DNA of 38,155 bases from Phycisphaerae bacterium (GTDB taxonomy: Bacteria > Planctomycetota > Phycisphaerae > Phycisphaerales > SM1A02). Numbering within the stretch: position 1 is the stretch's first letter; each line of letters starts with the position of its first letter. The notes under the pieces were generated by a model. The model ran no database searches. It was not told the origin of the DNA and saw only the letters and a list, made by a program, of their open reading frames with translations. The translations under genes and the position numbers were made by a program. Of the stretch, positions 1 to 38,155 are shown in pieces. The stretch is taken from the NCBI GenBank assembly GCA_002709755.1, contig PAQN01000028.1, forward strand, positions 4,180 to 42,334, given 5' to 3'.

Positions 1-998
1 AGGGCCCATGCCTTGGAGAAGACCTTTGGATGGTCGAGCAACAAGGTCAACGCCGCACGCCCACCTTGTTCTTCGCCCAGAAGCAGCCGTGCATTGGAAT
101 CAGGAACGGTTCGATATCGAACGTCCAACCATGGGATCAGTTCCTCGGCCAGGGCCTTGGACCGTCTGCCATGCAGTTCGGAATCGATGAAGAAATGGTG
201 GCCGAACACGCTTTTCGGGTCGAGGACGACCCAGATGGCCTGAGGAATGAGATCCTCCATGATCGGTTCATGAAGCAGTTTCGCGATGCTTCGAGCATGT
301 TCGATCGCCGCTTTCGAACCGGGAACCATGTAGATCACCGGCCATCGGCGGCGAGGTGCGTTCAGCTGTTCATAACCTTCTGGGAGGACGACGAATGCCT
401 TGTGTTCCCCGGCCTTCCAGTCGTCTTCACCCTCGCGATCCTCGGTCAGGAGCGGGCTTGGCAATGAGATCTCATCGATCCGTTCGTTCGATCCGAGTCC
501 GCTCGCAGGAGGAGGAATCGATCCATTCAAGGTCATCGTCAGGCTGTCGGTGCGATCAGGTTCAAGCTCGAGTTCGAACACCTCTCCATTCAGCGTCACC
601 TCCCCCGACCTTCCCAGAGCGGCTCCGTCGAGAATCAATGCCAGCTGCGCTCGGTATCGCCCGGAAACCAATTCAAGGGGCTTTGGAAAGCTCGATTCCG
701 CCGTCCCCAGCATCAGGGTCCCATCTCGAACCGCTTCGCCAACCTGCTCCCGCGTCAATTGCCACGCGAATGTGGGACCCGGATTCAGTCGAAACGGCCC
801 TTCTGCCGGAAAATCCGCGTTCTGAAGTCGGTTTTCCAGCATGAAGAGAAGGATTCGAGGAGATGCCTCGCTTGATTCAGACTGCATCAGGGCCGATCGC
901 GCCTGCTGTCCGAACCGCACCTTCAGAGGGGGCTCATCCTGAACGGAGGAAATCCCTGAGCAAAGCAGTACGAGAAATGAAAAGAGGGTGCTCATCAT
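1..998 (-). CDS. Putative esterase (alpha/beta-hydrolase, esterase D-like), C-terminus cut off by window edge
   Basis: The reading frame is open from an ATG at 998 to the left edge, giving about 332 residues; the C-terminus lies outside. A second ATG directly follows the first (MMSTLF). The N-terminus is a typical signal peptide (hydrophobic stretch ending near residue 20), so the enzyme is probably exported. Residues about 40-180 look like an N-terminal beta-rich extension. The hydrolase core starts near residue 195 with KAFVVLPEGY and RRWPVIYMVPG, the usual entry of secreted putative esterases. The nucleophile elbow should be G-x-S-x-G-G but reads GEEQGG (residues 308-313, bases 60-77), so Glu310 sits where the catalytic Ser belongs. 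It may be an inactive relative or use another chemistry. It diverges from the lipoprotein gene at 1162. Confidence 0.8.
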   Translation of the reverse strand, partial: MMSTLFSFLVLLCSGISSVQDEPPLKVRFGQQARSALMQSESSEASPRILLFMLENRLQNADFPAEGPFRLNPGPTFAWQLTREQVGEAVRDGTLMLGTAESSFPKPLELVSGRYRAQLALILDGAALGRSGEVTLNGEVFELELEPDRTDSLTMTLNGSIPPPASGLGSNERIDEISLPSPLLTEDREGEDDWKAGEHKAFVVLPEGYEQLNAPRRRWPVIYMVPGSKAAIEHARSIAKLLHEPIMEDLIPQAIWVVLDPKSVFGHHFFIDSELHGRRSKALAEELIPWLDVRYRTVPDSNARLLLGEEQGGRAALTLLLDHPKVFSKAWA

Positions 999-1161
999 GG
1001 TCCTTTGGCCCTTAAAGTACATTCATCATGGACTCCGGGTGCGATTTTGCACACAGCCCCGACCCGACTGTTGCCGATAGAGGCATGGAGAACACATCTC
1101 TTCGGGTCCCCGATCACTCAACCGCATGCCCCGCTCCCCGGGTTCAAGCAGGAAGATGACA

Positions 1162-2016
1162 ATGCCGCGCTGCCTCCCTTCGATCTCCTTCATGCGCCCA
1201 GCCTCACTGATGGTCATGGTTCTGATCGGTCTGATGTCCGGTTGTACCGGTGCCAATCACCCCGAACGAGTGGCTGAGTCGACCGGCAGCAGCCTCTTTT
1301 CCAGCCTTCGGGGGTTCTATCAGGCTGATGATGGGATCACTCAGTTCCGTTCTCGTGGCCCGATCGATGTGGTCGTCGATTCCTTCGCGGGTGATGTCAC
1401 GGTGCATGCCAATCCGAAACTCGACATCACCACCATTCAGGTGACTCGAATCGCCCAGCATGGATATCTCAGAGGGACCGAACCTCGGCAGGCATTGGAC
1501 TACGTGAAGTGGACCGCCGAGCTCACACCCGGGCCCGGTCCCGTGGAGACACTTCGAGTCAACGTCGACTACACCGGTCCGGAGCCCTGGTACATGCGGG
1601 CGCATCTTCGAATTGAAACTCCGGACCTCGATCGAGTCACCGTGCAAACCACGAATGGAACGGTTTCGATCCAAAACAACACCGGACCGGTCGATGTCAA
1701 GACCAACATGGGTGACGTCATCATCGCTTCGAATCATCCACTCATCGATGCGAGCACCGTTCTCGTGGTCGAAGGCAATGTGGATTACCGGGTGCCCGGC
1801 AAGTCCTCGGGCATGTTCGACGTCGAAGTCATCGACGGGGACATCGAGATATGGGTCCCCGAAGGCCGCTGGCGGTACATCAGCCAGACACCGCGCGATG
1901 ACACGATCAACGCGCAGTTGAATGATGGTGACAATCCGATCCTTCTTCGAACCAGTGAAGGCGACATTCGAATCGCGGTCGTTCCCGATCCCACGGGTTT
2001 CGGTCCGATCCGCTGA
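1162..2016 (+). CDS. DUF4097-like lipoprotein
   Basis: This encodes 284 residues. The ATG at 1162 is preferred over the in-frame ATGs at 1126 and 1156 because a GGAAG sits 6 nt before it and it yields a compact lipoprotein signal: a hydrophobic run, then LMSGC with Cys28 as the lipidation site. The body alternates short beta strands with repeated phrases such as VDVVVDSFAGDVTV, VTVQTTNGTVSI and VDVKTNMGDVIIAS, the pattern of DUF4097/adhesin-like right-handed beta-helix proteins. No catalytic motif is visible. Role unknown; by family it is a surface or periplasmic scaffold. Its TGA is separated by one base from the stop of the convergent gene at 2018. Confidence 0.8.
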   Translation: MPRCLPSISFMRPASLMVMVLIGLMSGCTGANHPERVAESTGSSLFSSLRGFYQADDGITQFRSRGPIDVVVDSFAGDVTVHANPKLDITTIQVTRIAQHGYLRGTEPRQALDYVKWTAELTPGPGPVETLRVNVDYTGPEPWYMRAHLRIETPDLDRVTVQTTNGTVSIQNNTGPVDVKTNMGDVIIASNHPLIDASTVLVVEGNVDYRVPGKSSGMFDVEVIDGDIEIWVPEGRWRYISQTPRDDTINAQLNDGDNPILLRTSEGDIRIAVVPDPTGFGPIR

Positions 2017-2017
2017 A

Positions 2018-2596
2018 TCACGTCCGTTTCGAAAGCACTTTCTTTCTCAGGGAGATGATCTCTTCCTTGTGCATCCGGTCGAACCAGATGGGTGGGGATC
2101 TGTAGCGGAAGGTGTCCAGGCTCAGGAAGCTTCGCCGTATACGAAGTCCTCGTATCGCCCGAAAGCCGAGATTTCTTGTGGGCTTGATGTTCGCGATCTC
2201 CCGCCACTTGAGCAGCTTCAATTTGGTCTTCAGGCCACGACGGACCCTGATTCCGTCTTCGCTCACGACCCATCGAAGTTCACCTCCCCATTTCGCTCTC
2301 GCAAGGTGAATTCGTCTGGCCCTGAACAGTCCTCGAACACCCATGAGAAATGGGACCATCGCCACGAAGAACTCCGCTCCTGAAAATCTGGAGAGAAAGG
2401 CCAGCGCGCTTCCAAGGAGCGTCAGTGCCGTTGAGACCGTCACGATCACGATCAGATTGTCTCCTGGGCTGGCGTGGCCGATCAGGATCAGATCATCCCC
2501 GTAGGCCCTGCCGCACTCCGGACACAACCCTTCCGGAGGATGTCCTTTGAGTTCGTAGCCGCATCCGAGGCATTTCTCTACCTGAGGGTCCATCAT
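2018..2596 (-). CDS. Membrane protein with N-terminal zinc ribbon
   Basis: This is a 192-residue protein starting with two ATG codons (2596 and 2593). Residues 9-29 carry CLGCGYELKG...CPECG, a four-cysteine zinc ribbon common at the N-terminus of small planctomycete membrane proteins. Two membrane spans follow at about residues 46-90 (LIVIVTVSTALTLLGSALAF, then FFVAMVPFLMGVRGLF). The remainder is basic and cytoplasmic in character, with strands resembling a PH-like domain (LRWVVSEDGIRVRRGLKTK...LKWREIANI). I do not recognise a function. The start is only 29 nt from that of divergent rlmE. Confidence 0.75.
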   Translation of the reverse strand: MMDPQVEKCLGCGYELKGHPPEGLCPECGRAYGDDLILIGHASPGDNLIVIVTVSTALTLLGSALAFLSRFSGAEFFVAMVPFLMGVRGLFRARRIHLARAKWGGELRWVVSEDGIRVRRGLKTKLKLLKWREIANIKPTRNLGFRAIRGLRIRRSFLSLDTFRYRSPPIWFDRMHKEEIISLRKKVLSKRT

Positions 2597-2625
2597 GGTT
2601 CATCCCGATCGAATATCCTCGGTGC

Positions 2626-3270
2626 ATGAAAGAGGTCAACGATCATTTCTTCAAAAGGGCTCGTCGCGAGGGCTACCGCTCTCGTGCAGCGTACAAGCTG
2701 ATCGAGATCGATGACCGACGGCGCCTGATCGGCAAGGGCGATCTGGTGATCGACTGTGGCGCTGCTCCCGGGTCCTGGTTGCAGGTGGCCGCTGCCCGAG
2801 TGGGTTCCCGGGGTCGAGTACTGGGAATCGATCTCAAGGTGATCGCGCCTCACGGGCTTCCCGACAACGTCACCTTGATCGAAGGAGACACTCGGACCAC
2901 CGATGTTCTCGAGATTCTGGGGTCCAAGGCGGATGTCGTCATCTCGGACATGGCCCCTGACACGACTGGAACTCCCTCTGCGGATCAGTTCAGATCCGCC
3001 CGACTCTGCGACGATCTTCTCGACAGGGTCCCACTCTGGCTTCGCAAGGGTGGAAACTGCGTCATGAAGGTCTTCGAGGGTGAGGCGTATCCGGATCTTC
3101 TGCGCAGGTGCGGCCGCATGTTCGATCGAGCCAAGGGGTTCAAGCCTTCGGCGTCACGGTCCGAGTCAGTTGAAATCTTCATCATCTGCACCGGATTCAA
3201 GGGATCCGACCCGGAAGCCGAGCAGGCCGATCGGGCGCTGGCACCACCCAGACCTTCAGGCTGGCACTGA
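2626..3270 (+). CDS. rlmE: 23S rRNA (uridine-2'-O)-methyltransferase RlmE (FtsJ/RrmJ)
   Basis: This 214-residue protein matches the family length. It methylates the 2'-OH of U2552 in the 23S rRNA A-loop using S-adenosylmethionine, a late step in large-subunit assembly in the cytoplasm. The SAM-binding motif is VIDCGAAPGSWLQ (about residues 43-55). The catalytic K-D-K-E set is visible as Lys24 (RAAYKL), Asp108 (ISDMAPD), Lys148 (VMKVFEG) and Glu183 (SVEIFI). The short, Pro-rich tail after residue 195 is not part of the family core. No clear Shine-Dalgarno precedes the ATG. The identification is firm from the tetrad and the DMAPD signature. Confidence 0.95.
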   Translation: MKEVNDHFFKRARREGYRSRAAYKLIEIDDRRRLIGKGDLVIDCGAAPGSWLQVAAARVGSRGRVLGIDLKVIAPHGLPDNVTLIEGDTRTTDVLEILGSKADVVISDMAPDTTGTPSADQFRSARLCDDLLDRVPLWLRKGGNCVMKVFEGEAYPDLLRRCGRMFDRAKGFKPSASRSESVEIFIICTGFKGSDPEAEQADRALAPPRPSGWH

Positions 3271-3439
3271 GCGCCACCCCCAGGCATCGTTTCGAGCAAA
3301 CCCTGCCGTTCGGTCGGGCATTTCCTGCGCTTCGTGGATTCTCGCATCACAAAATCACGGTTTGCTGGCCGCCGGGGGGTATTCCTGAATGGCCCGCCAT
3401 TTGCACCTGTCTCGCAAGAACTGAAACAGGAGTATGCAC

Positions 3440-4258
3440 ATGATCAATCCCAATGTCGTCGGAATTCCAATCCCGGACTATGCGACACGTGTCCCAGTCG
3501 ATGGTGGTGATTTGTCCTCCCCAGCAGAGTCCACTGCTTTCTCAGAGGTGATGACCTCTCCTGAAGCGGTCCCTCAGGACTGTGATTGTGTCGGAACACT
3601 CAACGAGGTGAACCTCGACGAGTTCTTCGCCGCATGGGGATCGAGTGATTCGGCCTTCGACATCGACAACAGCGGCACCGTCGATGGTGGTGACCTCTCC
3701 ATCTTCCTCGGACAATCCCAGTCAAACGGACCCAGCGGCCCCCCTGCACCGGGATCAACCCAGGACGTCCAGTCGCAGTGGGGGACCTTTGGTCATTCCA
3801 CGGGAGATCTGAATGGAGACTACGTCGTCGATGGTCTTGATCTCGCACTGTCACTGGCTGGTACATCGCAATCCAACATCACGCAGGGTCAGATCCCGAC
3901 AGACGGTCAAAGTCCACTTCAGTCGATTCTGGACAACTGGGGCAGCACCGAGGAATCTTCCGATCTCAACGGCGACGGCACGACTTCGGGCAGTGATCTG
4001 GCCATGTTGCTTTCGAACCTTTCCGGGGTGAGTCAAGCTCAGGACCAGACCCCTCCGGTCAGCCCGGTCTCCCAACAGATCTTCGAGATCCTGAACGAAC
4101 TTGGTTTCCAGGAGGAGGCTCCCGTGAACCTCAACGAGGTCATTGACGGACTTCGCATGGGCACCTTCGAATCCAAATCGGTGACCATGGACCTGCTCGA
4201 TCTCTATGGAAAGAGCTCCAAACCGAGCGGACGCGAGGTTCAGGTTTCAAGACGCTGA
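3440..4258 (+). CDS. Protein of three dockerin-like calcium-binding repeats, no signal peptide
   Basis: This encodes 272 residues from the ATG at 3440; ACAGGAG ends 7 nt upstream, which favours it over the ATG at 3434. The N-terminus (MINPNVVGIPIPDYATRVP) has no signal peptide or membrane span. Three units each pair a W-G helix with an EF-hand-like loop: FFAAWGSS then DIDNSGTVDGGDL; VQSQWGTFG then DLNGDYVVDGLDL; ILDNWGST then DLNGDGTTSGSDL. A partial loop, VDGGDLSS, lies near residue 22. The loops have the D-x-N/D-x-D/S-G spacing of type I dockerins. The C-terminal 60 residues (IFEILNELGF...) are a separate helical segment. Function unknown. A strong terminator follows. Confidence 0.75.
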   Translation: MINPNVVGIPIPDYATRVPVDGGDLSSPAESTAFSEVMTSPEAVPQDCDCVGTLNEVNLDEFFAAWGSSDSAFDIDNSGTVDGGDLSIFLGQSQSNGPSGPPAPGSTQDVQSQWGTFGHSTGDLNGDYVVDGLDLALSLAGTSQSNITQGQIPTDGQSPLQSILDNWGSTEESSDLNGDGTTSGSDLAMLLSNLSGVSQAQDQTPPVSPVSQQIFEILNELGFQEEAPVNLNEVIDGLRMGTFESKSVTMDLLDLYGKSSKPSGREVQVSRR

Positions 4259-4306
4259 TCACCACCGGACGCACATGATTGAGTCGTTCCACACTGAAGT
4301 GGGCAT

Positions 4307-4344
4307 GGCCCATCTCCGATCATCGGAGGTGGGCCGTTTTTCTT
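4307..4344 (+). terminator. Rho-independent terminator after the dockerin-repeat gene
   Basis: A 14-bp inverted repeat (4307-4320 with 4322-4335, one G-T wobble) is followed by GTTTTTCTT. It lies 48 nt after the stop at 4258 and before the convergent methyltransferase gene. Confidence 0.85.
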
Positions 4345-4396
4345 CGTTCATTCGGATTGGTCGTCGAGCCGGATCTTCGGGCGTTGCGCGAGTGTT

Positions 4397-5023
4397 TCAG
4401 GAACCCATTCCATGGAGTCTGATCACGTACGCTGGTGGCAGATTTCCAAGCACGAGCTCCCGTTCTCCCTTGAAGCGCTTCAGCATCGACTTGCCATGGG
4501 CGTCGATACGCTTGATCTTGGCCCGACCTTCGGCGCCCACCACGGCCCCTCTCATCGTACGGACCGCGGCATATTCGAAGTAGGCGAGGTTTCCGGTGTT
4601 CCGCGTGAGTTCCAGAAGCTGGCGAAAGATCGATCTGGTCACGGTGGGGGGGAAGTTGTTGAAGGGGAGGCCACAGACCGTGAAATCGAAGGTCGATGGG
4701 AGCGTGACATCCTCAATGGCGCCCTGATGAAGTTCGACCTTGGCGGTGTCCTTCGACTGAGAAAGATAAGGATCGATCAATCGCGACTGAAGATTCTTGC
4801 AGAATGCCTCGTTGATTTCGACCAGATGGTATTCATCATCCGGCCTCAATGAATCAAGAATGATCTTCGTGAACGGGCCGCTTCCCGGACCGACCTCGAG
4901 GATCTTTCTCGGGCCATCCTGTTCTCGAAAGCTCCTGGTGATCGTGCGTGCCAGCGCTCTCGATGAAGGCCAGACCGAACCGGTGTGGTACGAATTCTTG
5001 AGCGCTTGTGTGATGAAGGACAC
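4397..5023 (-). CDS. Class I SAM-dependent methyltransferase, PmtA-like
   Basis: This encodes 208 residues from a GTG start at 5023, with AGGAG 8 nt upstream. Motif I of the Rossmann methyltransferase fold is LEVGPGSGPFT (residues 42-52), with the acidic SAM-ribose contact in HLVEINEAF (near residue 70) and motif IV near FTVCGLPFNNFP. The short N-terminal helix, VGPGSG and the VEIN end of strand 2 resemble the phospholipid N-methyltransferase group (COG3963, PmtA), which converts phosphatidylethanolamine to methylated lipids at the inner membrane face. KsgA-type rRNA adenine methylases share this look, but the typical NxPY is replaced by GLPF. The substrate is therefore an inference. Confidence 0.7.
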   Translation of the reverse strand: MSFITQALKNSYHTGSVWPSSRALARTITRSFREQDGPRKILEVGPGSGPFTKIILDSLRPDDEYHLVEINEAFCKNLQSRLIDPYLSQSKDTAKVELHQGAIEDVTLPSTFDFTVCGLPFNNFPPTVTRSIFRQLLELTRNTGNLAYFEYAAVRTMRGAVVGAEGRAKIKRIDAHGKSMLKRFKGERELVLGNLPPAYVIRLHGMGS

Positions 5024-5073
5024 GTCTCGATCTCCTGAAGACCAGCGGTGATCATAGCCGACCAGGCGACAGC

Positions 5074-5108
5074 GCGAACAGGATCCACCCCTCAGGGATC
5101 CTGTTCGC
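5074..5108. other. Perfect 13-bp inverted repeat
   Basis: Bases 5074-5086 pair perfectly with 5096-5108 around a 9-base loop. It lies between the small minus-strand gene at 5153 and the GTG start at 5023. Neither side carries a T-run, so it is not a standard terminator. It may be a transcript-stabilising or leader hairpin for the downstream methyltransferase gene. Confidence 0.6.
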
Positions 5109-5152
5109 CTGCCATGTTCGTGATCCGCGAGATCGCTTGCGCGCCCGTGTTA

Positions 5153-5401
5153 TCAGCCTTTGTTGCTGGATTTCGGCCTGGCCTTGAGAATCGGGCCCGA
5201 GCGATCGAACATCGAGGATGGAAGCCTCGGTTCGCCTTTTTCGTTCGTTGCGTCGACACCGATTCCCCTGAGTCCGCTCTGGCGTGCTCGAGGAACATTG
5301 ATTTCCTCTCGCTTCTCCCGCGCTCGGTCGATTGATTTGTCCATCACGTTCAGAATGTCTCTGACACGCTGGTTTCGCTCTTTATTGTTCCAATGATTCA
5401 T
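5153..5401 (-). CDS. Small charged hypothetical protein
   Basis: This encodes 82 residues from the ATG at 5401, chosen over the in-frame ATG at 5434 because a perfect AGGAGG stands 8 nt before it. The first half is a highly charged helix (RVRDILNVMDKSIDRARE). The second half is basic and Gly/Pro-rich without predicted structure (RLPSSMFDRSGPILKARP). No signal peptide, membrane span or known domain is visible. The strong ribosome-binding site is the main support for it being expressed. It is oriented with the PmtA-like gene, 129 nt upstream of it. Confidence 0.5.
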   Translation of the reverse strand: MNHWNNKERNQRVRDILNVMDKSIDRAREKREEINVPRARQSGLRGIGVDATNEKGEPRLPSSMFDRSGPILKARPKSSNKG

Positions 5402-5624
5402 TTCATTGTCCTCCTGACCATCTCTTCGGATCATGAGGGTGGGTACTTTCGAGCATTCGACGCCATCGACCCGGTAAACATCGGACCTGCCCGAACAACC
5501 GGAATGATCGGCTCACAACCCCGGTTCCTCATGGCTGGAGGGGATTCGAACGGGGTGTCTCAATATTCCCGGACCCGGCTACACTTGTCATGTACATCAC
5601 ACCGTCGAATTTCGGAGTTCTTCA

Positions 5625-8600
5625 ATGCCCTGTTCCAAGCAACGTCTCTTCCTGCTCTCCGCTCTGCTGCTCGCTCTGGGCCTGCATGCGACACCTTCGA
5701 TCGCCGAAGACGTGGATCTGCCCAGATATCCATCGCTTTCTCCCGATGGGAAGGACGTCGTCTTCTCATGGCGAGGTGATCTCTGGCGAGTCGGCATCGA
5801 AGGCGGAAAAGCCGTCAGGCTGACGTCCCACCCCGGGGTCGACTCACGCTCCGCCTGGCACCCCGAGGGTTCCGTGCTCGTCTTCGAAAGCGATCGCGAC
5901 GGGTACAGGAACATCTGGTCGATCGATTCCAACGGCGATGGTCTTCGCCAGGTGGTCAAGGGTGACACCAGTGCGATTCTGTCCGGTTTCGGGGTGGGCT
6001 CCCATGGCGCGCCCACCGTCGTGTTCGACGGTCGATTCGAGAATGATTTCTATCGGGGCAGTCGACCCTACGAAGTGCCCCTCGACGGAGGCCAGCCCAC
6101 ACGTGTTCATGACGCCTTCGGCAGCGCGGCGCAGCGAAGCCCTGACGGATCGCGGGTCCTTTTCGAACGTGGACGGACTTCATGGACGCGACGTGGCAAG
6201 CGCGGTTCCGGAACGCGGGACATCTGGCTGCATTCACCCGAGGATGGATTCGTCCAGCTGACCACGTGGGACGGAAACGACGGGTTTCCCCACTGGCTTG
6301 ATGATGAGACGATGCTCTTCCTCTCCGATCGGGAACTCGGTGCGGTCAATCTGTATCGACAGTCGATCGTTCCCGGAGTCGAGATGGCCGAACGCCTCAC
6401 GGATTTCACAGAACATGATGTGACTGATTTCGACGTTTCAGCCGATGGTCGACAGGTCGTCCTGCAGAACTGGGACCGTCTGTACGCTCTGGATCTCGAT
6501 GACTCGATGACTCCCTCCGAGGTCAGGGCGATCGAGATCGAAGCCAACACCGACGGCCTCGATCGCGTGGTTCCCAAGAACGTCTCCAGCATGGTGACGG
6601 AAGCCGAACTGAGTCCTGACGGCAAGGTGATGGCGGTGGTGGCCTACGGCGATGTCTGGGTCCGAAACGTCGCGGATGGAAGCCCCACGCGTCGGGTCAC
6701 CGAATCACTCGCGCACGATCGTTCGATCAGCTGGAGTCCCGACGGACTGCGCCTCTATTTCACCAGTGATGAAGAGGGGACTGACGGGATCTACGCCGCC
6801 GAAGTCGCCCTCTCCAGAAGCGAGCTGCAGGAGAACTGGAGTTCGCTCATGGAGCCCGATTCGTCCGAGGACGAATCGACCGAGGCCGACGACGCTCGTG
6901 AAACCAAACCATCCGTCAAGCCGGCACTCGGCTTGAAGTCGAAGACCACTGAAACGAAGCCACCGACTCCTGAAGGTGGAAGTCTCACCGACATCTCCGG
7001 AGACTGGGTCGCCGAATGCGACATCCCGGGCACCGGCATGGTCACGGTGTTCCTCACCTTCGAAGCCGGTGATGACGGCGTCATGACGGTCACGTTTGAA
7101 GCCGCCGAGATCGTCAAGGGTGACGGTACGGTGACCATCGACCCCGAGACCGGAGCGCTCTCCGGTGAACTCGTCCTCGACAACACCATGCGGATTCCGC
7201 TCGAGGGTGTCAGTCGTGGCGGAACGCTCACCGGACAGCTGGATGCCGTCCAGGGCGTCATCGAGTTCACCGCGAGTCGCGTCGAGGCAGAGGATGAGAC
7301 GAACTCCAAAGACGACAAGGAAGACAAGGAAGACAAGGACGATGAGAAGACGGAGGATGACCCCAGGCTCGATCCCAAGCGATGGCATGATGCTCTGAGA
7401 TTCGACATCTCCGAAGTGCTGGTCGATGACAGGAACATCAGTGATCCGAAACCATCTCCCGATGGTCGCATGCTGGCGGTCCGTCAGGAGCGAGGTGACG
7501 TGCTGCTTCTCGATCTCGCCACCGGTGAGGAGACCATGGCTCGTGAGGGCTGGGATCGTGGCACGGAATTCGTCTGGGCTCCGGATTCGAGGGCACTGGC
7601 GGTCAGTCAGGCCGATCTCGACTTCAACTACGACATCTGGTTCGTTCCCGTGGATGACCCTGATGCCGCGGTCAATGTCTCCCGTCACCCCGACAACGAT
7701 CTGAGTCCCAGGTTCTCCGCCGACGGACGCATTCTGGTCTTCTCCAGTGAGCGGAAGGAGGAGGCCTATGACGTCTATCGGGTCTATCTCGATCGCACTC
7801 TGGACGGGCTGCTCGACACCGAACTGGACGAGTATTACGCGGATGCCAAGAAAGCGGTGAAGAAACGAAAGCCCGCCGAGCCCTGGTTGCCGGACCTCGC
7901 AGCCGATCTCGACGACGATGAGAACGAGGATTCAGAGAATGAATCCGGTGATGATCCGGAATGGACGCCTTCGCTCGACGACGCCTACAAGCGTCTCGAT
8001 CGAATGACCTCGTACACCGGTAACGAGCGAACCGTCCGCATCTCCCCCGCGGGTGATCAGATCGTCTTTCAACGTTCGAGTGGTCCCAGTGGAACGAGCG
8101 GCATCTGGTCGGTCGACTGGAAAGGCAACGGGGCCAAGCGCCTCGGATCCGGTTCCCTCGGTGAATTCACGCTCACCGGTGACAAGGTCGCCACTCAGGG
8201 TTCCAGTGGTGGTTGGTTGACGGCTTCCGGGTCGTCCAAGTCGATTCCGATCTCCGCTCGCATCGAGCTCGATCTCGAGGAGCAGTCGAGTCGCAAGTTC
8301 GACGAGGCCGCCAGAATCTTCGGCATGGTCTTCTACCACCCCGAGATGAAGGGTCGAGACTGGGAGAAGATCAAGCGTGACTACCACCAGCTGGCATCGC
8401 GAGCCTGGACCAGTGACGAGTTCAACTGGGTCGCCGCTCGGATGCTCGGTGAGATGAATGCATCGCACACCGGCATCAGAACGCCGGGGATGTCGTCTCC
8501 GACCAGGATGTCCCAGGGTCGACTGGGCACGCGCCACCGACGGGTCGACGACGGATTCGAGGTTCTCGAGGTCATTCCCGGTTCTCCCGCTGAGATCGGG

Positions 8601-9449
8601 CCCATGCCTCTGATGCCCGGTGATGTGATCCTCGCCATCGACGACGAGGCGTTCGAGATCGGCGACACGGTCGAGAGCCACCTGAGAGGGAAGTCGGGAC
8701 GTGAAGTCGTGCTTCGCATTCGCAGACCCTCCGTTGATACCGATGACTCCATCGAGATGCTCACGCTCATCGAGCCGATCTCGAGCGGTGCTCAGGCCGC
8801 GCTGATCTACGACGAACAACTCGAATCCATCAGCGCCCGTGTCGATGAACTCTCGGATGGACGACTCGGATACCTGCACATCAAGTCGATGGATCAGGCA
8901 TCTCTCGATGTCTTCGAACGGGACCTCTACGCCGCTGCCGAAGGGAAAGAGGGTCTTCTCGTCGATGTTCGAAACAACGGTGGCGGTTGGACCGCCGACC
9001 GGGTGTTCGCCTCTCTCGACGCGAGACCCCACGCCTACACCGTGCCGCGTGGCGCCGACTCCTCACGAACGGATGGATATCCGCAGGATCGTCTCTTCAT
9101 CCAGCGATACGTGCTTCCTGTGAACATGCTCTGCAACGAGAACAGTTATTCCAACGCCGAGATCATCTCTCATGGTTTCAAGGCTCTCGAACGCGGGACG
9201 CTCGTCGGAACGCAGACCACCGGATCGGTGATCTCCACCGGCCGCGCGACCTTGATCGACGGCACGACCATTCGTACGCCGTTCCGTGGTTGGTATCTTC
9301 TCGACGGGACCGACATGGAGAACAACGGTGCGATGCCGGACATCGTGGTTCCTCAGACGCCCGAGGATGAATCCATGGGCCACGACGAACAGCTGCAGCG
9401 GGCGGTCGAGGATCTTCTCGAGCGTCTTCCAGAGACTGCAGGAGAGTGA
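5625..9449 (+). CDS. Exported tricorn-type protease (S41B) with inserted beta domain
   Basis: This encodes 1274 residues, about 200 longer than archaeal tricorn; GGAG lies 7 nt before the ATG. A signal peptide (residues 1-27, ending PSIAED) suggests a periplasmic site, unlike the cytosolic archaeal enzyme. Residues about 30-400 are PD40/WD-like propeller repeats (YPSLSPDGKDVVFSW). About 450-555 is an extra beta-rich domain (GDWVAECDIPGTG...), then an acidic linker and a second propeller (about 590-860) with another acidic loop near 770. Next come the tricorn C1 region with ASHTG (His948), a PDZ domain (GFEVLEVIPGSPAE, about 980-1060) and the S41 core with SYSNAE (Ser1176) and MENNG (Glu1232). 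These match tricorn's His746/Ser965/Glu1023. The residue after the nucleophile is Asn1177 where tricorn has Asp966, so cleavage preference may differ. Confidence 0.92.
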   Translation: MPCSKQRLFLLSALLLALGLHATPSIAEDVDLPRYPSLSPDGKDVVFSWRGDLWRVGIEGGKAVRLTSHPGVDSRSAWHPEGSVLVFESDRDGYRNIWSIDSNGDGLRQVVKGDTSAILSGFGVGSHGAPTVVFDGRFENDFYRGSRPYEVPLDGGQPTRVHDAFGSAAQRSPDGSRVLFERGRTSWTRRGKRGSGTRDIWLHSPEDGFVQLTTWDGNDGFPHWLDDETMLFLSDRELGAVNLYRQSIVPGVEMAERLTDFTEHDVTDFDVSADGRQVVLQNWDRLYALDLDDSMTPSEVRAIEIEANTDGLDRVVPKNVSSMVTEAELSPDGKVMAVVAYGDVWVRNVADGSPTRRVTESLAHDRSISWSPDGLRLYFTSDEEGTDGIYAAEVALSRSELQENWSSLMEPDSSEDESTEADDARETKPSVKPALGLKSKTTETKPPTPEGGSLTDISGDWVAECDIPGTGMVTVFLTFEAGDDGVMTVTFEAAEIVKGDGTVTIDPETGALSGELVLDNTMRIPLEGVSRGGTLTGQLDAVQGVIEFTASRVEAEDETNSKDDKEDKEDKDDEKTEDDPRLDPKRWHDALRFDISEVLVDDRNISDPKPSPDGRMLAVRQERGDVLLLDLATGEETMAREGWDRGTEFVWAPDSRALAVSQADLDFNYDIWFVPVDDPDAAVNVSRHPDNDLSPRFSADGRILVFSSERKEEAYDVYRVYLDRTLDGLLDTELDEYYADAKKAVKKRKPAEPWLPDLAADLDDDENEDSENESGDDPEWTPSLDDAYKRLDRMTSYTGNERTVRISPAGDQIVFQRSSGPSGTSGIWSVDWKGNGAKRLGSGSLGEFTLTGDKVATQGSSGGWLTASGSSKSIPISARIELDLEEQSSRKFDEAARIFGMVFYHPEMKGRDWEKIKRDYHQLASRAWTSDEFNWVAARMLGEMNASHTGIRTPGMSSPTRMSQGRLGTRHRRVDDGFEVLEVIPGSPAEIGPMPLMPGDVILAIDDEAFEIGDTVESHLRGKSGREVVLRIRRPSVDTDDSIEMLTLIEPISSGAQAALIYDEQLESISARVDELSDGRLGYLHIKSMDQASLDVFERDLYAAAEGKEGLLVDVRNNGGGWTADRVFASLDARPHAYTVPRGADSSRTDGYPQDRLFIQRYVLPVNMLCNENSYSNAEIISHGFKALERGTLVGTQTTGSVISTGRATLIDGTTIRTPFRGWYLLDGTDMENNGAMPDIVVPQTPEDESMGHDEQLQRAVEDLLERLPETAGE
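7314..7340 (+). repeat. Tandem 9-base repeat encoding an acidic/lysine linker
   Basis: Three in-frame copies of a nine-base unit (GACAAGGAA, GACAAGGAA, GACAAGGAC) encode repeated Asp-Lys-Glu/Asp in the linker of the tricorn-type protease. The unit could expand or contract without breaking the frame. Confidence 0.8.
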
Positions 9450-9453
9450 CGGC

Positions 9454-10092
9454 TTGAGTGAATCACAGCGCGACTGGTTTCGTTACCGCCCCCATCCCTG
9501 GCATGGTCTCTCCACCGGGGATGATCCGCCGGCTCGAATCGATGCCTTCATCGAGCTCACGCCTTTCGACGTGATCAAGTACGAGATCGAGAAGCGGACC
9601 GGCTATCTCATGGTCGATCGTCCGCAGAGAACGAGTTCCACGCCTCCCACCCCGTACGGATTCATTCCCCGTACCTGGTGCGGACGAAGAGTCGCGGCGC
9701 TCTCACCGAACTCCACGCGAGGCGACGGAGATCCGCTCGACGTCTGCGTGCTGACCGAGAGACCGGTCGATCGCACCGAGATCCTTCTCAAGGCGCACGT
9801 CATCGGTGGAATCAGCATGATCGATGGTGGCGAAGCCGATGACAAGGTCATCGCGGTGATGGATCGCGATGCCGTCTACGGCGAGGCGAGCGACATCGGC
9901 GATATTCCGATCGCTCTGGTCGACCGGCTTGAACATTACTTCGCGACCTACAAGCTCGTGCCGGGTGTCAGCAGTGAGGTGACCATCGCAGGTGTCTACG
10001 GGCGAGAGCATGCCATGAAGGTCGTGAAGGCTTCGATCGAGGATTATTCCGAAGAATACGGACACCTTGGCAGTGAGTCGGACCAGGGCTGA
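9454..10092 (+). CDS. ppa: Inorganic pyrophosphatase, family I
   Basis: This encodes 212 residues from a TTG at 9454, with GGAG 9 nt upstream inside the end of the protease gene. Any in-frame ATG is either far inside that gene or too late (9610), where it would remove conserved residues. The enzyme hydrolyses pyrophosphate to two phosphates in the cytoplasm, driving biosynthesis. Family signatures are present: EIEKRTG (substrate-binding Lys), YGFIPRTWCG, the metal site GDGDPLDVCVL, DDKVIAV and HYFATYK. It is longer than the roughly 175-residue E. coli enzyme, mainly by an N-terminal stretch (WFRYRPHPWHGL). Starting 4 nt after the protease stop, it is probably co-transcribed and translationally coupled. 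Confidence 0.9.
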   Translation: MSESQRDWFRYRPHPWHGLSTGDDPPARIDAFIELTPFDVIKYEIEKRTGYLMVDRPQRTSSTPPTPYGFIPRTWCGRRVAALSPNSTRGDGDPLDVCVLTERPVDRTEILLKAHVIGGISMIDGGEADDKVIAVMDRDAVYGEASDIGDIPIALVDRLEHYFATYKLVPGVSSEVTIAGVYGREHAMKVVKASIEDYSEEYGHLGSESDQG

Positions 10093-10104
10093 ATGCCCGG
10101 GACC

Positions 10105-11034
10105 TCAGCCGGGGTATTCATCGATCGAGGGATCCTCTTCAAGATCACTCGCGACCGCACCCGAGATCGATCTCGCCGCGTCCTCCGCGATCGTGTCGTA
10201 GATGCTCGCCAGCAGGCCCGTGATCGGAAACCGGCCTTCGAGTGGTGAAGGCCCCAGTCGCCTCAGCAAGGCCTGAGGAACATGCTCCGGCAGTGGCGCC
10301 GAGCGCGCCTCCGCCAGTGCGAATCCCGGTCTCCAGAACTCACCGATTCGATTCTCTATCGAGCCGACCGGGCTTGCGAGTCTGACGATGTCCGGATTCG
10401 TGTGTGCCTGAGACACGCCCTGGGTGCTGAGCATGCGGGCTTCCTGAAGATGGTTCCGGAACGTTTCAGCGTTGCGCCCTCGCATTTCGAGCGTGAGTTC
10501 CGGGAAGTCCTCCAGTCGTTCGAGAAGAACAAGGCAGGCCAGGACTTCATGCCAGGTTCTCTTCTTCGCGCCGTAGGTGGAGGTGATTCGGATCTCCTCA
10601 CGTGCGGGGATCAGAGGGTGGCCCGCCGCTTCGAATGGTTCCGCGACGATCTCGGGGAATTCGCCCGCAAGTAGCTTGGCTGCGTAGATCGCACCTCCCG
10701 CGGCGTTCTGAAGGACTCTCGTCCAGGCGGTGTCGTTCAACGACGGAAACTCGATTCGCACCGTGTGTGGTCTGGCTTCCACGCCCTGGATGACCGCTTC
10801 GACGAATCCGTTGCCAAGCTCGAATTTGGCGGTCTGGCCCGTTCGGCCGCATTCCTTCGCTTCCTCGAGCAGTGTCTCATCCTCATCGACACCCAGACGA
10901 TCCGCCCATTCACTGGCGGGCCATGGTCGGGGCCCGGCATCCTCCTTGCGTCGAAGTCGGATTCCGTTGCGCACCCGCCTGGGGCCTTCAGGTTTGGAGC
11001 GGGGCATGCCGCCCGGCGGTGGGGTGCTGCTCAT
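10105..11034 (-). CDS. SNF2-helicase partner of the SWIM-protein type, zinc cysteines lost
   Basis: This encodes 309 residues, and its ATG overlaps the helicase stop by 4 nt (ATGA at 11031-11034), so the two are co-translated. The layout follows SWIM zinc-finger proteins encoded beside bacterial SNF2 helicases: a basic N-terminus, FVEAVIQGVEARPHTVRIEF (residues about 76-95), WTRVLQNAAG, LLAGEFPE, LIPAREEIRI, then the finger, then LEMRGRN. The expected CxCx(n)CxH reads T-S-T, six residues, T-W-H at residues 151-162 (bases 10549-10584): all three cysteines are Thr and only His162 remains. It probably no longer binds zinc by this motif. It may recruit or regulate the helicase on DNA; that role is inferred from gene order. 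Confidence 0.7.
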   Translation of the reverse strand: MSSTPPPGGMPRSKPEGPRRVRNGIRLRRKEDAGPRPWPASEWADRLGVDEDETLLEEAKECGRTGQTAKFELGNGFVEAVIQGVEARPHTVRIEFPSLNDTAWTRVLQNAAGGAIYAAKLLAGEFPEIVAEPFEAAGHPLIPAREEIRITSTYGAKKRTWHEVLACLVLLERLEDFPELTLEMRGRNAETFRNHLQEARMLSTQGVSQAHTNPDIVRLASPVGSIENRIGEFWRPGFALAEARSAPLPEHVPQALLRRLGPSPLEGRFPITGLLASIYDTIAEDAARSISGAVASDLEEDPSIDEYPG

Positions 11035-14000
11035 GGCGAGCTCTCTTCCAGTGTTTCATGACGTATGGAAAGGATGTCCCGGAGTTGTCCTGTCGAGAGT
11101 TCCGTCAGCCATGACTCGCCTGCACCGATGATGCGTGCCGCCAGTTCGGTCTTCTGTTCGATCATCTGATCGATTCTCTCTTCAAGGGTTCCGGCGCTGA
11201 TCATCTTGTGAACATTGACGGTTCGGTCCTGCCCGATTCGAAACGCCCGGTCCGTGGCCTGATTCTCCACCGCAGGGTTCCACCATCGGTCGTAGTGGAA
11301 GACGTGATTCGCCGCGGTGAGGTTCAGTCCCACGCCACCGGCCTTCAGGCTGAGGATGAAGATGGGACACGACGGATCCTTCGACTGGAAGCGATCGACC
11401 AGCTGGTCTCGTCGCAGCTGGGGTGTGCCGCCGTGCAGGAACAGGGGTTCGATGTCGAAGGCATGCCTGATCATCGAAACCAGCAGATGGCCCATTCTTC
11501 TGTATTGCGTGAAAATCAGAGCCCGATCCTGGGTCGCGGTGACCTCTTCGAGCATTTCCATCATTCGTGTCGATTTTCCCGAGCGCAGGGGGTCGATTTC
11601 CCCCGTCTCGAGTCCGATCGACTCGAGATAGTGTGCAGGGTGATTGCAGATCTGCTTCAGTTTGACCAGGGATGCGAGCACGAGTCCTCTGCGTCGGATC
11701 CCTTCGGCGCTGTCCACCTTGCGAAGCATCTCCTCCACGACCGCATCGTAGAGCTGCACCTGCTCTTCGGAGGGTGTGACGTTCTGCTTGCTCTGGACAA
11801 GCGGGGGAAGGTCGGTGATGACGTTCGGGTCGGTCTTCAGTCTTCGAAGAATGAAGGGCTGGACCAGCTCACGAAGCCGACGCGCCTGTCGCTCGTCACG
11901 ATGTCGTTCGATCGGCACGGCGAATCGTTTTCTGAAATCACCATTGCTTCCGAGGAAGCCCGGGCAGCAGAATTCCATGATCGACCACAGTTCCGCCAGT
12001 CTGTTCTCGACCGGGGTACCGGTCAGCGCGATCCTGCGGTGGGTCTTGAGAGAGCGGATCGCCGCCGTCTGCTTCGTCGGCGGATTCTTGATGTGCTGGG
12101 CTTCATCCAGAGTGACTCGCCACCAGTTGATGTTTCGAAGCAGCTCCTGATCACGTGTGACCAGCGCGTACGTGGTGACGATGACGTCCGTCTTCTCCGC
12201 AAGCTCGATGAACTCGTCACCCAGCGGTCTGGTCGCGCCATGCTGGAGATGAACCGTGAGCTCCGGTGCGAATCTCGAGAATTCACGTTTCCAGTTGCCG
12301 AGCACGGACATCGGAACCACCAGCAGCGTCGGTCCGATGTGCGCCGGATCCGCGGCCTGCTGTCGCTCGTGCTGGAGCAGGGCGATCAGTTGAATGGTCT
12401 TGCCCAGGCCCATGTCGTCGGCGAGGCAGGCGCCCAGTCCGAATCGATCCAGGAACGCGAGCCAGCTGAGTCCCGAGAGCTGGTATGGACGAAGCTCTCC
12501 CTGGAAGAGTTCCGGCTGTTCGAGATTCTCGATGGTGCGCTCGCCGGTCTCCTGATCGATCTCTCCGAAGATCTGTGCCACCCACCCGGTGGCCTTCATG
12601 CCGAGAATCGGAATCGGAATCTCCGCTTTCTCGACCCCATGCGCAAGACGCATGGCCTCGAGGACGGTCATCTCTCCGCCGGGATGTTCCTCGATGAATT
12701 TCGCGGCGCCTTCGACGTCTTCCTCCCGGATCTCGACCCAGGTCCCGTTGATGCGCACCAGAGGCGCACCTTGAGCCGCGAGCTTGCGGAATTCCTCGAC
12801 CGAGACGGGTTTGTCTCCAAGCGTGATCTGCCATGAGTAGTCGATCAGGGTGTGCAACCCGAGTTCGCCTTCTCGTCCCGGACCCGCTCCCCATTGACCG
12901 TTCTCCAGTTCGGACAATGGTTGAGAATCCACCACCATGTGGGCTGCCAGCCGGCTGCGAACCTGACCCCACCATGAGGGGACGAGGACCTCTATGCCGC
13001 TTTCCTGAAGAATCGGTCTGGTCTCACGCAGGAATTCATATGCCTTGGCAAGCGGCAGATCGATGCCGCAGGGTGAGGCATCTTCCAGTGACGATTCGAG
13101 AATCGGGTACAGACGTGCCGCTCTGGCGAGTTCGGCGAGCAGGACATCCGCGGCGGTCTCGCTTTCATTGCCGATCTGCGAGAGCATTCTGTCGCCGACC
13201 GAATCCGGATCCCAGATCTGTTCGGCATCGATCACGATCGGCGGGTCGTCGGTCGTCACGAGATGGAATGAGAGGCGCCAGGGTCCTGTCGGAACCTCGT
13301 CCGGATCATCGCTCGTGGTGAAAGGCTCGGAAAGTTGAAGACAGAGTCTGACCATTCGTGAGGCGCTTCTGTCATCGAGATGGGAGATCCACTGCCGTGC
13401 CGAGCGAAGGATCTGTGCTTCGCCGCCATGGATGACCGGTATGGCGTTGTCTTCATGAAGAAGCCCCGACAGCCAGCCAGCGTGCTGATCCGCGAGAAGA
13501 TCACGATCCTCGAGGGCATCCGGATAATCATCCGCGATGAGAATCCTGCGAACCGCCCGGTCGCACATCGTCCGAAGGGCGTTTTCCATCAGGCTCCATG
13601 CATCGCTGTCACCGTTCTCCTCGATCGCACAGACGATCGCGGGCGTGGATGAAAGCAGGTGGGCGGCTCGTGCACTGGTCTCACGATCGTTCAGCCATGG
13701 AAGCCAGTTCGCCCTGAGGATTCCGTCGCGTTGCTGGATCATCGTTGGTATGAAGCGTTGTTCTGCCAGCAGTTCCAGCACCAGGCGTCCGGTCTCGATC
13801 CAGTACCGTGCGTCATGACCCAGCGTCGCGTCCTTGGCGGGAAGCCCTTCCTCAAGTCGCACGAGGCATTCAGCCGCATGGCTCGCCTTGATCTTCAACA
13901 GCGGGATCCTGACGGGGTGAAGTTCGAGACCATCGATGGAGTCGAGACTCCATCCGAGCTCCGAACCGAGTCGCTCGCTCGGCTCCACCAGAAGACCATC

Positions 14001-14438
14001 ATCGTTCAGGCGGTGGGGAAGACGCATCGTGAGCGTGCTACTGCCTTCCACCATCTCTTCAGTGATCACACCTGCGTCGAGAAGCAGCGATTCGAGCGCT
14101 CTCGGGCTGGCGGCGTAGGCGTGATCGACCGTCGGAATCGAATTGAGTTGTCGGGCCGGGTGCCCGGATCGTTCAGTCGTCGAAGTGGACTCTTCGGCAG
14201 ACGCCACGCCCGGGTCGGTCTCGATCTCTTCAAGGGTCGCTTCGAGATCATCACCGGCATGAATCTCCCGGCTCCCCGGACCCAGCAGGTCATTCAGTGC
14301 GAGTCGTGCATCGGATGCCGATTCCGCCCAGATATGAATTCCATTGTCTGCCCAGGCGGTGTGAAAGACCAACATTCTTCGCGCAACCTCCGAGGCCACA
14401 TGATGTTCTTGTTCGAACGGATCATGATGTGAACCCAT
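11031..14438 (-). CDS. SNF2-family DNA helicase/translocase (HepA/RapA-like)
   Basis: This encodes about 1135 residues. The ATG at 14438 follows an in-frame TTG at 14441. An ATG at 14375, with GGAGG 11 nt upstream, is also plausible because family members begin near that point (MLVFHTAW). Residues 1-600 are the bacterial SNF2-associated region (IHIWAE...; QGAPLVRINGTWVEI). The ATPase follows: LADDMGLGKTIQLIALL (Walker A, about residue 670), DEAQH (about 777), LTGTPVENRLAELWS, and in the second lobe LKAGGVGLNLTAANHV and ATDRAFRIGQ. The set defines a complete SF2/SNF2 motor that moves on double-stranded DNA or remodels protein-DNA complexes. The partner gene at 10105 follows in the same operon. 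Confidence 0.92.
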   Translation of the reverse strand: MGSHHDPFEQEHHVASEVARRMLVFHTAWADNGIHIWAESASDARLALNDLLGPGSREIHAGDDLEATLEEIETDPGVASAEESTSTTERSGHPARQLNSIPTVDHAYAASPRALESLLLDAGVITEEMVEGSSTLTMRLPHRLNDDGLLVEPSERLGSELGWSLDSIDGLELHPVRIPLLKIKASHAAECLVRLEEGLPAKDATLGHDARYWIETGRLVLELLAEQRFIPTMIQQRDGILRANWLPWLNDRETSARAAHLLSSTPAIVCAIEENGDSDAWSLMENALRTMCDRAVRRILIADDYPDALEDRDLLADQHAGWLSGLLHEDNAIPVIHGGEAQILRSARQWISHLDDRSASRMVRLCLQLSEPFTTSDDPDEVPTGPWRLSFHLVTTDDPPIVIDAEQIWDPDSVGDRMLSQIGNESETAADVLLAELARAARLYPILESSLEDASPCGIDLPLAKAYEFLRETRPILQESGIEVLVPSWWGQVRSRLAAHMVVDSQPLSELENGQWGAGPGREGELGLHTLIDYSWQITLGDKPVSVEEFRKLAAQGAPLVRINGTWVEIREEDVEGAAKFIEEHPGGEMTVLEAMRLAHGVEKAEIPIPILGMKATGWVAQIFGEIDQETGERTIENLEQPELFQGELRPYQLSGLSWLAFLDRFGLGACLADDMGLGKTIQLIALLQHERQQAADPAHIGPTLLVVPMSVLGNWKREFSRFAPELTVHLQHGATRPLGDEFIELAEKTDVIVTTYALVTRDQELLRNINWWRVTLDEAQHIKNPPTKQTAAIRSLKTHRRIALTGTPVENRLAELWSIMEFCCPGFLGSNGDFRKRFAVPIERHRDERQARRLRELVQPFILRRLKTDPNVITDLPPLVQSKQNVTPSEEQVQLYDAVVEEMLRKVDSAEGIRRRGLVLASLVKLKQICNHPAHYLESIGLETGEIDPLRSGKSTRMMEMLEEVTATQDRALIFTQYRRMGHLLVSMIRHAFDIEPLFLHGGTPQLRRDQLVDRFQSKDPSCPIFILSLKAGGVGLNLTAANHVFHYDRWWNPAVENQATDRAFRIGQDRTVNVHKMISAGTLEERIDQMIEQKTELAARIIGAGESWLTELSTGQLRDILSIRHETLEESSP

Positions 14439-14478
14439 CAACTCGCCCGTTCCATGCTGGGCGGATTGGATTCGATAA

Positions 14479-14551
14479 TGATTCCGCTGGGGCTCGAACC
14501 CAGGACCTAGCGATTAAAAGTCGCGTGCTCTACCAACTGAGCTACGGAATC
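14479..14551 (-). tRNA. tRNA-Lys(UUU)
   Basis: This is a 73-nt cloverleaf with a 7-bp acceptor stem (GATTCCG with CGGAATC), a 4-bp D stem (GCTC/GAGC), the anticodon loop CTTTTAA with anticodon TTT, and a 5-bp T stem with TTCGAGC loop. The discriminator is A and CCA is not encoded. The outermost anticodon-stem pair (27-43) is a C-U mismatch. Confidence 0.95.
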
Positions 14552-14854
14552 AGGAATTCCCGATTCTAGCGGATATCCCATGAATTTCCCCACCAACCCC
14601 CCCTCCACATTTGATTCAGAGGCGAAAAATGCCGGATCTAGGTCCGGAAGGGGGAGGAATACGTCGTTCTCGGTGGATCAGTGTGGACTCGACCCCGTTC
14701 CCTGCCGATTGAAGATGTGCCTCCTTGAAAATCAAGGGGTCATGGTTTCGATTCAGCCACTCGATCACCTGTCCGAGCGCCACGACACCGGCGTTCCGGC
14801 AAGCCCGATCCTCTCCGTCTTTCGATGGAATGCATGCACTTTCAGGGAGCTTCT
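14552..14854. other. Non-coding gap between tRNA-Lys and the TolB-like gene
   Basis: No supported gene is seen in 303 nt. It holds the putative tRNA -10 box, a C-rich run (14597-14606) facing a G-rich run (14648-14657), an imperfect palindrome at 14632-14647 and a small perfect hairpin at 14723-14737 (6-bp stem, AAA loop). It presumably carries the promoters of both flanking genes, which diverge. Confidence 0.5.
14563..14568 (-). promoter_or_regulatory. Possible -10 box for tRNA-Lys
   Basis: TAGAAT on the minus strand lies 11 nt upstream of the mature tRNA 5' end. No convincing -35 box was found at the usual distance, so this is tentative. Confidence 0.3.
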
Positions 14855-16006
14855 ATGTTCGGTTCACACACGTTTCGTCTTCATCTACTGATTGGATCCG
14901 CGGCACTTCTCTGGTTGGCTGGTTGTCAGACCTCCGGCACCCAATGGGAGGCCAGTGATGTCTCCTCGACTGACTACGCGTCCGGATCGGAGTGGTCGTT
15001 CAAGGCCACGACCGAAGACTCCACCGGATCGTCCTATTCCGGTGTCTATTCGTACATGAGTGACGATTTCTGGGCTGACGGACCACATGGAAGTCAGAAC
15101 AGTATTTCACAGGTCAGTTTCGCGACCGAAGGATCGGATTTCGATCCGGAAATCGACCCGTCCGGAACGTCGCTCGTCTACGCCTCCACCCAGCATGCGA
15201 CCAAGGCGGATCTGTACCGCAAGCGAATCGACGGCAAGACGATCACGCGACTCACTTCCGATCCCGCTGAAGACGTCATGCCCGCGATCAGCGCCGATGG
15301 CAAATGGATCGCATTCGCCAGCGATCGTTCCGGAAACTGGGACATCTGGATGATGCCCTTCGAAGGTGGTCCCGCGACGCAGATGACGTTCGATTCCGAT
15401 CATGAGCTTCACCCCAGCTTTTCACCTGATGGTTCCGAACTCACCTACTGCCGTCGCAACAGTCGAAGTGGCAGCTGGGAGATCTGGAGCTACCGTCTGG
15501 ATTCACCCGGGACCCGCACGTTTGTCTGTGACGGATTGTTCCCCCAGTGGTGCCCTGACGGCAGTCGTTCGACGCTTCTGTTCCAGCGTGCACGTCAGCG
15601 TGGAAGTCAGTTCTTCAGCATCTGGACGGTCGATTTCAGCCAAGGCGAATGTTCGAATCCCACTGAAATCGTCGCCGCCAGCGACACCGCGATCATGCAC
15701 CCCAACTGGTCTCCGAACGGCGAGTTGATCTGCTACTGCACCGTGAAGAATCCGGGTTCCGTCGCGAACTGGCCGACTCAGGCCGATGTCTGGATGGTTG
15801 GCGTCGATGGTTCAGGGCAGGCACCACTCACACAGGGCGCCCATCGAAACATGCAGCCGACCTGGAGCAAGGATGGCCGAATCTTCTTCGTCTCCGATCG
15901 CGGAGGTCAGGACGTCATCTGGGCCATTGCTGCCGCGTCATCGACCCCTGCCACGCCGGGAAGCCGATTTGCAACGGTTGATCCCTCCAGTGGCAATGAC
16001 GACTGA
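14855..16006 (+). CDS. TolB-like beta-propeller lipoprotein
   Basis: This encodes 383 residues from the ATG at 14855; AGGGAG lies 6 nt before it, which favours it over the ATG at 14825. The signal peptide ends in WLAGC (Cys24), so it should be a lipoprotein on the periplasmic or outer-membrane face. From residue about 95 it is a run of PD40/WD40-like propeller repeats: FDPEIDPSGTSLVYAST, MPAISADGKWIAFASDRSG, HPSFSPDGSELTYCRRNS, HPNWSPNGELICYCT, QPTWSKDGRIFFVSDRGG. These match the propeller of TolB, but no TolB N-terminal domain is obvious; the segment between (residues 25-90) is Ser/Thr-rich. No tol or pal genes are adjacent, so a Tol role is not implied. Confidence 0.85.
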   Translation: MFGSHTFRLHLLIGSAALLWLAGCQTSGTQWEASDVSSTDYASGSEWSFKATTEDSTGSSYSGVYSYMSDDFWADGPHGSQNSISQVSFATEGSDFDPEIDPSGTSLVYASTQHATKADLYRKRIDGKTITRLTSDPAEDVMPAISADGKWIAFASDRSGNWDIWMMPFEGGPATQMTFDSDHELHPSFSPDGSELTYCRRNSRSGSWEIWSYRLDSPGTRTFVCDGLFPQWCPDGSRSTLLFQRARQRGSQFFSIWTVDFSQGECSNPTEIVAASDTAIMHPNWSPNGELICYCTVKNPGSVANWPTQADVWMVGVDGSGQAPLTQGAHRNMQPTWSKDGRIFFVSDRGGQDVIWAIAAASSTPATPGSRFATVDPSSGNDD

Positions 16007-16028
16007 ATCCGCTCTTTCATCGCATTTC

Positions 16029-16071
16029 ACCCTCTCACCAGTGTGTCTGGTGGGAGGGTTTCTTTGTTTTT
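16029..16071 (+). terminator. Rho-independent terminator after the TolB-like gene
   Basis: A 12-bp stem (CCCTCTCACCAG pairing with CTGGTGGGAGGG, one G-T wobble) has a 5-base loop and is followed by TTTCTTTGTTTTT. Confidence 0.9.
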
Positions 16072-16151
16072 GGAATCAGGCTTGCATGAGATCCTGCATG
16101 AACACTTCAAGCCTTCAAATCGGTCGCCTCATCCCGTCTTTTCGGCAATTT

Positions 16152-16901
16152 ATGCGCATCAAGTCGCTTGTCCGTCTCTTGATCGGGTTCGGAGTGGTCT
16201 TCGCCGTCACAGGATGCGCCAAGCCCAAGCCGGTCTCTCTGACATCGCCGTGGATGCCTCGGCAGCAGGTCTGGGCGATCGCCCCTCTGGCCAACGAGAG
16301 CGGCGTGAGTCACGTCGATCGTCTTGCCATCACCGATGGACTCGTCCTCGAGGCGGCTTCGATCCGGGGTGTTGACGTGCTCCCTCTCAATCGGACCCTC
16401 GAGACGATGCTTTCTTTGAACATCGGTCTCGACGGTATTCCCAATGAGGAGGAATATCGGGAACTCTGTCAGGTTCTCAATGCCGATGCCATTCTGGTCG
16501 GGACGATCATCGCGTACGACCCGTATCAGCCTCTGCGTTTCGGGTCCTCGCTGCAGTTGATCCGAAACGATGGTGCCACCGCCCCGTCGCAGATCGATCC
16601 CAGAGCGCTGAGCATGAGCCTCGGAGGTGCCTCGGAGACCCTGATGCGCGCTCCGCTTGAGACACGCCCCATCCAGTCCTCGGGCATCTTCGACACCGAA
16701 AATCATGATGTCCTGGCCAGAATGGCCGCCTATTCCAACGGTCGTTCAACGCATGACCCGGCTCGAGGCGATTTTGGTCTCTATCACCTCGACATGGACG
16801 ACTACGCGGAATTCGTCTTTCATCAACTGCTCGAGCGCCTGCTTCGTGAGGCTTCCTACGCGGAATCGGCAGATTCTGCCTACTTTGCGAACGCCTCGTA
16901 A
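16152..16901 (+). CDS. Lipoprotein, possibly CsgG/GNA1162-like fold
   Basis: This encodes 249 residues from the ATG at 16152, chosen because it gives a standard lipoprotein signal (MRIKSLVRLL..., lipobox VTGC, Cys22). Upstream in-frame ATGs at 16086 and 16098 would give an overlong leader, and none has a clear ribosome-binding site. The mature protein begins with VWAIAPLANESG, followed by a helix (DRLAITDGLVLEAASIRGVDVLP) and, later, LNADAILVGTIIAYDPYQPLRFG. That order (strand 'APLxNxSG', helix, 'GVxVLP', 'ADAILVGxI') is shared by CsgG and related outer-membrane secretion or assembly lipoproteins. The C-terminal third has no recognised domain. The fold assignment is by pattern only. Confidence 0.7.
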   Translation: MRIKSLVRLLIGFGVVFAVTGCAKPKPVSLTSPWMPRQQVWAIAPLANESGVSHVDRLAITDGLVLEAASIRGVDVLPLNRTLETMLSLNIGLDGIPNEEEYRELCQVLNADAILVGTIIAYDPYQPLRFGSSLQLIRNDGATAPSQIDPRALSMSLGGASETLMRAPLETRPIQSSGIFDTENHDVLARMAAYSNGRSTHDPARGDFGLYHLDMDDYAEFVFHQLLERLLREASYAESADSAYFANAS

Positions 16902-16942
16902 TTCTGCAACGAAAAATCAAGCCCCCAAAATCCGTGTTCTAA

Positions 16943-16971
16943 GACCACCAGTGGGGGGTCCGCGTTTTTTT
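16943..16971 (+). terminator. Probable terminator
   Basis: A GC-rich stem (GACCACC with GGGGGGTC, one mismatch or bulge) is followed by GCGTTTTTTT, 41 nt after the lipoprotein stop. Confidence 0.6.
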
Positions 16972-17194
16972 GTCATTCCGTCCGATACCCGCTCAACCAA
17001 GTCCGAAAAACCACCGATGAATCGGACGTACCTCCTTCATCAGCAACCACTGGTATGGGAGGTGGGAGCCTCCGTTTCTTCGCCATCGGGGTTCTTCCAC
17101 GTTTGACGGCGATTTTATCGAACGAATTCCCCTTGCAGTGCGTATCTGTCGGGAAGGCAAGTCTGAATTCGAGCTGAGTTCTCGAGGATTAAAA

Positions 17195-18199
17195 ATGAGC
17201 GAGCATCTCCCAATCGTTGACCGCTTCATCAGTTATTTGAATGATGAGCGCCATTTCAGCCCCTACACCGGTCGTTGTTATGGTCTGGACCTTCGTCAGT
17301 ACACGGATCATCTCAGGGCTGCCTTCGACATCACCTGTGACGAGCAAGCCGAAGCGGCTGCTCTCGAAAGCCGTCTGTCAGGCAACGCGTCAGCTGACGC
17401 GGATCAGACCTGCACGGGACGAATGCTTTCAGCCGATCTTGAAATCGTGAGAGGGTTCATCGCCCACCTGGGCGAGCAGAACTATTCCGCCGCCACCATG
17501 GCTCGAAAGATCGCCACACTTCGTTCGTTCCACAAGTGGATGGAACGCAAGGGCCTGATCAAGAACAACCCCATGGTCCTGGTTCGCACGCCGAAGCAGG
17601 CGAAGCGTCTTCCCAAAGCCATCACGGTCGATGAAATCGAGCGCTTGCTGTCCGCCCCGGATGACATGGAGCTGCTCGGAGCACGTGACCGGGCGATTCT
17701 CGAGGTCCTCTATTCGACCGGCATCCGTGTCAGTGAAGTGGTGGGCATCAATCGTGGTGACGTCAATCTTCAGGATGAGGCCCTCGTCATTCGCGGCAAG
17801 GGCAAGCGCGAGCGCATCGTGCCGCTCGGCGCCCACGCCATCAAGTCCCTGATGCACTACGTCGACATGCTCGAGAAGCAGCTTGCTTCCGCTGGCCTGT
17901 CCGCCTCGGCAGATTCTCCGCTCTTCGTCAACAAGCATGGCGGCCGACTCAGCAGTCGTTCCGTGCGACGCAAGGTGTCGAAGTATCTCAGTGCGGTCGG
18001 CCTTGATCCCGAGATCAGTCCCCACACCATTCGACACAGCTTCGCCACGCACCTTCTGGACAACGGCGCGGATCTCCGTTCCGTGCAGGAGCTTCTTGGT
18101 CATCAATCGCTCAGTTCAACCCAGGTCTACACCCATCTCTCACGCCAGCGCATGCGAGACGGCTACGACAAGGGGCACCCGCGCGCCGAGTCCGCCTGA
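17195..18199 (+). CDS. xerC: Tyrosine recombinase XerC/XerD
   Basis: This encodes 334 residues from the ATG at 17195 (GAGGA 6 nt upstream). Xer recombinases resolve chromosome dimers at dif sites near the terminus. The N-terminal SAM-like core-binding domain (residues 1-140) includes RHFSPYTGRCYGLDLRQY and, unusually, about 30 extra residues (about 50-80, Ala/Ser/Asp-rich) between its helices. The catalytic domain carries Arg178 (STGIRVSE), Lys202 (RGKGKRER), His277-x-x-Arg280 (HTIRHSFATHLLDNGAD), His303 (LLGHQ) and the nucleophile Tyr312 (VYTHLS), so all active-site residues are present. XerC versus XerD cannot be decided here; an intact housekeeping enzyme is more likely than a phage integrase, as no mobile genes flank it. 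A strong terminator follows. Confidence 0.9.
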   Translation: MSEHLPIVDRFISYLNDERHFSPYTGRCYGLDLRQYTDHLRAAFDITCDEQAEAAALESRLSGNASADADQTCTGRMLSADLEIVRGFIAHLGEQNYSAATMARKIATLRSFHKWMERKGLIKNNPMVLVRTPKQAKRLPKAITVDEIERLLSAPDDMELLGARDRAILEVLYSTGIRVSEVVGINRGDVNLQDEALVIRGKGKRERIVPLGAHAIKSLMHYVDMLEKQLASAGLSASADSPLFVNKHGGRLSSRSVRRKVSKYLSAVGLDPEISPHTIRHSFATHLLDNGADLRSVQELLGHQSLSSTQVYTHLSRQRMRDGYDKGHPRAESA

Positions 18200-18235
18200 G
18201 CCGAACACTCCGCAACGACATTCAAGAACCGCCAG

Positions 18236-18268
18236 CACCCCGGACGCGCATCGTCCGGGGTGTTTTTT
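18236..18268 (+). terminator. Rho-independent terminator after xer
   Basis: A perfect 11-bp stem (CACCCCGGACG with CGTCCGGGGTG), a CGCAT loop and six Ts. Confidence 0.95.
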
Positions 18269-18440
18269 CATCCCCGGGGTGTCTGGAAAACGATCATGAT
18301 TCCTCCCAGCGCCCACATCGGATCGCTCTTCGCATGTTTTTAGGGCCTCAGCACTGAATTTCCATCACATCACATGAATCATGCCCTCTGGTCCGCGGTG
18401 ACGCGTCGTCCACTGAACAGAATGGGGTGAACTCTTGAGC

Positions 18441-18698
18441 ATGTCTGAGGCTCGAACACCCGAATCCAAGGAATCGATCACCAGGCTCATGGATGCGGAC
18501 GCATCGGGTGACCTCTCCGCATCGAGTCAGCTCTCCGCGGATGCGTTGATCGCCTGTGAAGCGCTCTGTGCCGTCTTCATGCAGACGACTCGTGGCGCTC
18601 TCTATTCGAAATCGACGCAGGCCAGCGTCCGTGAAATCGTGGATCAACTCCGTTCCGATCCGGGCGTGTCGGCGGCCGATACCAACGAGAACGGTTGA
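18441..18698 (+). CDS. Small hypothetical protein
   Basis: This encodes 85 residues from the ATG at 18441; an in-frame TTG at 18435 with GGGGTGA 4 nt upstream is an alternative start. The N-terminal half is Ser/Ala/Asp-rich and the C-terminal part is a helix (ASVREIVDQLRSDPG). The centre (ALIACEALCAVFMQTT) is a helix with two cysteines. No domain is recognised. It runs in the same direction as, and 42 nt before, the DNA methyltransferase, so the two may share a transcript. Support is limited to the open frame, codon composition and position. Confidence 0.45.
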   Translation: MSEARTPESKESITRLMDADASGDLSASSQLSADALIACEALCAVFMQTTRGALYSKSTQASVREIVDQLRSDPGVSAADTNENG

Positions 18699-18740
18699 AA
18701 TTCCTGTCGATACGCGACCTGTTTTCCCGATGACGATTCA

Positions 18741-19493
18741 GTGAGTACATCGATCGCATCCCAACTCGAGGGCGTTCATCACGGAGACTGCCTGGATATT
18801 CTTCCGCAGGTTCCCGCGAACTCCGTCGACCTGGCCTACCTGGATCCGCCCTTCGCCACCGGTCGGCGACTGGTTGGACGAGAAGGTCTCGCCTTCGACG
18901 ATCACTGGGCCACTATCGATGACTGGTTGGCATTCATCACGCCCAGGATTCGTGCGGTGATCTCGTCTCTCACCAGCACCGGTTCGATTCTGATTCACTG
19001 CGACTGGCGAACGTCTCATCACGTTCGTTTCCTCCTTGATGATCTGCTTGGCCCGGATTGCTTTCAGAATCATCTCGTCTGGGCATATGGTCTCGGCGGG
19101 TCGAGCCCCAAACGTTTCGCGCGAAAGCATGATGACATCATCTGGTACAGCGCTCGACCTGACGCCTGGTACTTCGATCCCCCCATGGTGCCCGCGACAT
19201 CGAATCGAATGCGTGGTCGCTTGAAGAAGGCGACCGATGTTCTCGATGTCCCTGCCTTGAACAACATGGCGAAGGAGCGCAACGGGTGGCCCACTCAGAA
19301 GCCGCTGGCGCTTCTCGAGATCCTCGTTCGTGCCTGCTCCCCCGTCGATGGTCTGGTGCTTGATCCGATGTGCGGCAGTGGAACCACACTGGTCGCCGCG
19401 AAAAACACCGAACGAAGATGGCTCGGTTTCGACCGGTGTCCTGATGCGGTGAAGCTCGCTCGCTCGCGTCTTGAAGCCGTCGATCATCAATGA
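18741..19493 (+). CDS. Orphan DNA methyltransferase, beta class (N6-A/N4-C)
   Basis: This encodes 250 residues from a GTG at 18741; no convincing Shine-Dalgarno precedes it. It transfers a methyl group from SAM to an exocyclic amine of adenine or cytosine in DNA. Catalytic motif IV is DPPF (residues 35-38) and the SAM-binding motif I is DPMCGSGTTLVAA (from residue 208), followed by RWLGFD. The IV-first order with the recognition region between (about residues 95-190, including SPKRFARKHDDIIWYS and WPTQKPLALLEIL) defines the beta class (N6_N4 MTase, Pfam PF01555). No restriction enzyme or other modification gene is adjacent, so it is probably a solitary regulatory or epigenetic methylase. It overlaps the convergent lipoprotein gene by 7 nt. 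Confidence 0.88.
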   Translation: MSTSIASQLEGVHHGDCLDILPQVPANSVDLAYLDPPFATGRRLVGREGLAFDDHWATIDDWLAFITPRIRAVISSLTSTGSILIHCDWRTSHHVRFLLDDLLGPDCFQNHLVWAYGLGGSSPKRFARKHDDIIWYSARPDAWYFDPPMVPATSNRMRGRLKKATDVLDVPALNNMAKERNGWPTQKPLALLEILVRACSPVDGLVLDPMCGSGTTLVAAKNTERRWLGFDRCPDAVKLARSRLEAVDHQ

Positions 19494-19906
19494 TGCGGAT
19501 CGTCGCCGACCCGATAGAAATCAGCCACGTATTCATACCAGAGTCGTGTCACTGGAACAGGAAGATTCACACCGATGGGGGGTGCGCCGGGGCCGCCGGA
19601 AACCATCATCGTCGTGCCCACCGGCAGGTCGCGTTCTCCCAGATCGATTCGTGACATGATCACGTAGTGTGCTCCGATTTCCTCCGCCGCTGCAACGGCA
19701 TCATCGGCCTTCAGTTCCTCGCAGGTCAGAACTCTGGCTTCACCGATCTTCCTGGCGTCTTCGGGGGCGCTTTCGACCAGGTGAGCGTGTGACACTCGTT
19801 CGAACCTCTCGCCTTGATAGTTCTCGGTGAAGGCGTTGCATCCGGACAGGATCGCGGATGTCATCAGCGTCAGGATCAAACCGATATCGTTCCATCGCTC
19901 GCACAT
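19487..19906 (-). CDS. Small lipoprotein
   Basis: This encodes 139 residues with a lipoprotein signal (hydrophobic run, ILSGC, Cys23). The mature part has a compact alpha/beta core: HAHLVESAPEDARKIGEA, a strand and helix (LTCEELKADDAVAAAEEIGAHYVIMSRI), then a Gly/Pro-rich loop (VSGGPGAPPIG) and an aromatic strand (LWYEYVADFY). The 'helix-GAxYV' step recalls periplasmic alpha/beta lipoprotein domains, but I do not recognise the family. An AAGGGTGA stretch that could act as ribosome-binding site lies inside a hairpin (19912-19928). Its stop overlaps that of the methyltransferase. Confidence 0.7.
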   Translation of the reverse strand: MCERWNDIGLILTLMTSAILSGCNAFTENYQGERFERVSHAHLVESAPEDARKIGEARVLTCEELKADDAVAAAEEIGAHYVIMSRIDLGERDLPVGTTMMVSGGPGAPPIGVNLPVPVTRLWYEYVADFYRVGDDPHH

Positions 19907-19911
19907 GTGGT

Positions 19912-19928
19912 GTCACCCTTTCGGTGAC
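19912..19928 (-). promoter_or_regulatory. Hairpin over the possible ribosome-binding site of the 19487-19906 gene
   Basis: GTCACC (19912-19917) pairs with GGTGAC (19923-19928) around a 5-base loop, directly upstream of the ATG at 19906. It covers the only purine-rich ribosome-binding candidate and could limit translation. It could instead be a residual terminator of the gene at 19961, but no T-run follows. Confidence 0.35.
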
Positions 19929-19960
19929 AGCCTATCGAAAACCGAGCGTCCGGTCATCGA

Positions 19961-20383
19961 TCAAGTCGATCGATAGATGGACTCTATCGAAGCCTGTCGA
20001 TCGAGATCCGTCCAGAGGGTCCCGCATTCACAACACGATCGCGCGTTGATGCCACGTCCCTTGTACGTGTGCGAGCCCGTCAGTTTCTGCCCGCATTCAC
20101 CGCATCGGTCGAGCGAAAGCAGAACGTCACGCATCCTCTTCCTGCGATCCATCAGAATCGCGATCAGTGTCAGGGCGCTCCAGCCCAATGCGAACGTGAA
20201 CGCGATCCCGGCATGGCCCTGGAATCCCGAATCGATTGCGCATGCCAGAGCGATGGAGTAGCTCGTCATGCTCAGAAGAATGAGCAGCTTGACCAGCGAC
20301 GAGGACACGTATCCCCGTCGAAGCATGGTTCCGAAGAACTTCTTCTCTCGTCGGTCGAACTCATTGCCTGCTGCGATCCACAT
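19961..20383 (-). CDS. Two-span membrane protein with C-terminal zinc ribbon
   Basis: This encodes 140 residues. Two membrane helices lie at about residues 31-50 (LVKLLILLSMTSYSIALACA) and 58-77 (AGIAFTFALGWSALTLIAIL). They are followed by a basic stretch and a four-cysteine ribbon, CGECGQKLTG...CCECG (about residues 93-120). It mirrors the zinc-ribbon membrane protein at 2018-2596 but with the ribbon at the other end. Function unknown. The start is uncertain: the ATG at 20383 has GGGAG very close to it, and the in-frame ATG at residue 20 would still keep both spans. Confidence 0.65.
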   Translation of the reverse strand: MWIAAGNEFDRREKKFFGTMLRRGYVSSSLVKLLILLSMTSYSIALACAIDSGFQGHAGIAFTFALGWSALTLIAILMDRRKRMRDVLLSLDRCGECGQKLTGSHTYKGRGINARSCCECGTLWTDLDRQASIESIYRST

Positions 20384-20432
20384 GCTCCCTGCATCGGCAC
20401 ATGTCGCACTTCGGTTGAGTGAAGATCCAGAT

Positions 20433-20470
20433 GAAAACGAAAGGGGCCCCGTGTCTGTTCACAGGGCCCC
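20433..20470 (-). terminator. Rho-independent terminator of the purE/BI-1 transcript
   Basis: An 11-bp stem (20443-20453 with 20460-20470, one G-T wobble) and 6-base loop are followed on the minus strand by TTTCGTTTTC. It lies 39 nt beyond the BI-1 stop. Confidence 0.9.
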
Positions 20471-20508
20471 ATCCTTCGATTATCCGGACATTCGAGTCGC
20501 ATGCTCGT

Positions 20509-21216
20509 TCATCGTCGGTCGAGAAAGAGTCTCAGCACGTAGAAGAAGACCAGCATCACCGACGAGAACAGCGCGAGGCTTGCCGCGACGTGCTGATCCG
20601 TTCTGTATCGGTAGAGGATGTTCGAGGTCTCGTACAGGAGGTAGCCCAGGCCGAGCACGATCATCAGCGCGCTGAACCAGCCACCCATCTGCCATCCGAA
20701 GATCATGCCGAGGATGATGGCGACAAAGGCCGCGCCGGAACACAGCATCAGACCCCAGCCCAAGAATGAGAAGTCCTTCTTCGTGATCAGCACGAAGAGC
20801 GTGGTCAGACCGCAGAGCACGACGGTCACCGAGCCTGCCGCACCGATCGTGTCCAGACCTCCACCGTAGTGGACCGCCACGTACAGCAGAGGAAGAAATA
20901 TGATCGATTGCGCGATGATGAAGACGCCCAGTCCCGCATACTGCAGGGCCGGGCTCGCACCACTCATCGCCCAGCGATTGGCGAACCAGCTCGCTGCGAT
21001 GAACAGGACGAATACGACGATCCAGCCGCTTCCACCGAGCAGCGACGGACCGATTCGATCCGCCACTCCCGAGGTGAACAGTGCGGCTTCGATCAAGGTG
21101 AAGAGAAGTATCGCCCCGAACAGGTGAAGGTAGGTTCTTCTGATGAACCCGAGTCGTTCGTCCGTGTCCGCCTGAGCAGCGACCATTCCCGGGTGTGACA
21201 TGTTCATCTGGGACAT
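20509..21216 (-). CDS. Bax inhibitor-1/YccA family membrane protein
   Basis: This encodes 235 residues with seven hydrophobic segments, the BI-1 layout. The N-terminus is cytoplasmic (QADTDERLGFIRRTYLHLFGAILLFTLIEAALF), the family's usual entry into span 1. Later spans include WIVVFVLFIAASWFA, GVFIIAQSIIFLPLLYVAV, VTVVLCGLTTLFVLI, LMLCSGAAFVAIILGMIFG and ALMIVLGLGYLLYETSNIL. The conserved YETSNIL and the C-terminal ALFSSVMLVFFYVLRLF agree with the family, whose members act as pH-sensitive calcium leaks or modulators of membrane proteases. GAAGGA lies 9 nt before the ATG. It is 24 nt downstream of purE on the same strand and a terminator follows. Confidence 0.9.
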   Translation of the reverse strand: MSQMNMSHPGMVAAQADTDERLGFIRRTYLHLFGAILLFTLIEAALFTSGVADRIGPSLLGGSGWIVVFVLFIAASWFANRWAMSGASPALQYAGLGVFIIAQSIIFLPLLYVAVHYGGGLDTIGAAGSVTVVLCGLTTLFVLITKKDFSFLGWGLMLCSGAAFVAIILGMIFGWQMGGWFSALMIVLGLGYLLYETSNILYRYRTDQHVAASLALFSSVMLVFFYVLRLFLDRR

Positions 21217-21240
21217 CTTTTTCGTTCCTTCGTCTCGTGA

Positions 21241-21747
21241 TTACATGGTTCTTGCCGGAACCGAGTTCGCGGCGCCCGTCTCGGTCTGGTTTCTTCGGAA
21301 ATCATCGTATGCCTTTGCGATGCCTTCGTCGGAAAGCGCGAGAATGGATGCGGCGAGAAGCGCGGCGTTGATCGCACCGGATTTCCCAATGGCGAGGGTT
21401 CCGACCGGGATTCCCTTGGGCATCTGCACCATCGCATAGAGTGCGTCGAGCCCATCGAGTGCGCCACCTCCCAGGGGCACGGCAAGAACCGGGAGAGCCG
21501 TCTTCGCGGCGGTCACGCCGGCGAGGTGCGCCGCCATGCCGGCGCCCGCGATGATGACCTTCATCCCGCGTTCCCGTGCATCTCCAACCCATTCCTCCAG
21601 AAGATCCGGGGTCCGATGAGCCGAGATCACTCTGGCTTCGTTCGAGATTCCCAGGGAGTCGAGAGTCTTGTTCGCATGTTCCATCGTGGCCCAGTCGCTC
21701 TGGGAGCCCATCACGACGCCGACGAGAGGTGTATCGCTGTCCGTCAT
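21241..21747 (-). CDS. purE: N5-carboxyaminoimidazole ribonucleotide mutase PurE
   Basis: This encodes 168 residues from the ATG at 21747 (GGAAGA 9 nt upstream); the upstream ATG at 21819 would add a basic tail not seen in the family. It converts N5-CAIR to CAIR in purine synthesis. Signatures are [12 protein letters not shown] (substrate phosphate and catalytic region), [10 protein letters not shown] (catalytic His), [15 protein letters not shown] and [15 protein letters not shown]. The length is that of the bacterial class I enzyme. In AGAGMAAHL, the Met takes the place of the usual Gly. No purK lies beside it; the companion gene is the BI-1 protein. Confidence 0.95.
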
Positions 21748-22115
21748 TCGTTGTTTTCTTCCGCGTTTCCGTGTCCTGATTCTGGAAAGCCACCCTTCGG
21801 GCTTTCGCACGGTGCGCATGGTATTCGATTCCCAAAGAGACAGCCGTGAAATCCGGGGGGAGTGGATCTCACGGCTGCCAGGGGGATCATGATCATCGAG
21901 GCCTTGATGCCCCGGCTCGACGTGCTGTCAGTCGTCTTCGCCTTCGTTCAATGTGTCGTGCCCCGTTGGTGTCCCCTGCGGGATTAAAAAAAGAGAGATG
22001 GAGAAAATCAGAAGCGCAGCATGCTGCACTTCCCTTACTACGACTCCGCCATCGCAGGGTTCGTGATTCGGGGAAAAATCATTCGGGAGGACGGTCACCC
22101 CTCGGCGGCGAGCCC
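21748..22115. other. Gap between purE and the small lipoprotein gene
   Basis: No convincing gene is seen in 368 nt. It holds the hairpin at 21841-21877, a 12-base palindrome GCAGCATGCTGC at 22016-22027 and an A-run at 21986-21992. A minus-strand frame (21928-22119) encodes a hydrophobic stretch and an acidic end, but its start lies in the neighbouring gene and has no ribosome-binding site. Confidence 0.5.
21841..21877 (-). terminator. Possible terminator or leader hairpin upstream of purE
   Basis: A 14-bp stem (21841-21854 with 21864-21877, one wobble) has a 9-base G-rich loop. On the minus strand it is followed by TCTCTTTGG, a weak T-tract. It lies about 94 nt before the purE start, so it could end upstream transcription or act as a leader structure. 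Confidence 0.5.
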
Positions 22116-22331
22116 TCATCCGCCATCAGGAATCCCCGAACCGGGGTCCTGATTGCCGTCATCCGGGAAAACGGCTCCCTCGAATCCAGGATCGATGGGT
22201 TCCCCTGGAAGACCCGCGGGAGCGGGGACCCCATCAAAGGGAGGAGTGGGGGTTCCGGTGTCGCATCCTGTGAGTGAGAGCGCAAGAGCGGGGAACAGGG
22301 TCATCAGTGCGATCCAGCTGGAAGAGGCCAT
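22116..22331 (-). CDS. Very small Pro/Gly-rich lipoprotein
   Basis: This encodes 71 residues from the ATG at 22331, with AAGGAG 7 nt upstream; the upstream in-frame ATG at 22370 lacks such a site. The signal ends in SLTGC (Cys23). The mature part of about 48 residues is Pro, Gly and Asp rich without predicted structure. Such short lipoproteins usually act as linkers or accessory subunits, but nothing here defines the role. It is divergent from the sugar dehydrogenase gene, with 87 nt between the starts. Confidence 0.65.
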   Translation of the reverse strand: MASSSWIALMTLFPALALSLTGCDTGTPTPPFDGVPAPAGLPGEPIDPGFEGAVFPDDGNQDPGSGIPDGG

Positions 22332-22418
22332 GGTGTTGCTCCTTGAGTGCCAGCATGATGGTCGCTTCATCGTGAAAATGCCAGCTTCGTCACCCGACCT
22401 GGACGCTATCGTGTAGAC

Positions 22419-23672
22419 ATGAACATGCCATCATTCATCAGTCGTCTCACGGCGCTCTTCGGCCTGCTGCTTGTCCTCGCCCCGATCTCTTCTGCAGCCG
22501 ACCGGGTCCAGGCAGAGGATGAGCCCGCGGCGGATGCCGCCTCCAAGTCGGCTCCGATCCCCAAGATCTCATTTCAGCGTGCCTGGCCCGGAGTGAAGAC
22601 CCGACGTCCCGTGCAGATCGTCTCCCGACCCGATCGAGACGACGTTCTCTACATCGTCGAGCAGCTTGGACGGATTCGAACGGTCGATGGAAGCGATCTC
22701 ACCAGTGACGCCTCCGAACTGGCTCTGGACATCAGGGATCGCGTCAACGCACGGAGCAATGAAGAAGGCCTTCTCTCGGTGGCGTTTCACCCCGATTTCG
22801 CCGAGAACAACCAGGTCTATTGCTACTACACCGCCATCAAACCTCGTCGGGCCGTTCTCTCCCGCTTCGCCATGGACGAGGCCCGCGAGAAGATCCTGCC
22901 TCAGACCGAAGAAGTCATTCTCGAGATCGATCAGCCCTATTGGAATCACAACGGAGGCACCGTCGTCTTCGGCCCCGATGGAATGCTGTATCTGTCCATA
23001 GGTGATGGTGGCGCGGCGAATGATCCTCATGGCTACGGGCAGGACCTCACGACGCTGCTCTCCAAGGTGATTCGGATCGACGTCAGCGGCTCGGGCAAGA
23101 TTCCCTACGCCATTCCCTCGGACAATCCCTTCGTGGGCGTCGAGAACGTCCGTCCCGAGATCTGGGCCTACGGGTTGAGGAACATCTGGCGGATGAGTTT
23201 CGACCGCGAGAACGGAGACCTCTGGGCGGGGGATGTCGGGCAGAACAAGTGGGAGGAGATCGATCTCGTGGTCAAGGGTGGAAATTACGGCTGGAACAAG
23301 CGCGAAGGCGCCCACCCCTTCGGCCGTCAACGCCGTGGTTCGAACCCTGACGCGGATGTCGACCAGAACATGATCGATCCCGTCGCCGAATACAGTCATC
23401 GCGAGGGCCTCTCCGTGACCGGAGGGAACGTCTATCGAGGCAGTGAGTATCCACAGCTCGAAGGGGTCTACCTCTATGCGGATTATGCCTTCGGAACGGT
23501 CTGGGGTCTTCGTCGTGACGGCGATGAATTCATCGGCCCCGTCGAGGTCCTGCGGAAGCCGGGTTCCTTGATCTCGAGTTTCGGCGAGGCGAACGACGGG
23601 ACCATCTATGCGGTCTCCTTCGAACAGAGCGAGCAGGGACCGGGCGCGATCTGGAAGATCGTCGCACGCTGA
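22419..23672 (+). CDS. PQQ-dependent sugar dehydrogenase (GSDH family)
   Basis: This encodes 417 residues, with a start at 22419 or the in-frame ATG at 22425. A signal peptide ends near residue 25 (PISSAADR), giving a periplasmic enzyme. The family oxidises aldose sugars with pyrroloquinoline quinone in a six-bladed propeller. Recognisable parts are VEQLGRIRTV, NEEGLLSVAFHPDFAENN, the cofactor-site NHNGGTVVFGPDG (His177), YLSIGDGGAANDPHGYGQD, RPEIWAYGLRNIWRMSFD and DVGQNKWEEIDLVVKGGNYGW. It is a close match to aldose sugar dehydrogenase and the HHIP-like group. No PQQ synthesis genes are adjacent. The stop is 1 nt from the convergent acetyltransferase stop. Confidence 0.92.
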   Translation: MNMPSFISRLTALFGLLLVLAPISSAADRVQAEDEPAADAASKSAPIPKISFQRAWPGVKTRRPVQIVSRPDRDDVLYIVEQLGRIRTVDGSDLTSDASELALDIRDRVNARSNEEGLLSVAFHPDFAENNQVYCYYTAIKPRRAVLSRFAMDEAREKILPQTEEVILEIDQPYWNHNGGTVVFGPDGMLYLSIGDGGAANDPHGYGQDLTTLLSKVIRIDVSGSGKIPYAIPSDNPFVGVENVRPEIWAYGLRNIWRMSFDRENGDLWAGDVGQNKWEEIDLVVKGGNYGWNKREGAHPFGRQRRGSNPDADVDQNMIDPVAEYSHREGLSVTGGNVYRGSEYPQLEGVYLYADYAFGTVWGLRRDGDEFIGPVEVLRKPGSLISSFGEANDGTIYAVSFEQSEQGPGAIWKIVAR

Positions 23673-23673
23673 A

Positions 23674-24195
23674 TCAGGGTGCGTTCTTCGTCACGCTCCT
23701 CTTCGTCGGTCTGCGTTCGAAGAGAACCGTCGGTTCCTCTCCCGGTGCGTCCGGGTCCTTCTCTCCGATGTATGTGAATTCGAGCACGTTGAGAATTCTC
23801 AAGGCGGCGTAGTTCGATCTGGGCGGTGTGGCGATCAGTCGCTCCCGGCCCGATTCCTCGAGTTTCTTGATCGCTCCGGCCACGAGTTCGATGCCGAGGT
23901 CGTTGCCTCGATGCTTCGGATCGAGCCAGACGAAGAGTCTCTGTTCATCCTCCTGAAACGGATCGTCTCCCACGATCGCTCCGAAGAGGTCGTCCATGAC
24001 ACGGATGCGCCACAGTTTCTGGCCTCTTCCGAGCGCATCGATGATGACGCGCTCGATTTCGCCCATGTTCCTCGGTGCGACGTGTCCCGAGGCACTGAGT
24101 CCTTCGGGATCGGACGCGAGTTTCTCCGCGACGACTCTGCAATCGGTGTTGGTGATCGCGAACAGCTCTGGTGTGGGGATGTTTGAATCGTCCAT
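23674..24195 (-). CDS. GNAT-family N-acetyltransferase
   Basis: This encodes 173 residues; AAGG lies 8 nt before the ATG. The fold matches the GNAT superfamily of acetyl-CoA-dependent acyltransferases: strands near LWRIRVMDDLFGAIVG and RLFVWLDPKHRGNDLGIELV, the latter being the acetyl-CoA pyrophosphate loop (R-G-x-D-L-G, slightly off the Q/R-x-x-G-x-G/A consensus), then a helix and NYAALRILNVLEFTYIGEK, the usual 'N..a...yeklGF' ending. The substrate is not evident. It is the last gene of a minus-strand run, 14 nt after the acetylesterase. Confidence 0.75.
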   Translation of the reverse strand: MDDSNIPTPELFAITNTDCRVVAEKLASDPEGLSASGHVAPRNMGEIERVIIDALGRGQKLWRIRVMDDLFGAIVGDDPFQEDEQRLFVWLDPKHRGNDLGIELVAGAIKKLEESGRERLIATPPRSNYAALRILNVLEFTYIGEKDPDAPGEEPTVLFERRPTKRSVTKNAP

Positions 24196-24209
24196 GATGT
24201 CAACCTTTT

Positions 24210-26315
24210 TCAGTTCTTCGATTCGACCGGGATCTTGAATGGTGATGCTGGAAGACCCGACGAATTCATGACGTTCGCACGGACCGGGTTGTCCTGCCAG
24301 CCGTAACTGACAACACGTGGGACCCGCACTTCATTCGATGACACTACGACCCGGTTCAGACTCCTGATGAAACGGGCTTCAGCCCAGTGAAACACCCCGT
24401 CATCACCTGCCACGGCGAATCCGTCGGGGATGCGCCAGTCTCCGGCGAATTCGGGTGAATCGGCCATCCGGTCGGTACGGGGAACGGTCATTCCGCCTTC
24501 CGCATGATCGAAGGTGATGGTGACCGTGTTTCCTTCGGCGACCGCCTTCAAGGCGATCGGTCCGCTGGAAGCGAAGGATTCCATGCCGTACACGTCATGC
24601 AGCGCCCACCATCCAAGCCGTTCTCCGACGGGTTTCTTCCTTCGAGGATGTATGTCGTCCGCATCGCCCACATCCGTGGTCACGGCCAGTCCCGTTCCAG
24701 GAACGTTCCTGAATGCATGAAGTTGCGCATCCCGCAGATGGGCCCATCCACCCTGATCGGGATCGTCCGATGCCTGTTTGAATGCGGCGAGTTGGACGAT
24801 TCCAAAGGCGAGATGAGAACCGAAATCCTCGCGCCATGATTCGATCAGAAGCGGAAGCAGTTCTCGATATTCATCCGCCTCTCCCGAGTTGGATTCGCCC
24901 TGGTACCAGATCGCCCCTCGCACGCCGTAGGGGACGAATGGAGCGATCATGGCATCATGCAGCGTTCCCGGGGACTGTGGTGTCATGCCCGGCCTTCTCA
25001 TCGTCTCGTCCTCGAGGTTGGTGGTGAGCGTGCTTGCCACGCCTGTCTTCCAGCGCCAGCGTCCGCTGAGATCGATTCCTTCGATGTCCTCGCCCCTTGG
25101 TGTGAGGGCCATGGATGGTCCGGTGAATCCACCTGCGCCATGCGGATCCATGACGCAGACGACGATCGTCACGCTGCCTTGTCCCACGATGTCCGGGTCG
25201 ACTTCATAGGTTCGGATCGCGTCGTGACGGTTCGTGAGACTGCCGACCAGTGCACCGTTCACATAGGTCCTGTCGGAATCGTCTATTCGTCCGAGCTCAA
25301 GGGTAAGCGTCTTGTCGCGCCATGAACGGGGAATCTCGACGGTCTTTCTGAACCAGACCGTTCCATCGAAACTCGCCATGTCGGCTTCCGCACCTTCCCA
25401 TTCACGAGGAAGTTCCATGGTCTTCCAGCCTTCGTCCTCGAATGCCGGATCCATCCAGCCCGCCGTGTTCCCGGGGTCGCTCTCCATGATTCTGGCCCAG
25501 TAGGATTCGGCCTTGTTTCTCCGTCTTTTCGCGATCACCTCGCGTCTCTTCACGAGATCGTCCGCACTGATCGTGTCGTAGGCGGCGATCTCGTTCTGAA
25601 GCGCGATGGTTCTCTCGGAGAACGACGGATGCGCCGCGAGGTCCGCGCGTTCGATCCATGGCTCGATGCGGGTGCCGCCCCAGTTCGTCGAGATCAGACC
25701 CACCGGCACGTCGAGTTCGTTCTGAAGCGTCTCTGCGAAGAAGATGCCGACGGCCGACCAGTTGCCCACCGTTCGTTCGCTGCAGACCTCCCATCGAGCG
25801 TCGATGTCGTCCTGAGGCTCGGTCGCCAGAACATGCGGCGCCTTGATCAACCGGATGCGATCGTCCGCGAGCGTGCGCTTGTCACCTCCCGCGTCGCCGA
25901 TCTGGTCGATCGTCCACTCCATGTTCGACTGTCCGCCGCAGATCCAGACCTCTCCCACCAGGACGTCTTCGAATGTCATCGTGTCCCTGGGGGTCTTCGG
26001 CCTGGCTTCGTCGTATTCCGCGACCGTCAACGTCCAGTTCACAGTGGTGTTCGAGACTTCGGGAAGCTCGGCCGTCCATCGTCCTTCGGCATCGGCAGTG
26101 GCATAGGCCTCCACGAAAATCGGAGGACCGGATTTCGTCTGCTTCAGACTCACGGCGATGCGGCTTCCGGGCTCCGCCCATCCCCAGACCTGGATCGGCA
26201 TGTCCCGCTGCACCACCATGTGATCGGAAAAGACCGATGGTAGTCTCACTTCGGCATGAATCGTCGTGGTCAGCGCGGCCACGCAGGCCGCCACGAAAGC
26301 TGTTGATCTGCTCAT
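24210..26315 (-). CDS. Sialate O-acetylesterase-type SGNH hydrolase
   Basis: This encodes 701 residues from the ATG at 26315, which directly opens the signal peptide (MSRSTAFVAACVAALTTTIHA). The family removes O-acetyl groups from sialic acids or acetylated glycans in the periplasm. The N-terminal beta domain contains LPSVFSDHMVVQRDMPI and VWGWAEPGSRI. The SGNH core has EVWICGGQSNMEW (nucleophile Ser130), GLISTNWGGTRIEPWI and, near the end, GDADDIHPRRK with the D-x-x-H pair Asp553/His556. A carbohydrate-binding-like beta domain (about residues 265-410, TVWFRKTVEIP...TYVNGALVGS) is inserted before the second half of the core (GAIWYQGESNSGEADEY). This is the full domain set of large bacterial enzymes. 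It follows the M14 peptidase by 51 nt. Confidence 0.93.
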   Translation of the reverse strand: MSRSTAFVAACVAALTTTIHAEVRLPSVFSDHMVVQRDMPIQVWGWAEPGSRIAVSLKQTKSGPPIFVEAYATADAEGRWTAELPEVSNTTVNWTLTVAEYDEARPKTPRDTMTFEDVLVGEVWICGGQSNMEWTIDQIGDAGGDKRTLADDRIRLIKAPHVLATEPQDDIDARWEVCSERTVGNWSAVGIFFAETLQNELDVPVGLISTNWGGTRIEPWIERADLAAHPSFSERTIALQNEIAAYDTISADDLVKRREVIAKRRRNKAESYWARIMESDPGNTAGWMDPAFEDEGWKTMELPREWEGAEADMASFDGTVWFRKTVEIPRSWRDKTLTLELGRIDDSDRTYVNGALVGSLTNRHDAIRTYEVDPDIVGQGSVTIVVCVMDPHGAGGFTGPSMALTPRGEDIEGIDLSGRWRWKTGVASTLTTNLEDETMRRPGMTPQSPGTLHDAMIAPFVPYGVRGAIWYQGESNSGEADEYRELLPLLIESWREDFGSHLAFGIVQLAAFKQASDDPDQGGWAHLRDAQLHAFRNVPGTGLAVTTDVGDADDIHPRRKKPVGERLGWWALHDVYGMESFASSGPIALKAVAEGNTVTITFDHAEGGMTVPRTDRMADSPEFAGDWRIPDGFAVAGDDGVFHWAEARFIRSLNRVVVSSNEVRVPRVVSYGWQDNPVRANVMNSSGLPASPFKIPVESKN

Positions 26316-26366
26316 GTCATCAGTATGACACAAACCTCATCGCCGTCACCCCTCTTCGGGAGCGAA

Positions 26367-28712
26367 TCAATTCGTCCAGCTCGCAAGCAGCAGTGCGAGA
26401 TCGTCTCCAAGCACCGTGCCGTCACCGTTGATGTCCTCCGGACAGCCCTGGCAGTTCGTGCCCCATTTGGCCAGGAGTGCGGCGAGATCGGTTCCGTTGA
26501 CGAAGCCGTCGTTGTTGATGTCGGCGGGGTTGCCGCCCGGGCAACCCGCGGTCGTGATTCTGATGGCATCGACTCCCGCTTCGACCACCGATCCGGGCGC
26601 GTCGTCGGATGCCGTGAACCGCAGACGCAGTCCGCTGGTCACCGTGACGAAATCGCTGATCAGGAAACTCTCCTGCGACCAGCCGGTCTGGGCGCTGTTT
26701 CCATTGCTTCTCGAGAAGAGAGGGCTCCAGCTGGCGCCAGCGTCTCCCGAGATATCGACCACGAACACGTCGTCGTATTCGGTGTTGTTCGCGCTCGTGT
26801 TGTCGTACCACCACGAGAACCCGACCGAAGCCGAGGCGTTGGTCACCTCGTAGATCGGAGAGGTCAACTGCGTGGCGCCGCCGTCGATGTCGAACTCGCA
26901 TCCGAAGCTCGAGTTGCCGTTTCCAGTCACCCAGCAGCTGCCGCTGCCGTCGCTGTCGGCTCCGGGTGCACTGCAATCGTCCACCGAGATGGAGTCGTTG
27001 CTCGGCACGCCTCGTTCCCAACCTCCGGCGCTCAGTGAGCCATCATTGACGACGTTCCAGCCCAGGTCGCTCTCGAGATCATCCTCGACCAGGACCGTGA
27101 CATCCGTCGCGGACGTGGTGAGAACGCTCCCATCCTGCGGCCACATGAACATGTCGCCGCCGGAGTCGGTGATTCTCAGAGTCGCCGAGAGTGTCTCCCC
27201 GCAGTCGAGTACGGGCAGGGCGCCGCTCCAGCGGCCCAGTCCCTGATCGCTGAGTGCGACCGCCGGGGCGCTTTGGGGGATGATCTCCACGTTCGTGATC
27301 TGCGCGTTTCGGTTCCAGGTGGGCGCGACGTCGACCGTGATTCCCGTGGTCGCTCCCGAGTCGACGACCTCCGGCCATCCGCCGGACACGACGACGAAGA
27401 CACGATCTCGCACCGATTCCGCGAGCACCTTGAACGCCAGGAACATCTCGCTTCCCGTGGGCGCGATCTGGTCCGCGGGGAGAATGAAGCCGAACTGACC
27501 GGTGTCGCGCAGTTCGGGCGTGTACGAGAGCGTGTTCGCCGCGTCGTACGACCAGTCATCGGACACGCCCGAGGCCACGTAGAGCGCGTGGGCGGGTTCC
27601 GCGATGTAGATCCTGCCGTCGTAGCTCTCGATCGCCTCCACCATGTTGATGCCGACGGTTGCGAGGACCGTGCCCTCGGAACCCGGCGGGATCGATTCCT
27701 CGTATCCGTACGGATAGAGCATGAGCTGTGAATACGAATGAACGTCCACGTGCGCGGAAATGGTCGGCCTGCTCAGGATGTAGTCCCGCAGAGCTCTTGT
27801 CTCAGGTTCGCTGAACGCCGAGGCGCCCCGGTAGATGTCCGAGTTCGTGCTGCCGCTCGAACCCGGGCCGCCCCAGTTCGAATCGAAGTTTCGATTCCAG
27901 TCGACACCGAAGGTGCCGTCGCCATTGTTGCGTCTGTTCTTGCGCCAGAGTCGATTCTGATCCCAGGCGTAGGTGTACCCATCGGGATTGATCACTGGAA
28001 GGATGTGCCAGCGGATGTCCTGAAGAATGCCAGTGACCTGCGCATCGGTTCCGTAGCCTTCGAGCAGTGAGTTCACCAACCAGCAGACCGTCATCGGTGA
28101 GATCCATTCACGTGAGTGCGCCATGCCGTTGACACAGATCCCGCGTTTCTCCACGTCGCCCGGCGCCGTGATCTCATACGCCCAGATGGCTCGCCCCTCG
28201 ATCGAGGTCCCCGCCTGAGTCTTGCTGATCAACGTCGGATACTGCTCGATCAGGATGTCGAACCAGGCGTTGATCTCCTCGACTCTTCTGTAGTCATCGA
28301 AGAAATCCGCGCCACCAGCGAGCCCTCCGGATTCGGCGCCCGGAATCCAGACATGGTCCGCATGCCACGCGTTCTCACGGTCGATCAGGGCCTGGACGTC
28401 TGGAATCAGAAGTTCATAGGCGACACCGCTCTTCTCCAGAGCGGCCATGCGTTCCGGCGGGATTCTGAAATCGAGGCTTCCCAGTCCCATCGATTCGCTC
28501 CAGCAGTCCGGAGAGACCGCCAGCATGGTCCGCAGATCCCTGATGGTCTTGATCTCCGCCCGCACGACGGCATGGCCTTCGAATCGTTCCGGTCCTGCGG
28601 ATTCGTTCTCATCCTGAGCCAGCGCGCCGGCGCTCGTGGTGGCCAGTGCGATCGCGCAGGTGGTCCCAGGCAGACAGCGTCGAAGTCGGTTGATCCATCC
28701 CTTGTGATGCAT
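26367..28712 (-). CDS. Secreted M14 zinc carboxypeptidase with C-terminal dockerin-like module
   Basis: This encodes 781 residues from the ATG at 28712 (AAAGG 8 nt upstream), which opens a signal peptide ending in AGALAQ. After a pro-region-like part (residues 40-110) the M14 catalytic domain has the zinc ligands His199-x-x-Glu202 (MAHSREW) and His325 (VDVHSYSQ), the substrate Arg in NRNF (about 274) and the catalytic Glu400 (TPELRDTG). Residues about 440-710 form beta domains, the last resembling a laminin/MAM-like jelly roll (FSWWYDNTSANNTEYDDVF). The final 60 residues carry two EF-like loops, DINNDGFVNGTDL and DINGDGTVLGDDL, each followed by a Trp-bearing helix (LLAKWG, LLASW). This is the Phycisphaerae-style dockerin-like tail, probably for cell-surface attachment. 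Confidence 0.93.
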   Translation of the reverse strand: MHHKGWINRLRRCLPGTTCAIALATTSAGALAQDENESAGPERFEGHAVVRAEIKTIRDLRTMLAVSPDCWSESMGLGSLDFRIPPERMAALEKSGVAYELLIPDVQALIDRENAWHADHVWIPGAESGGLAGGADFFDDYRRVEEINAWFDILIEQYPTLISKTQAGTSIEGRAIWAYEITAPGDVEKRGICVNGMAHSREWISPMTVCWLVNSLLEGYGTDAQVTGILQDIRWHILPVINPDGYTYAWDQNRLWRKNRRNNGDGTFGVDWNRNFDSNWGGPGSSGSTNSDIYRGASAFSEPETRALRDYILSRPTISAHVDVHSYSQLMLYPYGYEESIPPGSEGTVLATVGINMVEAIESYDGRIYIAEPAHALYVASGVSDDWSYDAANTLSYTPELRDTGQFGFILPADQIAPTGSEMFLAFKVLAESVRDRVFVVVSGGWPEVVDSGATTGITVDVAPTWNRNAQITNVEIIPQSAPAVALSDQGLGRWSGALPVLDCGETLSATLRITDSGGDMFMWPQDGSVLTTSATDVTVLVEDDLESDLGWNVVNDGSLSAGGWERGVPSNDSISVDDCSAPGADSDGSGSCWVTGNGNSSFGCEFDIDGGATQLTSPIYEVTNASASVGFSWWYDNTSANNTEYDDVFVVDISGDAGASWSPLFSRSNGNSAQTGWSQESFLISDFVTVTSGLRLRFTASDDAPGSVVEAGVDAIRITTAGCPGGNPADINNDGFVNGTDLAALLAKWGTNCQGCPEDINGDGTVLGDDLALLLASWTN

Positions 28713-28909
28713 GGTGGGGTGCCTTTCATGGTTCGCCCAGCCGCTTTCGGTTTCATTTCGAGCTCGATATCGTGGTCTGCAGGCGATGTGGGGTTCTTCA
28801 TGATCCGCCGAAAAACCCCCCGGGGCAACTGTTTTGCCTCGAATCCGATCAATGAAACCCACATGATGGACTCTTGCCCGCCCCGTGACCCCCCGATAGC
28901 CTCGGAGAC

Positions 28910-31189
28910 ATGCCTGTCTGCTCCCTGATTCTGGCGATCTGCCTTTCCGGCGTCGATGATCGACTCCGGGGCTTCGTCGAGCACTGGTGTCTCGACTGCC
29001 ATCAGGGAACCGGGGCCAAGGCCGATCTGGACCTCGGCGTGCTTCTCGATCGCATCGAGCAGGGCGAGCGTCCCGATTCGCTCTGGCGGATGCTGACGCG
29101 TCTCGAACGGGGTGACATGCCTCCGCCCGATTGGGATCAGCCCCCACGCCAGTCCGTCCAGTCCGTCATCGGTGAACTGCATGCGATGAGAGCCCGCCTG
29201 TCCGAGGGTCCCTCGCCACGCACCATCGCGCGGCGATTGAATCGTTTCGAGTACGCGAACACCGTGAGGGATCTCATCGGTGTGGAGATCGATCCGGTTC
29301 AGTCTCTGCCGGTCGACGAGATAGGTTCCGGTTTCGACAACAGTGGCGACGTGCTCTCCGTCAATCCGCTTCTTCTCGAGAAGTATCTCCTGCTGGCGGA
29401 GACCATCACCCGGCGGGCGCTGCCACGCCCGGGTGAACTCAACTCCGAAGCCGTTCGGTACGAGGGGAATCGGTTCGACGCCTCCGGCAAGGTCCGTGCG
29501 CGAGGATCGAGCTGGTTCTTCACTTCGCGCGGCCGGGTCGAAGTGGCGCTGGATGTCCCGGTCTCGGGGGATTATCTCCTGCGTCTTCGCTGTGCTGCCG
29601 ATCAGGCCGGCCCCGACAATGCACGATTCGTGGTTCGACTCGGGTCCCGCGTGGTGGGGCGGTTCGAGGTGGACGCACCCGATCGAACGCCGGCGGACTT
29701 CGAGATTCCGCTCTCTCTCGATTCCGGCCCGGCACGGTGTTCCGTCTCCTTCGTCAACGATTATTTCGATCCCGACGCCTCCGATCCCTCCGAGCGCGAT
29801 CGGAATCTCTCACTCGAGTGGATCGATCTGGTCGGTCCGATTCGTGCCGCCTATCCCTCATCCTTTCAGAGGCGGATGGCCGCGGAACATGGCACGCCCC
29901 AGTCACCCCGGGCGCTTCGTGCCTGGCTGGTGGACCTCCTGACCCGTGCCTGGAGAAGAGATCCCCGGCCGGGTGAAGTCGATGCCCTTCACGCGCTGGC
30001 GCTTCGCGAAGACGGCACATGGAACCGTGTCGAGATCGCCCTGACGGCATTGCTCGTCCATCCCAATTTTCTCTTTCGCATCGAGCCCGAAGGCATAGAG
30101 CCCGGGTCATCCGGCTCATCGGTCGAACGACCGCTCACCGGCTTCGAGATCGCTTCCCGTTTGTCCTATTTTCTCTGGTCGAGCATGCCGGATGAATCCC
30201 TGATGAGCGCCGCGCGCGATGGTCGGCTCGAGACCGCGGCCGGTCGAGCGGAACAGATCGAGCGCATGCTGGAGTCACCCAAGAGCGAGGCATTGTCGAG
30301 ACACTTCGCCACTCAGTGGCTGCAGATACGAACGCTCGATCAGAGACTTCCTGCTGCCGATCTGTTTCCCGAGGTCGAACCCGAACTGCTGTCGTCCATG
30401 GATCTGGAGACCCGGCGTTTCTTCGACGAACTTCTTCGAGAGGATCTTCCCGTCGACCGTCTTCTCGACGCCGACTGGAGCTGGCTCGATGAACGACTCG
30501 CTCGTCACTACGGCATCGAGGGAGTGACCGGCGACGCCTTTCGAAAGGTCTTCGTCGATCCGCCTTCCGATGGTGCTGGTCTTCTGCGCCACGGCAGCAT
30601 CCTGCTCGCCACCAGCAATCCCACGCGCACGTCACCGGTCAAGCGGGGGAAGTGGGTGCTCGAGGCGCTCCTCGACGATGCTCCGCCACCTCCGCCGCCT
30701 GGAATCTCCGGCTTGCCGGAGGATGGTGAGGTCGCACCCGACGCCACGCTTCGGGAGCTTCTGGAACGGCACCGAGCCGATCCGAACTGCGCGGCATGCC
30801 ACATACGAATGGACGCACTCGGTTTCGCGCTTGAATCATTCGACGCCGTGGGTCGTCAGCGTCGGGTCGATGGTCTTGGTCGGCCCATCGATGATCGCGG
30901 TGAACTGCCCGACGGAACGATCATCGAGGGTGCCTCCGGAATTCGTGACGCACTGCTGCAGGGCGAGACCCGCGCCGAATTCATGCGTTCTCTGGCACGA
31001 CACCTCGCAACCTACGCCCTTGGTCGCGGTCTCGATCCTCGAGACGACGAGGTGATCGATCGGATCAGCGAATCATTCATGAAAACCCCGACACTCCGCA
31101 GCCTGATCCACGAAATCGTCGAGAGTCGACTTTTCCTGTATCGCCCATCCTCAGTTGATGCGATGATCGAACTCAGGAGCACGGATTGA
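28910..31189 (+). CDS. Planctomycete DUF1592/DUF1588 cytochrome-like protein
   Basis: This encodes 759 residues with a short signal (MPVCSLILAICLSG). Domain order is that of planctomycete-specific proteins: a cytochrome c-like heme site CLDCH (Cys27-Cys30-His31); DUF1587 (RRLNRFEYANTVRDLIG, about 106-165); a carbohydrate-binding-like beta domain (about 190-300); DUF1595 (AWRRDPRPGEVDALHAL, about 340-400); DUF1592 (GFEIASRLSYFLWSSMPDE, about 405-530); DUF1588 with NPTRTSPVKRGKWVLEALL and a second CAACH motif (Cys627-Cys630-His631); and DUF1585 (HLATYALGRGLDPRDDEV). Function is unproven; family context points to periplasmic electron transfer with sugar or polymer breakdown. The stop overlaps the start of the DUF1552 gene (TGATG). 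Confidence 0.93.
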   Translation: MPVCSLILAICLSGVDDRLRGFVEHWCLDCHQGTGAKADLDLGVLLDRIEQGERPDSLWRMLTRLERGDMPPPDWDQPPRQSVQSVIGELHAMRARLSEGPSPRTIARRLNRFEYANTVRDLIGVEIDPVQSLPVDEIGSGFDNSGDVLSVNPLLLEKYLLLAETITRRALPRPGELNSEAVRYEGNRFDASGKVRARGSSWFFTSRGRVEVALDVPVSGDYLLRLRCAADQAGPDNARFVVRLGSRVVGRFEVDAPDRTPADFEIPLSLDSGPARCSVSFVNDYFDPDASDPSERDRNLSLEWIDLVGPIRAAYPSSFQRRMAAEHGTPQSPRALRAWLVDLLTRAWRRDPRPGEVDALHALALREDGTWNRVEIALTALLVHPNFLFRIEPEGIEPGSSGSSVERPLTGFEIASRLSYFLWSSMPDESLMSAARDGRLETAAGRAEQIERMLESPKSEALSRHFATQWLQIRTLDQRLPAADLFPEVEPELLSSMDLETRRFFDELLREDLPVDRLLDADWSWLDERLARHYGIEGVTGDAFRKVFVDPPSDGAGLLRHGSILLATSNPTRTSPVKRGKWVLEALLDDAPPPPPPGISGLPEDGEVAPDATLRELLERHRADPNCAACHIRMDALGFALESFDAVGRQRRVDGLGRPIDDRGELPDGTIIEGASGIRDALLQGETRAEFMRSLARHLATYALGRGLDPRDDEVIDRISESFMKTPTLRSLIHEIVESRLFLYRPSSVDAMIELRSTD

Positions 31190-32562
31190 TGCGAACGCCC
31201 GGACGACAACTCGATCGAAGAACCATGCTTCGCGGCATGGGCACCGCCATGTCCCTGCCCTGGCTCGAGGCCATGGTGCCCGGTGGGCTCTCACGAGTCG
31301 GATCGTCCGCGCTCGCAGGCTCGAGCAACTCGACGACTCCTCTGCGCACCGCCTTCGTCTTCATTCCGAATGGAGTCGATCCCGAGGTCTGGCATCCCAT
31401 CGGGGAAGGTCGTGACTATCAGCTCTCCTCGTCGCTCGCACCTCTGGAGCCGCTGCGTGAGAAGTTCAGCGTGCTGTCGGGTCTGGCCCATCACAACGCG
31501 AAGGCGCTTGGGGACGGTCCCGGCGACCATGCCAGATCGGCCGCCTGTTTTCTGACCGGAGCCCATCCCTACAAGACGGCGGGACGCGACATCCAGGTCG
31601 GGATCTCCGTAGACCAGGTGGCCGCCAACGCACTCGGCGGTCGCACGCATCTTCCATCACTCGAACTCGGCTGCGAACCCGCGCTTCAATCCGGCAACTG
31701 CGACTCGGGATATTCCTGCGCCTACAGCGCGAACATCTCCTGGCGCACCAGCCGGCAACCGAATCTCAAGGAGATCCGGCCTCGGGAGGTCTTCGAGCGA
31801 CTCTTCGGTTTCGGCCCCGCTCAGGAGACCGAACGCGCCCGCGCCCGGCGCATGCGGACCCGTCGGTCCATCCTGGATTTCGTCAGCTCGGATGCTCGTC
31901 GTCTCGATGCCACGCTCGGCGTCGAGGATCGACATCGCATGGATGAATATCGAGAGAGCGTCCGAGCCGTGGAGAAACGCATCGAGATGATCGAGCGGGC
32001 GACGTTCGACCCCGAGGCGTTCCACTCCATCCGACCGGTGCAAGGCGTGCCCGCCGACTACCGTGAGCATGTCGGCCTGATGAACGACATGCTGGTCCTC
32101 GCCTTTCGGCTCGACCAGACCCGCATCGCGAGTTTCATGCTCGCCAACGAGGGCTCCAATCGGAAGTTCCCTTCGATCGGCGTCTCCGAAGGTCATCATC
32201 ATCTGTCCCATCACAAGGGCGACCTTGCGATGATCGAGAAGATCCGCGCCATCAACCGTTTTCAGAGCGAGATGCTTCTCGACCTGCTCGGCAAACTGGA
32301 TTCGGTCGAGGAGCGGGGGGGGACTCTTCTGGACAATTCGATGATCCTCTACGGCAGCGCCATCGCCGATGGCAATCGTCACAACCATGATGATCTGCCG
32401 TTGATTCTCGCCGGCGGCGGAGGGGGTTCACTCAGACCGGGGCGTCATGTCAGATACGAATCCGGCACGCCGCTTTCGAACCTCTACGTCTCGATGTTGC
32501 AGCGAATGGGTCTCGAGACCGATCGATTCGGAGATTCCAACGGGGTTCTCACCGGCATCTGA
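31189..32562 (+). CDS. DUF1552 protein, Tat-exported
   Basis: This encodes 457 residues; its ATG overlaps the upstream TGA by one base. The N-terminus has a twin-arginine motif (LDRRTMLRGMG) and a hydrophobic stretch. The DUF1552 core contains RTAFVFIPNGVDPEVW, LSGLAHHNAKALGDGPGDHARSAA, CEPALQSGNCDSGYSCAYS, EGHHHLSHHKGDLAMIEKI and LYGSAIADGNRHNHDDLP. The many conserved His/Asp residues resemble the sulfatase/phosphatase-like DUF1501 group, suggesting a metal-dependent hydrolase in the periplasm. It is habitually encoded with DUF1592/DUF1588 proteins in Planctomycetota, as here. Confidence 0.92.
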   Translation: MRTPGRQLDRRTMLRGMGTAMSLPWLEAMVPGGLSRVGSSALAGSSNSTTPLRTAFVFIPNGVDPEVWHPIGEGRDYQLSSSLAPLEPLREKFSVLSGLAHHNAKALGDGPGDHARSAACFLTGAHPYKTAGRDIQVGISVDQVAANALGGRTHLPSLELGCEPALQSGNCDSGYSCAYSANISWRTSRQPNLKEIRPREVFERLFGFGPAQETERARARRMRTRRSILDFVSSDARRLDATLGVEDRHRMDEYRESVRAVEKRIEMIERATFDPEAFHSIRPVQGVPADYREHVGLMNDMLVLAFRLDQTRIASFMLANEGSNRKFPSIGVSEGHHHLSHHKGDLAMIEKIRAINRFQSEMLLDLLGKLDSVEERGGTLLDNSMILYGSAIADGNRHNHDDLPLILAGGGGGSLRPGRHVRYESGTPLSNLYVSMLQRMGLETDRFGDSNGVLTGI

Positions 32563-32595
32563 CGTTGCGAGGGCCTCTGCGCTATCCTCAACGCC

Positions 32596-33330
32596 ATGAA
32601 GAACATTCCATCAATCGTTCTGGCTCTTTCGGTTCTCGGTCTTCTCGCGATGCGAGGGCAGGATGCGACACCCGTCACGCCCTCAGACGACCAGGCCGCT
32701 CCCGCGGTCGACGTCACGCCGCCCGCGGCGACTCGGCGTCCGATCTACGGTGAGACCGTCCAGCTCTTCAACGGCGAGAATCTCGACGACTGGACGGCGT
32801 TCTTCATCGGTGGTTCCACGGATCCCGCAGAAGCCTTCTTCGTGGAGGACGGCATTCTCAAGAGCAAGGGACTGCCCATCGGGTACATCCGGACGAAGCA
32901 GAAGTACACCTCCTACCACCTCGTGGCCGAGTGGCGGTTCGATGCGAAGAAGGGTGGGGGCAACAGCGGTCTGTTGATGCGCATCATCAGCGAGGACAAG
33001 GTCTGGCCTCGTTGCATCGAAGCGCAGCTTCATTCACGCAACGCCGGCGACATCTGGAACATCGAGGAGTTTCCGATGAAGACCGAGAGGTCACGCCAGA
33101 GCGGTCGACGAACCAAGAAGATCGCGCCCAGCAACGAGAAACCCCTCGGTGAATGGAATCGGTACGAGATCACCCTCGACGGCGAGTACCTTGAGTTGAA
33201 GGTGAACGGTCTGGTCCAGAACGTCGCGACCGGGTGCGGGGTCTTCGCCGGACCGATCGGACTCCAGTCGGAAGGTGTCTGGATCGAGGTGCGCAAGCTC
33301 GAGCTGCGACCGATCATCGGTCACGAATGA
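32596..33330 (+). CDS. DUF1080 family, 3-keto-disaccharide hydrolase-like
   Basis: This encodes 244 residues with an N-terminal hydrophobic signal (PSIVLALSVLGLLAM). After a Pro/Ala-rich linker the family fold (concanavalin-like jelly roll) begins with TVQLFNGENLDDWTAFF. Further signatures are VEDGILKSKGLPIGYIRT, YHLVAEWRFDAKKGGGNSGLLMRI, CIEAQLHSRNAGDIW, GEWNRYEITLDGEYLELKVNG and PIGLQSEGVWIEVRKLEL. Some family members cleave 3-keto-glycosides in bacterial sugar catabolism; others are uncharacterised. It lies 33 nt after the DUF1552 gene and 19 nt before the transporter, so it belongs to the same transcript. Confidence 0.92.
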   Translation: MKNIPSIVLALSVLGLLAMRGQDATPVTPSDDQAAPAVDVTPPAATRRPIYGETVQLFNGENLDDWTAFFIGGSTDPAEAFFVEDGILKSKGLPIGYIRTKQKYTSYHLVAEWRFDAKKGGGNSGLLMRIISEDKVWPRCIEAQLHSRNAGDIWNIEEFPMKTERSRQSGRRTKKIAPSNEKPLGEWNRYEITLDGEYLELKVNGLVQNVATGCGVFAGPIGLQSEGVWIEVRKLELRPIIGHE

Positions 33331-33349
33331 TCACGGGAGTTCTTCACTC

Positions 33350-34771
33350 GTGAATCTCGATGTCGAGACCAATCAGTTTCGCCGCGTGATGCTCGTCGCC
33401 GGTCCCGTTCTGGCCGGGCTCGTCGCCTCGGCCCTGCATCTCGCGGGTCATTCATCCGAGATCTGCTGGACCGCGGCGATCACGGTGCTCTGCGCCGCAT
33501 GGTGGGTGACCGAGGCCGTTCCCATTCCGGCGACCTCGCTGATCCCGATGGCGCTGCTGCCCCTGACCGGCGTCCTCGACCACAAGACCGTCGCCAACGC
33601 CTACGGGCACTACCTGATTCTTCTGCTCATGGGTGGTTTCATGCTCTCGAAGGCGATGGAGAAATCCGGGGCCCACGAGAAGGTCGCGCTTGCGATCATC
33701 CGCGTCGTCGGCGCCGAAAGTCCGCGTCGACTCATCTTCGGGGTGATGCTCGCGACCGCACTGATCTCGATGTGGGTCAGCAACACCGCGACCACGCTCG
33801 CGATGCTGCCGGTCGCGCTCGCGATGCTCTCCGTGCTCGACGACAAGCGGTTCGCGGTGCCGCTTCTTCTCGGCATCGCCTTCGCCGCGAACATCGGTGG
33901 CATCGGAACACCCATCGGGACGCCTCCGAACATCGCGTTCATGGCGGCGTTCGACGAACTCGTCCTGCCGAATTCGACCGAGGAGCAGCCGATCGCGCCC
34001 TGGTCCTTCGCACGCTGGATGACGCTCGGTCTTCCCGTGGTGGGGGTTCTTCTTCCTCTGACCTGGTGGTGGCTCACGCGCGGGCTTGGTGGTGGGATCT
34101 CACTCACCCTGCCCCGAAGGACGACCTGGACCAGCGCTCAGGTCCGCGTGCTGGTCGTCTTCACCATCACGGCGTGTCTCTGGATCTTTCGTTCGACGCC
34201 CGGTGGTGGGTGGTCGGCGCTGATCGGTGTCCCCAAGGGGATCGGGGATTCCAGCATCGCCGCCCTGATGGTGGTTCTGATGTTCATCATTCCTGATGGC
34301 CGTGGACAGAAGCTGCTCGATTGGAAATCGGCATCATCTATCCCATGGGGGATTCTTCTCCTCTTCGGGGGCGGCATCGCACTGGCGCAGGGATTCAAGT
34401 CGTCCGGACTCAGCGATCTGCTGGCCAATCAGTTGATCGGCGTGACCCTTCTGCCCGAGTTCATCATGATCCTCGCGATCTGCCTCGCCGTCACCTTCCT
34501 CACCGAGGTGACCAGCAACACCGCGATCACGCTGCTTTTGATGCCAATCATGGCCAGCGCCGCCGTTTCCGCAGGCATCGAGCCCGCGAAGTTGATGATT
34601 CCAGCCGCCATGAGCGCCTCCTGCGCCTTCATGATGCCGGTGGCCACCGCTCCGAACGCCGCGGTCTACGGAACCGGCCGCATCCCCATGCGTCGGATGA
34701 ACGGGGAAGGCCTGGCCTTGAACGTGATCGGGGCTTTCGTGATCGCCGCCATCTGCACCGTGCTGATCTGA
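33350..34771 (+). CDS. SLC13/DASS family sodium-anion symporter
   Basis: This encodes 473 residues from a GTG at 33350 with CGGGAG about 10 nt upstream. About eleven membrane spans are visible. The two family signatures are present, SNTATTLAMLPVAL near residue 144 and EVTSNTAITLLLMPIMAS near 386, each with the SNT motif that binds sodium and substrate carboxylates, plus GIGTPIGTPPNIAF and AMSASCAFMMPVATAPNAAV. Members import dicarboxylates, sulfate or citrate with sodium. The substrate here is not determined. As the last gene of the DUF1592-DUF1552-DUF1080 operon, it may take up an organic-acid product of that pathway. Confidence 0.9.
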   Translation: MNLDVETNQFRRVMLVAGPVLAGLVASALHLAGHSSEICWTAAITVLCAAWWVTEAVPIPATSLIPMALLPLTGVLDHKTVANAYGHYLILLLMGGFMLSKAMEKSGAHEKVALAIIRVVGAESPRRLIFGVMLATALISMWVSNTATTLAMLPVALAMLSVLDDKRFAVPLLLGIAFAANIGGIGTPIGTPPNIAFMAAFDELVLPNSTEEQPIAPWSFARWMTLGLPVVGVLLPLTWWWLTRGLGGGISLTLPRRTTWTSAQVRVLVVFTITACLWIFRSTPGGGWSALIGVPKGIGDSSIAALMVVLMFIIPDGRGQKLLDWKSASSIPWGILLLFGGGIALAQGFKSSGLSDLLANQLIGVTLLPEFIMILAICLAVTFLTEVTSNTAITLLLMPIMASAAVSAGIEPAKLMIPAAMSASCAFMMPVATAPNAAVYGTGRIPMRRMNGEGLALNVIGAFVIAAICTVLI

Positions 34772-34810
34772 GCGATTCCCCCCGTTTGCGTTCTCCGGGT
34801 GTTCAAAATC

Positions 34811-34853
34811 TTGGAACTCCTCCCCCTGAGTCGGTAGACTACTTCCCCCTGAG
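34811..34853 (+). promoter_or_regulatory. Putative sigma70-like promoter with flanking 10-bp direct repeats
   Basis: TTGGAA (34811-34816) and TAGACT (34835-34840) are separated by 18 nt, upstream of the small gene at 34875. The 10-mer TCCCCCTGAG occurs at 34821-34830 and again at 34844-34853, 23 nt apart, on either side of the -10 box, a spacing fit for a dimeric regulator. Confidence 0.4.
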
Positions 34854-34874
34854 ATCGTTTCTGGAGAGATTCAC

Positions 34875-35042
34875 TTGGACGAAACAAACACATCATTCGC
34901 GATGCTCGTCATCCTCGGCACCACTGCCGGTGTTTTCGGCGGTCTCGTCGCCACCTTCTTCGGCTGGGTGTTGTGGAACAGCATCGAAGAGGTGCCTGAA
35001 GAAGACGATGCCTCCGAAGATGATGCGTCACAATCCTCCTGA
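34875..35042 (+). CDS. 55-residue single-span membrane protein
   Basis: This short gene starts at TTG 34875, with GGAGAG 6 nt upstream, and ends at TGA 35040-35042. A short polar N-terminus (LDETNTSFA) precedes one membrane helix (MLVILGTTAGVFGGLVATFF) and a juxtamembrane GWVLWNSI. The C-terminal tail of about 17 residues is strongly acidic (EEVPEEDDASEDDASQSS). The in-frame ATG at 34902 would shorten it to 46 residues and has no good ribosome-binding site. The layout resembles small regulatory subunits of membrane complexes, but no family is recognised. It has its own possible promoter and sits between the transporter and the DUF481 gene. Confidence 0.6.
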   Translation: MDETNTSFAMLVILGTTAGVFGGLVATFFGWVLWNSIEEVPEEDDASEDDASQSS

Positions 35043-35154
35043 TCTTCGACCGTCTTCCACGGCACCTCGTCAGCTCGATCTTGCTTCGCCTGTCGGCGGA
35101 TGACCCTGCGGTCTTCCAGCGCTATCATTCGCCCAAACATTCCGGAGGATTTCC

Positions 35155-36129
35155 ATGATCGACACACTGCGTTCCTTCTGCATCACCTTACCCGCACTCT
35201 TCGTGATTGCCTGCGTGCCCGCCTTTTCCCAGGACGAGGCGCCTGCCTCGAACGAGGCGATCGTCGCATTGAAGAATGGCGATCGTGTTCAGGGGGAACT
35301 GACCGATGAGGGCAAGGACGAGGTCGTCGTGGACTCTCCGGTCTTCGGAACGGTCACCCTTGAACGTGATCAGATCGAGGGCATCACGATGGTCGCGGAT
35401 GCCGAAGCGAAGGCCGAGGCCGAGAAGAAGGCCGCCGCCGCGGCCGCCGCAGCCGAGAAGGCCAAGAGCCCCTGGAGCGGGTCCGCCAATCTCGGGCTCA
35501 CCTACAGCGACAACTCCTCGACGAACCTCACCTTGAACCTCGGCGCCTCCGCCAAGCGTGAGACGAAGGAGTCCGTCCTGAACATGAATGTCCAGTACTT
35601 CTATTCCCAGGACGAGCGATCGACCACGGACAACGATGTGATCGCGACGTTCGATCAGACCTGGATCACATCCGACGCCAACGGTCAGCTTCCCTGGAGC
35701 TATTTCGCTCAAGGCACCTATCAATGGGATGAATTCGAGACCTGGGAGCAGCGCCTGAGTCCCTATGCCGGAATCGGCTATGCCCTCGAGAGAACCGACG
35801 ATCTCACGGTGGACCTCCGTCTGGGTGGTGGCGGCACCTGGCAGTACGAAGGGGATCAGAACTTCATCACCCAGTTCCTGTTCGAAGTGAATTCGACCTG
35901 GAAGATCGATGATCGTTCTTTGCTGACCGGGGCGGTCAAGTTCGCGCCGAACGTGAACGCCTTCGACGATTACTTCCTCACCCTGTCCGCCGTCTACAAG
36001 ACCAAGTTGATGAAGGATTCTCCACTGACCTTCAACATCTCGTTTCTGAACATCTACGATTCCGAGCCCGGTATCGGTGAAAATGGAAACGATCTCAAAC
36101 TCGTCATGGGCCTTGGATACACCTTCTGA
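35155..36129 (+). CDS. DUF481 family outer-membrane beta-barrel protein
   Basis: This encodes 324 residues; a CGGAGGA ribosome-binding site precedes the ATG. Residues 1-25 are a signal peptide (VIACVPAFSQDE). Residues about 35-80 form a small beta domain (IVALKNGDRVQGELTDEGKDEVVVDSPVFGTVTLE split across strands). An Ala/Lys/Glu helix follows (AEAKAEAEKKAAAAAAAAEK). From about 108 the DUF481 barrel begins (WSGSANLGLTYSDNSSTNLT) with alternating aromatic strands and a C-terminal Phe (GLGYTF), the usual signal for outer-membrane insertion. Function in the family is not established; porin-like or salt-stress related roles have been proposed. It shares direction with the small gene before it. Confidence 0.88.
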   Translation: MIDTLRSFCITLPALFVIACVPAFSQDEAPASNEAIVALKNGDRVQGELTDEGKDEVVVDSPVFGTVTLERDQIEGITMVADAEAKAEAEKKAAAAAAAAEKAKSPWSGSANLGLTYSDNSSTNLTLNLGASAKRETKESVLNMNVQYFYSQDERSTTDNDVIATFDQTWITSDANGQLPWSYFAQGTYQWDEFETWEQRLSPYAGIGYALERTDDLTVDLRLGGGGTWQYEGDQNFITQFLFEVNSTWKIDDRSLLTGAVKFAPNVNAFDDYFLTLSAVYKTKLMKDSPLTFNISFLNIYDSEPGIGENGNDLKLVMGLGYTF

Positions 36130-36174
36130 TCGAATTCATTCGTGCTCGCGGCGACTTCGGCATATCGTGATGTG

Positions 36175-37152
36175 ATGAACGAGAAGAACCATCGCCTCGA
36201 ACGCCGTCATTTCCTCGCCGCCGCGATTCCCGCTCTTCCGATCGGCCTGTCCGTCGCCGGTGCGCAGGATGTCACGCAGGCCCCGTCGACTCCTCCCCGG
36301 CGGGTTCTCAGACTCGCGCATTTCTGCGATGTGCACGTCCAGCCGGAGAAGCGGGCGGCACAGGGGTTCGCCGCCGCGCTGGCGCATGCTCAGGAGCACC
36401 ACCGGCCCGACGTCATCCTCAACGGGGGTGATCAAGTCATGGACGTGATGTCGGAAGGCCGTGAACGCTCGACCGAACTCTTCGCGCTGTGGAACTCCGT
36501 GATGTCGAAGGAGTGCTCCCTGCCCGTCATCAACGTGATCGGAAACCACGATGTCTGGGGGTGGAACAAGGACAAGTCGGGAGCCAGCGGTTCCGAATCC
36601 GATTACGGCAAGAAGTGGGCCGCCGACGTCTTCGGCATGGCACGGCCGTACCAGGCCATCGACCGCGCGGGCTGGCGCATCATCGTGCTCGATTCGACGC
36701 ATCCCGTCGAGGGCGGGCTCTACACCGCCCGGCTCGATGACGCTCAGTTTCAGTGGCTGTCCGAGACTCTGAAGAACACTCCTCGGGACATGCCGGTCAT
36801 GGTGGCCAGTCACATGCCGATCATCTCGGCCTGCACGATGTTCGACGGTGAGAACGAGAAGAGCGGTGACTGGGTGATACCCGGGTCATGGATGCACATC
36901 GATGCCCGCCGAATCAAGGATCTCTTTCACTCCCACCCCAACGTCAGGCTCTGCGTCTCGGGCCACATCCATCTGGCCGATTCCGTCGAGTATCTGGGCG
37001 TCACCTACGCCTGCAATCATGCGGTCTGCGGATCCTGGTGGGATGGAGACCGCGCCGAATTCCCGCCGGCCTACGCCATCATCGACTTGTTCGACGATGG
37101 CTCCGCGACCAACACCCTGGTCGAGTACGGTTGGACCCCCGCGACGACCTGA
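36175..37152 (+). CDS. Tat-exported metallophosphoesterase
   Basis: This encodes 325 residues from the ATG at 36175; the upstream in-frame ATG at 36142 is less likely. The N-terminus has a twin-arginine motif (LERRHFLAAAIP) and hydrophobic stretch. The calcineurin-like core has the metal motifs in order: HFCDVHV (D-x-H), GGDQVMD (GDx), GNHDVWG (GNHD), VASHMPII (second His) and SGHIHLADS (GHxH). It should hydrolyse phosphate mono- or diesters in the periplasm with a two-metal centre. The substrate is not evident. It lies 45 nt after the DUF481 gene and converges on pgm with 6 nt between stops. Confidence 0.88.
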   Translation: MNEKNHRLERRHFLAAAIPALPIGLSVAGAQDVTQAPSTPPRRVLRLAHFCDVHVQPEKRAAQGFAAALAHAQEHHRPDVILNGGDQVMDVMSEGRERSTELFALWNSVMSKECSLPVINVIGNHDVWGWNKDKSGASGSESDYGKKWAADVFGMARPYQAIDRAGWRIIVLDSTHPVEGGLYTARLDDAQFQWLSETLKNTPRDMPVMVASHMPIISACTMFDGENEKSGDWVIPGSWMHIDARRIKDLFHSHPNVRLCVSGHIHLADSVEYLGVTYACNHAVCGSWWDGDRAEFPPAYAIIDLFDDGSATNTLVEYGWTPATT

Positions 37153-37158
37153 ACGGGT

Positions 37159-38155
37159 TCATTCCCCAGCGAGCGCATCATCCACGATCGACTGCGCCTC
37201 GGAGAGAATCGTCTCGACGTGCGCCTCGTCCCGGAAACTTTCGGCGTAGATCTTGTAGATGTCCTCGGTGCCGCTGGGACGCGCGGCGAACCAGCCGTGT
37301 TCGGTCGTGACCTTCAGCCCGCCGATGGGGGCTTCGTTCCCCGGAGCCGCCACCATCTTCGAAGTGATGGTCTCTCCCGCCAGGGTGTCCGCGGTGACAT
37401 CGTCGGGTGAGAGTTTCCTGAGTCGTGACTTCTCCTCGAACGAGGCGTTCGCATTGATCCGGCGATAGACCGGTGCGCCGAATTCGCTCTCGAGTTCGTC
37501 GTAGTGCTGACCCGGGTCCTTTCCGGTGGTGGCGGTGATCTCCGCCGCGAGGAGACACAACAGCAGGCCGTCCTTGTCGGTCGACCAGGGTCTTCCGTCG
37601 AAACGAAGGAAGGAGGCGCCCGCGCTCTCCTCGCCCCCGAAGCACAGGGAACCGTCGAACAGACCGCCCGAGAACCACTTGAATCCGACCGGAACCTCCC
37701 AGGGCGTTCTTCCTCGCCGGGCGAGGACTCGATCGACCATCCCGCTGGTGACGATCGTCTTGCCCACGTCTATTCCGGCCGGCCAGTCGGTTCGGGTGTC
37801 GATCAGGTGTCCGATCGCGACCGCCAGATAGTGATTCGGATTCAGCAGGCCCCGCCCCGGAACCACCACGCCGTGTCGGTCGGCGTCGGGATCGTTTCCG
37901 AAGGACACGTCATACTGGTTTCTGATCTCGAGCATGCCGGCCATGGCGTGGGCGCTCGAGCAATCCATCCTGACCCGGCCGTCGCCATCGACGTGCATGA
38001 AACCGAATCTCGGATCGAGCGCGTCGTTCACCACCGTCAGATCGAGCTGCCAGCGTTCCGCGATCGGGGCCCACAACGGCAGTGAGGCCCAACCGAGCGG
38101 ATCGACTCCGATACGAACGCCGGCATGACGAATCGCTTCCATGTCGAGAATCTCA
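37159..38155 (-). CDS. pgm: Phosphoglucomutase, N-terminus cut off by window edge
   Basis: The frame is open to the right edge; the visible 332 residues are the C-terminal part of the roughly 545-residue bacterial alpha-D-glucose phosphomutase, so the phosphoserine loop lies outside. It interconverts glucose-1-phosphate and glucose-6-phosphate. Signatures are [30 protein letters not shown], the metal-binding [24 protein letters not shown], the sugar-binding [23 protein letters not shown], and the phosphate-binding [19 protein letters not shown]. The length and motifs match the E. coli Pgm type rather than GlmM or ManB. No stop codon occurs up to 38155. Confidence 0.95.

Follow-up and report, generated by a model that had tools for sequence, protein, structure and literature searches.

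SNF2-SWIM gene pairs are known in bacteria, and the pair analysed here raises the question of what becomes of a SWIM partner whose zinc ligands have been replaced. The pair is located in the window, the whole stretch of 38,155 nucleotides from a Phycisphaerae bacterium that was analysed (contig PAQN01000028.1). The SNF2-family ATPase (11031..14441, minus strand, 1136 aa) was recognised by the Pfam domains PF00176 (E 1.7e-70), DUF3670 (PF12419) and Helicase_C (PF00271, E 1.8e-20), and its catalytic motifs, namely Walker A, DEAx and motif VI, were all intact. The partner gene is an open reading frame of 309 codons on the minus strand, running from 11034 to 10105 (10105..11034), and its 309-aa product was assigned to the SWIM family, with a degenerate zinc site, on the basis of the reading frame, the homologue alignment, the AlphaFold2 (AF2) model and VIA-align. 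The junction was read, and a 4-nt overlap (ATGA) was found to join the SNF2 stop with the partner start (..GCCATGAGC..). At nearly every homologous locus examined, an SNF2 gene likewise adjoined the partner gene. A preliminary description had taken the protein for the SWIM partner of the SNF2 gene, and both the overlap and the alignment to SWIM homologues agreed with it. Nothing in Pfam or NCBIfam matched the partner, and PF04434 was unmatched in the Pfam scan even at E up to 10. When a collection was scanned with this single protein, two relatives were obtained, both from uncultured planctomycetes. As for the surroundings, a tRNA-Lys (ttt) gene (14478-14552, minus) is found on the strand of the SNF2 gene, 36 bases ahead of its start, and a tyrosine recombinase/phage integrase family protein (PF00589; 17138-18199, plus) is encoded about 2.6 kb past it. 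On the other side, a Tricorn-like protease (PD40, S41, Tricorn_C1; 5625-9449, plus) is followed by an inorganic pyrophosphatase (9286-10092, plus), which is convergent with the SWIM gene, their ends being 12 bases apart.

The ligand columns were determined by alignment of the window protein to its intact sister (L002/L175, genome G004, 88% identical) and to 132 intact homologues. They fell at residues 152, 154, 160 and 162 with the spacing CxCx5CxH. The knuckle of the sister reads T-C152-T-C154-GETER-C160-W-H162, while that of the window protein (10549..10581, minus) reads T-S152-T-Y154-GAKKR-T160-W-H162, giving S-x-Y-x5-T-x-H in place of CxCx(n)CxH. The corresponding codons were TCC, TAC, ACC and CAT in the window against TGC, TGC, TGC and CAT in the sister, and the third replacement, C160T, comprised two base substitutions. 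The segment 10549-10584, which had been proposed as the SWIM zinc knuckle from the letters alone, was thus confirmed to lie there. The ligands, however, had been placed at 151, 153, 160 and 162, in a frame that was off by one residue, and the homologue alignment ruled out residues 151 and 153, which are likewise Thr in the intact sister. In the same way, the three matched Thr for Cys of the preliminary description proved to be Ser152, Tyr154 and Thr160, only the third being Thr, and a conserved Thr, looked for in the aligned ligand columns of the homologues, was not found. The only Cys left in the window protein were Cys62 and Cys167, neither at the knuckle. Compared with the sister, 8 of 12 positions differed in residues 149-160 and 21 of 267 elsewhere (Fisher p = 2e-6, a post hoc value, the segment having been picked after the finding was seen). 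Judging from the alignment, the 88% identity to the sister and the 132 aligned homologues, the partner shares descent with zinc-intact SWIM proteins. As the preliminary description had stated, its zinc site is incomplete, and we infer that the protein itself would contain no zinc.

The fold was then considered through predicted models. The AF2 model of the window protein had a mean pLDDT of 82, with values above 90 through most of residues 136-176, which form the predicted SWIM core (10507..10629, minus) of a strand (149-152), a knuckle loop and a helix (161-176); much of the tail was of low confidence (pLDDT 50-66). The model of a member of the zinc-free clade described below (G181) had a mean pLDDT of 79 and displayed the same strand and helix elements. 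Zinc-intact members were included in the AF2 input alignments, and the models therefore speak for compatibility with the fold and are not measured structures. Foldseek returned nothing below E 0.26, and a sequence search of solved structures gave no relative (best profile E 1.2). TbRSP62, a weak and unlinked match of one intact member in the solved-structure search, was rejected. When Foldseek's low-ranked candidates were realigned by VIA-align, human ZSWIM8 was the best match of the window model (Z 6.4, rmsd 3.6 A over 95 residues). Residues 40-187 of the window protein superposed on ZSWIM8 113-221, a range containing the ZSWIM8 SWIM domain, residues 172-208 (PMC13083262). With the two zinc-less models alike, ZSWIM8 came first, at Z 6.4 and 8.3, the next rows being at 3.9 and 3.1. 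The predictions suggested that the window protein has the strand-knuckle-helix core of SWIM domains, and the earlier view that the fold is kept was upheld to that extent.

In order to see how the ligands behave across the group, homologues were collected first among relatives and later across the family and order, and 161 of them had readable ligand columns. C-C-C-H was kept in 132 of these, and at least one ligand was gone in 29. A tree was computed with the motif columns left out, and on it the ligand losses required at least seven changes, the placement of some long branches (G013, G022, G025 and G034) being unsure. Within the genus of the window species the states were SYTH (window, G000), CYCH, CCCH, CCCH and CGSH, and His162 was retained in the window, in the genus and in the f2 cases. 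Tyr154 is common to the window and G001, and this may be by descent or parallel; the SNF2 DNA tree grouped G000 with G004 (84/84), and the protein tree left the grouping open. PF04434 was matched by a good part of the zinc-intact relatives and by none of the zinc-less ones scanned. In G034, the loss of ligands was accompanied by an in-frame stop within the matched range. A search of the window genome for a substitute SWIM protein elsewhere gave a best match of E 0.12, below the cut-off. A second SWIM match above the Pfam cut-off was located elsewhere in the genomes of G025 (state LAER; C1:193036-193116, L180) and G022 (state YGPT; C17:8255-8347, L181). From the aligned states, the replacements in the window protein look like the stepwise loss of a dispensable site.

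A different picture was obtained for 18 sequences from five genera (g5, g8, g53, g60 and g61; loci L160-L172, L139, L146, L148, L151, L032 and L035), which formed one clade (SH-aLRT 97) with all four ligands gone. Arg occupied the His column in 18 of 18, and Trp was found six residues on, again in all of them, at a position where the intact proteins have mostly Tyr, His, Ala or Phe. These genes have SNF2 neighbours, almost all of which showed the catalytic motifs, and the within-genus dN/dS was about 0.06-0.2. The SWIM domain is under purifying selection in this clade, and it is therefore not dispensable there. In two of the loci, L032 (4902-8189, G008) and L035 (5740-9344, G011), the SNF2 frame is in two pieces where congeners have one long frame, which may reflect assembly error or decay. 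In this clade, then, a SWIM protein that has no zinc ligands is stably maintained.

The best conserved part of the partner was not the SWIM domain. The C-terminal tail (residues 226-290, FWRPG...ALLRRLGPSPLEGRFPITGLLASIYD; 10165..10359, minus) was delimited by tail-only ORFs, by alignment A4 and by its conservation, the highest in the protein, and its core, residues 251-282, carried 3.4-3.8 bits per column versus 2.2-2.9 elsewhere. It had no match in Pfam. In a class-wide profile search, f8, f11 and f19 were matched only at profile positions of about 190-277, and there fifteen loci (L214-L228) were found to contain small ORFs, some of only 70 codons, homologous to the tail and without SWIM. 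Most of these directly follow an orthologous long SNF2, at two loci with an ATGA overlap with its stop; at L216, L221, L223 and L224 the tail ORF was present and SNF2 was not among the matches listed for the stretch read. The tail-only ORFs that were scanned gave no significant Pfam match. Their dN/dS was 0.165 and 0.043 in two pairs, two further pairs being saturated. A different, shorter SNF2 occurs in other Phycisphaerae beside a classical SWIM protein (CSCPDWAxMCKH), whose match to the profile was confined to the SWIM part. The partner of other planctomycete classes is full-length, its CxC..CxH being intact and its tail recognisable. The SNF2 tree gave the tail-only clade (99/97) as sister to the fusion clade (100/99), and the zinc-intact SWIM-plus-tail proteins of other classes lay outside. 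The ancestral form would be zinc-intact and full-length, because such proteins occur in other planctomycete classes, outside both clades. The simplest history is that the SWIM domain of this ancestor was lost in one branch and its ligands were lost repeatedly in the other.

Selection on the pair was estimated next. The whole-protein dN/dS was 0.043 and 0.059 for the partner and 0.040 and 0.051 for SNF2; by region, the tail, at 0.012-0.024, was one of the slowest parts and the SWIM core ranged over 0.046-0.159, all of these being approximate values since NG86 dS was near or above 1. With dS of about 1 between species and dN/dS of about 0.05, a sequencing error or a pseudogene is disfavoured. 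The earlier statement that the gene is maintained and not decaying was borne out by these values (0.04-0.06), by the open frame and by the retained 4-nt overlap.

Taken together, the account that we hold to be somewhat probable is that of a dedicated SNF2 partner in which the tail is essential and the SWIM domain erodes without a need for zinc. The ancestral partner would have combined a C-terminal tail with a SWIM domain at the N-terminus, the zinc site of which was C-C-C-H. In Phycisphaerae the tail would be the essential part, most likely docking on, or regulating, the SNF2 ATPase, and the SWIM domain would have turned into an accessory fold that tolerates zinc loss and is dispensable altogether in some lineages. 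Such a fold would no longer need zinc, and the ligands would therefore have been lost independently many times, with varied replacements. The window species would represent a recent intermediate with three of four ligands gone and the fold probably kept, the five-genus clade would be a settled zinc-free SWIM with a newly fixed Arg and Trp, and the sister SNF2 clade would retain the tail only. The partner and the ATPase presumably work together in transactions of DNA or of RNA polymerase. A further proposal, to which we give an even chance, is that this SNF2 branch has as its true cofactor the small, as yet unnamed tail domain of about 45-60 residues (L..LGPSPF..G.FP..GFLA..Y), which stands by itself after SNF2 in three Phycisphaerae families and elsewhere is joined to the end of a SWIM domain, the SWIM zinc finger being lost or optional. 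If so, the textbook SNF2-SWIM pair would be an SNF2-tail pair in these bacteria.

The other explanations were weighed against the same observations. The preliminary description had favoured the view that the window species itself maintains the module in a zinc-free form, with the three replacements adaptive and matched. The retention of frame, overlap and purifying selection fits this idea, and a zinc-free SWIM is indeed stable in the separate clade of five genera and 18 sequences, where that part of the claim held; for the window species it did not, the replacements being Ser/Tyr/Thr instead of three Thr and different in every close relative (CYCH, CCCH, CGSH). Moreover, the loop of residues 149-160 was the fastest-changing segment against the intact sister (8/12), as relaxed constraint predicts, and this explanation appears unlikely. 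The opposite case, in which the gene is at an early stage of decay in the window species and ligand loss is the first sign of its disappearance, could draw on G034, with its lost ligands and in-frame stop, and on the tail-only lineages, which show that a SWIM domain can vanish. We consider it quite improbable given the dN/dS of 0.04-0.06 over the whole protein, the near-invariant tail, the intact frame and overlap and the intact SNF2 partner.

It could also be supposed that metal is still bound by His162 in a site that further side chains complete, such as that of His139 or those of SNF2 residues. His162 is kept throughout the genus, the window species included, and in the f2 cases, but the two remaining Cys (62 and 167) are both off the knuckle and the His is also lost in the clade of 18, so that we hold residual metal binding to be very unlikely. 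It was considered as well that errors of assembly or sequencing in a metagenome bin had produced the replacements, the window genome being in 59 contigs with a completeness of 92.21% and one relative being a single-cell or metagenome assembly. C154Y was, however, also present in an independently assembled relative, the double base change of C160T is needed, and ligand loss recurs in many genomes, which makes an artefact highly improbable. The dedicated partner with an essential tail and an eroding SWIM domain remains the reading that we prefer.

For the function of such SNF2-associated SWIM proteins, the tail is the part to which the loss series points. Beside one and the same ATPase, natural variants run from the full site, by way of the loss of one, two, three or all four ligands, to the tail alone. 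This series suggests that a zinc-finger fold can long outlive its zinc ligands, with identifiable replacements such as Arg at the His position and a new Trp. Models of anti-phage defence systems were matched by the SNF2 protein only through its ATPase core: PADLOC matches covered this core, no system genes were seen to adjoin it, and the scores against the NCBIfam equivalogs lay far under the cut-offs, at 282 bits versus 1500 for Zorya ZorD, 79 versus 950 for DISARM DrmD and 29 versus 500 for DpdE. A literature search of incomplete coverage gave no account of planctomycete SWIM partners that are zinc-less, and none in which the tail is treated as a conserved element in its own right. We regard the zinc-less partners and the conserved tail as a variant of the known SNF2-SWIM pairs, one that we have not found described.

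Among known systems, the closest is the bacterial SNF2-adjacent SWIM protein (PF04434), which the window protein resembles in gene order, in the overlap with SNF2 and in the predicted strand-knuckle-helix core, and most of whose homologues are C-C-C-H. The window protein differs from it in having no PF04434 match and three of four ligands replaced, and its conserved C-terminal tail is unmatched in the classical SWIM proteins beside the short SNF2 of other Phycisphaerae. In Bacillus subtilis, the neighbour of YwqA is YwqB, which we take to be a SWIM protein. An action on stalled RNA polymerase has been proposed for YwqA (Swi2/Snf2), which is poorly characterised, and for HepA (PMC7385302); YwqA is, like the window SNF2, a bacterial SNF2-family translocase, and zinc loss is not described for its system. 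Human ZSWIM8 (PDB 9RWZ), the best structural match of both zinc-less predicted models, is a zinc-binding subunit of a cullin-3 ligase (PMC13083262), and the likeness is structural with no functional link implied. The Shu2/SWS1 family has a conserved SWIM motif, CxC...Xn...CxHxxA, and partners a RAD51 paralogue (PMC6316741). It is similar to the window protein as a SWIM-motif partner of a member of a DNA-acting ATPase family, but its ATPase is a RAD51 paralogue and not SNF2.

Follow-up and report, generated by a model that had tools for sequence, protein, structure and literature searches.

Within the 38,155-nucleotide stretch of a Phycisphaerae contig analysed here (hereafter the window), we located four open reading frames on the plus strand: g1 (28910..31189), encoding a PSD/PSCyt3 diheme protein (DUF1592/1588/1587/1585/1595); g2 (31189..32562), encoding a DUF1552 (HXXSHH) protein; g3 (32596..33330), encoding a member of the DUF1080/3-keto-disaccharide hydrolase family; and g4 (33350..34771), encoding an SLC13/DASS Na+-coupled anion symporter with a GTG start. 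Two starts were moved: that of g2 from the listed TTG at 31186 to the ATG at 31189, with which g2 overlaps the end of g1 by a single nucleotide (TGATG), and that of g4 from the GTG at 33275 to the GTG at 33350, where alignments of g4 relatives likewise begin, and with which g3 and g4 lie 19 nt apart. With 33 nt separating g2 from g3, the positions and close spacing originally proposed for the four genes are borne out. Upstream lie a divergent M14 carboxypeptidase gene (26367..28712, minus strand), syntenic in other genomes and not counted in the system, and a glucose/sorbosone dehydrogenase-like (GSDH) gene (22419..23672, plus strand), syntenic in the genus and in genome G010, which is a candidate accessory sugar oxidase.

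Profile searches of g1 identified PSD4, PSCyt3, PSD3, PSD2, PSD5 and CBM60 above the Pfam cut-offs, with PSCyt1 scoring slightly below (21.2 versus 22). The two heme motifs predicted for this protein were found as CLDCH (residues 27-31) and CAACH (residues 627-631), and two CXXCH motifs occur in all 41 homologues retained after filtering by length and frame. Also identified was a CBM6/35/36/60-like domain (residues ~178-311), which aligned structurally with CBM36 and CBM35 (Z 15.8-15.1); sequence searches of the PDB returned no significant match for g1 or g2, and no catalytic site was identified in either protein.

The g2 product, assigned to the Pfam family HXXSHH (DUF1552), carries an N-terminal twin arginine (R10-R11) that is invariant (61/61). 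As modelled by AlphaFold (pLDDT 81.1, with low confidence at residues about 201-290), the protein has a predicted fold of the alkaline-phosphatase/sulfatase superfamily, with VIA values of Z 16.8 and rmsd 3.9 over 274 residues and Foldseek values of E 3.7e-4 and TM 0.38. Compared with the five sulfatases of the same genome, the g2 profile showed weak, purely local similarity (probability 3.4, E 0.013), whereas the match to the genome's five DUF1501 proteins was better, albeit not conclusive (probability 57.7, E 1e-4). The formylglycine cysteine motif (C-x-P/A-x-R) is absent from g2, and an invariant histidine, His114, occupies the position of the sulfatase catalytic cysteine as judged by its spacing to a T-G motif. 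Because of this replacement, classical sulfatase chemistry is unlikely, and we rejected the assignment of g2 as a classical sulfatase. Invariant aspartate and histidine residues of g2 could bind metal.

Assignment of g3 to 3keto-disac_hyd (PF06439) is supported by 99.1 bits against a gathering score of 26.8, and its family profile found 14 different sequences in the PDB, from glycosyl hydrolases of the DUF1080 type. The protein has a hydrophobic N-terminus and is a putative enzyme for cleavage of a 3-keto-glycoside. Among the 10 window proteins scanned, comprising the cluster and its near neighbours, none was a GFO or LacABC-type 3-dehydrogenase. The genome possesses a GFO-DUF1080-MFS set elsewhere, on contig C58, whose DUF1080 protein is only 25% identical to g3.

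The g4 transporter matched Pfam CitMHS/Na_sulph_symp and the NCBIfam DASS model TIGR00785 (244 bits versus a cut-off of 198.6), possesses two SNT motifs (residues 144-146 and 389-391), and aligned with VcINDY across residues 32-469 of 473; VcINDY and the citrate transporter SLC13A5 are among its best PDB sequence relatives. No DASS transporter is known to carry a sugar acid, a point against the module proposed below. Downstream of g4 we found an unannotated 55-codon reading frame with a TTG start (34875..35042, plus strand), whose product would comprise a single hydrophobic segment and an acidic tail. A comparable unannotated frame of 52-55 codons accompanies g4 in 6/6 genomes with the linkage. 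Unlinked g4 homologues in eight further genomes (L081-L088) have varied neighbours and no single common partner; those scanned include a GH38 mannosidase (L081) and GFO oxidoreductases (L086, L088), and SASA-like genes lie in L084. By genome, g4-like genes lie near GFO/IDH/MocA oxidoreductases in G044 and G049 and near a GH38 mannosidase in G053, and a g3-like gene lies near a GFO/IDH/MocA oxidoreductase in G051; such settings favour the module proposed below.

A promoter-like element was identified before g3 (32559..32588, plus strand), consisting of CTGACG (32559-32564), which overlaps the g2 stop codon, an 18-nt spacer, and TATCCT (32583-32588), ending 7 nt before the g3 ATG. The arrangement CTGACG-N17/18-TAT(C/G)CT-N6/7-ATG is kept in all four cluster-bearing genomes of the genus, the window included; its -10-like pattern was defined after being seen, and since these genomes are related their per-genome shuffle frequencies are not to be multiplied. 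Before the called genes of relatives a similar pattern occurred in 3/15 (L035), 1/12 (L036), 0/13 (L037) and 0/10 (L038) cases, counted with a pattern that misses the TATGCT of G002. A second -10-like box, TAGCCT, precedes g1 (28897..28902, plus strand), and takes the form TAGCCT or TAGGCT in the five genomes shown. The original prediction of a single four-gene operon thus holds for the tight gene order, which recurs in the genus, but is at odds with the conserved element that g3 has of its own, and a strict single operon was set aside as the simplest reading. Given that the genus shares this element, g1-g2 and g3-g4 look like adjoining transcription units, with read-through between them possible.

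The order g1-g2-g3-g4 was found in four genomes of the genus, and its presence in the three besides the window's indicates that it is not an accident of assembly. Synteny in the genus nevertheless spans far beyond these genes, from GSDH to a metallophosphatase, so that linkage within the genus is weak evidence. Among 61 genomes, 22 possess g2; g3 and g4 lie nearby in five of these, and in the other 17 the g1-g2 pair is unlinked to them. Close homologues of g3 and g4 sit apart from the pair in many relatives, and linkage of the pair to g3-g4 was seen in two genera only. Across 80 g2 loci from several phyla, counted within the DNA fetched around g2, a g1-like gene was near g2 in 71, DUF1080 in four and SLC13 in one. 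The linkage of DUF1080 and SLC13 to the pair is therefore missing in most relatives, whereas the description of g1-g2 as a known pair of unproven function stands. A 2017 survey agrees on the latter point, reporting that PSCyt3 genes typically have members of a single uncharacterised gene family as neighbours and that their functions are entirely unknown, in a section that does not name DUF1552 (PMC5615132). Genes recurring downstream of g2 formed one larger group only (8/75 loci), the sole scanned member of which is a HEAT-repeat protein. A search of plasmid DNA gave three short matches.

An expanded form of the cluster was identified in a second genus (G010 and ALOHA_ZT_32), where the order begins g1-g2-PPTase-g3 and continues with two large fusion proteins followed by SLC13. 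The first fusion combines DUF7133/TIGR02604, HEAT, NPCBM, cytochrome c and DUF1080, this last domain being 65% (G010) and 59% (ALOHA) identical to g3; the second combines DUF1080, a TIGR02604-like domain and cytochrome c, and SLC13 begins 16 and 17 nt past it in the two genomes. These DUF1080-dehydrogenase-like-cytochrome fusions support a role in oxidation, cleavage and import better than the window does alone. An earlier proposal of glycoside oxidation, cleavage and uptake gains from these fusions, yet lacks a GFO or LacABC-type enzyme in the cluster, and uptake of an acidic product through SLC13 is conjectural.

Taken together, we tentatively favour, with a probability of about 0.38, a periplasmic module for sugar oxidation and uptake built from two adjoining transcription units. 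Here g1 would be exported, resembling a diheme cytochrome and carrying a carbohydrate-binding module, and g2 would be its Tat-type partner, with a sulfatase-type fold lacking the sulfatase nucleophile; the pair would bind a glyco-substrate and either join in its oxidation or accept the resulting electrons. The 3-keto-glycoside arising from C3 oxidation would be split by g3, through hydrolysis or elimination, and we infer that g4 may bring in an acidic, anionic product of this chemistry together with Na+. An oxidation-elimination pathway was reportedly described in Bacteroides in 2024. A bolder version, which we consider distinctly unlikely, holds that the PSCyt3-DUF1552 pair would itself act as a cytochrome-linked oxidase of glycosides, or as the half of one that accepts electrons, with the sister-genus fusions as a covalently joined form of this chemistry and the 55-codon frame as a companion of the importer.

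A tenable, if doubtful, alternative is that the genes are chance neighbours, g1-g2 being a common stand-alone pair and g3-g4 a separately promoted one whose SLC13 takes up di- or tricarboxylates, with an adjacency specific to the lineage. The element before g3, the 17 genomes with an unlinked pair, the varied surroundings of SLC13 homologues in eight others, and the kinship of g4 with SLC13A5 and VcINDY all agree with it; however, the linkage is kept in the second genus despite insertions, and these insertions are the DUF1080-dehydrogenase-cytochrome fusions beside SLC13. Alternatively, and in our view unlikely, g1-g2 might act hydrolytically or in electron transfer on a decorated carbohydrate without C3 oxidation, g2 for instance removing a substituent and g3 acting on a different bond. 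While the predicted fold of g2, its potential metal-binding residues and the CBM-like domain of g1 are consistent with such a role, the histidine in place of the sulfatase cysteine speaks against it, and the heme motifs of g1 point to redox chemistry. Quite improbable is C1 oxidation, whereby the GSDH-like protein would turn an aldose supplied by g3 into a lactone or aldonic acid, with g1 handling electrons and g4 importing the acid: this would account for an anion transporter, and GSDH, a SASA esterase and M14 keep their place next to the cluster both in the genus and in G010, but GSDH lies about 5 kb away behind three opposite-strand genes, and the scheme is not specific to g1-g4.

Should the bolder version be correct, the PSCyt3-DUF1552 pair would make 3-keto-glycosides for DUF1080, giving a function to a long-unexplained planctomycete pair. 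Many planctomycetes and verrucomicrobia encode PSCyt/PSD proteins partnered by DUF1552 or DUF1501 proteins. A locus joining this pair to DUF1080, fusions and a transporter provides a short list of testable proteins and substrates, and the modelled DUF1552 sulfatase fold, with histidine replacing the cysteine, is a directly testable prediction. In the open-licence literature we found no report linking DUF1080 to PSCyt/DUF1552; a DUF1552 gene is listed in an expression table of PMC2754498. PSCyt genes were suggested in the 2017 survey to parallel the genes for glycoside hydrolases to some degree (PMC5615132).

Compared with the PSCyt3/PSD and DUF1552 pair of PVC bacteria (PMC5615132), g1-g2 match in domain set, two heme motifs, adjacency and a CBM-like domain, although pairs elsewhere mostly lack the adjoining DUF1080 and SLC13. 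Known DUF1080 modules include the 3-ketotrehalose hydrolase BT2157 and Caulobacter CCNA_01705, which stands beside LacABC and is implicated in periplasmic 3'-ketolactose cleavage (PMC9007349). The window cluster likewise combines a single-domain DUF1080 protein bearing a hydrophobic N-terminus with adjacent redox proteins and a transporter, but has no adjacent GFO/LacABC dehydrogenase, and its transporter is an SLC13. PVC-type heme-binding proteins of TIGR02604/TIGR02603 occur in the sister-genus cluster and not in that of the window, whose genome encodes one such protein above cut-off, outside the cluster. Finally, g4 shares TIGR00785, two SNT motifs and the VcINDY alignment with DASS/SLC13 symporters such as VcINDY and NaCT/SLC13A5, from which it differs in having a DUF1080 gene as its genomic partner.

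All four ORFs of the predicted cluster are present in the window, on the plus strand and in the order g1-g2-g3-g4, comprising a PSD/PSCyt3 diheme protein with DUF1592, DUF1588, DUF1587, DUF1585 and DUF1595 domains and a CBM60 match (g1; 28910-31189), a DUF1552 protein (g2; 31189-32562), a DUF1080 protein (g3; 32596-33330; PF06439, 99.1 bits against a cut-off of 26.8) and a DASS/SLC13 symporter (g4; 33350-34771). The starts of g2 (ATG 31189) and g4 (GTG 33350) were corrected relative to a mechanical gene list; the spacing is as tight as originally described, with a one-base overlap of g1 and g2 and gaps of 33 nt between g2 and g3 and 19 nt between g3 and g4. The draft genome (G000) comprises 2.62 Mb in 59 contigs, and the nearest named relatives encountered are Planctomycetes bacterium TMED75 (locus L100), a member of its genus, and Phycisphaerales bacterium ALOHA_ZT_32 (L101). 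The source is therefore a Phycisphaerales-type planctomycete, and the names of these relatives point to a marine origin. Genes for a GSDH-like dehydrogenase, a SASA esterase and an M14 carboxypeptidase (22419-28712) adjoin the cluster at a conserved position both within the genus and in G010, a genome of the sister genus. Also observed were a phage-integrase-family gene and a tRNA-Lys (17138-18199 and 14478-14552), representing a possible mobile element or chromosomal recombinase.

Across 61 genomes (G000 and 60 relatives), g2 was found in 22, its own genome included. Based on positions in the g3 and g4 searches and on fetched neighbourhoods, both g3 and g4 are found no more than ~10 kb from g2 in five of these, namely four genomes of one genus (G000, G002, G003 and G004) and one of a second (G010). 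Among the other 17, g3 and g4 were on different contigs, distant or absent, several of the unlinked contigs being short enough (3.9 kb in G015, 4.8 kb in G036) that linkage over contig ends is possible; the 54% complete G001, of the window's genus, gave no g2 or g4 match. Synteny among the four congeneric genomes reaches from GSDH to a metallophosphatase, far beyond four genes, so that linkage within the genus adds little beyond common descent. A profile scan of named genomes confirmed at least 496 g2 loci; in the DNA fetched for the best 80, g1-like genes were identified in 71, g3-like DUF1080 genes in four (two of these 26-27% identical and >4 kb away) and g4 in one, all lower bounds since some contigs are short. 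In ALOHA_ZT_32, g4 lies just beyond the end of the fetched locus. In a family-wide search, 17 of 181 genomes carried close homologues of g4 (E <= 1e-95), six of them linked (G010, the four of the window's genus and G110, where place and score coincide with those of the ALOHA_ZT_32 match); among the remaining 11, G036 was examined and carries g2, g3 and g4 on three separate contigs. Linkage of g3 and g4 to the g1-g2 pair, on which the original prediction depended, is missing from most relatives but holds in the two cluster-bearing genera. Contigs labelled Acidimicrobiia, Bacillota and Actinomycetota (L111, L114 and L179) also carry DUF1552 genes sharing 50-52% identity with the query; these may be mis-binned or transferred.

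In the sister genus (G010 and ALOHA_ZT_32), the g1-g2 pair is followed by genes for a phosphopantetheinyl transferase and g3, and then by genes for two large proteins, of 1274/1285 and 1177/1176 aa; SLC13 comes last, starting 16 and 17 nt, respectively, past the stop of the second large protein. Both large proteins are fusions (L038:3264-7088 and L070:14720-18253; L101:5634-13032), with NCBIfam domains assigned in G010 only. The first contains a dehydrogenase-like region (DUF7133/TIGR02604), HEAT repeats, NPCBM and cytochrome c, and its C-terminal DUF1080 shares 65% (G010) or 59% (ALOHA_ZT_32) identity with g3. The second combines an N-terminal DUF1080 with TIGR02604-like (below cut-off) and cytochrome c parts at its end. 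G006 likewise encodes a protein of 1172 aa in which DUF1080 is N-terminal and cytochrome c C-terminal, ~4 kb from a g3 homologue. The fusions are the strongest indication that oxidation is coupled with DUF1080 cleavage at this locus. They lend support to the originally proposed role, a plausible one, in which a glycoside would be oxidised to its 3-keto form and cleaved, and an acidic product imported.

The proteins of the pair were further examined through predicted models. CXXCH motifs start at residues 27 and 627 of g1, and two are present in all 41 homologues passing a length and frame filter. Its model (pLDDT 85.6) shows, at about residues 178-311, a beta-sandwich similar to structures of CBM36/35/6 (VIA Z 15.8, rmsd 2.0 over 117 residues); several CBM families tie among these matches, so that no single ligand is indicated. 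The g2 model (pLDDT 81.1, weak around residues 201-290) matches the alkaline-phosphatase superfamily, with a VIA Z of 16.8 to a Pedobacter sulfatase (rmsd 3.9 over 274 residues) and a best Foldseek match at E 3.7e-4 and TM 0.38. His114, invariant in 61 aligned g2 proteins, precedes the T of T123-G124 by nine residues; in the five sulfatases of G000 the Cys is equally far from their own T-G, and in its five DUF1501 proteins that position is an invariant His. By spacing, the His of g2 would take the place of the sulfatase nucleophile. The twin Arg R10-R11 is invariant in 61/61, as expected for predicted Tat export. Two DUF1501 proteins, on G000 contigs C43 and C51 (L190 and L191), look nearly identical in alignment, reflecting either a recent duplication or an assembly duplicate.

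The 31-33 nt gap before g3 has one layout in all four congeneric genomes: CTGACG, 17-18 nt, TATCCT or TATGCT, 6-7 nt, and the ATG. When the gaps were shuffled, a box of this kind arose at the same position in 0.2-0.5% of cases for each genome, and an equally well-scoring site anywhere in 0.2-1.2%. The pattern TA[TG]C[CAG]T, picked after the fact, lies 12-13 nt before five of 1353 ATGs on both strands of the window (2626, 22419, 28910, 32596 and 36175), four of which belong to the 22 listed gene starts; the fifth is an in-frame ATG, 33 nt into the metallophosphatase ORF as called, and may be where that gene really begins. This placement suggests leaderless promoters, which may be common in this lineage, and a separate g3-g4 transcription unit with a predicted promoter. 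The pattern is rarer among called genes of the relatives' loci. A plain consensus scan of the window did not report the g3 site, because nine of 12 matches were demanded and the site has eight. The proposal of a single operon needs qualification, given this promoter-like element in four genomes.

An unannotated 55-codon ORF with a TTG start (34875-35042) was also identified. Such ORFs (52-55 codons, TTG/GTG starts, one hydrophobic segment, an acidic tail; no Pfam match) lie close after g4 in all of the six linked genomes but G010, where the separation is ~1.4 kb. Among the 61 genomes they were found in five, the same five in which the cluster is linked. Since the linked genomes represent the two closest genera, this distribution could be due to phylogeny alone.

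An alignment of g3 with 16 DUF1080 domains has 15 invariant columns, and a profile built from it retrieves 14 distinct PDB sequences, all annotated as hydrolases of the glycosyl, sugar or 3-keto-disaccharide type. Two SNT motifs are present in g4; in VcINDY-type transporters, SNT motifs bind Na+ and carboxylate. GFO/IDH/MocA oxidoreductases were found near a g3-like gene (G051) and g4-like genes (G044, G049), and in G053 a GH38 alpha-mannosidase gene lies 23 nt past the SLC13 homologue (L081:5110-9086), a possible further glycan link of this SLC13 branch. G000 itself has eight DUF1080 and seven GFO/IDH/MocA domain matches, and one TIGR02604 protein over cut-off, with a sub-cut-off match on the window's GSDH. 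On its contig C58 (L091:7302-11266), the gene for a GFO/IDH/MocA oxidoreductase whose N-terminus looks Tat-like by eye is grouped with genes for a DUF1080 protein and an MFS transporter, side by side, in a canonical-looking 3-keto-glycoside set. The window cluster combines two known kinds of system, the PSCyt3-DUF1552 pair and a DUF1080 module, and appears to resemble the redox-DUF1080-transporter plan of C58 while differing in its redox and transport parts.
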